Below are positions 1-64,000 of a stretch of DNA of 64,000 nt, one piece after another; the first letter of the stretch is position 1, and each line of letters opens with the position of its first letter. The translations under genes were made by a program, and so were the position numbers. The notes below the pieces were generated by a model. The model ran no database searches. It was not told the DNA's origin and saw only the letters and a list, made by a program, of their open reading frames with translations. Source of the stretch: Alphaproteobacteria bacterium. Its GTDB lineage: Bacteria; Pseudomonadota; Alphaproteobacteria; SHVZ01. The DNA is taken from the NCBI GenBank assembly GCA_009694025.1, contig SHVZ01000005.1, forward strand, positions 1 to 64,000, written 5' to 3'.

Positions 1-141
1 TTGCTGAAAAACTCGGATCGAGAGCGACAATGAGGACGGATCGAATCAGAACGAGCGCAGTTTTAAATCGATCGTGCGTCGCAGCCTTCGTTCTTGAACC
101 AACATTGCTCACTGATAGGGTGCGAAACCCTTTTTCAGCAA
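1..141. repeat. Possible MITE/IS-remnant or element end with 11-bp perfect inverted repeats
   Basis: TTGCTGAAAAA at 1-11 and its exact reverse complement TTTTTCAGCAA at 131-141; no transposase ORF inside; left side truncated by the window edge. Confidence 0.4.
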
Positions 142-145
142 ACTG

Positions 146-1339
146 CTAGTCGAGCTGGAGCAGCACGCCCTTGAGATAAGCGGACTCCGGCAGCAGCGGG
201 TGGACCGGATGGTCGGCCGCGGCGCCGGCCTGGCGAAGGATGCGGCCGGAGCGCTGGGCGCGCCCGATACCTCGCGTGACTTCCGCCAGGAACGACGGCG
301 GATCGACGTTATGCGAGCACGACGCCGCGAACAGGAAGCCGCCGGGCTGGACCAGGCGCGCCGCCATATCGGCGAGCTTGCGGTAGCCCTTGAGGCCGGT
401 CACCAGATCCTTCTTCGACTTGACGAAGGCCGGGGGGTCGACAACGACGACATCGAAGCGCTCGCCGGCCCGGCCGAGACGGTCCAGCTCGCGGAAGGCT
501 TCGGCCTGGACGAAGCGGCAGCGCGGGCCGAGCCCGTTGAGGTCGGCGGCTCGCTTCGCGAGGTCGAGGGCGAGCTCGGAGCGGTCGACGATCACGGCCT
601 CGGCCGCCCCGGCGGCGGCGGCCTGGAGTCCGAACCCGCCGGTATGCGCATAGACGTCGAGGACCCGCCCGTCCCGGGCGAGGTCGGCGACGGCGCGCCG
701 GTTGTCGCGCTGGTCGAAGAACCATCCGGTCTTCTGCCCCTCGGTGACATCGGCGAGGAAGGCGACGCCGTTCTCCTCGAAGCGCACCGGCCCGTCGATC
801 TGGCCTTTGGCGATCCTGACGCCTTCGGCCAGGCCCTCGACCGTGCGCAGCGCGCTGTCGTTGCGGATGACGATCGCCGACGGCGCCATCGCCACGTCGA
901 TCGCCTGGACCAGGGCATCGGAGAGCTTGTCCATGCCGGCCGAATTGATCTGAGCGACGATCACCTCGCCGAAGCGATCGATCACCGTCCCTGGCAGTCC
1001 ATCGGCCTCTGCATGGGCGAGCCGGTAGTGGGGCTTGTCGAAGAGCCGCTGGCGCAGCGCCAATGCCCGGTCGATCCGCCGGCCGAGCCAGGCGGCATCG
1101 ATGACGGCGTCGGGATCTCGATCGACCAGCCGGCCGGCAATCAGCGAGTGGGCATCGAAAAAGCCGGTGCCGAGCGGCCGCGCGTCATGGCTGAGGAAGC
1201 GCGCGACCGTGCCGCGCGGCAACGCCCGAACCTCCGCCGTCATCTCGATCTCGTTCGAGTAGATCCACGGATGGCCCTCGAGCGCGCGCTTGTGGCGGCC
1301 GGGCGACAGGCGGATATCGGGGCATAGGGGGAGCGCCAT
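146..1339 (-). CDS. rlmI: Class I SAM-dependent rRNA methyltransferase, RlmI/RlmK-like (PUA plus methyltransferase)
   Basis: 397-aa ORF; HPWIYSNEI N-terminus, TGWFFDQRDNR, VLDVYAHTGGFGL, DPPAFVKSKK motifs. Confidence 0.8.
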   Translation of the reverse strand: MALPLCPDIRLSPGRHKRALEGHPWIYSNEIEMTAEVRALPRGTVARFLSHDARPLGTGFFDAHSLIAGRLVDRDPDAVIDAAWLGRRIDRALALRQRLFDKPHYRLAHAEADGLPGTVIDRFGEVIVAQINSAGMDKLSDALVQAIDVAMAPSAIVIRNDSALRTVEGLAEGVRIAKGQIDGPVRFEENGVAFLADVTEGQKTGWFFDQRDNRRAVADLARDGRVLDVYAHTGGFGLQAAAAGAAEAVIVDRSELALDLAKRAADLNGLGPRCRFVQAEAFRELDRLGRAGERFDVVVVDPPAFVKSKKDLVTGLKGYRKLADMAARLVQPGGFLFAASCSHNVDPPSFLAEVTRGIGRAQRSGRILRQAGAAADHPVHPLLPESAYLKGVLLQLD

Positions 1340-1407
1340 GGGCCAGCCTTCTATAGGCGGCCGGGTCGCTTTCGGCTAGAGTGTGCAGCCATGAAAGCAT
1401 TGACCGA

Positions 1408-2061
1408 ATGAGCGACAAAGAAGACCAGCTGCGACGCGACGCGGCCGCGATGGCCGAAGCCATCGACCGCGACCTTCACGGCACGTTCCAGCCGATCACG
1501 GAGCATGCCGAGCGCGTTCGCGACATGGCGCAGGAGCTGACGCAGGTTGCCGACCAGGCAAGCCAACGCGCCGAGGCGCTGCGTGACGCCGGCGATGCCG
1601 TGGACCGCGGCTCGGTGGCCGAGCTGGGTGCGATGGCGGAGATCCTCCGCGGCCTTTCCAGCGAGCTCCACGTCTTGGCGCAGCGCTCGGTTCAGGATCT
1701 GGAGCACCTGAAAGGCCACCTGGTCCAGACCGTCCGCGCGACTGCGCTCGGCAATCGCCGCCGCTATGAGCGTTTCGAGGTCAAACTGCCGGCCGAGGCG
1801 ACCTTCTCCGGACGGAGCGAGCCGGCGCGGGTGGTCAACCTTTCGCTCGGCGGCGCCAAGATGGACCTGGCGATCAATCGTGCCGTCGGGACTGTGGGGG
1901 CGCTCCGCTTCTCCGGCCTGACCCACGAGCTCACGGGCGAGGTGGTGAGGGTGACCGAGGACGGAACCCAGCTTCGCTTCACCATCGGCGACGCGGCTGC
2001 CGATGAGTTGCGTCGTTTCCTCGAGCAAGTCAGTTCGACCAAGCCCGAACACCCCCATTGA
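1408..2061 (+). CDS. PilZ domain protein with N-terminal coiled-coil region
   Basis: C-terminal RRRYERF...VNLSLGGAK matches the PilZ RxxxR and (D/N)xSxxG motifs; helical Ala/Glu/Gln-rich N-terminus. Confidence 0.75.
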   Translation: MSDKEDQLRRDAAAMAEAIDRDLHGTFQPITEHAERVRDMAQELTQVADQASQRAEALRDAGDAVDRGSVAELGAMAEILRGLSSELHVLAQRSVQDLEHLKGHLVQTVRATALGNRRRYERFEVKLPAEATFSGRSEPARVVNLSLGGAKMDLAINRAVGTVGALRFSGLTHELTGEVVRVTEDGTQLRFTIGDAAADELRRFLEQVSSTKPEHPH

Positions 2062-2184
2062 TGCGGTGGGCGGCGTTCGTCCTCATGGCGGACGCAGCCG
2101 ATTGCTTCCGCCCGCCAAAGGGGATGCCGCCGGTGCTCGGGGACATCGCCGGCTTCCTCAAAGCAAGGTCGTGAGGCCCAGGAC

Positions 2185-3132
2185 ATGACCGCTCACCACC
2201 ACGGTCATACGCTGCACCGCCATCAAGGACACCTCGGCTGGAACAACGCCTTCCCGCCGGTGCTGACCGTCGCCCCCGGCGAGACCATCACTTTCGAGGT
2301 GGCCGAGGCCTCCGGTGGCCAGCTTTCGCCCTCCTCGGTTCTGGCGGACGTCACGCGGATGGATTTCGGCAAGGTCAACCCGGTGACCGGGCCGGTGCTG
2401 GTCGACGGGGCTAAGCCGGGGGACGCGCTCAAGGTGACGCTCATCTCCTTCCGCCCGTCCGGGTGGGGCTGGACCGCAAATATCCCGGGATTCGGGCTCC
2501 TTGCCGACGAGTTCAAGGACCCGGCGCTGCACCTCTGGAAATACGATGCCTCCGGACTCACCCCGGCGCTTTTCGGTCCGGGCGCGCGCGTGCCGCTCAA
2601 GCCCTTTGCCGGCACGATCGGTGTCGCCCCGGCCGAATCCGGTCTGCACTCGATCGTCCCGCCGCGTCCCGTCGGCGGCAACATGGACATCCGGGACATG
2701 GCGGCGGGGACGGAGCTCTACCTGCCGGTCGCGGTATCCGGTGCCCTCTTCTCGGTCGGCGACACCCACGCCGCCCAGGGCGACGGCGAAGTCTGCGGCA
2801 CCGCCATCGAGAGTCCGATGGAGGTGACGCTGAGGCTCGACCTCGTGCGCGGGGCCAATCTGGCGATGCCGCGCTTCACCACACCAGGCCCGGTCTCGCG
2901 CCACCTCGACGGCGCCGGCTACGAGGTCACCACCGGCATCGGCCCGGACTTGATGACCGGGGCCCGTGTCGCCGTCCGGACGATGGTCGATCTCCTGTCG
3001 AAGAAGACCGGCATGTCGGCGGTCGACGCCTACATGCTCTGCAGCGTCTGCGCCGATCTCCGCATCAGCGAAATCGTCGACCAGCCGAACTGGGTGGTCT
3101 CGCTCTACTTCCCGCGCATCGTGCTGGCTTAA
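2185..3132 (+). CDS. Acetamidase/formamidase family protein
   Basis: 315 aa; LGWNNAFPPVLTVAPGETITFE..., GDTHAAQGDGEVCGTAIE motif typical of FmdA/AmdA. Confidence 0.85.
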   Translation: MTAHHHGHTLHRHQGHLGWNNAFPPVLTVAPGETITFEVAEASGGQLSPSSVLADVTRMDFGKVNPVTGPVLVDGAKPGDALKVTLISFRPSGWGWTANIPGFGLLADEFKDPALHLWKYDASGLTPALFGPGARVPLKPFAGTIGVAPAESGLHSIVPPRPVGGNMDIRDMAAGTELYLPVAVSGALFSVGDTHAAQGDGEVCGTAIESPMEVTLRLDLVRGANLAMPRFTTPGPVSRHLDGAGYEVTTGIGPDLMTGARVAVRTMVDLLSKKTGMSAVDAYMLCSVCADLRISEIVDQPNWVVSLYFPRIVLA

Positions 3133-3145
3133 GACGGCAGCGGCG

Positions 3146-3796
3146 CTACAGCTCGGACTTCTCGATCACCCAGGGTTCGCGCCGGGCGCCCTCGATCCAG
3201 GCGGCCATCGCCGGATCGGCCCACATCGTGTTGACATAGGCCTTGGTGTCGGCGTCGAGCTCGACCTGATAGGTCACAAAGCGCGACACGACCGGCGCAA
3301 ACATGGCATCGGCGATGGAGAAGCCGCCGAAGAGATAGGGGCCGCTCGTCCCGAATCGGGCGCGGCAGTCCCGCCAAATCGCCGAGATGCGGTTGACGTC
3401 CTCTTGCACGCCCGGTGCCCGGCCCTTGCCCGGCAAGTTGCCGCGGACGTTCATCGGCATATTGGTGCGGAGCGCCGAGAAGCCGGCATGCATCTCCGCC
3501 GAAACCGAGCGGGCAATGGCGCGGGCCGATGGGTCCTGCGGCCACAACCTGGCGTCGGGGAAGCGTTCGGCCAGATATTCGCAGATCGCGAGCGACTCCC
3601 AGACCGTCAACTCGTCGTCCTTCAGGGTCGGCACGAAGCCGCTCGGTGAGTGCTTGAAGATCTCCGCCCGCGTCTCCGGGCGGTCGAGCGGTATGACGAT
3701 CTCCTCGAAGGCGATACCGGTCTTCTTCAAGGCGAGCCACGGCCGCATCGACCAGGAGGAGTAGTTCTTGTTGCCGACGACCAGGGTGAGGGGCAT
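3146..3796 (-). CDS. Glutathione S-transferase family protein
   Basis: NKNYSSWSMRPWLALK...PSGFVPTLKDDELTVWESLAICEYLAERFP thioredoxin-fold GST N-terminal domain; start taken at internal Met. Confidence 0.85.
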   Translation of the reverse strand: MPLTLVVGNKNYSSWSMRPWLALKKTGIAFEEIVIPLDRPETRAEIFKHSPSGFVPTLKDDELTVWESLAICEYLAERFPDARLWPQDPSARAIARSVSAEMHAGFSALRTNMPMNVRGNLPGKGRAPGVQEDVNRISAIWRDCRARFGTSGPYLFGGFSIADAMFAPVVSRFVTYQVELDADTKAYVNTMWADPAMAAWIEGARREPWVIEKSEL

Positions 3797-3918
3797 GGAA
3801 CGTGTCCGTGCTATGGGCTGTTGATCCCGGTAGTTAACCTTCGGATCGGCCCCGTGCAACCGGCAGGAGATTCCTCGCGCCCTGGCATCGGACGTGGCAT
3901 TGCCGTAACCCTATCGGC

Positions 3919-4098
3919 ATGACCCCCTCGGTCCCTTCGCCCTGCATCGGGCTTTGCGTCCTCGATCCGGAGTCCGGTTGCTGCAAGGGCTGTTTTCGCA
4001 CAATCGAGGAGATCGGCGCCTGGATCGGCCTCGACGACGGCGGGCGCCGCCAGATCCTCCGTCGCGTGGCCGAGCGGCGGAGTGCCGCCGTTGGCTGA
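3919..4098 (+). CDS. DUF1289 domain-containing small protein (59 aa)
   Basis: ATG at 3919 to TGA at 4098; translation MTPSVPSPCIGLCVLDPESGCCKGCFRTIEEIGAWIGLDDGGRRQILRRVAERRSAAVG; Cys-rich DUF1289 pattern; absent from the supplied ORF track. Confidence 0.8.
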   Translation: MTPSVPSPCIGLCVLDPESGCCKGCFRTIEEIGAWIGLDDGGRRQILRRVAERRSAAVG

Positions 4099-4469
4099 TC
4101 GGCTTTCGGAACGGCTTTCCGGGCGACGCTTCCTCCTCGCCGGGCAGGCGGCGTCGCAGGCCGATGCCGGCAACGCCGTGACGGCGCGGCCGAGCGCGAA
4201 TCGGTGCTCCGAGTTGTCAAGCTCGTCGTCCGGGCCCGCCGACCCGGCACCGCCAGCCGCCGGCGGCATCGGAGCGGTCACGCTTCCGCTCGCCCCCCAG
4301 GCCAACGCGGGCCTGCCGGTGTTGCGGAACGTTCCCGTCGTCCGGGCCCTTCAGGGGCGACGAGATGGCGGGCTGCGCCATCGTCCCCCGGCACGCCGGC
4401 GTCCGCACCGTGGGCGTCGCCGCCGCCGTCGATGTCGCAGCGATTGCGGCGATGACCGAAGCGCTGTAG
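4082..4469 (+). pseudogene. Possible frameshifted ORF of unknown function between DUF1289 and speD
   Basis: Coding-like third-position GC in frame +2 (4082 to about 4354), then in frame +3 from about 4356 to a TAG at 4467-4469; switch falls in a GGGG run at 4354-4357. Confidence 0.3.
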
Positions 4470-4583
4470 GTCTTTGAGACAGTTTTTTGCACGGACGGTG
4501 GAATTTGTTCTTGCATCGGGGGGGGACTTGCCCCAAATACCGCCCTCGTTTTCCTAGGGTCCACTCTTAGTTTGGAGGGTCCG

Positions 4584-5084
4584 ATGGCCAAGTCCATCGC
4601 TCTTGCCAAAGTGGGGATGGACTCGGGGACCCGCGCCAGCGAGGCAATGCCGAACAGCCGGGCGACCGAGACCAAGAACCGCCTTTCGGTCGCAGCCACG
4701 CGGACTGCCGAACAGCTCGACCATTTCGTTACCCAGGATGGGCTGACCTTCGCCGGCACCCACCTGATCCTCGACCTTTGGGGCTGCACCGGCCTCGACG
4801 ACGAGGCGTTGATCGACCGCGCGCTCCGGAAGGCCGTCGAGGTCTCCGGTGCGACGCTGCTGCACATCCACCTGCACCGCTTCCACCCCTCGGGTGGGAT
4901 CTCGGGCGTGGCCGTGCTGGCGGAGTCGCACATCTCCATCCACACTTGGCCCGAGCGCGGCTACGCCGCCCTCGACCTGTTCATGTGCGGCGATGCCAAG
5001 CCGCACAGGGCGGTGCCGGTACTGAAGGACGCCTTCAAGCCGACCAATGTGACGCTCGGGGACCACAAGCGAGGCATGGTCTGA
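4584..5084 (+). CDS. speD: S-adenosylmethionine decarboxylase proenzyme
   Basis: Contains HLHRFHPSGGISGVAVLAESHISIHTWPERGYAALDLFMCG, the SpeD processing-site and catalytic region. Confidence 0.93.
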   Translation: MAKSIALAKVGMDSGTRASEAMPNSRATETKNRLSVAATRTAEQLDHFVTQDGLTFAGTHLILDLWGCTGLDDEALIDRALRKAVEVSGATLLHIHLHRFHPSGGISGVAVLAESHISIHTWPERGYAALDLFMCGDAKPHRAVPVLKDAFKPTNVTLGDHKRGMV

Positions 5085-5926
5085 TGGAGTGGTTCAACGA
5101 GACCCTCTATCCGAACATCGGGCAACGCTTCCAGGTCACCAAAGTCGTCTTCCGCGAAAAGACCGAGCATCAGGATCTCATCATCTTCGAGACCCCGATG
5201 CTCGGGCGCGTACTCGCGCTCGACGGCGTCATCCAGGTGACCGAAGGCGATGAGTACGTCTATCACGAGATGCTGACCCACGTGCCGCTGACCGCCCACG
5301 GGCGCGCGAAGCGCATGCTGATCGTCGGCGGTGGCGACGGCGGCATCGCCCGCGAGGCCTTGAAGCATCCTCTCGAGCGCGTGGTCATGGTCGAGATCGA
5401 CCGGGCCGTGGTCGACCTCTGCACCAAGTACATGCCGGGCGTCTCCGGCAGCGCCTTCAGCGACAAGCGCCTCGACCTGGTGATCGCCGACGGCTGCCAG
5501 TACATGGCGGAGACCACTGAGCGCTTCGACGTCATCGTCGTCGATTCGACCGACCCCCAGGGACCCGGCGAGGTGCTGTTCACCGAGAGCTTCTATCGCG
5601 ACTGCAAGCGGGCCCTGGCGCCCGGCGGCGTGCTTTGCGTCCAGGACGGCGTGCCCTTCCTGCAGCCCGACGAGCTGGTGATGGTCAACGGCCGGCTGAA
5701 GAAGATCTTCGCCGACGCTTATGCCTATGTGGCGGCGATCCCGACCTACTACGGCGGGCTGATGGCGTTGGGCTGGGCGACCGACGACAAGGGGCTCCGC
5801 CGGACCAAGGTCGAAGTCCTCGCCGAGCGCTTCGCCGAGCTTGCGATCAAGACAAAATACTACACACCGGATGTGCACGCCGGCGCCTTCCATCCGCCCC
5901 GGTTCATTGCCGACAAGCTCGCCTGA
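5084..5926 (+). CDS. speE: Spermidine synthase
   Basis: MEWFNETLYPNIGQRFQVTKVVFREKTEHQDLIIFET...VGGGDGGIAREALKH...DSTDPQGPGEVLFTESFY; ATGA overlap with speD. Confidence 0.95.
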   Translation: MEWFNETLYPNIGQRFQVTKVVFREKTEHQDLIIFETPMLGRVLALDGVIQVTEGDEYVYHEMLTHVPLTAHGRAKRMLIVGGGDGGIAREALKHPLERVVMVEIDRAVVDLCTKYMPGVSGSAFSDKRLDLVIADGCQYMAETTERFDVIVVDSTDPQGPGEVLFTESFYRDCKRALAPGGVLCVQDGVPFLQPDELVMVNGRLKKIFADAYAYVAAIPTYYGGLMALGWATDDKGLRRTKVEVLAERFAELAIKTKYYTPDVHAGAFHPPRFIADKLA

Positions 5927-5968
5927 CCGGCGGTACTGACAAAAAACCTCAAATGCCGCGTAAGTCCG

Positions 5969-5984
5969 TGTGATCTTGGTCACA
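5969..5984. promoter_or_regulatory. CRP/FNR-superfamily-like palindrome TGTGA-N6-TCACA
   Basis: TGTGATCTTGGTCACA read directly; lies about 100 nt upstream of the 6084 ORF. Confidence 0.45.
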
Positions 5985-6083
5985 GCGGGAGATTGTTAAC
6001 GCTGATAAGAATTTCCCAACCTCTCGGTCTTATGGTAGATCAAGAGCGGTTGCAGAACCGCAACCCACTGGGAAGGAGAATCC

Positions 6084-6266
6084 ATGCCCTCCGCTATCGG
6101 TTCGTCGGGCGACGTCACGTCCCTCGGGATCATCGGCCTCAAAGCCGCGCAGAAATCCCAGGCGACACAGGCCCAGGTCGTCCTCCAGGCCGCAGAAAAC
6201 GCCAAACAAATCGCGCAGTCAGCCCCGTCCAACGGTCGCGGGCAGATCGTCAATACGTCCGCGTAG
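6084..6266 (+). CDS. Small (60 aa) putative motility protein-like (YjfB-like)
   Basis: MPSAIGSSGDVTSLGIIGLKAAQKSQATQAQVVLQAAENAKQIAQSAP; GGAAGGAG ribosome-binding site just upstream (6071-6078); resembles small YjfB-type proteins in length and composition. Confidence 0.5.
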   Translation: MPSAIGSSGDVTSLGIIGLKAAQKSQATQAQVVLQAAENAKQIAQSAPSNGRGQIVNTSA

Positions 6267-6300
6267 CTGCGCCTGACGGCTCCCTGTCGGAGTCGACGCT

Positions 6301-6340
6301 CGCCCCCGCTTCCGACCCGGAAGCGGGGGCGTTGTTTTTT
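6301..6340 (+). terminator. Rho-independent terminator
   Basis: Perfect 13-bp stem CGCCCCCGCTTCC-GACCC-GGAAGCGGGGGCG followed by TTGTTTTTT. Confidence 0.92.
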
Positions 6341-6354
6341 CGAGCCGGCCCCGG

Positions 6355-7194
6355 CTAGGGCCAGGCCACCTCCGGCGGCAGCGACATCAAGATCGCCTCG
6401 GTGTTGCCCCCGGTCTTGAGCCCGAACAGCGTCCCCCGGTCGTAGAGCAGGTTGAACTCGACGTAGCGCCCGCGCTTGACCAGCAGGGCGCGCCGCTGCT
6501 CCTCGGTCCACGGCCGGTCCATGTGCCGGCGCACCAGCTCAGGGTAGACCTCGAGGAAGGCCAGGCCGACGTCGCGGGTGAAGGCGAAATCCCGCTCGAA
6601 ATCGGCGTCCAGCGTGTCGAAGAAGATGCCGCCGACCCCACGCGCCTCGCCCCGGTGGGGAAGGTGGAAGTAGCGGTCGCACCATTCCTTGAAGCGCGGG
6701 TAGTAGCCGCCGTCGTGGCGGTCGCAGGCGCCTTTCAGCGCGCCGTGGAAGCGCTCGGTATCAGCGCCGTCCGGAAATGTCGGCGTCATGTCGGCGCCGC
6801 CGCCGAACCACGCCTTGGTGGTGACGATGTGGCGGGTGTTCATGTGGGCGGCCGGCACCAGCGGCGAGCGCATGTGGGCGACCAGAGAGACGCCGGACGC
6901 CCAGAACCGCGGATCCTCGGCCGCGCCGGGGATCGACTTGGCGAACTCCGGCTGAAACTCGCCATGCACCGTCGAGACGTTGACGCCGACCTTCTCGAAG
7001 ACGCGGCCCTTCATCATCGCGATGACGCCGCCGCCGCCGCCCGGCCGAGACCAGGCCCGGCGCTCGAAACGGCCCGGAGCAAGGTCCCGGAGGGCGCCCT
7101 GATAGTCGTCCTCGATCGCCTCGAAGGCGGCGCAGAGGCGGTCGCGCAGCTCCTCGAACCAGGCCGCGGCCTTGGCCTTCCTCGCCTCGCTCAC
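6355..7194 (-). CDS. hemF: Oxygen-dependent coproporphyrinogen III oxidase
   Basis: GTG start at 7194; [21 protein letters not shown]...[32 protein letters not shown]...[33 protein letters not shown]. Confidence 0.93.
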
Positions 7195-7649
7195 GCCGCC
7201 TCCGGGAAGCCGTTGGTCTGGCGTAAGGCCTCGCCTAGAACCAGGGCGGCCGCAAGGGCGACGTTGAGAGAGCGAAGCCCCGCCCGCATCGGTACCCTCA
7301 CCTCGCCGTCGCAGGCGGCTCGCACCTCGGCCGGCACGCCCACGGTCTCGCGCCCAAGGAGGAGGGCGTCGTCGGCCCGGAACGCGAAGTCGAGGTGCCG
7401 GGTCTCGGCCGCGGTCGAGAGCAGGACGAGGCGCCCCGGCGGCCGGCCGGCCCGGTAGCCCCCCCAGGAGACGTGGCGGGTGAGATCGGCCCGGGCGAGG
7501 TAGTCGAGCGCGGCGCGGGCGAGACGGCGGTCGTCGATCAGAAAGCCAGCCGGCTCGATCAGGTCGACCGGCACCCCGAGGCAGGCCCCGAGCCTGAGGA
7601 GCGCACCAGCATTCTGCGGGATGTCCGGTTGGAAGAGGGCAAGGCGCAT
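7191..7649 (-). CDS. trmL: tRNA (cytidine/uridine(34)-2'-O)-methyltransferase (SPOUT family)
   Basis: [36 protein letters not shown]...[14 protein letters not shown]...[25 protein letters not shown]. Confidence 0.9.
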
Positions 7650-7734
7650 GCTGCGACAAAAACGCGCCGCCGCTCGTCTTTGCAAGTCTTTCAAAATGCT
7701 CTATACGCGCCTCGTTCGCTGTGGGCGCGATCTT

Positions 7735-7749
7735 GCGTCATAGTGTCGC
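7735..7749. promoter_or_regulatory. Putative RegA/RegR/PrrA-type box upstream of petABC
   Basis: GCGTCATAGTGTCGC matches the reverse complement of GNG(A/G)C(A/G)TTNNGNCGC at 14/15; embedded in the inverted repeat CTTGCG-N9-CGCAAG (7732-7752). Confidence 0.3.
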
Positions 7750-7829
7750 AAGCGCGGGTCCGGGCGCTCGGGGTAGGGTCACGACCCGAGGTTCAGAGCA
7801 AGGTTCCGACGGCCTTTCCGGGGGTGTGA

Positions 7830-8381
7830 ATGGCAGAGGCAGCGACGGCGACGAAGGGTCACGCCGATGGCGAGACCCGCCGCGATTTCATTTACTTGGC
7901 GGCCGCGGGCATGGGCGCTGTCGGCGCCGCCGCGACCGTCTGGCCGTTCATCTCCTTCATGAACCCCTCGGCCGATGTGCTGGCGCTGTCGACCTCCGAG
8001 GTCGACCTGAAGCCGGTGCAGGAGGGCATGTCGATCACCGTCACTTGGCGCGGCAAGCCGGTCTTCGTCCGCCGTCGCACCAAGGCCGAGATCGACACCG
8101 CCGCCGCGGCCAAGCTCGGCGACCTGCCGGATCCACAGCCCGACGCCGCCCGCGTCAAGAAACCGGAGTGGCTGATTCTGGTCGGCGTCTGCACCCATCT
8201 CGGCTGCGTGCCGCTGGGTCAGAAGTCCGCCGACCCCAAGGGCGAGTATGGCGGCTGGTTCTGTCCCTGCCACGGCTCGCACTACGACACCTCCGGACGC
8301 ATCCGGAAGGGGCCGGCGCCGAAGAATCTCGAGGTGCCGCCCTACGCCTTCCTCGACGACACGACCATCCGCATCGGCTAG
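7830..8381 (+). CDS. petA: Ubiquinol-cytochrome c reductase Rieske iron-sulfur subunit
   Basis: [25 protein letters not shown] Tat-type anchor; [10 protein letters not shown] and [13 protein letters not shown] Rieske motifs. Confidence 0.96.
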
Positions 8382-8392
8382 GACCAGAAGCC

Positions 8393-9619
8393 ATGGCAGC
8401 GCCTGCCTTCAAGAACGCGCTCGTGCGCTGGATCGACCACCGCCTGCCGGTGTTCACCTTTCTGCAACACGAGCTGCACGAGTACCCGACCCCGAAGAAC
8501 CTGTCCTACTGGTGGAACTTCGGATCGCTCGCCGGAATCGTGCTGGTCGTCATGATCCTGACCGGCATCTTCCTGGCGATGCACTACACGCCGCACACGG
8601 CCTTCGCCTTCGATTCCATCGAACGGATCATGCGCGATGTGAACTACGGCTGGCTGATCCGCTATATCCACATGAACGGCGGGTCGTTCTTCTTCATCGT
8701 CGTCTACATCCACATCTTCCGCGGCCTCTACTACGGCTCCTACAAGGCGCCGCGCGAGCTGCTGTGGATCATCGGCGTGGTCATCCTGCTGCTGATGATG
8801 GCGACCGCCTTCATGGGCTATGTGCTGCCCTGGGGCCAGATGAGCTTCTGGGGCGCCACCGTCATCACCAACCTGTTCTCCGCCATCCCCCTGATCGGCG
8901 ACGGCATCGTCACCTGGCTGTGGGGCGGCTTCTCGGTCGACAACCCGACCCTCAACCGCTTCTACTCGCTGCACTACCTCCTGCCGTTCCTCATCGTCGG
9001 CGCGGTGCTCCTGCATCTGATGGCGCTGCATCGCTTCGGCTCGAGCAACCCGCTCGGCATCGACGTCAAGGGCCCGCAGGACTCGATCCCCTTCCACCCG
9101 TTCTACACGGCGAAGGACGCCTTCGGCCTTGGGATCTTCCTCATCGCCTTCGCGGGTGTGGTGTTCTTCGCGCCGAACCTGTTCGGCGAGCCGGACAACT
9201 ACATCCGGGCGGACCCGCTGGTGACCCCGCCGCACATCGTGCCGGAGTGGTACTTCCTGCCCTACTACGCGATCCTCCGCGCCATCCCGAACAAGCTGCT
9301 CGGCGTCATCGCGATGTTTGGCTCGATCCTCGTGCTGTTCATCGTCCCCTGGCTCGACACCGCCCGGGTCCGCAGCGCCAAGTTCCGGCCGACCTACCGG
9401 AAGTTCTTCTGGGTTCTGGTCGTCGACTGCGTGGTCCTGGGGTATGTCGGCGCCAACCCGCCAGACGGCTGGTTCATCGTCACCGGCCAGGTCGCCACCG
9501 CGTACTACTTCTTCCACTTCCTCATCCTGATGCCGGTGCTCGGGCTGGTCGAGCGGCCGCTGCCGCTTCCGCATTCGATCTCCGCACCCGTGCTCAAGCC
9601 CGCGGAAGGGAAAGCCTGA
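8393..9619 (+). CDS. petB: Cytochrome b of the bc1 complex
   Basis: [83 protein letters not shown]. Confidence 0.97.
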
Positions 9620-10371
9620 TGCGCCGCCTGATTTCCGCCGCCGCTCTGCTGCTCGCCCTCGCGACCGCCGCCGAAGCGGCGACGGGCCCCAAGCCGTCGG
9701 CGCAGCACTGGAGCTTCTCCGGCATCTTCGGGACCTTCGACCGGGCGGCGCTGCAGCGCGGCTTCCAGGTCTACAAGGAGAACTGCGCCGCCTGCCACGC
9801 GGCCCTCATGCTGTCCTACCGCGACCTCCGGGGCATCGGGTACCAGGAGGATGACGTGAAGGCGATCGCCGCCGAGGCGAAGGTGATGGACGGTCCGAAT
9901 GACGCCGGCGAGATGTTCGAGCGTCCGGGCCGGCCGTCCGACAAGTTCGCCAGGCCCTTCGCCAACGACAAGGCGGCGCGCGCGGCCAACAACGGCGCGT
10001 TCCCGGTCGACCTCTCGATGGTGGCGAAGGCGCGCGTCGCCGGCCCCGACTACGTCTATGCCCTCCTCACCGGCTACGGGCCGGCGCCCGCCGGCATGAC
10101 GGTAGTGGACGGTATGGCCTACAACGCCTACTTCCCCGGCAACCAGATCGCCATGCCGGCACCGCTGAACCCGGACGGCGTCGCCTATCAGGACGGCACC
10201 AAGATGACGGTCGAGCAGCAGGCGAAGGACGTGGTGACATTCCTCACCTGGGCCTCCGAACCGACGCTCGAAGCCCGCAAGCAGATGGGCGTCAAGGTTC
10301 TGCTGTTCCTGATCGTCTTCACCGGCATTCTCTACGCCGCCAAACGCAAGGTCTGGGCGGCCGTCCACTGA
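9619..10371 (+). CDS. petC: Cytochrome c1 of the bc1 complex
   Basis: CAACH heme motif, RGFQVYKENCAACHAALMLSYRDL; C-terminal TM anchor; ATGA overlap with petB. Confidence 0.95.
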   Translation: MRRLISAAALLLALATAAEAATGPKPSAQHWSFSGIFGTFDRAALQRGFQVYKENCAACHAALMLSYRDLRGIGYQEDDVKAIAAEAKVMDGPNDAGEMFERPGRPSDKFARPFANDKAARAANNGAFPVDLSMVAKARVAGPDYVYALLTGYGPAPAGMTVVDGMAYNAYFPGNQIAMPAPLNPDGVAYQDGTKMTVEQQAKDVVTFLTWASEPTLEARKQMGVKVLLFLIVFTGILYAAKRKVWAAVH

Positions 10372-10400
10372 GACCGGTCCCTCTTGCGTCGGAATTCGAT

Positions 10401-10426
10401 CGAGGGCCGCGGTAGGGCGGCCCTCG
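10401..10426 (+). terminator. Strong hairpin between petC and mtnP
   Basis: Perfect 10-bp stem CGAGGGCCGC-GGTAGG-GCGGCCCTCG, followed by TCGCTTTC (weak U-tract). Confidence 0.6.
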
Positions 10427-10451
10427 TCGCTTTCAGGGGAGAAGCGAAGCC

Positions 10452-11321
10452 ATGACCCTGGTCGGCATCATCGGCGGCAGCGGCGTCTACGACATTCCCG
10501 GCCTGACCGAGGTCGAATGGCGGGCGGTCCAGACCCCGTGGGGACCGCCGTCCGACGAGCTCATGTTCGGCACGCTCGACGGCCAGCGGCTGGTGTTCCT
10601 GCCGCGCCACGGCCGCGGCCATCGGCGCAGCCCCTCCGACATCGACTACCGCGCCAACATCGACGCGCTGAAGCGGGTCGGCGTGACCGACATCATCTCG
10701 GTCTCCGCCGTGGGCTCGCTCAAGGAGGAGCTGCCACCTGGCACCTTCGTCGTTGTCGACCAGTTCATCGACCGCACCATCACGCGCACCAAGAGCTTCT
10801 TCTCGGCCGGCTGCGTCGCCCACGTCGCGCTCGGCCACCCGGTGTGCGCGCGGCTCGGCGACCACCTGATGGCCGCCGGCAGGTCGCTCGGCCACAAGAT
10901 CGTCCGCGGCGGGACCTACATCGTGATGGAGGGCCCGCAGTTCTCGACCCAGGCGGAATCGCACCTCTACCGGAGCTGGGGCTGCAGCGTCGTCGGCATG
11001 ACCAACATGCCGGAAGCCAAGCTCGCCCGCGAGGCGGAGATCTGCTACGCGACCGTGGCGATGGTCACCGACTACGACTGCTGGCATCCTGACCACGACC
11101 ACGTGACGGTCGAGGCGGTGGTGAAGGTGGTGTTCGCCAACGCCGACCACGCCCGCGGCTTGGTCTGCGCCGCCGCGCCGCGGATGAAGGATCACCAGGG
11201 TCCGTGCAAGCACGGCTGCCAGACCGCGCTCGAGCACGCGATCATGACGCGCCCGGAGATGCGCGATCCCGAGCTGCTAGCCAAGCTCGACGCCGTCGCC
11301 GGGCGGGTTCTCAAGAGATGA
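10452..11321 (+). CDS. mtnP: S-methyl-5'-thioadenosine phosphorylase
   Basis: VGIIGGSGVYDIPGL...LPRHGRGHRRSPSDIDYRANIDALK...GTYIVMEGPQFSTQAES...GMTNMPEAKLAREAEICYATVAMVTDYDCWH. Confidence 0.95.
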   Translation: MTLVGIIGGSGVYDIPGLTEVEWRAVQTPWGPPSDELMFGTLDGQRLVFLPRHGRGHRRSPSDIDYRANIDALKRVGVTDIISVSAVGSLKEELPPGTFVVVDQFIDRTITRTKSFFSAGCVAHVALGHPVCARLGDHLMAAGRSLGHKIVRGGTYIVMEGPQFSTQAESHLYRSWGCSVVGMTNMPEAKLAREAEICYATVAMVTDYDCWHPDHDHVTVEAVVKVVFANADHARGLVCAAAPRMKDHQGPCKHGCQTALEHAIMTRPEMRDPELLAKLDAVAGRVLKR

Positions 11322-12151
11322 ATCCGGTCTTCGGCGTCGATCACGTCCAGGTCGTCGTCCGCGACCTGGAGATGGCACGACGCACCTGGGCCCGGCTCGG
11401 TTTCACGCCGACGCCTCGCGGCCGGCACCTGAACCGTGGCAGCGGCAACTATTGCCTGATGCTGCGCGAGGGCTACATCGAGCTGATCGGCGTCGTCGAT
11501 CCGGCGCTCCCGACCTCGAACCTGGACGCCCATCTGGCGCACGGGCCCGGCCCGATCGGGCTCGCCTTCGGAGCCCCGTCGGCGGCCGAGGCCGCCCGGC
11601 ACCTGCAATCGGCCGGCCTCGCGCCGACCGGGCCGACCCGGCTCGAGCGCGTGCTGGAGCGGGACGGCGCCGATGTCCGGCTCGCTTTCGACCTCGTCAA
11701 CCTCCCGGACGGGGCGGTCCCGGGCTTCCGCGGCTTCGTCTGCTGTCACCTGTCGCCGGACGAAGTACGGGAGCCGGCCTGGCTCGCGCACCCGAACGGG
11801 GCCATCGCCGCCTCCGGCTTCGTCGTCGCTGCCGCCGATCCCAAGCCGGTCCTCGACGCCCTCGGGCGGATCTTCGGCCCCCAGGCGATTCGAGGCCAGG
11901 TGGTGGAGACCGGCCGCGAGCGCATCGAGGTCGTGGCGCCCGGTGATCTGGAGGCGGTCTTTCCGGGTGTGCGCGCAAGGCCGGGCCGGCCGCTCCCGTG
12001 CCTGGTCGGCATGTCCGTCCGCGTCGGCGACCTCAAGCGCTGCAAGGCGGCCCTCGAATCGACCGGGGTCGACCCTCGTCCCGGGCCCGGCGGGTCGCTT
12101 CTGGTGGCCGCCGACGAGGCCACCGGGGCGGTCGTCGCCTTCCATTCCTGA
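11318..12151 (+). CDS. VOC (glyoxalase-like) domain protein
   Basis: MNPVFGVDHVQVVVRDLEMARRTWARLGFTPTPRGRHLNRGSGNYCLML...GYIELIG glyoxalase-like pattern; overlaps mtnP stop. Confidence 0.8.
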   Translation: MNPVFGVDHVQVVVRDLEMARRTWARLGFTPTPRGRHLNRGSGNYCLMLREGYIELIGVVDPALPTSNLDAHLAHGPGPIGLAFGAPSAAEAARHLQSAGLAPTGPTRLERVLERDGADVRLAFDLVNLPDGAVPGFRGFVCCHLSPDEVREPAWLAHPNGAIAASGFVVAAADPKPVLDALGRIFGPQAIRGQVVETGRERIEVVAPGDLEAVFPGVRARPGRPLPCLVGMSVRVGDLKRCKAALESTGVDPRPGPGGSLLVAADEATGAVVAFHS

Positions 12152-12214
12152 CCGGTTCGTTGTTTCGGCAGCCCCTGGCTGCTATACCTCGCAGGTAGCC
12201 TCCAAGTGGATCCC

Positions 12215-12940
<726 letters not shown>

Positions 12941-12950
12941 CGGATCCCGA

Positions 12951-13023
12951 CCTCGTCCTTCGACAGGCTCAGGACGAGGTCTCCACCAGGCCCTCGTGCC
13001 GAGCTTGTCGAAGCATGAGGGCC
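12951..13023. repeat. Pair of intergenic palindromic repeats with TTCGACA(A/G)GCTC core in opposite orientation
   Basis: CCTCGTCCT-tcgacaggctc-AGGACGAGG (12951-12979) and GGCCCTCGTGC-cgagcttgtcgaa-GCATGAGGGCC (12989-13023). Confidence 0.85.
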
Positions 13024-13076
13024 GGAGAGCCGGTTAACCGGGGGCGCATGCGCCCCCTCGTCGTCGAAGGAGAGCC

Positions 13077-13319
13077 ATGAAGGCGACCGTCCACGTCACC
13101 CTCAAGCCCGGCGTCCTCGACCCCCAGGGCCAGGCCATCGGCCACGCGCTCTCGGGCCTCGGATTCTCCGGCGTCACCTCGGTTCGCATGGGCAAGTTCC
13201 TCGAGCTCGATCTCGCCGAGACCGACCGGGCCAAGGCCGAGGCGGCGGTCAGGGCGATGTGCGAGAAGCTGCTCGCCAACACCGTGATCGAGGCCTACCG
13301 GGTGGAGATCGGAGGATGA
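13077..13319 (+). CDS. purS: Phosphoribosylformylglycinamidine synthase subunit PurS
   Basis: [46 protein letters not shown]. Confidence 0.95.
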
Positions 13320-14005
13320 GGGCCGCGGTCGTCAGCTTCCCCGGCTCCAACCGCGAGCGCGACATCGTGATGGCGCTGGAGCGCGCATCGGGCCGGAAAC
13401 CGGTCGTCGTCTGGCACGGCGATGCCGAGATCCCGGACTGCGACCTGATCGTGCTCCCCGGCGGCTTCTCCTACGGCGACTACCTGCGCTCCGGCGCCAT
13501 GGCGGCGCATTCGCCGGCGATGAAGGCCCTGAAGGAGAGGGCGGCCAAGGGCGTGCCGGTGCTCGGCGTCTGCAACGGCTTCCAGATCCTGACCGAGGCG
13601 GGCCTGCTGCCGGGTGCCCTCATGCGGAACGCCACCCTCAAATTCGTCTGTCGGCAGGTGCATCTCCGGGTCGAGGAGAGTCAGTCGCTGTTCACCAACG
13701 CCTACGAGAAGGGTCAGGTGATCCGTGTGCCCGTCGCCCATGCCGACGGCAACTACACCGCCGACGAGGGTACGCTGAAGCGTCTCGAGGATCGCGGCCT
13801 GATCGCCTTCCGCTATGTCACGCCCGACGGCCGGGCCGCGCCGGAGGCGAACCCGAACGGCTCGATCCGCAGCATCGCCGGCATCTTCAACGAGTCGAAG
13901 ACCGTGCTCGGCCTGATGCCTCACCCGGAGGACGCGACCGACCCTAATGCCGGCGGCATGGACGGCATCGGCCTGTTCAAGAGCCTGGTCGACGCGCTCC
14001 ACTGA
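13316..14005 (+). CDS. purQ: Phosphoribosylformylglycinamidine synthase subunit PurQ
   Basis: [16 protein letters not shown]...[21 protein letters not shown]...[19 protein letters not shown]. Confidence 0.96.
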
Positions 14006-16194
14006 TGATTCCCAACGCCAAGATCACCCCTGAGGTCGTCAAGGAGCACGGCCTCACCGAGGACGAGTACGCGCTGCTCCTCAAGATCATGGACCGCGAG
14101 CCGAGCCTGGCCGAGCTCGGCATCTTCTCGGTCATGTGGAGCGAGCACTGCTCCTACAAGTCCTCGCGTGTCTGGCTCAAGACCTTTCCGACCTCGGGCT
14201 CGAAGGTGCTGCAGGGGCCGGGCGAGAATGCCGGCGCCGTCGACATCGGCGACGGTCTCGCCGCGGTCTTCAAGATCGAGAGCCACAATCACCCGAGCTT
14301 CATCGAGCCCTATCAAGGGGCCGCGACCGGCGTCGGCGGTATCCTCCGCGACGTCTTCACCATGGGCGCCCGCCCGATCGCCAACTTGAATGCCTTGCGG
14401 TTCGGCTCTCCCGATCATCCCAAGACCCGGCATCTGGTCGCCGGCGTCGTCGCCGGCATCGGCGGCTACGGCAACTGCGTCGGCGTGCCGACGGTCGCCG
14501 GCGAGACCAATTTCCACCCCTCCTACAACGGCAACATCCTGGTCAACGCGATGACGGTCGGCCTCGCCCGGGCCGACCGCATCTTCAAGGCCGCCGCCCG
14601 CGGGCCCGGCAACCGCGTCCTCTATGTCGGCGCCAAGACCGGCCGCGACGGCATCCACGGCGCCACCATGGCGTCGGCCGAGTTCACCGAGGAGTCGGAA
14701 GCCCGGCGCCCGACCGTCCAGGTCGGCGATCCTTTCACCGAGAAGCTGCTGCTGGAAGCCTGCCTCGAGCTGATGGCGGAGGACGCGATCGTCGCCATCC
14801 AGGACATGGGCGCGGCCGGGCTGACCTCGTCCTCGGTCGAGATGGCGGCGCGCGGCGGTCTCGGCATCGCGCTCGATCTCGATCGCGTGCCGATCCGCGA
14901 GACCGGCATGACCGCGTACGAAATCATGCTGTCGGAGAGCCAAGAGCGCATGCTCCTGATCGTCAAGCCGGGCGCGGAGAAGATCGCCGAGCGCATCTTC
15001 GCCAAGTGGGAGCTCGACTGCGCCGACATCGGCGTGGTGACGGAGACCGGCCGCCTGATCGTCTCCAAAAACGGCACCGTCGAGATCGACATTCCGGTGG
15101 CGCCGCTGGTCGACCAGGCGCCGCTCTACCGGCGCCCCTATGTCGCCTCGCCGAAGCGCGCGGAGATCAAGGCAGCGAACGTCAAGGCCGCGGAGCCGCT
15201 CGAGGCGCTCCGGAAGCTGATGGGCTCGCCCGATCTCGCCTCCAAACGCTGGATCTGGGACCAGTACGACCACCTGGTCGGGAACGACACCATCCAGACC
15301 CCAGGCGGCGACGCTGCGGTGGTGCGCGTGCGCGACACCCGGAAGGCGTTGGCGATGGTGGTCGACTGCACGCCCCGCTACTGCGCCGCCGATCCCAGGC
15401 GGGGCGGGATGCAGGCGGTGGTCGAGACCTGGCGCAACCTGTCGGCGGTTGGCGCCCTGCCCATCGCCATCACCGATAACCTGAATTTCGGCAATCCCGA
15501 GCGCCCGGAGATCATGGGTCAGATCGTCGGCTGCATCGAAGGCATGGGCGAGGCCTGCCGTGTCCTCGACTACCCGGTGATCTCCGGCAACGTCTCGCTC
15601 TACAACGAGACCAACGGCCAGGCGATCCTGCCGACCCCGGTGGTCGGCGGCGTCGGCCTCCTCGACGACTATACGAAGACCGTCGGCATCGGCCTCGCCG
15701 CCCCCGGCCGCGCCCTGATCCTGCTGGGCGAGACCAGGGGTTGGCTCGGCGCCTCGATCTATCTCCGCGAGATCGCCGGTTGGGAGGAGGGCGCGCCGCC
15801 GCCGGTCGACCCTGCCCTCGAGAAGCGGACCGGCGACCTCGTCCGCGGCCTGGTTCGTGGCGGCACCGTCGAGGCCTGCCACGATCTCTCCGATGGCGGC
15901 CTCCTGGTCGCCGTCGCCGAGATGGCGCTGGCCGGCGGCACCGGCGCCCGGCTCGACGCCGCGCCCACGGGTCTTCCGGGCCATGGCTGGTGGTTCGGGG
16001 AGGATCAGGCCCGCTATGTCGTTGCCACGACGGCACCAGAGGCGGTCCTCAAGGCGGCCGCGGCGGCGGGCGTGCCGGCGCGCAGGATCGGAGAAACCGC
16101 CGCCGGTTCGTTGACGCTGGCGGGGGCCGGTGCCATATCCTTGGACGAGCTGCGCGCCATCCACGAAGGATGGTTGCCGAACTACATGAGCTAG
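14005..16194 (+). CDS. purL: Phosphoribosylformylglycinamidine synthase subunit PurL
   Basis: 729 aa; [63 protein letters not shown]. Confidence 0.97.
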
Positions 16195-16205
16195 GACGAC
16201 GGACG

Positions 16206-16442
16206 ATGGCGATGGATGCGGGCACGATCGAGCGGATGATCCGGGAGGCGATCCCGGACGCGACCGTGTCGATCGAGGACTTAAAGGGCGACGGCGACCA
16301 CTATGCCGCCCACGTCGTCTCCGCCCAGTTCGCCGGCAAGTCCCGCGTCCAGCAGCACCAGATGGTCTACCAGGCCCTCAAGGGCCGCATGGGGGGCGAG
16401 CTGCACGCCCTCGCGCTGCAGACCTCGACTCCCGCCAGTTAA
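16206..16442 (+). CDS. BolA family protein
   Basis: MAMDAGTIERMIREAIPDATVSIEDLKGDGDHYAAHVVSAQFAGKSRVQQHQMVYQALKGRMGGELHALALQT. Confidence 0.92.
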   Translation: MAMDAGTIERMIREAIPDATVSIEDLKGDGDHYAAHVVSAQFAGKSRVQQHQMVYQALKGRMGGELHALALQTSTPAS

Positions 16443-16453
16443 GGAAAACCGCC

Positions 16454-16795
16454 ATGAGCGATCCCGCCGTCTTCGACCGCATCCGCCAGGACATCAAGGA
16501 CAACGACGTCGTCCTCTACATGAAGGGGACGCCGGTGTTCCCGCAATGCGGCTTCTCCGCCGCCGTCGTCCAGGTGCTGAGCCAGGTCGGCGTCAAGTTC
16601 AAGGGCGTCAACGTGCTGACCGATCCCGAGCTCCGGGACGGCGTCAAGCAGTTCGCCAACTGGCCGACCATCCCCCAGCTCTACGTCAAGGGCGAATTCG
16701 TCGGCGGATGCGACATCATCCGCGAGATGTTCGAGTCGGGCGAGCTCCAGGGACTCCTGCAAGGCAAGGGCGTTCCCGTCACCGTCCAGCAGTAG
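16454..16795 (+). CDS. grxD: Grx4-family monothiol glutaredoxin
   Basis: VVLYMKGTPVFPQCGFSAAVVQVL...WPTIPQLYVKGEFVGGCDIIREMFESGEL; CGFS active site. Confidence 0.95.
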   Translation: MSDPAVFDRIRQDIKDNDVVLYMKGTPVFPQCGFSAAVVQVLSQVGVKFKGVNVLTDPELRDGVKQFANWPTIPQLYVKGEFVGGCDIIREMFESGELQGLLQGKGVPVTVQQ

Positions 16796-16814
16796 CTACC
16801 CGGCCAAAAACGAT

Positions 16815-16844
16815 AGGGCGCGAAGGAAACCTCCGCGCCCTTTT
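16815..16844. terminator. Probable terminator between grxD and convergent dienelactone hydrolase
   Basis: GGGCGCG-GAAGGAAACCTC-like loop-CGCGCCC then TTTT. Confidence 0.7.
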
Positions 16845-16864
16845 CGTTGCCGGGAGTGCGGATT

Positions 16865-17530
16865 TCAGCCGACGTGCTTCCGGAACAGCTCAAGGGTGCG
16901 CTCACGCGCGATCTTGGCCGAGGTCGGCTCCCAGCTACCGCGCTCGTCGCAGTTGAAGCCGTGGTCGGCGGGGTAGATGTGGATGGTCACGTCCGGCCGA
17001 GCCTTCCGGATGATCTCGACGTCGGTCAAAGGGATGCCCTTATCGCGCTCGCCGAAGTGGAGCATGGTCGGACAGCCCGGCTTCTCCTCCTTGTGCGGCA
17101 CGATCTGGCCGCCGTAGTAGCCGACCGCGGCAGCGACCCCGAGACGGGTGGCGCAGAGGTATGCAAGCGAGCCACCCCAGCAATACCCGACCGCGCCGAC
17201 CTTGCCGGCGGCCTTGGCGGCGTCGGCGGCGGCCTTCAGGTCGAGCAGCACCTGATCGAGCTTGAGCGACGCCCTGATGTCGCGGCCCTGGGGAATGTCG
17301 GTCGGCCCGTATCCCAGCTCGACGGCCGGCTTGGCGCGGTCGAAGAGGGCGGGCGTCACGCACAGGTAGCCCTCGGCGGCGAAGCCGTCCGCCAGCTTCC
17401 GCATGTGCTGGTTGACGCCGAAGATCTCCTGGATGACGACGAGGCCGCCGCGGGGCTTACCCGCCGGCTGCGCGACATAGGCGTCGAACTGGTGCCCGTC
17501 GGACGCCTTGAGCCTGATCGTCTCCGCCAT
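16865..17530 (-). CDS. Dienelactone hydrolase family protein
   Basis: VVIQEIFGVNQHMRKLADGFAAEGYLCVTPALFDR...GAVGYCWGGSLAYL...GERDKGIPL...YPADHGFNCDERGSW. Confidence 0.92.
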   Translation of the reverse strand: MAETIRLKASDGHQFDAYVAQPAGKPRGGLVVIQEIFGVNQHMRKLADGFAAEGYLCVTPALFDRAKPAVELGYGPTDIPQGRDIRASLKLDQVLLDLKAAADAAKAAGKVGAVGYCWGGSLAYLCATRLGVAAAVGYYGGQIVPHKEEKPGCPTMLHFGERDKGIPLTDVEIIRKARPDVTIHIYPADHGFNCDERGSWEPTSAKIARERTLELFRKHVG

Positions 17531-17561
17531 GCTGGTCTCCCGGTGAACGGCCGTGCCTCGA

Positions 17562-18659
17562 TCATACATTGAAGCGGAAGTACAGGACGTCGCCGTCCTT
17601 GAGGACGTAGTCGGCGCCTTCGACCCGCATCTTGCCGGCGTCCTTCGCTCCCTGCTCGCCGCCCGAGGCGACGAAGTCGTCGCAGGCGATGGTCTCGGCG
17701 CGGATGAAGCCGTGCTCGAAATCCGTATGGATGGCGCCGGCCGCCTCCGGCGCCTTGGCGCCGTTCCGCACCGTCCAGGCATGCGCCTCCTTCGGCCCGA
17801 CGGTGAAGAAGGTGATGAGGTCGAGGAGCTTGTGACCGGCTCGGATGACCCGGGCGAGGCCGGCCTCCTCCAGGCCGAGATCGGCGAGGAACACCTTCCG
17901 CTCCTCGGGATCGAGCTGCGCCACCTCGGCTTCGATCGCGGCGGAGATGACGACCGCGGCGGCGCCCTGGGTCTTAGCCATGATCTCGACCCTGGCCGAG
18001 ACGGCGTTGCCGGTGGCCGCCGACGCCTCCTCGACATTGGCGACGTAAAGCACGGGCTTGGAGGTGAGGAGCTGCAGGCCGCGGAAGGTCTTCCGTTCGT
18101 CGGCGGAGACCTGGACGGTGCGCGCAGGCCTTCCGGCGCGGAGCGCCTCCAGCACCCGCTCGGCGATGGCGAGCCGCTCCTTCGCCTCCTTCTCGCCGCC
18201 GCGGGCGCGCTTCTGGTCGGCCTGAACCCGGCGTTCCAGGCTGTCGAGATCGGCCAGCATCAGCTCGGTCTCGACCGTCTCGGCGTCACGGATCGGGTCG
18301 ATCGAGCCCTCGACGTGGGTGACGTCGGTGGACTCGAAGCAGCGCAGCACATGGACGATCGCGTCGACCTCGCGAATGTTGGCGAGGAACTGGTTGCCGA
18401 GGCCCTCGCCCTTGGAGGCGCCGCGCACCAGGCCGGCGATGTCGACGAACTCGAGGACGGTCGAGACGATCTTCTGCGACTTGCCGAGCTTCGCCAGCAC
18501 GTCGAGACGCGGATCGGGGACGGGCACGCGCCCGACATTGGGCTCGATCGTGCAGAACGGATAGTTCGCGGCGGCGGCCGCCGCGGTTTCCGTCAGCGCA
18601 TTGAAGAGCGTCGACTTGCCGACGTTCGGCAGGCCGACGATGCCGCAATTGAAGCCCAT
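17562..18659 (-). CDS. ychF: Redox-regulated ATPase YchF (Obg-like)
   Basis: [53 protein letters not shown]-terminal TGS-like [38 protein letters not shown]. Confidence 0.97.
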
Positions 18660-18660
18660 G

Positions 18661-19287
18661 TCAGGTCTCTGGATCGGTCTCGGGAGGAGGAGGGGGTTTC
18701 CGCGGCGGCTTCGGCCGGGGCGGGAAGAGGGCGAGCGCGGCGCGGTTCATGTATTCGCCATCGCGGCCTTCGATCAATAGCGGCGCCTCGGCGGCGACCA
18801 CGTCCAGCAGCTTCGCCAGCCACTCGCGATCGGTCTTGGCGAAGTCGTTCAGGACCCAGGGGTGGACCAGGTCCTTGTGGCCGGGATGGCCGACGCCGAG
18901 CCGCACCCGCCAGAAGTCCGGATCGACCGCTGCCGCGATCGAGCGGATGCCGTTGTGGCCGCCGGAGCCGCCGCCCTTCTTCACCTTGACCCGTCCCGGC
19001 TGCAGGTCGATCTCGTCGTAGAAGACGACGACCTGCTCGGGCGCGATCTTGAAGAAGCGTTGGGCCTCGCCCACGGACTCGCCGGAGAGGTTCATGTAGG
19101 TGAGCGGCTTCAGCAGGAGAACTTTCTCGCCGGCCAGGTTTCCGTCGGATGCAAGGCCGCGATAGCGCGACCGCCACGGCTTGAAGCCGTGGCGGTCGTG
19201 GATGCGGTCGACCGCCATGAAGCCGATGTTGTGGCGGTTGCCGGCGTCTCCCGGCCTGGGGTTGCCCAGACCGACGAAGAGCCACAT
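18661..19287 (-). CDS. pth: Peptidyl-tRNA hydrolase
   Basis: MWLFVGLGNPRPGDAGNRHNIGFMAVDRI...KPLTYMNLSGESVGEAQRFFKI...GGGSGGHNGIRSI. Confidence 0.96.
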   Translation of the reverse strand: MWLFVGLGNPRPGDAGNRHNIGFMAVDRIHDRHGFKPWRSRYRGLASDGNLAGEKVLLLKPLTYMNLSGESVGEAQRFFKIAPEQVVVFYDEIDLQPGRVKVKKGGGSGGHNGIRSIAAAVDPDFWRVRLGVGHPGHKDLVHPWVLNDFAKTDREWLAKLLDVVAAEAPLLIEGRDGEYMNRAALALFPPRPKPPRKPPPPPETDPET

Positions 19288-19299
19288 GACGGCCGGTCT

Positions 19300-20040
19300 T
19301 TACTTCTTCTCGGGCTTTCTCTCGGGCTTCTTGTCGCCCTTCTCGCCCTTCTCGCCCTTGTCGCCCGCGGCTGGGGCTGCGCCCGCGGCCGGTGCCGCTG
19401 CGGCGCCCTCCGTACCGGCGGCAGCGGCAGCTTCGCCTTCGACGGCGGCTGCGGCAACCGGCACCTCTTCGACGTAGACCGTCGGAGCGGCGACCGAAGC
19501 GATGGTGAAGTCACGACCGATGGTCGGCCTGACACCCTCCGGCAGCTTCACGTGGCTGATGTGGATGGAGTCGCCGATGTCGAGGCCGGTCAAGTCGGCG
19601 GTGAAGGCCTCGGGGATCGAGTCGGCGAGGCAGTAGACCTCGACCGTGTGGCGGACGACGTTGAGAACGCCGCCGCGCTTCAGGCCCGGCGAGGCCGCGT
19701 CGTTCTCGAAATGGATCGGCACCGCGACGGTGATGCGGGTCTTCGGCCCGACGCGAAGGAAGTCGCAATGGATCGGCTTGTCGCTCACCGGATCGAGCTG
19801 CACTTCGCGCGGCAGCACGCGGTGGCTCTCGCCGTCGACGGTCACGGTCGCCAGCTTGGCGAAGAAGCTCTCCTTGTTGGCGACCCGCGCGAGCGCGCGA
19901 TGCTCGACGCTGATCAAGATCGGGGCTTTCTTGTCGCCGTAGATGACGCCGGGAACCCGATCGGTGCGACGGGTTGCCCGGGCGGCCCCCTTTCCGGCCC
20001 GGTCTCGCCGCTCGGCGGCGAGGGTCACAGTCTCAGACAT
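19300..20040 (-). CDS. rplY: 50S ribosomal protein L25/general stress protein Ctc with long low-complexity C-terminal tail
   Basis: TLAAERRDRAGKGAARATRRTDRVPGVIYGDKKAPILISVEHRAL; tail AAAAGTEGAAAAPAAGAAPAAGDKGEKGEKGDKKPERKPEKK. Confidence 0.93.
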   Translation of the reverse strand: MSETVTLAAERRDRAGKGAARATRRTDRVPGVIYGDKKAPILISVEHRALARVANKESFFAKLATVTVDGESHRVLPREVQLDPVSDKPIHCDFLRVGPKTRITVAVPIHFENDAASPGLKRGGVLNVVRHTVEVYCLADSIPEAFTADLTGLDIGDSIHISHVKLPEGVRPTIGRDFTIASVAAPTVYVEEVPVAAAAVEGEAAAAAGTEGAAAAPAAGAAPAAGDKGEKGEKGDKKPERKPEKK

Positions 20041-20137
20041 GTCACGTCTACTCCTCGTCAGAACGATGGGCCCTTGGGCGGCCCGGGACATCCGATCCGG
20101 CCTCCAGGGGTGCCGGCACCGGAAACTTGGGTGAAGT

Positions 20138-21070
20138 CTAGTCGAAAAGGCTCGAAACCGAACGCTCCTCGCTGATCCGGCGCATCGCCTCGGCGACCAG
20201 GGTGGCGATCGGCAGCTGGCGGATGTTGCGCGCGCTGCGGACCGCTTGGGTCGCGGCGATTGAATCGGTGATGACCAGCGCCTCGAGCGGCGAGTGGACG
20301 ATGCGGTCGACCGCCTGGCCGGAAAGGACGCCGTGGGTGCAGTAGGCGGAGACGCCGACGGCGCCCTCGGCGATCAGCGCCTCGGCGGCGTTGCAGAGCG
20401 TGCCGCCGGAATCGACGATATCGTCGATGAGGAGGCAGCGCTGGCCCTTGACGTCGCCGATGACGTTCATGACCTCGGAGACGCCGGCGCGCTCGCGCCG
20501 CTTGTCGATGATCGCGAGGTCGCATTCCAGCCGCTTGGCGACGGCGCGCGCGCGCGTCACGCCGCCGACGTCCGGCGAGACCACCACCAGCTCGGCGCCG
20601 TCATGGTGCTGCTGGATGTCCTTCACGAAGTCGGGCGCCGAAAACAGGTTGTCGAGCGGGATGTCGAAGAAGCCCTGGATCTGGGCGGCGTGGAGGTCGA
20701 TGGTCAGCACACGGTCGGCGCCGGCGGTGGTGATCAGGTTGGCGACCAGCTTGGCCGAGATCGGCGTGCGCGGGCCCGATTTCCGGTCCTGGCGGGCATA
20801 GCCGTAATAGGGCATGACCGCGGTGATGCGCCGCGCCGAGCTGCGGCGGAGCGCGTCGATCGCGACCAGCAGCTCCATCAGGTGGTCGTTGGCCGGAAAC
20901 GAGGTCGACTGGACCACGAACACATCCTCGCCGCGGATGTTCTCGTGGATCTCGACGAACACTTCATGGTCGCTGAAGCGCTTTACCGAGGCCTTGACGA
21001 GCGGCAGGTTCAGATACGCGCAGATCGCCTCGGCCAGCGGCCGATTGCTGTTGCCCGTCATGACCTTCAT
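20138..21070 (-). CDS. prs: Ribose-phosphate pyrophosphokinase
   Basis: [55 protein letters not shown]...[19 protein letters not shown]...[19 protein letters not shown]. Confidence 0.97.
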
Positions 21071-21208
21071 GCGTGAGACCCCTTTGGCCGGGGCGCGCGA
21101 AACCCCGGTCCCGGCTTGACGATCCGTCCGCCGCCGGCGGCCGGTTTCTACCAAGGGGGACGGGAGAAGTAAACGCCTGGGGGGTGGCGCAGGCGGCAGG
21201 TCCAGCCG

Positions 21209-22321
21209 TTACTCGAACAAAGCAAGAACGCCGGTGTAGCCGTAGAGCCGGCTGGACGAGATCTCGCCGTTGCCGAAGAAGCCGGTGAGCGGAAAGGCGC
21301 CGAGGACTCCGGCGATCGCTTCCGCCTCGGTCGACTCGCCCTCGAACAGGTGAGGGCCGCGGGCGACGCAGGAGAAGTAGAGGCCGGCGGCCGGGGTGGT
21401 GTTCCGCCGCGCCTTCAGCCGGGCCAGCATCCGCTCCAGATCCTCGCCCGCGCTCTTCGGGTCGCGGCGGCAGAACATCACGCGGTCACCGCTGCTGACG
21501 TGGTCGCCGACGCCGATCCAGCCCCGCTCCGGGTCGGCGCCGAGGAGGTTGCGGACGAGGTAGTCGCCGGTGTCGGAGCCCGGCACCGCGAGCGCGACAT
21601 GGAGGGCTTGGCCGCGCCGCTGGCCGGAGGCCTCGAGGTCGGCCTTCAGCGCCTCGACCGCCGGCCTCCCCTCGATCGCCTTGATGACGTTGCCTTCGGC
21701 CTCGGTCACCGCGCGCGACGGGCCGATCGGCGAGCACCCCTGGGAGAGGCCGCAAGCGACGGCGATGTTCCCGGCGAAGAGAACGCCGGAGAGTCCGCCT
21801 TCGGCGGCGCCGGGACCGGAACCGGCGACCTGGGCGTGGCGGCTGCGCGATGAGGTGAGTCCGCCGACGAGATAGCAGGGAAGCTCCTCGGCGAGCCGGG
21901 TCACGAGCTCCGGCGTCTTCGGGTTGCGCGGATCGGCGTGGATGACGCCGAAGCTCGGCCGCCTCTCGGCGATCCAGGCGCCATGGGCGCGGCGGAACGC
22001 CTCCATGCCGCGCTCGAGGCCGGAGAAGACGCGAAACGAATTCTCCGGCAGGGCCGCGACCATGACCGAAAGAGCGGGGCGGTCGAAATATCCGGCCGAG
22101 GTCGCGGTCACGCCGAGCCCGACCGTCCCCACCCACTCGGCGACGCCGGTCGCCTCGCGCAAACGCCCTACCAGGGAGGGTAGCTCCGCGGCGAAGGTAT
22201 CGGTCGCATAGACGAAGCCGAGGTTGGCGCCCGCCAGCAGCGGCGAGAGGCCGGCCAGCGTGAGCGCTACCACCTCGTCGGCGTCGTCGTCGGCGGCGTG
22301 GGAGGAGACGAAGGCGCTCAT
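21209..22321 (-). CDS. FIST N/C domain protein
   Basis: ANLGFVYATDTFAAELPSLVGRLREATGVAEWVGTVGLGVTATSAGYFDRPALSVM...FIST_C-like RVMFCRRDPKSAGEDLERMLARL...AAGLYFSCVARGPHLFEG. Confidence 0.8.
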   Translation of the reverse strand: MSAFVSSHAADDDADEVVALTLAGLSPLLAGANLGFVYATDTFAAELPSLVGRLREATGVAEWVGTVGLGVTATSAGYFDRPALSVMVAALPENSFRVFSGLERGMEAFRRAHGAWIAERRPSFGVIHADPRNPKTPELVTRLAEELPCYLVGGLTSSRSRHAQVAGSGPGAAEGGLSGVLFAGNIAVACGLSQGCSPIGPSRAVTEAEGNVIKAIEGRPAVEALKADLEASGQRRGQALHVALAVPGSDTGDYLVRNLLGADPERGWIGVGDHVSSGDRVMFCRRDPKSAGEDLERMLARLKARRNTTPAAGLYFSCVARGPHLFEGESTEAEAIAGVLGAFPLTGFFGNGEISSSRLYGYTGVLALFE

Positions 22322-22947
22322 CCCGGCGTCTCCAGCAGCCGCTTCACCAGCGGCGCGATGCGCCCGGCGATGATGCGCACGCCCGCGGCGTTCGGATGGA
22401 TGCCGTCGGCCTGGTTCAGCCTGGGATCGGCGGCGACGCCGTCCAGGAGAAAGGGATAGAGCGGCACGCGATGCTTCTCGGCGAGCTTGGGATAGATCCC
22501 GGCGAAGCGCTCGCCGTAGTCGCGCCCGAGATTGGGTGGCGCCTGCATGCCGAGCAGCAGCACCTTGACGCCTTTCGCCTTCAGCTTGGCGACGATGGCA
22601 TCGAGATTCTCGTAAGCCTTCTCCGGGCTCAAGCCGCGGAGCGCGTCGTTGGCGCCGAGCCCGACCAGGGCATGGGTCGGGTTGTCGGCGAGCGCCCATT
22701 CGAGGCGGGCGAGGCCGCCGGCCGTGGTGTCGCCGGAGACCCCTCCGTTGAGGATCAGGACGTCGAGGCCCTGACCGTTCATGACCGCCTGGAGCTGGGT
22801 CGGGAGCGATTCTCCGGGCGGCAGACCGAAGCCGGCGGTCAGGCTGTCGCCGAGCATGAGCACGCGAGCGGGTGCCGCCTCGGCCGGCCCGAGAAACAGG
22901 CACAAGGCCGCGAGCGCGGCTTTCAACACGTTGACAATCTTCGGCAA
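22318..22947 (-). CDS. Secreted SGNH/GDSL hydrolase, TesA/arylesterase-like (TTG start inferred)
   Basis: VLMLGDSLTAGFGLPPGESLPTQLQ...NGGVSGDTTAGGLARL...VGLGANDALRGLSPE...ADGIHPNAAG; signal peptide-like N-terminus. Confidence 0.88.
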   Translation of the reverse strand: MPKIVNVLKAALAALCLFLGPAEAAPARVLMLGDSLTAGFGLPPGESLPTQLQAVMNGQGLDVLILNGGVSGDTTAGGLARLEWALADNPTHALVGLGANDALRGLSPEKAYENLDAIVAKLKAKGVKVLLLGMQAPPNLGRDYGERFAGIYPKLAEKHRVPLYPFLLDGVAADPRLNQADGIHPNAAGVRIIAGRIAPLVKRLLETPG

Positions 22948-23023
22948 GGGACCACCTTTCAATCCCGCACCGGCCTGTCGGCCGAGCTCAACCGCACACG
23001 CAAAGTCCCCCGGAACGCGCCCG

Positions 23024-23719
23024 ATGACCGATGCTTCCACCGACGGTGCTCTGCTCGAGCTTGCGGGCGTGCATGTCAGCCTGCCGAGCACGGTCGGGCC
23101 CGTCAACATCCTGCGCGGCATCGACCTGTCGATCGGCCGCGGCGAGGCTGTCGCGGTGGTGGGTCCTTCCGGCGCCGGAAAGTCGACGCTGATGATGGTG
23201 GTGGCCGGTCTGGAGCGCATCAGCGCCGGGCGGATCTCGCTCGCAGGTCAGGCGCTCTCGACGCTCGATGAAGACGGCCTCGCGCTTCTTCGGCGCAAGC
23301 ATGTCGGCATCGTCTTTCAGAGCTTCCGCCTGGTGCCGACCATGACGGCGCTCGAGAACGTCGCCGTGCCGCTGGAGCTGGCGGGCCGGGGCGGCGCCTT
23401 CGATTCGGCGGCCGAAGCCTTGGTGTCGGTCGGTCTCGGCCATCGTCTGGAGCACTATCCCGACCAGCTCTCCGGCGGCGAGCAGCAGCGCGTCGCCATC
23501 GCGCGCGCCGTCGTCGCCAGGCCGTCGCTGATCCTCGCCGACGAGCCGACCGGGAACCTCGACGGCGACACCGGCCACCAGATCATCGAGTTGCTGTTCG
23601 AGCGGCGGCGGGCGACCGGCTCGACCCTGATGCTGATTACTCATGACCCGGAGCTGGCGGCGCGCGCCGATCGGACCATCCGCCTGGCTGACGGCAAGGT
23701 GGTCGGCGGGCACGCCTGA
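23024..23719 (+). CDS. ABC transporter ATP-binding protein (LolD/YbbA-like)
   Basis: Walker [10 protein letters not shown], signature [15 protein letters not shown], Walker [13 protein letters not shown]. Confidence 0.93.
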
Positions 23720-26226
23720 TGACCGCGCTCGCTCTCCGCCTGGCCCGTCGCGAGTTGCGTGGCGGACTCAAGGGCTTCCGCCTCTTCCTCGCCTGCCTGG
23801 CGCTCGGCGTCGGCGCCATCGCCGCGGTCGGCTCGGTGACATCCTCGCTGATGGCGGGGCTCGCAGCCGACGCCCGCGCCATCCTCGGCGGCGACGTCGA
23901 GGTGGCGCTGGTGCAGCGCGAGGTCACCGCCGCCGAGCGCGGGTTCCTCGCCCGGTTCGGCCGGATCTCGCAGGTGGCGGAGCTTCGCGCCATGGCGGTG
24001 AAAGCCGGTGGCGAGGACCGCACGCTCATCGAGCTGAAGGCGGTCGACTCGGCCTATCCGCTGGTCGGGTCGCTCGCGCTCGCGCCCGATCGGCCGCTCG
24101 CCCAGGCGATTGCCGACCGCGGCGCCATGGTCGAGTCGGCCCTGGCCGCGCGGCTCGGACTCGCGGTCGGCGATACCCTGTCGGTCGGCGACGTGCGGCT
24201 CGAGGTGCGGGCGATCCTGGTCCGCGAGCCTGACAAGGCGACCGGCGCCTTCACCTTCGGCCCTCGCGTCCTGGTCTCCGCCGATACGCTCGGGGCGACC
24301 GGACTGCTTCTTCCCGGCAGCCTGGTCCGCCACCTCTACCGGATCGCGCTCGCGCCTGGTTTGACCGTCGTCGATCTCCGCGAGGCGGCGGCGGCGGAAC
24401 TTCCACAAGCGGGCTGGCGCATCCGCGCTTTCGACGAAGCGGCCCCGGGGCTCCGCCGTTTTCTCGAGCGCATCGGCCAGTATCTGACTTTGGTCGGGTT
24501 GACGGCGCTCCTGGTCGGCGGTGTCGGCGTCGGCAATGCGGTCATGAGCTACCTCGACGGCAAGCTTGCGGCGATCGCCACCCTCAAGGCGCTGGGCGCG
24601 CCGGCGAGGCTCGCCTTCGCCACCTACCTGATCCTCGTCCTGGTGATGGCGGCCGGCGGCATCCTGCTCGGCCTCCTCCTCGGCGCGGTGACGCCGGTGA
24701 TGTTCGCCAAGGCGCTCGCCTCGGTGCTGCCGATCCAGGCCCGGGTCGGGATCTATTGGCAGCCGCTCGCGGTCGCCGCCGCCTGCGGTGTCTTCACCAC
24801 GCTCGCCTTCGCCTTCGTGCCGCTGGCGAGGGCCTCGCAGGTGTCACCGGGCGATCTTTTCCGGGCGCAGATCTCGCCGCCCCGGCGCTTCCCCGGCTGG
24901 CTGCCGATCCTCGGCACCGCCGCCGCTTTCGTCGCGCTCTGCCTCCTGATGGTGTCGACCGCGCAGGACCGTTGGCTCGCCCTCTGGTTTCTCCTGGGTG
25001 CCGTCGGCTCCGTGCTGGTTTTCCACGGCACCGCCACCGGGATCGCCGCGCTCGCGCGACGGGCGGGGCGTCCGAGCCGGCCGCTGCTCCGGCTGGCGCT
25101 CGCCAACCTCACCCGGCCGGGGTCGCCGATGGGCGCGTTGGCGCTTTCCCTCGGCCTCGGCCTGACCGTTCTGGTCGCGGTCGCGCTGATTGAGCGCAAC
25201 CTCGACCGCCAGGTGAACGAGCGCCTGCCGGAGCGGGCGCCGACCTTCTTCTTCATCGACATCCAGCCGGACCAGGCGGAGGCTTTTGACCGGCTGATCC
25301 AAGGCACGCCCGGCGCCAGCGATCTCTTGAGGACGCCGATGATCCGAGGCCGCGTCACCAGCGTCAACGGCGTGCCGGCGGATCGGGTAACGGTGGCGCC
25401 GGGGTCGGCCTGGGCGCTCCAGGGTGACCGCGGCTTCTCTTACGCGAAGCTGCCTCCCGCTAACGCCCGGATCGTCGAGGGCAAGTGGTGGCCGCCGGAC
25501 TATTCCGGCCGGCCGCTGGTTTCGATGGACGCCAACATCGCGCGTGGCCTCGCGATCGGTGTCGGCGACCGTATCGGCCTCAATGTGCTCGGCCGCGAGA
25601 TCGAGGCGGAGATCGTCTCGCTCCGCGAGATCGATTGGGGCACGCTGGCGATGAATTTCACCTTCATCTTCGCGCCGGGCGCGCTCGACCGGGCGCCGCA
25701 GACCCATCTGGCGACGGTGCACCTGGCCACGCCGTCCGAGGAGGCGCGCCTGCTTGCGGCCGTCGGCAAGGCCTTCCCCAACGTCTCGGCGATCCGGGTC
25801 AAGGATGCGCTCGACGCCGCCAACCGTATCCTCGAGGGCATCGCCTTCGCCGTACGGGTGACCGCGGCGGTGACGCTGGCCGCGGGCACGCTGGTGCTGG
25901 CTGGCGCGGTCGCGGCGGGGCACCGCGGCCGGGTCAAGGATGCGGTCGTGCTCAAGGTCCTGGGTGCGCGTCGGATCGAGGTGCTGGCGGCCTACCTGCT
26001 CGAGTTCGGGTTGCTCGGTTTGGTGATCGCCGCCATCGCCGCCGCTGTCGGCACGGTCGCCGGCTGGGCGATCCTGGTCTTCGCGATGAAGAGCGACTTT
26101 GTCTTCTCGGCGACCGCGGTCGCCGGATCGGCCTCGCTGTCGGTGGTGCTGACCGTCCTGCTCGGGCTCATCGGCACCTGGCACGCGCTCGGCCAAAAGG
26201 CCGCCCCGATGCTACGCGAGGCTTAG
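23719..26226 (+). CDS. ABC transporter permease, FtsX-like (YbbP type)
   Basis: 835 aa with two FtsX-like multi-TM blocks (GGVGVGNAVMSYLDGKLAAIATLKALGAPARLAF; GRVKDAVVLKVLGARRIEVLAAYLLEF); ATGA overlap with ATPase gene. Confidence 0.92.
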   Translation: MTALALRLARRELRGGLKGFRLFLACLALGVGAIAAVGSVTSSLMAGLAADARAILGGDVEVALVQREVTAAERGFLARFGRISQVAELRAMAVKAGGEDRTLIELKAVDSAYPLVGSLALAPDRPLAQAIADRGAMVESALAARLGLAVGDTLSVGDVRLEVRAILVREPDKATGAFTFGPRVLVSADTLGATGLLLPGSLVRHLYRIALAPGLTVVDLREAAAAELPQAGWRIRAFDEAAPGLRRFLERIGQYLTLVGLTALLVGGVGVGNAVMSYLDGKLAAIATLKALGAPARLAFATYLILVLVMAAGGILLGLLLGAVTPVMFAKALASVLPIQARVGIYWQPLAVAAACGVFTTLAFAFVPLARASQVSPGDLFRAQISPPRRFPGWLPILGTAAAFVALCLLMVSTAQDRWLALWFLLGAVGSVLVFHGTATGIAALARRAGRPSRPLLRLALANLTRPGSPMGALALSLGLGLTVLVAVALIERNLDRQVNERLPERAPTFFFIDIQPDQAEAFDRLIQGTPGASDLLRTPMIRGRVTSVNGVPADRVTVAPGSAWALQGDRGFSYAKLPPANARIVEGKWWPPDYSGRPLVSMDANIARGLAIGVGDRIGLNVLGREIEAEIVSLREIDWGTLAMNFTFIFAPGALDRAPQTHLATVHLATPSEEARLLAAVGKAFPNVSAIRVKDALDAANRILEGIAFAVRVTAAVTLAAGTLVLAGAVAAGHRGRVKDAVVLKVLGARRIEVLAAYLLEFGLLGLVIAAIAAAVGTVAGWAILVFAMKSDFVFSATAVAGSASLSVVLTVLLGLIGTWHALGQKAAPMLREA

Positions 26227-26414
26227 GGCGGAAGGGGCCGCAGCGATGGGCGGCCGTCCGGCCACGGTGGGGTTAAACTCTCAGAAACCGCAGGATTTAG
26301 TGGTCCTGACACCGAGCTTCAGCTATATACTGTAACTCCTGGGCATTGCTTGTCCCAATGCCGTTCGAGATCCTTTTTAAGGGGCATGGCCCCGCCCGAG
26401 CTGCCCTGAGACTG

Positions 26415-27605
26415 ATGACCAACCATCGCCTCGACCCGCTCAAGGACTATGCGTTCCGCCAGCTCCGGGAGCTCCTGACCCCGATCCAGCCCCGGAGCAA
26501 CCGGGCGCCCATCCTTCTCTCGGTCGGCGAGCCGCAGAACCAGCCGCCGGCCTTCATCGCCGAGGAGATGGCGAAGAACGCCGACAAATGGAACCGCTAC
26601 ACCGACCACGCGGGCACGCCGGAGTTCCGGAAGGCGGTGGCCGCGTGGCTCACCCGGCGCTACCGCCTGCCGTCGGGCATGGTGAACCCGGAGAAGCACG
26701 TCCTGCCGGTGCCGGGCTCGCGCGAGGGGCTGTTCATGGCCGCGCTGTTCGCCGTGCCTGAGACCAAGGCCGGGAAGAAGCCGGCGGCGTTGATTCCCAA
26801 TCCCTCCTACCACGTGTACACGGGGGCTGCGATCATCGCCGGCGCCGATCTTGTCTACCTGCCGGCGCGGAAGGAAACCGGCTTCCTTCCCGATCTCGAT
26901 GCCGTCGCCACGGCCGACCTCGACCGCGCCGCCATCTTCTACCTCTGCACGCCGGCCAATCCGCAGGGTGCGGTCGCCGGGCTCGACTATCTGAAGCGCG
27001 CGGTCGAGCTGGCGCGCCGCCATGACTTTCTCCTGGTGGTCGACGAGTGCTACGCCGAGATCTACGACAAGACGCCGCCGCCGGGAGCGCTCGAAGCCTG
27101 CGCCGCCTTGGGCGGAAGCATGGACCATGTGGTGATTGCGCATTCGCTTTCGAAGCGATCGAGCGCGCCCGGGCTTCGTTCCGGCTTCGTCGCCGGCGCG
27201 CTCGAGTCGATCCAGGCCTTCGTCAACGTGCTGAACTACGGCGCCGCCGGCATGAGCCAGCCGATCCTGGCGGCGGCGACGCGGCTGTGGTCCGACGAAG
27301 CCCATGTCGATTCCAACCGCGAGATCTACCGACGCAACTTCGACATCGCCGACAAGGTGCTGGGCGGGCGCTTCGGTTACTACCGGCCGGCCGGCGGCTT
27401 CTATCTCTGGCTCGACGTCGGCGACGGCGCCGAGGCGGCGAAGAAGCTGTGGGGCGAGGCCGGCATCCGCGTGCTGCCGGGCGGCTTCATGTCCTGGCCC
27501 GATCGTACCGGGAAGAACCACGGCCAACCCTACATCCGTGTCGCCATGGTCTATGACGAGCCGATGATGGAGACCGCGCTCAAGCTCATGACCCAGGTGC
27601 TCTAG
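26415..27605 (+). CDS. Class I/II aminotransferase (succinyldiaminopimelate aminotransferase-like)
   Basis: [40 protein letters not shown]...[11 protein letters not shown]...[10 protein letters not shown]...[18 protein letters not shown]. Confidence 0.88.
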
Positions 27606-27609
27606 AGCC

Positions 27610-30030
<2,421 letters not shown>

Positions 30031-30037
30031 CCGGCCC

Positions 30038-30469
30038 TCAGCCCCACAGCCCGCGGCGGTCGCGCCTCTCCTCGTTGGACCTCTCGCGCTTCTCGCGCGG
30101 CTGGGCGATCGTGTAGGCCTTCTGCCGGTGGGCGAGGCAATACGGGCTGCGGCCCTCGCTCGGGGTGCCGCAGAAACGGAAATCCGCATCCTTGGGATCG
30201 CCGATCGGCCAGGCGCAGCAGGCACGCGCCAGGTCGATCAGGCTGTCCGCCGTCTTCATCGGGCGTACCTCGGCCTGAAGGCGCGTCCCGTGACCGCCAT
30301 AGGCCGGGTTGCGGCCCTTGCCGATGAGCTTCAGGCGGTTGACCAGCCCGGCGACCATGTCCCGGCTCATGCCGAGGCGCTGGGCGATCTGGCCGTAGCT
30401 TAATCCTTCGGTGGTGAACAGGGTGCGCACCCGCTCACGGGCCTCGTCCGACCACACGCGCTTGCCCAT
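30038..30469 (-). CDS. gcrA: GcrA cell cycle regulator
   Basis: VWSDEARERVRTLFTTEGLSYGQIAQRLGMSRDMVAGLVNRLKLIGK; C-terminal CAWPIGDPKDADFRFCGTPSEGRSPYCLAHRQKAY. Confidence 0.95.
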   Translation of the reverse strand: MGKRVWSDEARERVRTLFTTEGLSYGQIAQRLGMSRDMVAGLVNRLKLIGKGRNPAYGGHGTRLQAEVRPMKTADSLIDLARACCAWPIGDPKDADFRFCGTPSEGRSPYCLAHRQKAYTIAQPREKRERSNEERRDRRGLWG

Positions 30470-30475
30470 TTTGGG

Positions 30476-30505
30476 CTCCTGAAGTTGATCCTTCGGGAGT
30501 GAGTC
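30476..30505 (-). promoter_or_regulatory. gcrA leader hairpin overlapping the Shine-Dalgarno, with adjacent GANTC site
   Basis: mRNA-sense GACTCACTCCCGAAGGATCAACTTCAGGAGCCCAAAATG: CTCCCGAAG/CTTCAGGAG stem (8/9) includes AGGAG; GACTC at 30501-30505. Confidence 0.4.
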
Positions 30506-30533
30506 GTATTTGGCGGGCTTTCGGTTCAAAGCC

Positions 30534-31151
30534 TCAGAGGAGGCCGAGGGCGGCAAGGTCATTTGCAAGCCGTTCCGATCCCTGGAAGTGGATGCCATGG
30601 ATGCCGACGGCGCCGGCTCCCTCGGCATTCTTCTGAGAGTCGTCGATGAAGACGGCTTCTTTCGGGTCGACGCCGTAGCGCTCGCAGAGGAGTTGGTAGA
30701 TCCGCGCCTCCGGCTTCAGCATCTTCTCGTCGCCGGAGACGACGATGCCGCGGAAGCGCTCGAAGAAGGCGAACCGCTTTCGCGTCGGCCGGAAGGTCTC
30801 GGCCGAAAAGTTGGTGAGCGCATAAAGCGGCGTGCCGCGGGCATGCAGGCGCTCCAGGATGTCGACGGTCCCTTGGATCGCGTGCGGAATCATCTCATCG
30901 AAACGGTGGAGCCAGGCGCGGATGAGGTCGGCCTTGTCGGGGTGGCGCCCGATCGCCTCGGCCTCTGCCTCGGCGAAGCTGCGCCCTGCGTCCTGGCGCA
31001 CGTTCCACTCGGGGTGGCAGACCTCGGTCAGAAAATGTTCGCAGGCCGCCTCGTCCGCGATCAGCTTGCGGTAGAGGTAGCGCGGATTCCAATCGAGGAG
31101 GACGCCGCCCAGGTCGAAGATGACGATCGAGCGGCAAGCGGGTGAGGGCAT
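30534..31151 (-). CDS. HAD family hydrolase/phosphatase
   Basis: SIVIFDLGGVLLDWNPRYLYRKL...LYALTNFSAETF...GDEKMLKPEARIYQLLCERYGVDPKEAVFIDDSQKNAEGA. Confidence 0.93.
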   Translation of the reverse strand: MPSPACRSIVIFDLGGVLLDWNPRYLYRKLIADEAACEHFLTEVCHPEWNVRQDAGRSFAEAEAEAIGRHPDKADLIRAWLHRFDEMIPHAIQGTVDILERLHARGTPLYALTNFSAETFRPTRKRFAFFERFRGIVVSGDEKMLKPEARIYQLLCERYGVDPKEAVFIDDSQKNAEGAGAVGIHGIHFQGSERLANDLAALGLL

Positions 31152-31278
31152 GTCGGGAGCGTCCGAGGCGGTTCTGCGAAAGGGCACGATCATAGCCAGG
31201 GCAGCGCCGGACGCCAGCATCGTGAGGTTGATCTCGGCCGAAACTCGGCCCATGATTCACGTGACTCGAGGGGGTCAT

Positions 31279-31572
31279 ATGAAAATAAACATTAAAATTG
31301 CGCTAATTTTGGCGCTGGCCGCCGGGCCGGCCTCGGCCCAGACCGCCGATGTCTCGATCCTGGCCTCGACCTGCTCGGGCTGCCATGGCGCCAATGCCAA
31401 CGGCTCCGGCGGCATTCCCGGGCTCCGCAGCCAGCAGCAGATCTATCTCGCCGACCAGCTCAAGGCCTTCAAGGCCGGCAGCCGTCCGGCCACGGTGATG
31501 AACCGCCTGGCCAAGGGCTATACCGACGAAGAGATCGCCGGCCTCGCCGTCCATTTCTCCCGGCTCAGGTAG
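31279..31572 (+). CDS. Monoheme c-type cytochrome, candidate partner subunit of flavocytochrome c sulfide dehydrogenase
   Basis: Signal peptide plus CSGCH; 97 aa; immediately upstream of FccB-like gene. Confidence 0.85.
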   Translation: MKINIKIALILALAAGPASAQTADVSILASTCSGCHGANANGSGGIPGLRSQQQIYLADQLKAFKAGSRPATVMNRLAKGYTDEEIAGLAVHFSRLR

Positions 31573-31585
31573 GAGGAGGCCGCCC

Positions 31586-32863
31586 ATGACTCAGTTCTCA
31601 CGCCGTCGCTTCATCGCCAGCGCCGCCGGTGCTTCCGCCGCCTTCGGCCTGCCTGCCATCGCCTATGGCCAGGGTGCCGCCCGCGTCGTCGTCATCGGCG
31701 GCGGCTTCGGCGGCGCCACCGCCGCCCGCTATCTGAAGATCGCGTCGCCCCAGCTCCAGGTGACGCTGGTCGAGCCCAGCCGGCGCTTCGTCACCTGCCC
31801 CTATTCGAACCTGGTGATCGGCGGCTGGCGGAAGATCGATTCCATCACCTTCGGCTACGACAAGCTCACCCGGGCCGGCATCACCGTCGTCCACGACACT
31901 GCCGCCGCGATCGAGCACGACAAGAAGCGCGTGCGTCTCGCCGGTGGACGGATGCTGTCCTATGACCGGCTGATCGTCTCGCCAGGCATCGACATCCGCT
32001 GGAACGCCATCGCCGGCTATGACGAGACCGGAGCGCAGGCGATGCCCCATGCCTGGAGGGCGGGCGAGCAGACGCTGGTGCTTCGTCGTCAGCTCGAGTC
32101 GATGCCCGACGGCGGCCTGTTCGTCATGGCGGCCCCGGCCAATCCGTTCCGCTGCCCGCCCGGACCCTATGAGCGGGTGTCGATGATCGCGAGCTACCTG
32201 AAGCAGTCGAAGCCCAGGTCGAAGATCCTGATCCTGGATGCCAAGGAGAATTTCTCCAAGCAGCCGCTGTTCCAGGACGGCTGGCAGAAGTTCTACGCCG
32301 GCATGGTCGAGTGGGTGCCATCAGGCAAGGACGGCAAGGTCGTCAAGGTCGACGCCAAGGCGCGCACGCTCGAAACCGAGTTCGGCCAGGTCCACAAGGC
32401 CGCCGTCGCCAACGTCATCCCGCCGCAGATGGCCGGCAGGATCGCCCGCGAGTCCGGCCTCGCCGACGCATCCGGCTGGTGCCCGATCGACGCCATGACC
32501 TTCGAATCCAAGCTGGTGAAGGGCGTCCACGTCGTCGGCGACGCCACCATCGCCGCGCCGATGCCGAAGTCGGGCTTCGCCGCCAACAGCCAGGGCAAGG
32601 TCGCCGCAGCTGCGGCGGTCGCCATGCTCCAGGGCCGGACCTCGCCGGCGCCGAGCATGGTCAACACCTGCTACAGCCACGTCGCCAAGGACTATGCGAT
32701 CTCGGTTGCCGGCGTCTACCGGGGCACGCCCGACAGGGGCCTGATCGAGGTCGCGGACTCCGGCGGCGTCAGCCCGCGCCAGTGGGAGGACGAGAACCGT
32801 CGGCTTGAGTCGGTCTACGCCGACGGCTGGTACGCCAGCATCACCGGCGAGATGTTCGGCTGA
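31586..32863 (+). CDS. fccB: Flavocytochrome c sulfide dehydrogenase flavoprotein (FccB/SoxF-like)
   Basis: Tat signal SRRRFIASAAG; VVVIGGGFGGATAARYLK; RFVTCPYSNLVIGG; GDATIAAPMPKSGFAANSQGKVAA; C-terminal NTCYSHV. Confidence 0.92.
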   Translation: MTQFSRRRFIASAAGASAAFGLPAIAYGQGAARVVVIGGGFGGATAARYLKIASPQLQVTLVEPSRRFVTCPYSNLVIGGWRKIDSITFGYDKLTRAGITVVHDTAAAIEHDKKRVRLAGGRMLSYDRLIVSPGIDIRWNAIAGYDETGAQAMPHAWRAGEQTLVLRRQLESMPDGGLFVMAAPANPFRCPPGPYERVSMIASYLKQSKPRSKILILDAKENFSKQPLFQDGWQKFYAGMVEWVPSGKDGKVVKVDAKARTLETEFGQVHKAAVANVIPPQMAGRIARESGLADASGWCPIDAMTFESKLVKGVHVVGDATIAAPMPKSGFAANSQGKVAAAAAVAMLQGRTSPAPSMVNTCYSHVAKDYAISVAGVYRGTPDRGLIEVADSGGVSPRQWEDENRRLESVYADGWYASITGEMFG

Positions 32864-32871
32864 GAAGCGAG

Positions 32872-32900
32872 GCGCCCCGCTCGAGGTCTCGGCGGGGCGC
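32872..32900. terminator. Hairpin between convergent fccB and DUF1476 genes
   Basis: Perfect 9-bp stem GCGCCCCGC/GCGGGGCGC with 11-nt loop; no clear U-tract. Confidence 0.5.
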
Positions 32901-32927
32901 GGGTGAGGCGAGCGGAGTCGCCCGCAC

Positions 32928-33248
32928 TCACTCCTTCATCAGCTGCTCGCGCGCCTGGACGGCGAAGTTCTCCAGCTCCTTGCGGATGCGGTGCTCGCTC
33001 ATCTCGATGCCCTTGACCTTGAGGTCGGCCAACACCTTGGCGACGACGTCGCTGTCGCCGGGCTTGCTCATATCTTCGGCGACCATCGACTTCGCATAAG
33101 CTTCCGCCGCGTCGCCCTTGAGCCCGAGCTGGCCCGCGACCCAGTGGCCGAGCATCTTGGCGCGGCGCGCCATGACCTTGAAGCGCATCTCCTCGTCGCG
33201 CTGGAACTTCTTCTCTGCGTCCTTCTGGCGGTCGTCGAAACCCGTCAT
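32928..33248 (-). CDS. DUF1476 family protein (alphaproteobacterial F1-ATPase zeta inhibitor family)
   Basis: MTGFDDRQKDAEKKFQRDEEMRFKVMARRAKMLGHWVAGQLGLKGDAAEAYAKSMVAED. Confidence 0.92.
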   Translation of the reverse strand: MTGFDDRQKDAEKKFQRDEEMRFKVMARRAKMLGHWVAGQLGLKGDAAEAYAKSMVAEDMSKPGDSDVVAKVLADLKVKGIEMSEHRIRKELENFAVQAREQLMKE

Positions 33249-33316
33249 CTGTACGGCTCCTGGGGTGAGAACTCAGCCCTTGGCTTATCTGCTGACGGTT
33301 GCCGCGGCAAGGCCGA

Positions 33317-34420
33317 TCAGGCGCGGCCGAGCAGGACACGGAGCGCGCCCGCGAGGCTGCCGGCCTCAAGCCAGCGGAGCGCCAGAACGGCGCCGACCAC
33401 GATCGCGGCGACCGCGATGAACGAGCCGAGGGCCAGCGTCGAGAGGCCCGAGAGGCCCTGGCCGACCGTGCAACCGAGCGCCAGCACGCCGCCCGCGCCC
33501 ATCATCATGCCGCCGAAAATGTGACGGACGAGATCGGGCGTGTCGCGGAATCCTTCGAGCCGGAGCTGGCCCGAGAAAGCGGCGGCGAGGAAGGACCCGA
33601 CGAGCACGCCCCCGACGGTCGCCGCGCCGAAGCCGAGGCTGGCCCCGGTGAAGAACATCAGATACTGCAGGCCCTCGCCGGTCGGCGCGACGAAGGAGAG
33701 GCCGGCCACCTGCATCGGCTCGAAGGGATCGGCCGCGCCCCAGCTCGTCGCCGCCCAGGCGGCGGGGATGATGAGGCCGACCAGCACCGCCGCGGCGAGG
33801 AGCGCGCGATCGTGCCTCAGCGCCGGCGAGGACAGCGCCCAGGCGGCCGTCCCGAGGCCGAGGGCCAGGGTCAGCGCCGCCCGCCAGACGCCGCTGCCGA
33901 GACCGCTCGCCCGTGCCAGCAGATCGGGAAGCCCCTGGGAGGCGACCCCGATGGCCCTCAGATCGATCTGCGTCGCTTGCTCGAACGGCCGACGGATCGT
34001 CGCGAGCACGCCCCTCAGCGTCGTCAGCGCGGTGACGGCGAGGACAAGCACGGCGACCAGGCTCTTCAGGTTGCCGGCGCCGGCGCGCACCAGGATGCGG
34101 CTGCCGCAGCCGCCGGCCAGCACCATGCCGAAGCCGAAGGCGCCGCCGCCGACGATGGCGCCGGCCCAGCCGAGCGCCGGCGTCCGGTAGATCGAGCGTG
34201 AGAGGTCGGCGAGGCCGAGCGCGTCCAGGAGCTGGCTGCCGATCGTCGCGACCGCCACCGACAGAAGCGCGGCGCGAAGGCGGCGGGTGTCGCCCATCAG
34301 CACCAGGTCGGAGATCGCGCCCATCGTGCAGTACTTGCTGCGCTGGACGCCGGCGCCGAAGACCAGGCCGAGGACGAAGCCGAGGGTCAGAACCACGTAT
34401 TTTGGTTGTAATTCGTCCAC
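33317..34420 (-). CDS. YeeE/YedE family sulfur-compound transporter
   Basis: VFGAGVQRSKYCTMGAISDLVLMGDTRRLRAALL...GGCGSRILVRAGAGNLKSLV...FGGMMMGAGGVLALGCTVGQGLSG. Confidence 0.92.
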   Translation of the reverse strand: MDELQPKYVVLTLGFVLGLVFGAGVQRSKYCTMGAISDLVLMGDTRRLRAALLSVAVATIGSQLLDALGLADLSRSIYRTPALGWAGAIVGGGAFGFGMVLAGGCGSRILVRAGAGNLKSLVAVLVLAVTALTTLRGVLATIRRPFEQATQIDLRAIGVASQGLPDLLARASGLGSGVWRAALTLALGLGTAAWALSSPALRHDRALLAAAVLVGLIIPAAWAATSWGAADPFEPMQVAGLSFVAPTGEGLQYLMFFTGASLGFGAATVGGVLVGSFLAAAFSGQLRLEGFRDTPDLVRHIFGGMMMGAGGVLALGCTVGQGLSGLSTLALGSFIAVAAIVVGAVLALRWLEAGSLAGALRVLLGRA

Positions 34421-34512
34421 GACGCCCCTCTCGGCACAGTAGATTTCCTCGCCAATATAGCAGTATCTTTCGCGCGCCCCGCCGCAAGGGGCGCCGGACC
34501 CGGAGCTTCACG

Positions 34513-34743
34513 TTGGACCTGACGACCCTCGACGCCCGCGGGCTCACCTGCCCGCTGCCGGTCCTGAAGGCCCGGAAGCTGCTGCAGGCGCTGCCGCCCG
34601 GCGGGCGGCTTCGCGTGCTGGCGACCGACCCCGGCGCCGTCGGCGACTTTCACGCGCTCTGCGAGGCGGCCGGCCACACCATCATCGCTTGGAACGAGAC
34701 CGACCGGGTCTATACCTTCGACCTGGAGAAGAAGGCGGGCTGA
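34513..34743 (+). CDS. TusA family sulfurtransferase (TTG start inferred)
   Basis: LDARGLTCPLPVLKARKLLQALPPGGRLRVLATDPGAVGDFHALCEAAGH; CPxP motif. Confidence 0.92.
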   Translation: MDLTTLDARGLTCPLPVLKARKLLQALPPGGRLRVLATDPGAVGDFHALCEAAGHTIIAWNETDRVYTFDLEKKAG

Positions 34744-34750
34744 GGCGCCC

Positions 34751-35989
34751 CTATTTCGCCTTCAGCTCGGCGCGCACGCGCTCGACCACGATCGCCGGGT
34801 CGCCCGGCTTCATGCAGGTGGGGCCGAAGACCACCATGCCGTCGCGGACGCGGGCGTGGTTGGCGTGGACCGAGGGGTTGCCGTCCTGCAACCGCTTGAC
34901 CAGGTCGCGGGCGGAGAATCCGAGCTCGTCCTCGTGAACCGTCAGCTCGACCGCCGGCGCGCCCTTGTACTTCTTGTCGACCAGGGTGACGGTGGCGCCC
35001 TTGACGCCCTTGAGGCCGCTCGCGACCTCCTGGGCGAGCGCGAGCCAGCGCTTGTGGCGCTCCTCGGTGTTCTCCTCGAGGAACATCTTGAGCGCGGTGA
35101 GCAGGCCGACGATCTCCTCCTTGCCGCATTTGGAGGCGCGGCCGATGCCGCTCGCCGGGAAGCCCACCAGCTTGTGCTTGTCGAACAGCGAGGCCGGCGG
35201 GCTCCACTGCTCGAAATAGGTGTCGTGGTCGAGCTGCTGGAGGGCGGCCGACTGCACCAGATCGCGCCGGCCGGCGAGGATGCCCGACGCCTGCGGGCCG
35301 CCGATCGCCTTGCCGCCGGAGAAGGCCACGAGGTCGGCGCCCTCGGCGACGAAGCGCTTCAGGTTCTCGGCCGGAGGAAGCTGGCCTGCCGCATCGACGA
35401 TCACCGGCACGCCATGGCGGCGGGCCAAGGTCACGATCTCCTTAAGGCTGGGCTCGGTGTGCGCCTGGGCGACCCAGAGGATCGCCGCCGTCTTGTCGGT
35501 GATCGCGGCCTCGTATTCCCACACCTGGGCGTCGCGGACGCCGGCGCCGGAGAAGCGGTCGGGGATGCCGACCTCGATCAGCTTGGCGCCGGCCTGGGCC
35601 ACGGCATGGTCGTACATGTTGCGCTGGCTGCGCGACATCACGACCTCGTTCGCCATGCCGGTCGTGTCGGGCAGGCGGTTCATCTTCGCGGGGTCGAGGC
35701 CGGCCAGGCACGCCGCGGACGCCAGCATCAGCGCCGCCGATGCGCCGGCGGTCACATAGCCCGCCTCGGCGCCGGTCGCCTCGGCCAGGATCTCGCAGGC
35801 GCGGCCTTGCAGCTCGGCGAGATCGACGCACCACTGCGAGGCTTCCGCCATCGCCTCGGCGACCTCCGGGCGCATGATGCCGCCGGTCAGCCGGGTCGAC
35901 GGGCCGGAGGCGTTGACGATGGTCCGAAGCCCGAGGCGCTGATAGACGCTCTCGTTGGACCGGCGGGGCGACGCTTGCGACTTGCTCAT
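34751..35989 (-). CDS. SelA-like PLP-dependent enzyme (paralog 1)
   Basis: NESVYQRLGLRTIVNASGPSTRLTGGIMRPEVAEAM...VTAGASAALMLASAACLAG...DLVAFSGGKAIGGPQASGILAGR (PLP-Lys region). Confidence 0.88.
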   Translation of the reverse strand: MSKSQASPRRSNESVYQRLGLRTIVNASGPSTRLTGGIMRPEVAEAMAEASQWCVDLAELQGRACEILAEATGAEAGYVTAGASAALMLASAACLAGLDPAKMNRLPDTTGMANEVVMSRSQRNMYDHAVAQAGAKLIEVGIPDRFSGAGVRDAQVWEYEAAITDKTAAILWVAQAHTEPSLKEIVTLARRHGVPVIVDAAGQLPPAENLKRFVAEGADLVAFSGGKAIGGPQASGILAGRRDLVQSAALQQLDHDTYFEQWSPPASLFDKHKLVGFPASGIGRASKCGKEEIVGLLTALKMFLEENTEERHKRWLALAQEVASGLKGVKGATVTLVDKKYKGAPAVELTVHEDELGFSARDLVKRLQDGNPSVHANHARVRDGMVVFGPTCMKPGDPAIVVERVRAELKAK

Positions 35990-36068
35990 GAGGGGCTCCA
36001 GGGATCGGGTGCGAGCGCCGCGCCGGCTTCTTGCGCTCGGTGTCGGGACGGCGGCGGCAGCCGCGGAC

Positions 36069-37529
36069 TCAGCGCGCCGCCCACGGATTGTCGTCGAGCG
36101 GCCAGATCGGGCGCTTCACCCGCGTGTACGGTATCTTCTTGAAGTCGCGCGGCAAGGCTCCCGGGCCGTCGGAGTAGAGCACCTGCTTGGCGATCGGGCC
36201 GAAGGCGCCGTGGAAGTGGTTGGTCGACTTGACGATGATGATGCGCTTCGACTTGAGGTCGACGCCGAGGTTGGTGAAGAGGTCGGTCCCCAGCGCCTGG
36301 GTGCGGATGGAGATCAGGACGACGGTGATGCCGTCGAACTCGATCGAGGCTGCATCGCCGATGTCGACGACGGCGCCGGAGAAGGTCTGGGTCCCGGCCT
36401 TCACGCACTTGATCACCTTGACCTTGGCATCGATCGGCTCGCCCGAGGTCGGGCCCATCTTGCCGCCGAAGCGGAGGTCGAACGAGGCGCCGTCGCCGGC
36501 GGCGTGGCACATCTTGACCGCGATCGGGTCCCAGACCGGGCCGACCGCGACGTTCTTAACGCCGCGCTTACGCAAGAGCTCGAGGTAGAACGTCGAGTCC
36601 GACGGCGCGCCGCCGCCGGCATTGTCGGCTGGCTCGGCCACCACCGCCGGCCCGCCCTCGACCTTGAGCGCGGCATCGAGCGCGCCTTCGAGGGTGAGGA
36701 ACGGCGGACGCACGGAATCGCGCATCTGGATCAGCTCCTCGCCGAGCTCTTTCGCCAGCTTGTCGCCGAACGCCTTCTTGTTGTCGGTGACGACCAGGAT
36801 CTTGGTGCCGAGGTCGGGGACGTCGGCGTAGGGATAGCAGTGGATGACGGAGATCGAGAGCACGCCGTCCTTCCCCTCCATCGCCTTGGTCTTGTCGACG
36901 AAGCTCCGCATCGGCTCGCGCGAGGTCGGATAGGAGTTGATCATCCGGCAGTCGAAGAGGCTCTGCACCGGCTTGAGCTTGCCGACGGCGGTGTCGGCGA
37001 TGATCTGGACCAGCTCCTCGCCGCGCTCGGCGAAGTCGGTGTGCGGGAACTCCTTGAAGCAGATCATCGCGTCGGTCGACGAGAGCATCGTCTCGGTCAT
37101 GTGGCAGTGCGGATCGAGCTCGGCGCCGATCGGCACCTTGGGCCCGACGATCTTGCGGATGCGGGCGAGCAGGTCGCCTTCGCAGTCGTCGTAGCCGTCG
37201 GCGACCATGGCGCCGTGGAGGCCCATCAGCACCGCGTCGACCGGCATCGCCGCCTTGAGCTGACCAAGGATCTCCTCGCGCAGGCCCTCATAGGCCTCCC
37301 GCGTCACCGTGCCCGCAGGCTCGGCGAAGGTGCACGTGCCTTCGACCACCTCCCAGTTCGACGACTTGGCGCGTTTGCGCGCGGCCGCCAGCGGCGCGGT
37401 GAACAGCTTCGGGTGGTCCGGGTGCTTGCCGGCCGGGGCGTAGAACGACTCCTCGAACTCCCTCCGGCTGGTCAGCATCGGCGAGAAGGTGTTGGTCTCG
37501 GTCGCCAGCGAGGCGGTGAACACGCGCAT
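36069..37529 (-). CDS. M81 family metallopeptidase (MlrC-like)
   Basis: MRVFTASLATETNTFSPMLTSRREFEE...LMGLHGAMVADGYDDCEGDLL...ELDPHCHMTETML...DNAGGGAPSDSTFYLELL. Confidence 0.92.
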   Translation of the reverse strand: MRVFTASLATETNTFSPMLTSRREFEESFYAPAGKHPDHPKLFTAPLAAARKRAKSSNWEVVEGTCTFAEPAGTVTREAYEGLREEILGQLKAAMPVDAVLMGLHGAMVADGYDDCEGDLLARIRKIVGPKVPIGAELDPHCHMTETMLSSTDAMICFKEFPHTDFAERGEELVQIIADTAVGKLKPVQSLFDCRMINSYPTSREPMRSFVDKTKAMEGKDGVLSISVIHCYPYADVPDLGTKILVVTDNKKAFGDKLAKELGEELIQMRDSVRPPFLTLEGALDAALKVEGGPAVVAEPADNAGGGAPSDSTFYLELLRKRGVKNVAVGPVWDPIAVKMCHAAGDGASFDLRFGGKMGPTSGEPIDAKVKVIKCVKAGTQTFSGAVVDIGDAASIEFDGITVVLISIRTQALGTDLFTNLGVDLKSKRIIIVKSTNHFHGAFGPIAKQVLYSDGPGALPRDFKKIPYTRVKRPIWPLDDNPWAAR

Positions 37530-37613
37530 GGCCGTCAGGTCCTTCGATATGATTTCTCATAAGAAAACAAAGTCGGGCGCCGGCGCCGAAGAGGCCGCCG
37601 CCCCGTCGGAGGG

Positions 37614-39113
37614 TCAGCCGCCGACACGCTTCGCCGTGAACGTCGTTCGTCCGTACTGGGACAGGTTGACCGGCCCCTGGTAGGCCTCGCCGCCGGTCCC
37701 CAGGGTCACGTCGCCCGATATCGCCTCGTTGCCGACGGTTCCCTCGAAGCGGTATCCCAGCCGGCATCCCTCGTAGCGATGGAGCGCCGAGATGGTGACG
37801 CGGTCGCCGGCGACGGTGCCGGTCACGTCGCTGTCGAAATAACGGGTCTTGTGCCGTCCGCCGACCTTGGCATCGGCCTGGGTCAGTTCGAGGCGGTGGG
37901 TCGCCGGGCCGTCGCCGAAGTCGATCTTCACCTCCCAGCTTCCGCCGACCTTGACCGTGGGCGCCGGCGCCGGCGCCGCGACCGGCTTCGTCGAGAGGGC
38001 GCGGACGAGCGCGTCGCCGACCAGCTCGGCCTCGCCCTTCACCAGGTTGAACGGATCGACGACCACCGATCGGTCGGTCGCCTCCATATCGTCGAGCATG
38101 ATGCGGGGCTCGCCGTCGAGCAGGCGTTGGCGGACGTCGAGGCCGCCGCACGCGACCTTGCCGCGGTCCCAGGAGATGACCAGCCGCGGCACCTTGACGC
38201 CGCCCGAGGGCGGGCGAATCTTGGCTTCGACGCCGGCGACCGCCGACACCTTCTTGGCGATGATGTCGAGATAGGCATGCCACTGCTTGCGCTCGCTCGG
38301 GTGGTCACGCTCGCCGATCCAGTATTCGAGCGCGGTGACCACGCCGATGATGTCCTCCTTCGACACCTTCATCGGCCGGCCGATGCCCTGATGCGGCGAG
38401 GCGTTGGCCCAGGCGGCGCGGATGATCTTCTCCTTGCCGAGGAGGAGGCCGGTGACCTGGGGCGCCTGCAGGAACTTGCCGCCGGAATAGATCACCATGT
38501 CGGCGCCGCGCACCAGCCAGGGCGACGGGCGCTCGATGTGCTCGGAGGCGGCGTCGATCATGATCGGCACGTTCTTGGGCTCAGCCAGCTCGATCATCTC
38601 CTCGAGCGAGACCGGACCCTCCGGCTCGATCAGGCCATAGACGCAGATCATCGCGATCGTCGGGTCTTCGAGGAGCTTCGCCAGCTCGTCCCTGGAAGCG
38701 AACTCGTGGATGGTGGTGCCGACCATGCGGATGGCGTGGTCGTAGGAGAAGCGGTGACCCTTCGGCATCAGCACCTTGTTGCGCATGCCCTCGGTCAGCG
38801 GCAGGCGCGAGATGCGCTCGGGATCGTTGCCGGCGACCGCGCCGGCGGTGCCGAGGCAGACCGCCGCGGCGCTGCCCGGCGTGACGATGCCGAACTCGCA
38901 ACCCATCAGCTCGCCGATGCGCTTTCCCGCCTGTTCCATCAGCTCGTAGATGTTGACGAACTGGCCGGCGGCGCGGGACATCGCCGCCCTCACCTCCGGG
39001 CGCATCAGGCTGCCGCCGTGGATGGTACGGACCGAGGCGCAGTTGATGAACGGCCGGACGTTGAGGCGGAGATACGGATTGTCGTTGGCGCGGGAGGCGG
39101 AGGTGTCGGTCAT
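37614..39113 (-). CDS. SelA-like PLP-dependent enzyme (paralog 2) with extra C-terminal beta-rich domain
   Basis: NPYLRLNVRPFINCASVRTIHGGSLMRPEVRAAM...MVIYSGGKFLQAPQVTGLLLGK; about 110-aa C-terminal extension GGSWEVKIDFGDGPATHRLELTQADAKVGG... Confidence 0.87.
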   Translation of the reverse strand: MTDTSASRANDNPYLRLNVRPFINCASVRTIHGGSLMRPEVRAAMSRAAGQFVNIYELMEQAGKRIGELMGCEFGIVTPGSAAAVCLGTAGAVAGNDPERISRLPLTEGMRNKVLMPKGHRFSYDHAIRMVGTTIHEFASRDELAKLLEDPTIAMICVYGLIEPEGPVSLEEMIELAEPKNVPIMIDAASEHIERPSPWLVRGADMVIYSGGKFLQAPQVTGLLLGKEKIIRAAWANASPHQGIGRPMKVSKEDIIGVVTALEYWIGERDHPSERKQWHAYLDIIAKKVSAVAGVEAKIRPPSGGVKVPRLVISWDRGKVACGGLDVRQRLLDGEPRIMLDDMEATDRSVVVDPFNLVKGEAELVGDALVRALSTKPVAAPAPAPTVKVGGSWEVKIDFGDGPATHRLELTQADAKVGGRHKTRYFDSDVTGTVAGDRVTISALHRYEGCRLGYRFEGTVGNEAISGDVTLGTGGEAYQGPVNLSQYGRTTFTAKRVGG

Positions 39114-39125
39114 CGGTCGGTTTCC

Positions 39126-39893
39126 TTAGTTCGCATAGTCCGGCGTTTCCTTGTCGAGGATTCGCCGCCAGGCGTCCAGATGCATGCGGGAATCCCAGCG
39201 CTCGCCGATGGGGCCGAGGTGGCGCCGTCGTGCGTCGTCGGGGAGCTTGAGCAGCTTCTGGCCGGACTGCATGGCGGTGATCTGGTACATCGCCGTCCGT
39301 TCGGCGCCGGAAAGCTCGTCGAACGCTTCCTCGATGGTGGGACCGACTACGGTGACGCCGTGGCCAGGCATGATCAGGATGGTCTTGTCGCCGAGAACGC
39401 GAGCGTACCGGTCGCCCTCGTCGACGTTGATCGTACCGGGTGCCTCCTCGTCGTAGGCGATGCGGTCGTTGAGGGTCAGGTTGTTGAGGTGGCAGAGCTC
39501 GAGCCGGCCGTGATCGATCATCGACAGCGCCGTCAGATACTGCGGATGAACGTGCAGCACGGCGACTGCCTTTGGATTGGCAAGGTGGATGCGGGCATGA
39601 ATGAAGAAGGCGACCTTGCGGAGCTCGCCCTTGCCCGAGACCACGTTGCCCTCGAGGTCGCAGACGATCAGGTTGGAGGCGGTCAGCTCCTGGAACAGGA
39701 GGCCGCGCGGGTTGATCAGGAACAACGGCTTGTCGCCGCCGCCCGGGAGCATGACGGAATGGTGGTTGCCGATCTGCTCGTTCCAGCCGAAACGCGCATG
39801 GATGCGGAAGACCGCGGCGAGGTCGGTGCGGAGCTTCCACTCCGCCTCCTCCTGGGCCGAGGTCGAGCGGGCGCGGATCGGGACGGCGGTCAT
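39126..39893 (-). CDS. Class II aldolase/adducin family protein
   Basis: DLAAVFRIHARFGWNEQIGNHHSVMLPGG...HARIHLANPKAVAVLHVHPQYLTALS...IMPGHGVTVVGPTIEEAF. Confidence 0.92.
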   Translation of the reverse strand: MTAVPIRARSTSAQEEAEWKLRTDLAAVFRIHARFGWNEQIGNHHSVMLPGGGDKPLFLINPRGLLFQELTASNLIVCDLEGNVVSGKGELRKVAFFIHARIHLANPKAVAVLHVHPQYLTALSMIDHGRLELCHLNNLTLNDRIAYDEEAPGTINVDEGDRYARVLGDKTILIMPGHGVTVVGPTIEEAFDELSGAERTAMYQITAMQSGQKLLKLPDDARRRHLGPIGERWDSRMHLDAWRRILDKETPDYAN

Positions 39894-40012
39894 GGCGGGA
39901 GCTCCTGCAGACGGGGAGGGGCGGAGATTGCCATGCGGGCGACGATGTTTCCAACAGGAAAGCTGCGTCGCAGAGGGGGTGTCACGGCCATCGGCTGCGC
40001 TATGATGCCGCC

Positions 40013-40864
40013 ATGAAGGACATCCTCGACCTGATCTCCCCGGGCAAGCCGTTCCTGCCCGATGCCCTCAACGCCATGCAGCTCGGCCGCGCCAACGCGA
40101 TGCGCCATCTCTGGCTGACCGCCTCGGTCTCGCTCCTGGCGCAGCCCGGCACCGGGATCCGCATCCTCGAGGTCGGCTCGTGGATGGGCGCGTCGATGCT
40201 CACCTGGGCGGCGGCGATCGACCGCTTCGTCGCCGGCGAGGGCGAGATCCTGTGCGTCGACACCTGGGCGCCCTACCTCGGCGTCGACGACATCAACGTC
40301 GACGGCGCCTACCGCGTCATGGACCGGGCGGCGGCGATCGACCTCGCCTATGCCGTCTTCCGCCACAACGCCTCCTGCGTGCCGAAGAAGGTTCGCGTCG
40401 ACCATCTGCGCGGCCGGTCCAAGGACGTGCTGTCGATGCTGCGCGAGCGGGCCTTCGACATCGTCTATGTCGACGGCTCGCACTACTACGCCGACGTCGT
40501 CGCCGATCTCACCGAGGCGCGGCGGCTGGTCGCCGACGGCGGGCTCCTCTGCGGCGACGACCTCGAGCAGCAGGTGACGGAGATCGACGAGGCCTATGCC
40601 CGCGACAATATCGACCGGGACGCGCTGGTCGATCCCAAGAACCGGAAGGCCTTTCACCCCGGCGTGACGCTCGCGGTCGCCGAGGTCTTAGGCCCGGTGT
40701 CGTCGTACACGGGCTTCTGGGCGATGCGGCGCGAGGGCGACGCCTTCGTTCCGGTCGATCTCTCCGGCGCCTCGCCGTTCGTGCCCGAGCATTTCGGCGA
40801 GGAGTATCGGCGGACGGTGCTCGAATGGGCGAGGTCCAGCGGCTTCTTCAAGAAGCAGGCGTAG
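40013..40864 (+). CDS. Class I SAM-dependent methyltransferase-fold protein
   Basis: ILEVGSWMGASMLTWAAAI...EILCVDTWAPYL...FDIVYVDGSHYYADVVADLTEARRLVADGGLLCGDD. Confidence 0.8.
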   Translation: MKDILDLISPGKPFLPDALNAMQLGRANAMRHLWLTASVSLLAQPGTGIRILEVGSWMGASMLTWAAAIDRFVAGEGEILCVDTWAPYLGVDDINVDGAYRVMDRAAAIDLAYAVFRHNASCVPKKVRVDHLRGRSKDVLSMLRERAFDIVYVDGSHYYADVVADLTEARRLVADGGLLCGDDLEQQVTEIDEAYARDNIDRDALVDPKNRKAFHPGVTLAVAEVLGPVSSYTGFWAMRREGDAFVPVDLSGASPFVPEHFGEEYRRTVLEWARSSGFFKKQA

Positions 40865-40884
40865 TCGGAGCGACCGTGCGCAGC

Positions 40885-40987
40885 TCACCCCCCACCTCCG
40901 CACTCCTCCGCAAGGGGCGAGGGGGTAAGAGAAGCCCGCTCTGCAAACCCCCTCCCCCTTGCGGGGGGTGGCGGGGGTGGGGGGTGA
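40885..40987. repeat. GC-rich nested inverted-repeat intergenic element
   Basis: Outer arms TCACCCCCCACCTCCGC/GCGGGGGTGGGGGGTGA (16/17) at 40885-40901 and 40971-40987; inner arms CCGCAAGGGG/CCCCTTGCGG. Confidence 0.8.
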
Positions 40988-41020
40988 TGCCGCCGCGCTG
41001 AGTCTCGAGGAGACGGGGTG

Positions 41021-44000
41021 ATGGATCGCCCGTTCGTCTTCGACCAACCGCCGCCGCCGATCGGTGGAAGCCGGGCGAAGCTCCAGGCGCTCTACCGTGC
41101 CGACGAGACCCAGACGGTCGAGGCCCTTCTCGCCGAGGCGGGGCTGACGCTGGAGCAGATGCGGCAGGTCACTCAGTCGGCCCGCACCCTGGTCGAGGAG
41201 GTTCGCAAGCGCCGGGTCGGGGCCGGCGGCCTCGACGCCTTCCTCCACGAATACGCGCTCTCCAGCCGTGAGGGCGTCGTGCTGATGTGCCTCGCCGAGG
41301 CGCTGCTTCGCATTCCCGATGCCGAGACCGCCGATCGCCTGATCCGCGACAAGATCGGCAGCGCCGACTGGGAGACCCATCTCGGCCAGTCGGACTCGCT
41401 GTTCGTCAACGCCTCGACCTGGGCCCTGATGCTGACCGGCCGGGTGATCGGGCTCGCCGAGGCCAAGGACCAGGACTGGGCCGGTGTGTTCCGCCGCATC
41501 GTCCGGCGTTCGGGCGAGCCGGTGATCCGCCAGGCGGTGACCCAGGCGATGCGCATCCTCGGTCGCCAGTTCGTCATGGGCCGCACCATCGACGAGGCGC
41601 TGGAGTTCGCCGAGCCGATGGAGTCGAAAGGCTACCGCTACTCCTACGATATGCTGGGCGAGGCGGCCCGCACCCAGGAGGATGCCGACCGCTATCTCGC
41701 GGCATATCGGGCCGCCATCGCCGCCATCGGCAAGGCGGCGAAGGGCAGGGGGCCTGTCGCGAGCCCGGGGATCTCGGTCAAGCTCTCGGCGCTGCATCCC
41801 CGCTGCGAGCACGGCAAGCGCGGGCGGGTGATGGCCGAGCTGGTGCCGCGGCTGGTCGCGCTCGCCGAGGATGCGGCGACGCACGGCATCGGCTTCACCG
41901 TCGATGCCGAGGAGGCCGATCGGCTGGAGATCTCCCTCGACGTCATCGCCGCGGTCTCGGCCGCGCCCGCGCTCAAGGGCTGGGACGGGCTCGGCCTCGC
42001 GGTCCAGGCCTACCAGAAGCGGGCGACGGCGGTGGTCGACCGCCTGGCGGAGATCGCGCGCGACTCCCGGCGCCGGCTGATGGTCCGCCTGGTCAAGGGC
42101 GCCTATTGGGATTCGGAGGTGAAACGCGCCCAGGAGCGGGGCCTCGGCTATCCCGTCTTCACCCGCAAGATCGCGACCGACGTTGCCTACCTCGCCGTCG
42201 CTAAGCGGCTTCTGGCCGCGCCGGACGCCTTCTTCCCGCAGTTCGCCACCCACAACGCGCACACGCTTGCGGCGGTTCGTGTGCTCGCCGGCGACCTTCC
42301 GTTCGAGTTCCAGCGTCTCCACGGCATGGGTGAAGCGCTCTACGAGCAGGTTATCGGCGAAGTGCCGTGCCGGGTCTATGCGCCCGTGGGTATGCACGAG
42401 GACCTGCTCGCCTACCTGGTCCGCCGTTTGCTCGAGAACGGCGCCAACACCTCCTTCGTCAACCGCATCGTCGATGAGTCGCTGCCGGTCGAGGAGATCG
42501 TCGCCGATCCGGTGTCGCGGCTGCGCGGTCTCGCCGTCAAGCCGCACCCGCGCATCCCACACCCGCTCGACCTCTATCGCCCGGAGCGCGCCAATTCGCG
42601 AGGGCTGGACCTCTCCGACGACCCGTCGCTGATGAATTTGGCTAAGGCGATGGCGGAGGCGGCCAGGGCGCCGTGGCGGGCCGAGCCGCTGGTCGGCGGC
42701 ACGGCGGTCGCCGGCAGCGAGCGGCCGGGTTTCGATCCGGCCGATACCGCGCGCCGCGTCAGCGCCGTCGTCGAGGCCGACGACGCGACGGTCGCCAAGG
42801 CGCTGTCGTCGGCCTCAGGTGCCGCCAGGGACTGGGAGGTGACGCCGGCGGAGCACCGGGCGCTCGCGCTCGACCGTCTCGCCCAGCTCTACGAGGACCA
42901 CATGCCGGCGCTGATGGCGCTCGCCGTCCGCGAGGCCGGGAAGACGCTGCCGGACGCGGTCTCCGAGGTGAGGGAGGCCGTCGACTTCTGCCGCTACTAC
43001 GCCGCCCGCGCCCGCGCCGACTTCGCCAGGCCGATCGAGCTGCCGGGCCCGACCGGCGAAAGGAACCGCCTGGAGCTGCACGGCCGCGGCGTCTTCGCCT
43101 GCATCAGCCCCTGGAACTTCCCGCTCGCGATCTTCACCGGACAGGTGACGGCGGCGCTGGCGGCCGGCAACGCCGTCGTCGCCAAGCCGGCCGAGCAGAC
43201 GCCGGCGATCGCGACATACGCCGTCCGCCTGATGCACGAGGCCGGCATCCCGGGCGACGTCGTCCATCTGCTGCCGGGCGACGGCAAGGTCGGGGCCAGG
43301 CTGGTCGCCGATCCCCGCATCGCCGGCGTCGCCTTCACCGGCTCGACCGACACCGCGCGGAAGATCGCCAGGGCGCTCGCCGACCGCGACGGGCCGATCG
43401 TCCCGTTCATCGCCGAGACCGGCGGGCAGAACGCGATGATCGTCGACTCCTCCGCGCTCCCCGAGCAGGTGGTGCAGGACGCCGTCACCTCGGCCTTCCA
43501 GAGCGCCGGCCAGCGCTGCTCGGCGCTCCGCATCCTCTTCCTGCAGAAGGAAGTCGCCGACCGCATCCTCGCCATGCTCGCCGGCGCGATGAAGGAGCTC
43601 ACGCTCGGCGATCCCGGCCTGCTCGCGACCGATGTCGGGCCGGTGATCGACGCGGACGCGCTGAAGATGCTGGACGCGCACGCGACCCGGATGATGCGCG
43701 AGGGTCGGCTGGTCGCCCGCACCCCTGCCAACCCCGACTGCGCCAGAGGAACATTCTTCCAGCCGATGGCGGTCGAGATCGACTCGATCCGCCGGCTCCC
43801 CGGCGAGGTGTTCGGCCCGATCCTGCACGTGGTGCGCTACCGGGCCCGCGATCTCGACCGGATTCTGGCGGAGATCCGCGCGACCGGCTTCGGGCTCACC
43901 CTCGGCATCCATAGCCGTATCGACGGCACGGTCGATCGGGTGATCCGCGCCGTCGGGGTCGGCAACACCTACGTCAACCGCAACATGATCGGTGCCGTCG

Positions 44001-44155
44001 TCGGCGTCCAACCCTTTGGCGGGGAAAGACTTTCCGGCACCGGACCGAAGGCCGGCGGACCCTTCTACTTGCATCGTTTCGCGACCGAACGCATAATATC
44101 GATCGACACGACAGCAGCGGGCGGCAACGCCTCGCTGCTGTCTTTGTCTGAATGA
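41021..44155 (+). CDS. putA: Bifunctional proline dehydrogenase/L-glutamate gamma-semialdehyde dehydrogenase
   Basis: PRODH region [25 protein letters not shown]...[24 protein letters not shown] region [35 protein letters not shown]; no N-terminal RHH seen. Confidence 0.96.
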
Positions 44156-44178
44156 CCTTTTCTCAAGGAGACTTAGCG

Positions 44179-45138
44179 ATGGCTCGGCCGGCGGTGTTCA
44201 TAGACGGTGAGGCGGGAACGACCGGATTGCAGATCCAGGCGCGTCTCCGCGGCCGTCCGGACATCGAGCTGGTCAGCATTGATCCTGAGAAGCGGAAGGA
44301 CCCGGCCGAACGGAAGCGGATGCTGAACGCGGCCGACCTCGCCATCCTCTGCCTCCCGGATGACGCAGCGCGCGAGGCGGTTGCGCTGATCGACAACCCG
44401 AAGGTCCGGGTGATCGACGCCTCGACCGCCCACCGGGTCGATCCGGACTGGGCCTACGGCTTCCCGGAGATGATGGCGGGGCAGGCCGACCGGGTGCGGG
44501 ACTCCAGGCGCGTCTCCAATCCCGGCTGCTATCCGACCGGGGCGGTCGCGCTGATCCGCCCGCTGGTCGACGCCGGCGTGATGTCGCCGGATCATCCGGT
44601 GACGGTGAACGCGATCTCCGGCTACACCGGCGCCGGCAAGTCGCTGATCGACGTCTATAAAGGCCGCAGCACGGCGAAGCCGCGTGACGTCTACCTGGCT
44701 TACGGGCTCGAGCTCAAGCACAAGCACCTGCCGGAGATGAAGGTCTACGGCAAGCTCTCGGGCCCGCCGGTGTTCCAGCCGTCCTATGCGGCGTTCGCGC
44801 AAGGCATGCTGGTGAACGTGCCGCTGCATTTGCGGACGCTGGCGAAGACCGCGAGCGCCAAGGACCTGCACGTGCTGCTGTCCGAGCGCTATGCCGGCCA
44901 GCGCTTCGTCACGGTGATGCCGATGGGGAGCTCGACCGCGGGGCTCGCGCCCGATGCGCTCAACGGCACCAACCGGATGGAGATCTTCGTCTTCGAGAAC
45001 GCCGCAAGCGGCCATGTCCTGCTGACCACGCGCCTCGACAATCTCGGCAAGGGCGCGTCGGGCGCCTGCGTCCAGAACATGGACTTGATGCTGGGCCTCA
45101 CCCAGACCGACGCCAGCCTGCGCACGGCGGCGGAGTAG
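44179..45138 (+). CDS. argC: N-acetyl-gamma-glutamyl-phosphate reductase
   Basis: [31 protein letters not shown]...[22 protein letters not shown]...[18 protein letters not shown]. Confidence 0.95.
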
Positions 45139-45151
45139 ATACATCGAAACC

Positions 45152-45290
45152 CTCTCCCGCGCGAAGCGCGGGGGAGGGCAGGGTGGGGGCCCGAGCGCAG
45201 CGAGGATTTCTCCACCGGCTCGGCGCTTTTTCCTCCCTTCGCTTCGCTCAGGCCCCCACCCCAACCGTCCCCCGCCTGCGGCGGGAGAGA
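45152..45290. repeat. Intergenic inverted-repeat element with about 38-nt imperfect arms
   Basis: Left arm CTCTCCCGCGCGAAGCGCGGGGGAGGGCAGGGTGGGGGC (45152-45190) vs right arm GCCCCCACCCCAACCGTCCCCCGCCTGCGGCGGGAGAG (45252-45289). Confidence 0.85.
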
Positions 45291-45307
45291 GGGCACGAGG
45301 AGTTTCC

Positions 45308-45694
45308 ATGAAAACCATCGCGCGTAACCCGAAGGCCGGCATCTATCCGGCGGCGCCCGACTACATCCACGCGCTGGAGGTCCAGGCGCCGGCGCGCTTC
45401 CTCTACGTCAGCGGCACGATGGGGCTGGATTCGAAAGGAGCACCCGGCAAGACGCTCGATGAGCAGCTCGACCTCATCTAGTCGAACATACGGGCGATCC
45501 TCGCGAGCGCCGGCATGACCGTCGACAACGTCGTCCGCGTCACCAGCTATCTCCGCGATCCGTCCTACGCTGAGAAGAACCAGAACGCCCGCGTCGCCGC
45601 GCTCAACGGCCGCGTCGTGCCGACCACCACGATCGTCGCTGAGACCCTGGTGCCGGAGTGGCTGGTCGAGACCGAGGTGATCGCGGCCGACTAA
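45308..45694 (+). pseudogene. RidA family protein interrupted by an in-frame TAG at codon 58
   Basis: [130 protein letters not shown] at 45479-45481. Confidence 0.9.
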
Positions 45695-47868
45695 GCCGCC
45701 TTGCTCCGCACCTTGCGGATCAGCGACAGCACTTCCGCGGCGGCGTCCGGGATATTGGTGCCGGGGCCGTAGATCGCCGAGACGCCGTGGGCCTTCAGGA
45801 AAGCGTAGTCCTGGGGCGGGATGACGCCGCCGCAGATGATCAGGACGTCGGATGCCCCCTCGGCGTCGAGCGCCTTCCGGAGCGCCGGCACCAGCGTCTT
45901 GTGGCCGGCGGCCTGGCTCGAGATGCCGACGACATGGACGTCGTTCTCGATCGCCTGGCGGGCGGCCTCCTCCGGCGTCTGGAACAAGGGGCCGATGTCG
46001 ACGTCGAAACCGAGATCGGCGAAGGCGGTGGCGATCACCTTGGCACCGCGGTCGTGGCCGTCCTGGCCGAGCTTGGCCACCAGGATGCGCGGCCGCCGGC
46101 CTTCCTCGTGGGCGAAGCGTTCGGTCTCGGCGCGGATGCCGCGGAACTTCGAGTCGTCGCGGTAGGCGCCGCCATAGATGCCAGTGACGCTCCGGATGGT
46201 GGCGCGGTAGCGCCCGAAGGCACGCTCGAGCGCATCGGAGATCTCGCCGACGGTGGCGCGCGCCCGCGTCGCCTCGATGGCGAGCGCGAGCAGATTGCCC
46301 TCGCCGGTCTCGCCCGCCTTTGCCAGGACGGCGAGCGCCGCCTCGACCTTGGCCGGATCGCGGGTCTCCCGGAGGCGCTTGAGGCGCGCGAGCTGGGTCT
46401 CGCGCACGCGGCCGTTGTCGATGTCCAGGATCTCGACCTCGGTCGCCTCGTCCGGGCGGTATTTGTTGACGCCGACGATGACGTCCTCGCCCCTGTCGAC
46501 GCGCGCCTGGCGGCGGGCGGCGGACTCCTCGATGCGGAGCTTGGGTAGGCCCGCCTCGATCGCCTTGGTCATGCCGCCCATCGCCTCGACCTCGTCGATC
46601 AGCTTCATCGCCGCTTCCGCGACCGATTGGGTCAGGCTCTCGACGTAGTAGCTGCCGCCGAGCGGGTCGATCACCTTGGGGATGCCCGTCTCTTCGGCGA
46701 TGAGGAGCTGGGTGTTGCGGGCGATACGGGACGAGAAGGTCGTCGGCAGCGCCAGCGCCTCGTCGAAGGAGTTGGTGTGCAGGGACTGGGTGCCGCCGAG
46801 CACGGCGGCCATCGCCTCGATGGTCGTGCGGACGACGTTGTTGTACGGGTCCTGCGCGGTCAGGCTCACGCCCGATGTCTGGCAATGGGTGCGGAGCGCC
46901 AGGCTCGCCGGCTTCTTCGGATCGAACGGCTTCATCAGCCTCGCCCACAGCAGCCGCGCGGCGCGCAGTTTGGCGATCTCCATGAAGAAATTCATGCCGA
47001 TGTTGAAGAAGAAGGAGAGGCGGGGCGCGAAGTCGTCGACCGCGAGGCCGCGCGCCAGCGCCGCGCGCACGTAGTCGAGGCCGTCGGCCAGCGTGTAGGC
47101 CAGCTCCTGCACGCAGGTCGCTCCCGCTTCCTGGATGTGATAGCCGGAGATCGAGATCGAGTTGAACTTCGGCATGTGCTTCGCCGTGTGCTCGATGATG
47201 TCGGCGACGATGCGCATGCTGGGGCCGGGCGGGTAGATGTAGGTGTTCCGGACCATGAACTCCTTGAGGATGTCGTTCTGGATCGTGCCGGCGAGCTTCG
47301 CCTGCGGCACCCCCTGCTCCTCGGCGGCGACGACGTAGCCCGCCAGCACCGGCAGGACCGCGCCGTTCATGGTCATGGACACGCTCATCCGGTCGAGCGG
47401 GATGCCGTCGAACAGCACCTTCATGTCCTCGACCGAGTCGATGGCGACGCCGGCCTTGCCGACATCGCCGACGACGCGCGGGTGGTCGGAGTCGTAGCCC
47501 CGGTGGGTGGCGAGGTCGAAGGCGATGGAGAGCCCCATCTGCCCCTGGGCGAGGCAGCGCCGGTAGAAGGCGTTGGACTCCTCGGCGGTGGAGAAGCCGG
47601 CGTATTGCCGGATCGTCCACGGGCGGTTGGCGTACATCGTGGCCCGGGGGCCGCGGACATAGGGCGGAAGGCCCGGAAGGCCGCCCAGGTGCTCGATCCC
47701 CTCCAGGTCCGATTCGGTATAGAGCGCCTTGACCGGGATCCCCTCCGGCGTCTGCCAGACCAGCGTCGAGGGGTCGCCGCCCGGCCCCAGGTCCTTGGCG
47801 GCGAGCCGCTGCCAGTCCTCGATCCCCGGTCGGGTCGGCTGCTCGCTATCCGGTCGCCGGGCGCTCAT
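45691..47868 (-). CDS. Methylmalonyl-CoA mutase
   Basis: [61 protein letters not shown]...B12-binding [36 protein letters not shown]. Confidence 0.97.
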
Positions 47869-47962
47869 CGGCTCATCCCAGTCGTTTTCCCTCGATGAGA
47901 GGACTATAGGCCCGGCCCGGAACGGCCGTCCACGGCGGGACCCGTAGGTTTCGTGGACTGGC

Positions 47963-47977
47963 GCGACACTTTGGCGC
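47963..47977. promoter_or_regulatory. Putative RegA/RegR/PrrA-type box upstream of coxB
   Basis: GCGACACTTTGGCGC matches GNG(A/G)C(A/G)TTNNGNCGC at 14/15. Confidence 0.3.
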
Positions 47978-48052
47978 AAGCATGGCCGCCTTGCGGGAGG
48001 GCCGGGCGTTGGATAGCCTCGCCGACAGGATGGCCGGATCAGCGCCTACCCG

Positions 48053-48080
48053 GGGCAAGTCCTTTTAAGGGCAAGACCTT
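48053..48080. repeat. Short direct repeat upstream of coxB
   Basis: GGGCAAGTCCTT (48053-48064) and GGGCAAGACCTT (48069-48080), 11/12 identical, 16-bp period. Confidence 0.7.
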
Positions 48081-48174
48081 AGGGAAGGTGGCGGGTCGGT
48101 TCGCCGGGCTGTGTCCGAGTGTTTGCCGATCGCGGCTCCATTTGTTTCAGCCATTTAACACAGGTCCGAGACCG

Positions 48175-50635
<2,461 letters not shown>

Positions 50636-50645
50636 CGGCGGCTTC

Positions 50646-51554
50646 GTGTCCGACACCTCGATCGACGCCCGCGTCGGCGCTCTGGGGGCCGTCCTCGACG
50701 GCCCCCGGGTGTCCGACTACTGGGAGCTGCTGAAGCCCCGGGTGATGTCTCTCGTGGTGTTCACCGGCTTCGCCGGACTGTTCGTCGCCCCGGGGCATCT
50801 CAATCCGGTCCTGGCGGCGATCGCGGTCCTCTGCATCGCCGTCGGCTCGGGCGCCGCCGGTGCCATCAACATGTGGTACGACCGCGACATCGACGCAGTC
50901 ATGTCCCGCACCTCCGGCCGGCCGATCCCCGCGGGACGGGTGCAGCCGGGCGAGGCGCTCGGATTCGGCGTCGTGCTGGCGGCCGGCTCCGTCGTCGTCA
51001 TGGGACTCGGGGTCAACTGGCAGGCGGCGGCGCTCCTGCTCCTCGCCATCCTCTTCTACGTCTTCGTCTATACCGCGTGGCTGAAGCGCCGGACGCCGCA
51101 GAACATCGTCATCGGCGGCGCCGCCGGCGCCTTCCCGCCGATGATCGGTTGGGCCGCCGTCACCGGCGACGTCTCCGTCGCCTCGGCGGTCCTCTTTCTC
51201 CTGATCTTCTTCTGGACGCCGCCGCATTTCTGGGCGCTGGCGCTGCTCCGCTCGGACGAATACGCCAAGGCCGGCGTTCCCATGCTGCCGGTGGTCGCGG
51301 GCGCGGCGGCGACCAAGCGCCAGATGCTGTTCTACACGCTGATCCTGCTGCCGCTCGCGCTGGGGCCCTACGGCCTCGGCATCGCCGGGCCGTGGTACGC
51401 GGCAGGAGCGACGATCCTGGGCGCGCTCTTCGTCGTCTCCGCGCTCCGCGTGCTCGGGAGCGAGGACGACCGCCCCGCGAAGCAGATGTTCGGCTTCTCG
51501 ATCCTCTATCTCTTCGCGCTGTTCGCGCTGCTGATTGTGGATCGGGCGGGATGA
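50646..51554 (+). CDS. ctaB: Heme O synthase (protoheme IX farnesyltransferase)
   Basis: [17 protein letters not shown]...[27 protein letters not shown]...[21 protein letters not shown]. Confidence 0.95.
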
Positions 51555-51688
51555 CGACGATGACCGGGCCCGAAGCCGAGGAGTTCGTCAGGCGCAGGAG
51601 GGCGCGAAACCGCGCCATGCTGCTGGTCCTGCTCGGCCTCACCGTTCTCTTCTACGTCATGACCATCGCGCGGATGGGAGGCCAGTGA
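51551..51688 (+). CDS. Small CoxF-like single-TM protein (45 aa)
   Basis: [45 protein letters not shown]; stop/start overlaps with ctaB and ctaG; conserved position. Confidence 0.75.
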
Positions 51689-52269
51689 TGGCCGTCTCCA
51701 ACCGCCGGGTTGCTACGCTCGTCGCCGGGATCGCCGTCGGCATGTTCGCGCTGGCCTACGCTTCGGTGCCGCTCTATCGGCTCTTCTGCCAGGTCACCGG
51801 CTACGGCGGCACGACCCAGCGGGCCGAGACGGCCCCCGACCACGCCATCGACCGCTGGATGACCGTCAGCTTCAACGCCGACGTCGCGCCGGATCTTCCC
51901 TGGAGCTTCCGTCCGGCCGAGCGCTCGGTTTGGGTCCGGGTCGGCGAGCCGGTGCTGATCCGCTACGTGGCGGAGAACCTCGGCCGGGAGGCGGTCGTCG
52001 GCACCGCCACCTTCAACGTCACGCCGTCCAAGATCGGGGCCTACTTCACCAAGCTCGAATGCTTCTGCTTCACCGAGCAGGTGCTGAAGCCCGGCGAGAA
52101 GGTCGAGATGCCGGTGACCTTCTTCCTCGATCCCGACCTCGCCAAGGACCGCCACCTCGACGGTCTTGGCGCCGTCACCCTGTCCTACAGCTTCTTCCGG
52201 GCGAAGAGCCAGGAGGGCGCGCGCACCGTCGCGGCCGCCCCCGGGCCTCTCGGTCCTGAGGTCAACTAG
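51688..52269 (+). CDS. ctaG: Cytochrome c oxidase assembly protein CtaG/Cox11
   Basis: AYASVPLYRLFCQVTGYGGTTQRAE; CFCFTEQVLKPGEKVEMPVTFFLDPDL. Confidence 0.96.
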   Translation: MAVSNRRVATLVAGIAVGMFALAYASVPLYRLFCQVTGYGGTTQRAETAPDHAIDRWMTVSFNADVAPDLPWSFRPAERSVWVRVGEPVLIRYVAENLGREAVVGTATFNVTPSKIGAYFTKLECFCFTEQVLKPGEKVEMPVTFFLDPDLAKDRHLDGLGAVTLSYSFFRAKSQEGARTVAAAPGPLGPEVN

Positions 52270-52290
52270 CGTCATCCCGAGAGGCGTCAG

Positions 52291-53121
52291 ATGAGCGAAA
52301 ACCCCGTCGTCGTCGGCAGCCAACCGCACCAGTACCACCTCGTCGATCCGAGCATCTGGCCGCTGGTCGGTGCGACTGCCTCGCTGGTGCTGATCGCCGG
52401 CACGCTCATGTGGTTCGTCGACAAAGGGCCGTGGGTCATCATCGCCGGCTTCGCCATGGTGCTCGCCACCATGTTCTTCTGGTGGCGCGACGTGGTGAAC
52501 GAAGCCGAGCACCAGGGCCACCACTCGCCGGTGGTCCAGATCGGGCTCCGCTACGGCATGGCGCTGTTCATCGTCTCCGAGGTGATGTTCTTCGCCGCCT
52601 TCTTCTGGGCCTTCTTCGGCAACGCCCTCTACCCGACGGACGCGATCAACAACGTCTGGCCGCCGGCCAACGTCAAGACCTTCGATCCCTTCGATCTGCC
52701 GTTCATGAACACGCTCATCCTGCTGCTCTCCGGCGTCACCGTGACCTGGGCGCACCACGCGCTGCTCGAGAACGACCGCAAAGGGTTGATCCAGGGTCTC
52801 GGCGTCACTGTCCTTCTCGGCGCGCTCTTCACCGGCGTGCAGGCCTACGAGTACAGCCACGCCGGCTTCGCCTTCAAGGACGGCATCTATTCCACAGTCT
52901 TCTTCATGGCGACCGGCTTCCACGGCTTCCACGTTCTGGTCGGGACGCTATTCCTCCTCGTCTGCTTCTTCCGGGCGCTCGCCGGCCATTTCAAGCCGGA
53001 GCAGCATTTCGGCTTCGAGGCGGCGGCCTGGTACTGGCACTTCGTCGACGTGGTCTGGCTGTTCCTGTTCATCTGCATCTACTGGTGGGGATCCGGCCCC
53101 AATGCCGGCGGCGGCCACTGA
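52291..53121 (+). CDS. ctaE: Cytochrome c oxidase subunit III
   Basis: [78 protein letters not shown]. Confidence 0.97.
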
Positions 53122-53141
53122 CCGCCGTCGCCGCTTGCGAC

Positions 53142-53176
53142 GAGGGGCCGCGCCCAGGCGCGGCCCCTCTTGTTTT
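53142..53176 (+). terminator. Rho-independent-type terminator after ctaE
   Basis: Perfect 13-bp inverted repeat GAGGGGCCGCGCC-CA-GGCGCGGCCCCTC followed by TTGTTTT. Confidence 0.85.
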
Positions 53177-53203
53177 GACCGTCCGCTTCAGGCACAGGGA
53201 GCC

Positions 53204-53569
53204 ATGCCCGACGCCTATCCGCCGCTCTCGCCCGTCTTGACCGGGCTTCGCTGCCGCTGCCCGCGCTGCGGCGAGGGCCGGCTTCTCGGCCTTCTCGCCG
53301 TCCGCGACGCCTGCGAGCGCTGCGGGCTCGATTTCCGCGCCCACGACGCCGGCGACGGGCCGGCGGTGTTCGTGATCTTGCTCCTGGGCGCGCTGGTGGT
53401 GCCGATGGCGCTCTTGGCGGAGACTAAGCTCGAGCCGCCGATGTGGTTCCATGCAGTGGTCTGGCCGCCGGTGATCCTGGCGCTCGCGATCTTGATGCTG
53501 CGCCCGCTCAAAGGCGTGCTGGTGGCGCTCCAATTCCGCCACCGCGGCTTCGGTGGCGACGGCCCGTGA
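53204..53569 (+). CDS. DUF983 family protein
   Basis: TGLRCRCPRCGEGRLLGLLAVRDACERCGLDFRAHDAGDGPAVFVILLLGALVV. Confidence 0.92.
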   Translation: MPDAYPPLSPVLTGLRCRCPRCGEGRLLGLLAVRDACERCGLDFRAHDAGDGPAVFVILLLGALVVPMALLAETKLEPPMWFHAVVWPPVILALAILMLRPLKGVLVALQFRHRGFGGDGP

Positions 53570-54285
53570 ACCGGCGCTTCCGCCCGACCTTCTGGCCGAC
53601 GGCGATGTCGGTCCCGGCCTTCCTGGTCCTGATCGCCCTCGGGAGCTGGCAGGCGAACCGGCTCGCCTGGAAGGAAGAGCTGATCCGCGCCTTCGCCGAG
53701 CGGGTCTCGGCCGAGCCCTTCACCACGGCGCCGGCCGGGCGCGCGGTCGAGGAGGTCGAGTACCGGCGCATCCGGCTCTCCGGACGCTACCTCAACGACC
53801 GCGAGATGTTCCTCGCCGGCCGCACCTTCAATGGCCGCGGCGGCTGGGCGGTGCTGACGCCGTTCCAGGCCGCGGACGGCGCCCTCGTCATCGTCGATCG
53901 CGGCTGGGTCCCGCTCGACAAGAAGGAGCGTCAAACCCGGCCGCAGAGCCTGATCGACGGACCGACCACGGTCGAGGGCGTGATCCGCCGGGCGAACATC
54001 CGCAACTACTTCACTCCGGACAACGAGCCGGAGAAGAACCTGTGGTTCTCGGCCGATGTCGAAGCGATGGCGCGGAGGGCCGGCCTTCCCGAGATAAGGC
54101 CTTACTTGGTCGAAGGCCTCCGTCAGCCGATCCCCGGCGGCTTTCCGGTCGGAGGCGAGATCCAGGTGGCGCTCCGCAACGACCACCTGCAATACGCCGT
54201 GACCTGGTTCGCGCTGGCCGTGGCGTTGGTGGTGATCTACGTCCTCTACCACCTGAAGCCGGCCGATGAGAGCAAGGACCGATGA
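53566..54285 (+). CDS. SURF1 family cytochrome oxidase assembly protein (GTG start)
   Basis: LIALGSWQANRLAWKEELI...YRRIRLSGRYLNDREMFLAGRTFNGRGGWAVLTPFQAADGALVIVDRGWVPLD. Confidence 0.93.
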   Translation: MNRRFRPTFWPTAMSVPAFLVLIALGSWQANRLAWKEELIRAFAERVSAEPFTTAPAGRAVEEVEYRRIRLSGRYLNDREMFLAGRTFNGRGGWAVLTPFQAADGALVIVDRGWVPLDKKERQTRPQSLIDGPTTVEGVIRRANIRNYFTPDNEPEKNLWFSADVEAMARRAGLPEIRPYLVEGLRQPIPGGFPVGGEIQVALRNDHLQYAVTWFALAVALVVIYVLYHLKPADESKDR

Positions 54286-55769
54286 GCGCCTATCTCGAGC
54301 TCGAATCCCGGTTCAGGCGTATGGCGCTGATCGGCGATGCCGGCTCGATGCTCGGATGGGACCGGGCGGCGATGATGCCGGAGGGCGGCAACGGCGCCCG
54401 CTCCGAGGTGGTGGCGACCCTCCGCGTGCTCCGGCACGAGATGCTCACCGACACCGAGGTCGGCGACCTCATGGACGAGGTCGGCGGCGACAACCGGCTC
54501 GACGACTGGCAGCGCGCCAATCTTGCCGAGATGCGTCGCTGGCGGCTGCACGCGACGGCGGTGCCGGCCGACCTCGTGGCGGCGATTTCAAGGGCCACGT
54601 CCGAATCCGAGATGGTGTGGCGGAAGGCGCGGCCGGCCTCCGACCTCGCGATGCTGATGCCGCATCTGAAGAAGGTGCTGGAGCTCACCCGCGAGAAGGC
54701 GAGAATCAAGGCCGCCGCGCTCGGCATTCCCGCCTACGAGGCGCTGATGGACGAGTACGAGCCGTCCGGGCGGACCGAGCGGATCGACGCGATCTTCGAC
54801 GACTACGCCGCGTTCCTGCCGGATTTCCTCGAGCGCGTGCTGACCCGCCAGGCGAGCCGCCCGCCGCCGATCCGCCCGCCGGGTCCGTTCCCGATCGACA
54901 GGCAGAAGGCGCTCGGCGAACATCTGATGAAGGTCATCGGCTTCGACTTCGCCCATGGCCGGCTCGACGTCAGCGCTCATCCCTTCTGCGGCGGGGTTCC
55001 AGACGACGTCCGGATCACGACGCGCTATTCCACGGACGACTTCACCCAGAGTCTGATGGGCGTCCTGCACGAGACGGGCCACGCCATGTACGAGCGCCAG
55101 CTGCCCGAGCGCTGGCGCTGGCAGCCGGTCGGCGAGGCCCGCGGCATGAGCGTGCACGAGAGCCAGTCGCTGCTGATCGAAATGCAGGTCTGCCGCGGAC
55201 CGGAATTCATGGCCTTCGCCGCGCCGCTGATGCGGGAGGCGTTCGGTGGCTCAGGCCCCGCCTGGGAGACGGATAACCTCCGGCGCATCTATGCCCAGGT
55301 CGGGCGCAGCTTTATCCGGGTCGAGGCCGACGAGGTGACCTATCCGGCCCACGTCATCCTTCGCTATCGGCTGGAGAAGCGGCTGATTGCGGGCGATCTC
55401 CGGCTCGAGGAGGTGCCGGGCGCCTGGTCGGAGGAGCTGAAGCGGCTGCTCGGGATCGTACCGCCGGACGACCGCCGCGGCTGCCTCCAGGACATCCACT
55501 GGCCGGAGGGGATCTTCGGCTACTTCCCAACCTACTCGCTCGGCGCGATGACCGCGGCTCAGCTCTTCGATGCGGCCAAACGCGCCGATGCCTCGATCCT
55601 GCCGGCCATCGCCACCGGCGAGTTCGCGCCGCTGATGGGCTGGCTCAAGGCGCATGTGCATGGCCAGGGATCGAAGCTTTCTACCGACGAGCTCCTGACC
55701 CGAGCGACCGGGCGTTCGCTCGATCCTGCCGTGTTCAAGGCGCATTTGACGGCGCGCTACCTGTCCTAG
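54282..55769 (+). CDS. Carboxypeptidase M32 (thermostable carboxypeptidase 1 family)
   Basis: VLHETGHAMYERQLPERWRWQPVGEARGMSVHESQSLLIEMQ (HETGH zinc motif, HESQS). Confidence 0.95.
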   Translation: MSAYLELESRFRRMALIGDAGSMLGWDRAAMMPEGGNGARSEVVATLRVLRHEMLTDTEVGDLMDEVGGDNRLDDWQRANLAEMRRWRLHATAVPADLVAAISRATSESEMVWRKARPASDLAMLMPHLKKVLELTREKARIKAAALGIPAYEALMDEYEPSGRTERIDAIFDDYAAFLPDFLERVLTRQASRPPPIRPPGPFPIDRQKALGEHLMKVIGFDFAHGRLDVSAHPFCGGVPDDVRITTRYSTDDFTQSLMGVLHETGHAMYERQLPERWRWQPVGEARGMSVHESQSLLIEMQVCRGPEFMAFAAPLMREAFGGSGPAWETDNLRRIYAQVGRSFIRVEADEVTYPAHVILRYRLEKRLIAGDLRLEEVPGAWSEELKRLLGIVPPDDRRGCLQDIHWPEGIFGYFPTYSLGAMTAAQLFDAAKRADASILPAIATGEFAPLMGWLKAHVHGQGSKLSTDELLTRATGRSLDPAVFKAHLTARYLS

Positions 55770-55846
55770 GGACCGCGTTCGCTCCCTTGCCGAGGCCGGG
55801 CCGGGCTTGTAGCGTCCGGCCCCTGACTGGAAGGACCCCTCCGTCC

Positions 55847-57241
55847 GTGCGTTACGTTTCGACCCGTGGCCAGGCGCCGGTCCTAGGCTTCGAGGACGTG
55901 CTGCTGGCGGGCCTCGCCCGCGACGGCGGCCTCTACGTGCCCGAGGTTTGGCCGGCGCTGTCGGCCGTCGAGATACGCGGGCTCTCGGGCAAGTCCTACG
56001 CCGAGACGGCAACAAAGGTGCTGGTCCCGTATGTGGGCGGCGCGCTCGGTGATGACGACCTCCGCCAGCTCCTCACCGAGGCCTATCGCGGCTTCGGCCA
56101 TGCCGCGGTCGCGCCCCTGAAGCAGATCGGCCCAAGGCACTGGCTGCTCGAGCTCTTCCACGGCCCGACGCTCGCCTTCAAGGACTATGCGTTGCAGGCG
56201 GTCGGACGGCTCTTCGACTGGGTCCTCGCCAAGCGCGGCGAGCGCGTCACCATTGTCGGCGCCACGTCAGGCGATACCGGGTCGGCGGCGATCGAGGCCT
56301 GCCGCGACCGCGCGGCGATCGACATCTTCATCCTGTTTCCGAAGGACCGGGTGTCCGAGGTCCAGCGCCGGCAGATGACGACGGTCGACTCGGCCAACGT
56401 GCACTGCATCGCCCTCGACGGCACCTTCGACGACTGCCAGGACATGGTGAAAGCCATGTTCAACGACCAGGGCTTCCGCGACCGTCACCGGCTCTCGGCG
56501 GTCAACTCCATCAACTGGGTCCGTATCGCGGTTCAGATCGCCTACTACGCGGCCGCCGCGGTCGCCTTGGGTGCGCCCGACCGACGCATCGCTTTCGCCG
56601 TGCCGACCGGCAACTTCGGCAATGTCTTCTCGGCCTACGCCGCCCGGCGCATGGGCTTTCCGATCGAGCGGCTGATCCTTGGATCCAACTCGAACGACAT
56701 TCTGACCCGCTTTCTCGCCTCGGCGGAGATGTCGATGGCGCCGGTCGAGCCAACCCTGTCGCCAAGCATGGACATCCAGGTTTCCAGCAACTTCGAACGT
56801 CTTCTGTTCGAGGCGCTCGGCCGCGACGGATCCCGGGTCGCTGAAATCCTGAGGCGTTTTCGCGAGGACCGCCGCTTCCGGCTGGAGGCGGCGGCGATGG
56901 GGCAGATCCGCGGCCTCTTCGAGGGCCATCGCCTGGATGATGCCGGGACCGTCGAGGTCATCCGCCGCGTCTACCGCGAGACCGGCGAGCTGATCGACCC
57001 GCACACGGCGATCGGGGTCGCCGCCGCCGAGCGAAGCCGGCTCGATCCGGGCATGCCCATCGTCTCGCTGGCAACCGCGCATCCGGCCAAGTTCGCGGAC
57101 GCGATCGAGCGGGCGGTCGGTTTCCGCCCAAAGCTGCCGGAGCGGCTCGCCGCCGTGATGGGGGCAAAGGAGAGGTTCCAGGGCATGCCCAACGACCTCG
57201 AGGCGGTCGAGGCCTTCATCGCCGACCGGGTTCGGAGCTAG
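55847..57241 (+). CDS. thrC: Threonine synthase (GTG start)
   Basis: VRYVSTRGQAPVLGFEDVLLAGLARDGGLYVPE...HGPTLAFKDYALQAVGRLFD...GATSGDTGSAAIEACRDR. Confidence 0.96.
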   Translation: MRYVSTRGQAPVLGFEDVLLAGLARDGGLYVPEVWPALSAVEIRGLSGKSYAETATKVLVPYVGGALGDDDLRQLLTEAYRGFGHAAVAPLKQIGPRHWLLELFHGPTLAFKDYALQAVGRLFDWVLAKRGERVTIVGATSGDTGSAAIEACRDRAAIDIFILFPKDRVSEVQRRQMTTVDSANVHCIALDGTFDDCQDMVKAMFNDQGFRDRHRLSAVNSINWVRIAVQIAYYAAAAVALGAPDRRIAFAVPTGNFGNVFSAYAARRMGFPIERLILGSNSNDILTRFLASAEMSMAPVEPTLSPSMDIQVSSNFERLLFEALGRDGSRVAEILRRFREDRRFRLEAAAMGQIRGLFEGHRLDDAGTVEVIRRVYRETGELIDPHTAIGVAAAERSRLDPGMPIVSLATAHPAKFADAIERAVGFRPKLPERLAAVMGAKERFQGMPNDLEAVEAFIADRVRS

Positions 57242-57251
57242 GATCAGCACG

Positions 57252-58514
57252 ATGTCCACCGTCCGCGTCACCACGCTCCCGAGCGGCCTCAGGGTTGCCA
57301 CCGACACCATGGACCATGTCGAGTCGGTGTCGGTCGGCGCCTGGATCGGCGTCGGAGCCCGCCACGAGCCGGCCGAGGTCAACGGCGTCGCCCACATGCT
57401 CGAGCACATGGCGTTCAAGGGTACCGAGCGCCGCTCGGCCCTTGAGATCGCCGAGGAGATCGAGGCGGTCGGCGGATACCTCAACGCCTATACCGGGCGC
57501 GAGCAGACCGCCTATTACGGCAAGGTGCTTGCCGCCGATGTGCCGCTGGCCGTCGACATCCTCGCCGACATCCTCCAGCACTCGGTCTTCGATCCCCAGG
57601 AGCTCGACCGCGAGCGCCAGGTGATCCTGCAGGAGATCGGCCAGGCCGAGGACACGCCCGACGACATCGTCTTCGACCACTTCCAGGCGGCCGCCTTTCC
57701 CGGGCAGGCGATCGGCCGCCCGGTCCTGGGCTCGGCCGAGATCGTGGGCGCGCTCAGGCGCGACGAGATCAAGGGCTACATGCAGAGCCACTACGGCATC
57801 GGCACCATGCTGATCTCGGCCGCCGGCCGGGTCGAGCACGACATGCTGGTCGATCTCGTCGGCCGGCACTTCGGCGATCTCGGCCCCTCCGAAGGCGCGA
57901 AGCCGGAGCTCGCCGTCTATGCCGGCGGCGAGCGACGCGACGAGCGCGACCTCGAGCAGGCGCATGTGGTTCTGGGATTCCCCGGACTCGGCTATCACCA
58001 CCCCGACCACCACGCGCTCCAGGTCTTCTCGACCCTGTTCGGCGGCGGCTCGGCCTCGCGACTTTTTCAGGAGGTCAGGGAGAAGCGCGGGCTTGCCTAC
58101 TCGATCTATTCCTTCGGCTCGGCCTTTCTCGACGGCGGCATATTCGGCATCTATGCCGGCACCTCGCCCGAGCAGGTGACGGAGCTGGTTCCGGTGCTGG
58201 CCGAGGAGCTGGCGAGGGTCGCCGATACGTTGACCGAATCCGAGCTCAAGCGGGCGCGAACCCAGCTCAAGGCCGGCATGCTGATGTCACGCGAGTCGAC
58301 CGGCAATCGCGCCGAGACGCTCGCCAACCAGATGTTGATCTTCGGCCGGCCGATCCCGGTCATCGAGTCCGTCGCCAAGATCGACGCGGTGGACGCCGCG
58401 GCGATTCGGCGGGTGACGGAGCGGATTCGCGCCGGCCGCCCGACCGTGGCGGCCGTCGGACCCCTCTCGGCGCTCGAATCCTACGAGCGCCTGGCACTCC
58501 GCTTCGCCGCCTGA
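57252..58514 (+). CDS. M16 family processing peptidase
   Basis: GVAHMLEHMAFKGTERRSALEIAEEIEAVGGYLNAYTGREQTAYY (HxxEH variant HMLEHM). Confidence 0.95.
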   Translation: MSTVRVTTLPSGLRVATDTMDHVESVSVGAWIGVGARHEPAEVNGVAHMLEHMAFKGTERRSALEIAEEIEAVGGYLNAYTGREQTAYYGKVLAADVPLAVDILADILQHSVFDPQELDRERQVILQEIGQAEDTPDDIVFDHFQAAAFPGQAIGRPVLGSAEIVGALRRDEIKGYMQSHYGIGTMLISAAGRVEHDMLVDLVGRHFGDLGPSEGAKPELAVYAGGERRDERDLEQAHVVLGFPGLGYHHPDHHALQVFSTLFGGGSASRLFQEVREKRGLAYSIYSFGSAFLDGGIFGIYAGTSPEQVTELVPVLAEELARVADTLTESELKRARTQLKAGMLMSRESTGNRAETLANQMLIFGRPIPVIESVAKIDAVDAAAIRRVTERIRAGRPTVAAVGPLSALESYERLALRFAA

Positions 58515-58524
58515 GGAGGACGCC

Positions 58525-59118
58525 ATGGCCTTCTTCCTCCTCGAACGCGACGAGCCCAAGGTCGAAGGGCCGCGGATCTTCCTGCGCCCGCCGATCCGCC
58601 GCGACTGGCGACATTGGGCCGAGCTCAGGACGGCCAGTCGCGCGTTCCTGGTGCCGTGGGAGCCGACCTGGCCCTCCGACGCGCTGACCCGCGCCGCTTT
58701 CCGCCGCCGGCTCGATCGCCAGTCGGAGGAGTGGGAGCGGGACACCGCGTACTGCTTCTTCATCTTCCGGCGCACCGACGACGCGCTGATGGGGGGCGTC
58801 AACCTGAACAACGTCCGCCGTGGCGTCGCTCAGATGGCGAGCCTCGGATATTGGATCGGCGAGCCCTTCGCGCAGCGCGGCTACATGACCGAAGCGGTCC
58901 GCTGCGCGGCCACCTTCGCCTTCGAGCATGCCGGCTTGCATCGGCTCGAAGCCGCCTGCCTGCCGAACAACGCCGCGAGCCGGTCGGTCCTGCGTCGCTG
59001 CGGCTTCCGCGAGGAAGGCATCGCGCGCCGCTATCTCCGCATCAATGGTGAATGGCAGGACCACCTGCTGTTCGGCTATCTGCGCGACGACCACCCGCAG
59101 GTCCCTACCGAGGCCTAA
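58525..59118 (+). CDS. GNAT family N-acetyltransferase (RimJ-like)
   Basis: MASLGYWIGEPFAQRGYMTEAVRCAATFAFEHAGLHRLEAACLPNNAASRSVLRRCGFREEGIARRYLRINGEWQDHLLFG. Confidence 0.94.
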   Translation: MAFFLLERDEPKVEGPRIFLRPPIRRDWRHWAELRTASRAFLVPWEPTWPSDALTRAAFRRRLDRQSEEWERDTAYCFFIFRRTDDALMGGVNLNNVRRGVAQMASLGYWIGEPFAQRGYMTEAVRCAATFAFEHAGLHRLEAACLPNNAASRSVLRRCGFREEGIARRYLRINGEWQDHLLFGYLRDDHPQVPTEA

Positions 59119-61169
59119 CGCCTCCCGGCCGTCTCCAGCGCCTCGACCACGGCGGCGACCGTCAGCAGCTCCGGCAACACGATGCCGTCCGGCCGGTTAG
59201 GCCCGTAGACGACGTTGAACGGGATGCCGTAGCGCCCGTGGCTCGCGAGGTAGTCGGCGATGGCCGGGTCGGGCCGCGTCCAGTCGCCGCGAAGTGCCGC
59301 GACCGTCGGTGCCTTGAGCCGGGCGGCGACCGTCTGGTCGGCGATCACCAGGCGCTTGTTCACCTGGCAGGTGAGGCACCAGTCGGCGGTCACATCCACC
59401 AGGACGGTCTTCCCCTCGGCGATCAGGCGCGGGATCGCCTGGCGGTCGAAGGGCTGCCACGGACCGCGGTCGGCGAGCGTCTCCGGCGCCGTCGAGATGC
59501 CGAGCGCTCCGGGGGCGATGAAGGCGAAGACGACGAGGCCGATCACCGTGGCCCGGGCCCGCGGCAGGAAGGCCAAGGCGGCAACCGATGCCGCCATCAG
59601 CCCGCCGACCGCCATCGCGGCTGGCTGCCCGCTCGCCGACGCCAGAACCCAGAGAAGCCAAACGGCGGTCGCCGCAAGCGCCAACGCGAGGAGACGCCGG
59701 AGCGTCGCCATCCATGGCCCCGGCCGCGGCAGTCGGGTGACGAGGCCGGGAAACATCGAGACCGCGACATAGGGAAGCGCCAGGCCGAGGCCGAGAGTGA
59801 GGAAGATCGCGTAGATCTCACCGGGCCCGCGCGATAGCGCGAAGGCGACCGCCGTGCCGAGGAAGGGCGCCGAACACGGCGTCGCCAGCAATGTGGCGAG
59901 CGCCCCGGTAAGGAAGTGTCCGGCCGGTCCCGATGACGGCGTGCTGCCGAGGCGCCCACCAAGACTCGTCGGCAGCAGTATCTCGAACACGCCCCAGAGG
60001 TTGGCGGCGAACAGCGTGACCACCACGATCATGAAGACGAGGAAGAGCGGCTCCTGGAACTGCATGCCCCAGCCGACCGTCACTCCGGCGGCTCTGACCG
60101 CGACAGCCGCCGTGGCGAGGACGGCAAAGGAGACGAGAATGCCGGCGGACGACGCGAGGAAGGCCCGGCGGGTCGTCGACCGCGCGCCGCCGCCATGGCC
60201 GATGACGCCGAGGAGCTTGATCGAAAGCACCGGAAGCACGCACGGCATCAGGTTGAGGATGAGGCCGCCGAGGAGCGCGGCCAGCAGGGCCACGAGAAAT
60301 GCCGTGACGCCATCACCGCTGTCGGCGCCCGGTACGGGCGTGATCGCTGTCTCGACCGCCCGGTCGCCGTCGGTCAGCGTCAGCGTGAGGGGCGTGCCGG
60401 CCAGCGACGCATCGGCTGCCGGAAACGCCGGCAAGACGAAGCGGACGAGGCGTCCCCCCTCGTCGCGTTCGACCCGGGGCCTGCCGAAGGCGAGGCCGGG
60501 CGGGCCCTCCACCAGGAGGTCTGGCCGGACCACGGGCGTGTCCGAACGCGCGGTCACCACCAGGCGCGACAACTCGCCGCGGCCGACGGCTGTCGCGTCC
60601 TCGATCGCGAGGCCGACTGCAGTCGAGGGCGAGGGGACACGGGCGTTGAACCTGTCGATCAGGTGGGCGAACGCGCTTGGCCGCGCCGCACCCGCCGGGA
60701 GGTCGAGCCTGAGGAGCGCGGTGATCGGAACGCAGATGTCCTTGCAGACGAGATAGTCGACATTTGCCGTCAGCGACATCGCGGCGCCGGGCGTTTGAGG
60801 GCGGGCAAGGATCGGTAGGACGACCTCGCGCTCGTAGCCGAAAGTCTCGAGCCCGAACAGGCTGAAGCGCTCGGGAATCGGCCAGCGGATCTCGGCGCCG
60901 GCGAGATTGGTCGATCCGCTCCAGTCGATTCGCGTCGGCAGACCCGCGTCGCCCGGCGACCGCCAATAGGTCTTCCAGCCCGCGGGCAACGTCACGTGGA
61001 GACCGAGAGGAATCCGTTCGAGCGAGCCCGTGCCGACGACCGCGCTGACGAGTCGCGCCGCGCCGAAATCTCCGGCCGCCAGGTTCGACTCGAGCGCGCA
61101 CGGAGACTGCGGGATCGCCAGCAATCCGAACACGATCGCGAAGGTTCGGGTGATTTTGTCTGGGAGCAT
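59115..61169 (-). CDS. DsbD/ScsB-like protein-disulfide reductase
   Basis: LHVTLPAGWKTYWRSPGDAGLPTRIDWSGSTNLAGAEIRWP; multi-TM DsbD core; thioredoxin domain TVLVDVTADWCLTCQVNKRLVI. Confidence 0.93.
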   Translation of the reverse strand: MLPDKITRTFAIVFGLLAIPQSPCALESNLAAGDFGAARLVSAVVGTGSLERIPLGLHVTLPAGWKTYWRSPGDAGLPTRIDWSGSTNLAGAEIRWPIPERFSLFGLETFGYEREVVLPILARPQTPGAAMSLTANVDYLVCKDICVPITALLRLDLPAGAARPSAFAHLIDRFNARVPSPSTAVGLAIEDATAVGRGELSRLVVTARSDTPVVRPDLLVEGPPGLAFGRPRVERDEGGRLVRFVLPAFPAADASLAGTPLTLTLTDGDRAVETAITPVPGADSGDGVTAFLVALLAALLGGLILNLMPCVLPVLSIKLLGVIGHGGGARSTTRRAFLASSAGILVSFAVLATAAVAVRAAGVTVGWGMQFQEPLFLVFMIVVVTLFAANLWGVFEILLPTSLGGRLGSTPSSGPAGHFLTGALATLLATPCSAPFLGTAVAFALSRGPGEIYAIFLTLGLGLALPYVAVSMFPGLVTRLPRPGPWMATLRRLLALALAATAVWLLWVLASASGQPAAMAVGGLMAASVAALAFLPRARATVIGLVVFAFIAPGALGISTAPETLADRGPWQPFDRQAIPRLIAEGKTVLVDVTADWCLTCQVNKRLVIADQTVAARLKAPTVAALRGDWTRPDPAIADYLASHGRYGIPFNVVYGPNRPDGIVLPELLTVAAVVEALETAGRR

Positions 61170-61246
61170 AAGTCTCTATATAGTCGATCCGGTCGCGATG
61201 CCGAGTGTCACATTCACGTGGCCGGCCCGTGGACGAGGTGAGCACC

Positions 61247-61951
61247 ATGGCGCGCAGCAAGGAAGGGGGCGACAAGCCGGAACGGTCGAAGCAGCCGTCG
61301 AAGAAGGCGCCCGCTGAGTCGCACCGCGCCGAGAAGGAGCCGCCGAACGAGTCCATGTTCGTTTCCGGCATGGGATCGGCGCGGAGCGAGAAGGGCGTCG
61401 AGAACTATCTTGCCGGCCATCTCCTGATCGCCATGCCGAACATGCGCGACCCCCGCTTCGAGCGCACGGTCATCTACATGTGCGTGCACAATGCCGAAGG
61501 CGCGATGGGCCTGGTCATCAACAAAGCCGTCGGCTCCCTCACCTTTTCCCAGCTGCTCCGCCAGCTCGGCATCCCCAAAGAGGGCGCCGCCGACCGGCGC
61601 GTGCATTTCGGCGGCCCGGTCGAGATGGGTCGCGGCTTCGTCCTGCATACCGACGAGTACGAGCAGGAAAGCACGGTCAAGGTCAGGCCGGGCTACTCCG
61701 TCACCGCGACCATCGACATCCTGAAGGCGATCGCCGAGGGCAGCGGCCCGCAGCAGGCGCTCCTGGCGCTCGGCTATGCCGGCTGGGCGCCCGGCCAGCT
61801 CGACGGCGAGATCCAGGCGAACGGCTGGCTGCATGCGCCGGCCGACCCCGGCATCGTCTTCGATGACGAGCTCGACACCAAGTGGACGCGGGCGATCGGC
61901 AAGATCGGCATCGATCTCGCTGTCCTGTCGGGCGAGGCCGGCCACGCCTGA
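61247..61951 (+). CDS. YqgE/AlgH family protein with charged N-terminal extension
   Basis: ENYLAGHLLIAMPNMRDPRFERTVIYMCVHNAEGAMGLVINKAV...HFGGPVEMGRGFVLH...ALGYAGWAPGQLDGEIQANGWL. Confidence 0.95.
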   Translation: MARSKEGGDKPERSKQPSKKAPAESHRAEKEPPNESMFVSGMGSARSEKGVENYLAGHLLIAMPNMRDPRFERTVIYMCVHNAEGAMGLVINKAVGSLTFSQLLRQLGIPKEGAADRRVHFGGPVEMGRGFVLHTDEYEQESTVKVRPGYSVTATIDILKAIAEGSGPQQALLALGYAGWAPGQLDGEIQANGWLHAPADPGIVFDDELDTKWTRAIGKIGIDLAVLSGEAGHA

Positions 61952-61977
61952 CGGCGCCAAGCCGGCCTGCCGCAAAC

Positions 61978-62985
61978 TCACACCAGCTTCTCGGCGATCT
62001 GCACGGCGTTGAGCGCGGCCCCTTTGAGGAGCTGGTCGCCGGCGACGAACATCGTCACCGAATGCCCGGTCGGGTCGCTGATGTCCTGGCGGATGCGGCC
62101 GACCAGGATGTCGCCCTGGCCGGAGGCGTCGTTCGGCATCGGGAAGTAGTTCCTCGCCGGATCGTCGACGATCTTCACGCCGGGAGCATCGGCGAGAATC
62201 TCGCGGACGTCGGCGGGCGTGATCGGTCGCTCGCACTCGATGGTCAGCGCCTCGCAATGAGCGCGGAGCACGGGGACGCGAACGCAGGTCGCCGAGATCC
62301 GGATATCCGGATCAGCGAAGATCTTCCGCGTCTCCTTCACCATCTTCATCTCCTCCTCGTTGTACCCGGTCGCCGGGTCGATCTTGGAGTTGTGGCTGAA
62401 GAGGTTGAAGGCATAAGGATGCGGCAGAACGGTGTTCTTGTATTCCTTGCCCTCGATGTAGGCCTGGGTCGAGGCGCGAAGCTCTTCCATCGCCGCCGCG
62501 CCGGCGCCGGATGCCGCCTGGTAGGTCGCGGCGATCAGTCGCTTGATCCGGTTCTTCTTGTGGATCGGCCAGAGCGGCGTGATGGCGATGATCGTCGAGC
62601 AGTTCGGATTGGCGATGATGCCTTTGTGGCCGGCGATCGCCTCGGCGTTGATCTCGGGGATCACCAGCGGCACGTTCGGGTCCATGCGGAAGGCCGAGGA
62701 GTTGTCGACGGCGATCGCGCCGGCCTTGGCGGCGACCGGGCAGAGCTCGCGGCTGATGGCGCCGCCGGCTGAGAAGAGCGCGATGTCGATGCCCTTGAAG
62801 CTCCGAGGCGTGAGCTCCTCGACCGTGATCGCGGTGCCCTTGAACGTCATCTTCTTGCCTTTGGACCTGGCCGAGGCGAGGAGACGGAGTTCGGACATGG
62901 GGAAGCGGCGCCCCTCCAGGCACTGGAGAAGCTCGACCCCCACGGCACCGGTGGCGCCCACCACCGCGACGACCGGCGACGACAT
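61978..62985 (-). CDS. asd: Aspartate-semialdehyde dehydrogenase
   Basis: VVAVVGATGAVGVELLQCLEGRRFPMSELRLLASARSKGKKMTFKG...IANPNCSTIIAITPLWPIHKKN...SATCVRVPVLRAHCEALTIE. Confidence 0.97.
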   Translation of the reverse strand: MSSPVVAVVGATGAVGVELLQCLEGRRFPMSELRLLASARSKGKKMTFKGTAITVEELTPRSFKGIDIALFSAGGAISRELCPVAAKAGAIAVDNSSAFRMDPNVPLVIPEINAEAIAGHKGIIANPNCSTIIAITPLWPIHKKNRIKRLIAATYQAASGAGAAAMEELRASTQAYIEGKEYKNTVLPHPYAFNLFSHNSKIDPATGYNEEEMKMVKETRKIFADPDIRISATCVRVPVLRAHCEALTIECERPITPADVREILADAPGVKIVDDPARNYFPMPNDASGQGDILVGRIRQDISDPTGHSVTMFVAGDQLLKGAALNAVQIAEKLV

Positions 62986-63136
62986 CGGATGTCCTTTCCA
63001 AAGAGGAGGTTAGCCGCCTCAAGATGGGCGACGGCCCGCACATTTGCCGCGCCGCAGCAACGCTGTCAACGCTGGAAAGCGCCGCAGACCGCTCCGCGTC
63101 CGGGTTCCTCCTGCAACAACGGGTGTAAGGCTTTCA

Positions 63137-63195
63137 ACCTCGCTTCGCTCGGTCCCCACCCCTCCCCCTATTCGGCGAAGGCGGGGGCAGGCTAG
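63137..63195. repeat. Partial copy of the GC-rich intergenic element (CCCCACCCCTCCCCC core)
   Basis: CCTCGCTTCGCTCGGTCCCCACCCCTCCCCCTATTCGGCGAAGGCGGGGGCAGGC; shares CTTCGCTC...CCCCACCC with 45152-45290. Confidence 0.6.
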
Positions 63196-63271
63196 GCGTT
63201 TCCAGATCGACGGGGCTGGGGCGATCCTATCGCCGGGTGCCCGAAGACGCTAGAAAACGCCTCTGCCGCCG

Positions 63272-64000
63272 ATGACCGATCCCGCCAGCGCCGCCTCCAT
63301 GAAGCCCGATCGCCCACTCACCGGCATCGCCCTGATGCTGGCGGCGATGGCGATGTACATGATCACCGACACCATCGCGAAGTACCTGACCGACGAGGTC
63401 AGCCCGGTGCAGATCGTGTGGTCGCGCTACATCTTCTATGTGCTGTACCTGGCGCCGATCGTCCTTTGGCGAGGCGTTCGCCGGACGGTGGCGACGGCCC
63501 GGCCGGCGGCGCATGTCTGGCGATCGGCCGCCATGCTGCTGTCGGGCACCTGCTTCACCATCTCGCTCGCCCATCTCGATCTCGCCTTCGCCATCACCGT
63601 CGCCTTCGTCTCACCGTTGTTCGTGACCGCCCTTTCGATGGTCTTTCTCGGCGAGCACGTGGGCCCCAGGCGCTGGGCCGCCGTCGTCGTCGGTTTCCTC
63701 GGCGTGCTCCTCGTCATCCGTCCAGGCGCCGACTTCTCGTCCTGGTCTCTGCTGCCGATCCTCTCGGCGTTCCTTTGGGCGATCAGTCTGATCCTGACCC
63801 GACGGACCGGCGGCGATCACCCGTTGACCACCCTCACCTACACGACGATCGTCGGGCTCGTCGGCGCCTCGATCATGGTGGTGCCGTTCTGGGGCTGGCC
63901 GTCCTGGCAGGCCTGGGCGCTGATGGCCTTCGCCGCCGCCTGGAACCTCATCGGCTTGACCGTGATGATCCGGGCATTCCGCCACGCCCCGGCCTCGACC
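63272..64000 (+). CDS. EamA/DMT superfamily transporter, truncated by window end
   Basis: ATG at 63272, open to window edge: MTDPASAASMKPDRPLTGIALMLAAMAMYMITDTIAKYLTDEVSPVQIVWSRYIFY...SPLFVTALSMVFLGEHVGPRRWAAVVVGFLGVLLVIRPGADF; absent from supplied ORF track because no stop. Confidence 0.93.
   Translation, partial: MTDPASAASMKPDRPLTGIALMLAAMAMYMITDTIAKYLTDEVSPVQIVWSRYIFYVLYLAPIVLWRGVRRTVATARPAAHVWRSAAMLLSGTCFTISLAHLDLAFAITVAFVSPLFVTALSMVFLGEHVGPRRWAAVVVGFLGVLLVIRPGADFSSWSLLPILSAFLWAISLILTRRTGGDHPLTTLTYTTIVGLVGASIMVVPFWGWPSWQAWALMAFAAAWNLIGLTVMIRAFRHAPAST

Follow-up and report, generated by a model that had tools for sequence, protein, structure and literature searches.

Four clustered genes for an M81 hydrolase, two SelA-like proteins and an aldolase-family protein with a probable catabolic role in an alphaproteobacterium

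The window analysed in this study, a DNA stretch of 64,000 nucleotides, carries four genes encoding a protein of the class II aldolase/adducin family (Ald), two SelA-like PLP enzymes (SelA2 and SelA1) and a zinc hydrolase of the M81 family, which constitute a genuine and conserved cluster of probably catabolic function (Table 1). Our data support the role in small-molecule catabolism that had been proposed in a preliminary description of this DNA. In the account that we favour, and to which we assign slightly less than an even chance, the hydrolysis of an amide bond by M81 would be followed by a PLP-dependent elimination or deamination catalysed by a SelA-like protein and by the action of Ald on the resulting oxo acid. 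The best fit to the evidence is offered by a substrate that is not phosphorylated and contains an amino acid in amide or peptide linkage, which may be a D- or beta-substituted one.

Table 1. Coordinates of the four genes and of associated features in the window
Feature	Position	Strand	Length	Basis or remark
Ald, class II aldolase/adducin family, first gene of the cluster	39126..39893	-	255 aa	PF00596 7e-39
SelA2, SelA-like PLP enzyme 2	37614..39113	-	499 aa	follows Ald after 12 bp
SelA2 C-terminal domain, predicted calycin/avidin-like eight-strand beta-barrel (residues about 386-499)	37617..37958	-		AlphaFold2, Foldseek
Conserved cis element TTTTCTTATGAGAAATCAT, upstream of M81	37549..37567	-		motif search
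M81 (MlrC-like) zinc amidohydrolase/peptidase	36069..37529	-	486 aa	PF07364+PF07171, zinc ligands
SelA1, SelA-like PLP enzyme 1	34751..35989	-	412 aa	PF03841, clade placement

Gene content and conservation within the genus

All four reading frames of the preliminary description are present and intact with exactly matching boundaries, in a window that contains no N letters, and their family labels hold in profile searches. M81 matches PF07364 at 4e-89 and PF07171 at 1e-49, Ald matches PF00596 with 134 bits, above its cut-off, and SelA1 matches PF03841 at 2e-14. SelA2 falls below the cut-off of the latter and matches TIGR01437 (DgaE family) at 7e-52, with profile scores amounting to 205/199 bits for SelA1 and 178/176 bits for SelA2. 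The ratio dN/dS, calculated from two congeners for each gene, is about 0.09-0.2 for all four and similar in the neighbouring PutA used as control, which identifies them as working genes under purifying selection. No transporter or regulator is encoded within the cluster. Its host is a lake bacterium, and the flanking genes code for a methyltransferase, PutA, a YeeE-like transporter and FCSD.

The order of aldolase, SelA2, M81 and SelA1 is common to five species of the genus, including the one of the window. In the four congeners (L004=G274, L005=G351, L006 and L007) it reads Ald - SelA2 - M81a - (M81b) - (M81c) - SelA1, with the L006 locus stopping inside M81a, and the proteins of the window are 82-91% (Ald), 85-88% (SelA2), 90-95% (M81a) and 91-95% (SelA1) identical to their counterparts. 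Whereas M81a stands alone in the window, its slot is occupied by two to three tandem M81 genes in congeners, whose extra copies are 56-60% identical to M81a of the window. The flanks are syntenic in congeners as well, so that the cluster has a stable place in this part of the chromosome. A search for related loci returned congeners alone. The conservation of gene order, which had been left to be checked, is confirmed inside the genus but does not extend beyond it for the four genes as a unit; M81 with SelA1, and in one case the aldolase with SelA1, are the combinations that recur.

The genes are separated by 12 bp (Ald-SelA2), 84 bp (SelA2-M81) and 79 bp (M81-SelA1). In congeners, the SelA2-M81 gap is expanded to 340-617 bp. 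From our reading of the sequence, it contains a small ORF in antisense orientation, for which a single transmembrane stretch is apparent and which is duplicated in G351, and a promoter-like core, TTGGCR-N17-WTAGCG, which follows the element TTTTCTTATGAGAAATCAT in the vicinity of M81a. The element occurs once per genome in the genome of the window and in the three congeners searched (with up to 3 mismatches), and it is also found in L007; the window has kept it but has lost both the antisense ORF and the promoter-like core. Since this gap harbours a conserved element, accompanied in congeners by a promoter-like core and an antisense ORF, the four genes are probably not one simple operon. The arrangement suggests that M81 and SelA1 form a unit of their own in congeners, while in the window both may be read jointly with Ald and SelA2.

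Relationship of the SelA-like proteins to SelA and DGL

Both SelA-like proteins share the fold and the PLP lysine of true SelA, and their closest solved structures are those of DGL (7LC0) and 8T7J. In a tree of 66 proteins, which includes true SelAs, SelA-like proteins, DGL and 8T7J, the true SelAs are united in one clade (100/100), whose long branch sets it far apart from all SelA-like proteins. SelA1 and SelA2, neither of which clusters with bona fide SelA, are instead located in clades of 22 rows (98/87) and 17 rows (99/96), respectively, which group together (95/93) and apart from DGL, 8T7J and their kin (97/85). Although the match to PF03841 and the presence of selB and tRNA-Sec in congeners would be compatible with a SelA-like protein of the cluster participating in selenocysteine synthesis, the congeners own a separate true selA adjoining selB, and the 63 bits of SelA1 and 22 bits of SelA2 in the SelA model TIGR00474 compare to a cut-off of 268. 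Together with the split in the tree, this renders such participation extremely improbable and we have rejected it for both proteins. The preliminary description had arrived at the same view from the lack of selB and selC in the window, which is a weak reason in light of the selA-selB-tRNA-Sec loci of close relatives: selB adjoins tRNA-Sec in G178, G274, G056 and G053, with the true selA beside selB. No selB above cut-off was detected in the window's own genome, which says little given its completeness of 78%. Formate-dehydrogenase-like genes were noticed by eye beside selA-selB in G178, G274 and G056.

The comparison with DGL concerns the active site. The PLP lysine is found in every aligned row of the SelA-like comparison. 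In contrast, His163, the proton donor of DGL (PMC9529869), and the preceding His162 are without conserved counterpart in either clade, and a histidine of SelA1 in the window (AQAHTE) is not conserved across its own clade. The arginines 301, 332 and 346, which place the phosphate in DGL, are all missing in the SelA1 clade, whereas nearly all members of the SelA2 clade keep R301 only, with R332 replaced by Asp and R346 by Phe in SelA2 of the window. Because the phosphate arginines and His163 are gone, neither protein is expected to act on glucosaminate-6-phosphate, and DGL activity was rejected for both. The DgaE-like chemistry on an amino-sugar acid envisaged in the preliminary description is not supported in that form, given the location of both proteins outside the DGL clade and the loss of these residues. 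The analogy holds for the fold, where SelA2 matches DGL over its full length, and for the operon logic of a PLP-dependent ammonia-lyase followed by an aldolase, but not for the substrate. The cluster further differs from the dga operon in that its aldolase gene belongs to another family and that it contains an amide hydrolase and no PTS.

These differences also bear on a catabolism of amino-sugar acids, where SelA1, SelA2 or both would act as ammonia-lyases on free, non-phosphorylated glucosaminate or a similar acid, M81 would catalyse N-deacylation and Ald would cleave a 2-keto-3-deoxy acid. DGL is the closest characterised enzyme, and a haloarchaeal relative of SelA1 (48% identical) is found in a GlcNAc-type gene cluster, where it adjoins glucose dehydrogenase, galactonate dehydratase, PIG-L deacetylase and RidA; a homologous haloarchaeal protein has been proposed as glucosaminate-6-phosphate ammonia-lyase in GlcNAc catabolism (PMC12343721). 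We nevertheless regard this pathway as unlikely, in view of the missing DGL residues, the lack of genes for a sugar kinase, a dehydrogenase or a lactonase inside the cluster or next to it, and the bacterial relatives of SelA1, which are accompanied by amide hydrolases and dipeptide-type transporters rather than sugar genes.

A feature that was absent from the preliminary description concerns the C-terminus of SelA2, which is extended by a domain of about 115 residues. Almost every member of the SelA2 clade contains 116-151 extra C-terminal residues, with the exception of a long Granulicella branch (L039_6046). A model of full SelA2, calculated by AlphaFold2 from the protein and five close orthologues, reached a pLDDT of no more than 52. 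Because of this poor quality it remained unused and the tail was folded alone, resulting in an eight-strand antiparallel barrel (pLDDT 76, pTM 0.67). Its best matches in Foldseek are Cap15, avidins and fatty-acid-binding proteins (FABPs), with TM about 0.5-0.66 and E about 1e-2, which is why we describe the predicted domain as calycin-like in shape and do not claim homology. The modelled barrel could serve the SelA2 family as substrate binder or tether.

The M81 hydrolase and the aldolase-family protein

The membership of the hydrolase in the M81 family is evident from its DUF1485 and MlrC_C domains and from its zinc ligands. MlrC coordinates zinc by E39, D167, H169 and H191 (PMC9982164), all of which are kept in the window as E11, D139, H141 and H163 and are intact in 8/8 other M81 copies compared. 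The protein thus resembles the microcystinase MlrC (PDB 7YLQ) in its two-domain organisation and metal site, and it aligns to it over the full length (356 bits, 2e-105), which is the observation that would favour a degradation of microcystin-type peptide toxins by a true MlrC. However, the pocket residues W59, F67, Q468, S485 and R492 and the general base E70 of MlrC all differ (in the order W59, F67, E70, Q468, S485, R492 they are replaced by A, H, L, H, G, I), the 374 bits obtained with the NCBIfam MlrC model NF041767 are far below its cut-off of 999 and we know of no microcystin context. M81 candidates are moreover found in 131/372 genomes of the alphaproteobacterial class sampled, about a third, in a first-look survey whose counts are upper bounds on M81 copies. 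A breakdown of such toxins is consequently very improbable, and the identity of M81 as microcystinase was rejected; judged from its sequence, the protein belongs to the M81 enzymes and its pocket is unlike that of MlrC. To our knowledge, linearised microcystin is the sole substrate described for this family.

In Ald, the metal-ligand histidines of the motifs HVH and PGHG, which were read by hand, are kept and the closest NCBIfam entry is PRK06486, below its cut-off. Class II sugar-phosphate aldolases of the FucA type carry a catalytic acidic residue at FucA position 73. In our hand reading of the gap-free equivalent of this position, Ald contains Ala and 3OCR Gly. The family also takes in decarboxylases and adducins, which makes the assignment of a step to Ald a guess, and the protein could turn out to be something other than an aldolase.

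Genomic contexts of the relatives and a candidate pathway

Outside the genus, M81 is located within 7 kb of the SelA1 gene in 5/15 loci (G182, G231, G358, G044 and Mesorhizobium L042), where 0.5 loci would be expected by chance, with a probability of about 1e-4 for five or more, in an estimate that uses candidate counts as upper bounds on M81 copies, with the counts of G053, G120 and Mesorhizobium being guesses. One of the five loci, in another family, is an M81-M81-SelA1 block (G182, L137). The other 10/15 SelA1 loci are without nearby M81. The SelA1 gene is preceded by an AtzD-type ring-opening amidohydrolase at 22 bp in L151, and its neighbours are a PRK09237 amidohydrolase and a diaminopropionate ammonia-lyase in L152, and hydantoinase A and an S-Me-thiohydantoin-desulfurase-like protein in L137. 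Further relatives are found near SBP_bac_5 transporters, gamma-glutamyltranspeptidase (GGT), RraA and RidA, and Ald, RidA, Ldh_2, SelA1 and PhyH are clustered in L143. Relatives of Ald (58-70% identical) are located near dipeptide-type transporters, with DoeB-like N-acyl deacetylases in most of seven loci, a D-Ser/D-Thr-type dehydratase and, at one locus, a DgcA N-acetyl-D-Glu racemase. Loci with genes of other codon usage, which the ORF caller misses, were read from ORF lists or tblastn. The neighbourhoods in which relatives of M81, SelA1 and the aldolase are found argue for an amide- or peptide-linked substrate, which the preliminary description had considered as a possibility.

A second cluster in the same genome (contig 65) combines a SelA-like protein and M81 with a PRK09237 amidohydrolase, RraA and GGT. 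It belongs to a type that is also found in Granulicella L039, L050 and L152, where a PRK09237 amidohydrolase and SelA-like proteins are accompanied by RidA or RraA. Both this type and the cluster of the window contain an amide hydrolase and one or two SelA-like PLP enzymes, in some cases with a gene for an RraA-type aldolase alongside, but in the window M81 replaces or stands beside the amidohydrolase and a class II aldolase replaces RraA. In the open-licence literature, we have found nothing relevant linking M81, or COG3964, to SelA-like enzymes.

In the amide-hydrolysis route that we favour, a peptide-like compound would be imported and processed by two modules, Ald-SelA2 and M81 (in one to three copies)-SelA1. 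The zinc enzyme M81 would cut the amide bond to release an alpha-amino acid, whose free amino group SelA1, SelA2 or both would hold as PLP aldimine to catalyse an elimination across C-alpha and C-beta. The product, an enamine or imine, would yield a 2-oxo acid and ammonia, and the metal-dependent Ald would carry out a late cleavage or decarboxylation of the oxo acid. The order of steps, beta-elimination as PLP chemistry and the reaction of Ald are what we infer from the gene families and their neighbourhoods. The recurrence of RidA near relatives fits an elimination, because RidA clears enamines and imines; its use as a mark of clades lacking His163 was dropped, since it is also found near members on the DGL side that keep this residue. 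On balance, we have counted in favour of this route the kept gene order, the recurrence of M81 with SelA1, the neighbours of SelA1 and Ald relatives, the L143 and contig 65 clusters and the retained zinc ligands and PLP lysine, and against it the lack of a transporter or regulator, the SelA2 relatives without M81, the Sinorhizobium context described below, the 10/15 SelA1 loci without M81, the breadth of the Ald family and the fact that we found no measured activity for any member of either SelA-like clade.

The same neighbourhoods bear on a different PLP chemistry, where the enzymes would racemise, epimerise or transfer, for example converting D- to L-amino acids after hydrolysis by M81, or where SelA1 and SelA2 would constitute one hetero-oligomer. 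SelA-fold enzymes are oligomers, paired SelA-like genes are also found in Granulicella and L060, and the absent DGL proton donor and the DgcA-type racemase and dipeptide epimerase in the neighbourhoods of relatives would be in line with this proposal. We consider it improbable, if only slightly more so than the amino-sugar pathway, as both proteins contain the PLP lysine site, RidA recurs, and no linkage of SelA1 with SelA2 was detected outside the genus.

M81 was not found near SelA2 relatives outside the genus. Two of these, in Sinorhizobium, reside in an aepX phosphonate cluster of biosynthetic look, where the tailed proteins are accompanied by an aminotransferase, a cytidylyltransferase and a CDP-alcohol phosphatidyltransferase, which would favour a biosynthetic role, with SelA2 producing a small molecule or lipid head group, or altering one. 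Such a role is quite improbable for the cluster of the window, since the Sinorhizobium proteins form a separate long branch inside the SelA2 clade, the cluster lacks a phosphonate gene and the contexts of M81 and Ald are degradative.

There is a smaller chance, appreciable but well below even, that SelA1 and SelA2 are the founders of two uncharacterised PLP families distinct from both DgaE and SelA, that their new substrates are amino acids released through amide hydrolysis by M81, and that M81-SelA1 defines an undescribed catabolic pathway. If true, this pathway would provide the M81 family with its ordinary physiological role. A substrate is known for almost none of the M81 and SelA-like proteins, and the recurrence of M81 with SelA1 offers a concrete handle in the form of an adjacent enzyme pair for joint assay on amide-linked amino acids. 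A reassignment of the SelA-like proteins would correct a common mis-annotation; in public annotations they appear as seryl-tRNA selenium transferase, aminotransferase or hypothetical protein.

Surroundings of the four-gene cluster

The cluster is adjoined by sulfur-related genes encoding a cytochrome c and flavocytochrome c sulfide dehydrogenase flavoprotein, a YeeE/TsuA-like transporter and TusA. In congeners, an antisense ORF of about 45–60 residues with one transmembrane-like stretch is located between SelA2 and M81a, the first M81 gene following it; this small ORF is duplicated in genome G351 and lost in the window.

Additional SelA-like proteins

Contig 65 of the same genome harbors another cluster (SelA-like/M81/PRK09237 amidohydrolase/RraA/GGT), whose SelA-like protein groups in the clade on the side of the DgaE-type ammonia-lyase DGL and retains its His162-His163 pair and phosphate-placing arginines (301, 332, 346). 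Both proteins encoded by adjacent tandem SelA-like genes in G338 form long branches, and one of them has lost most DGL features.

Neighbors of SelA1 and SelA2 relatives

A PhyH-family dioxygenase is found close to a SelA2 paralogue in the window's genus and adjoins SelA1 in G120. In two loci, a SelA1 relative is preceded, 22 bp upstream, by an AtzD-type cyanuric acid amidohydrolase gene, whose product scores above the NCBIfam cut-off. On Sinorhizobium meliloti plasmids, a SelA2-family protein bearing a C-terminal tail is encoded beside aepX (PEP mutase), in clusters also holding aminotransferase, cytidylyltransferase and CDP-alcohol phosphatidyltransferase genes, which possibly constitute a phosphonolipid pathway including a SelA-like step.

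Coordinates of the described features (L, compared loci)
Feature	Position
Sulfur-related genes	window 31309-34743
SelA2-M81a antisense ORF region	window 37530-37613 (ORF lost); L058 11048-11387; L059 11692-12308; L007 11501-11844
Second SelA-like/M81 cluster	L045 (contig 65) 3688-13189
Tandem SelA-like genes	L060 (G338) 4083-6414
PhyH near SelA2 paralogue	L044 5753-10018
PhyH near SelA1	L143 (G120) 4090-6155
AtzD-type amidohydrolase, SelA1 relative	L151 8006-10265; L150 7986-10248
SelA2-family/aepX	L038 7950-9554; L043 7926-9530
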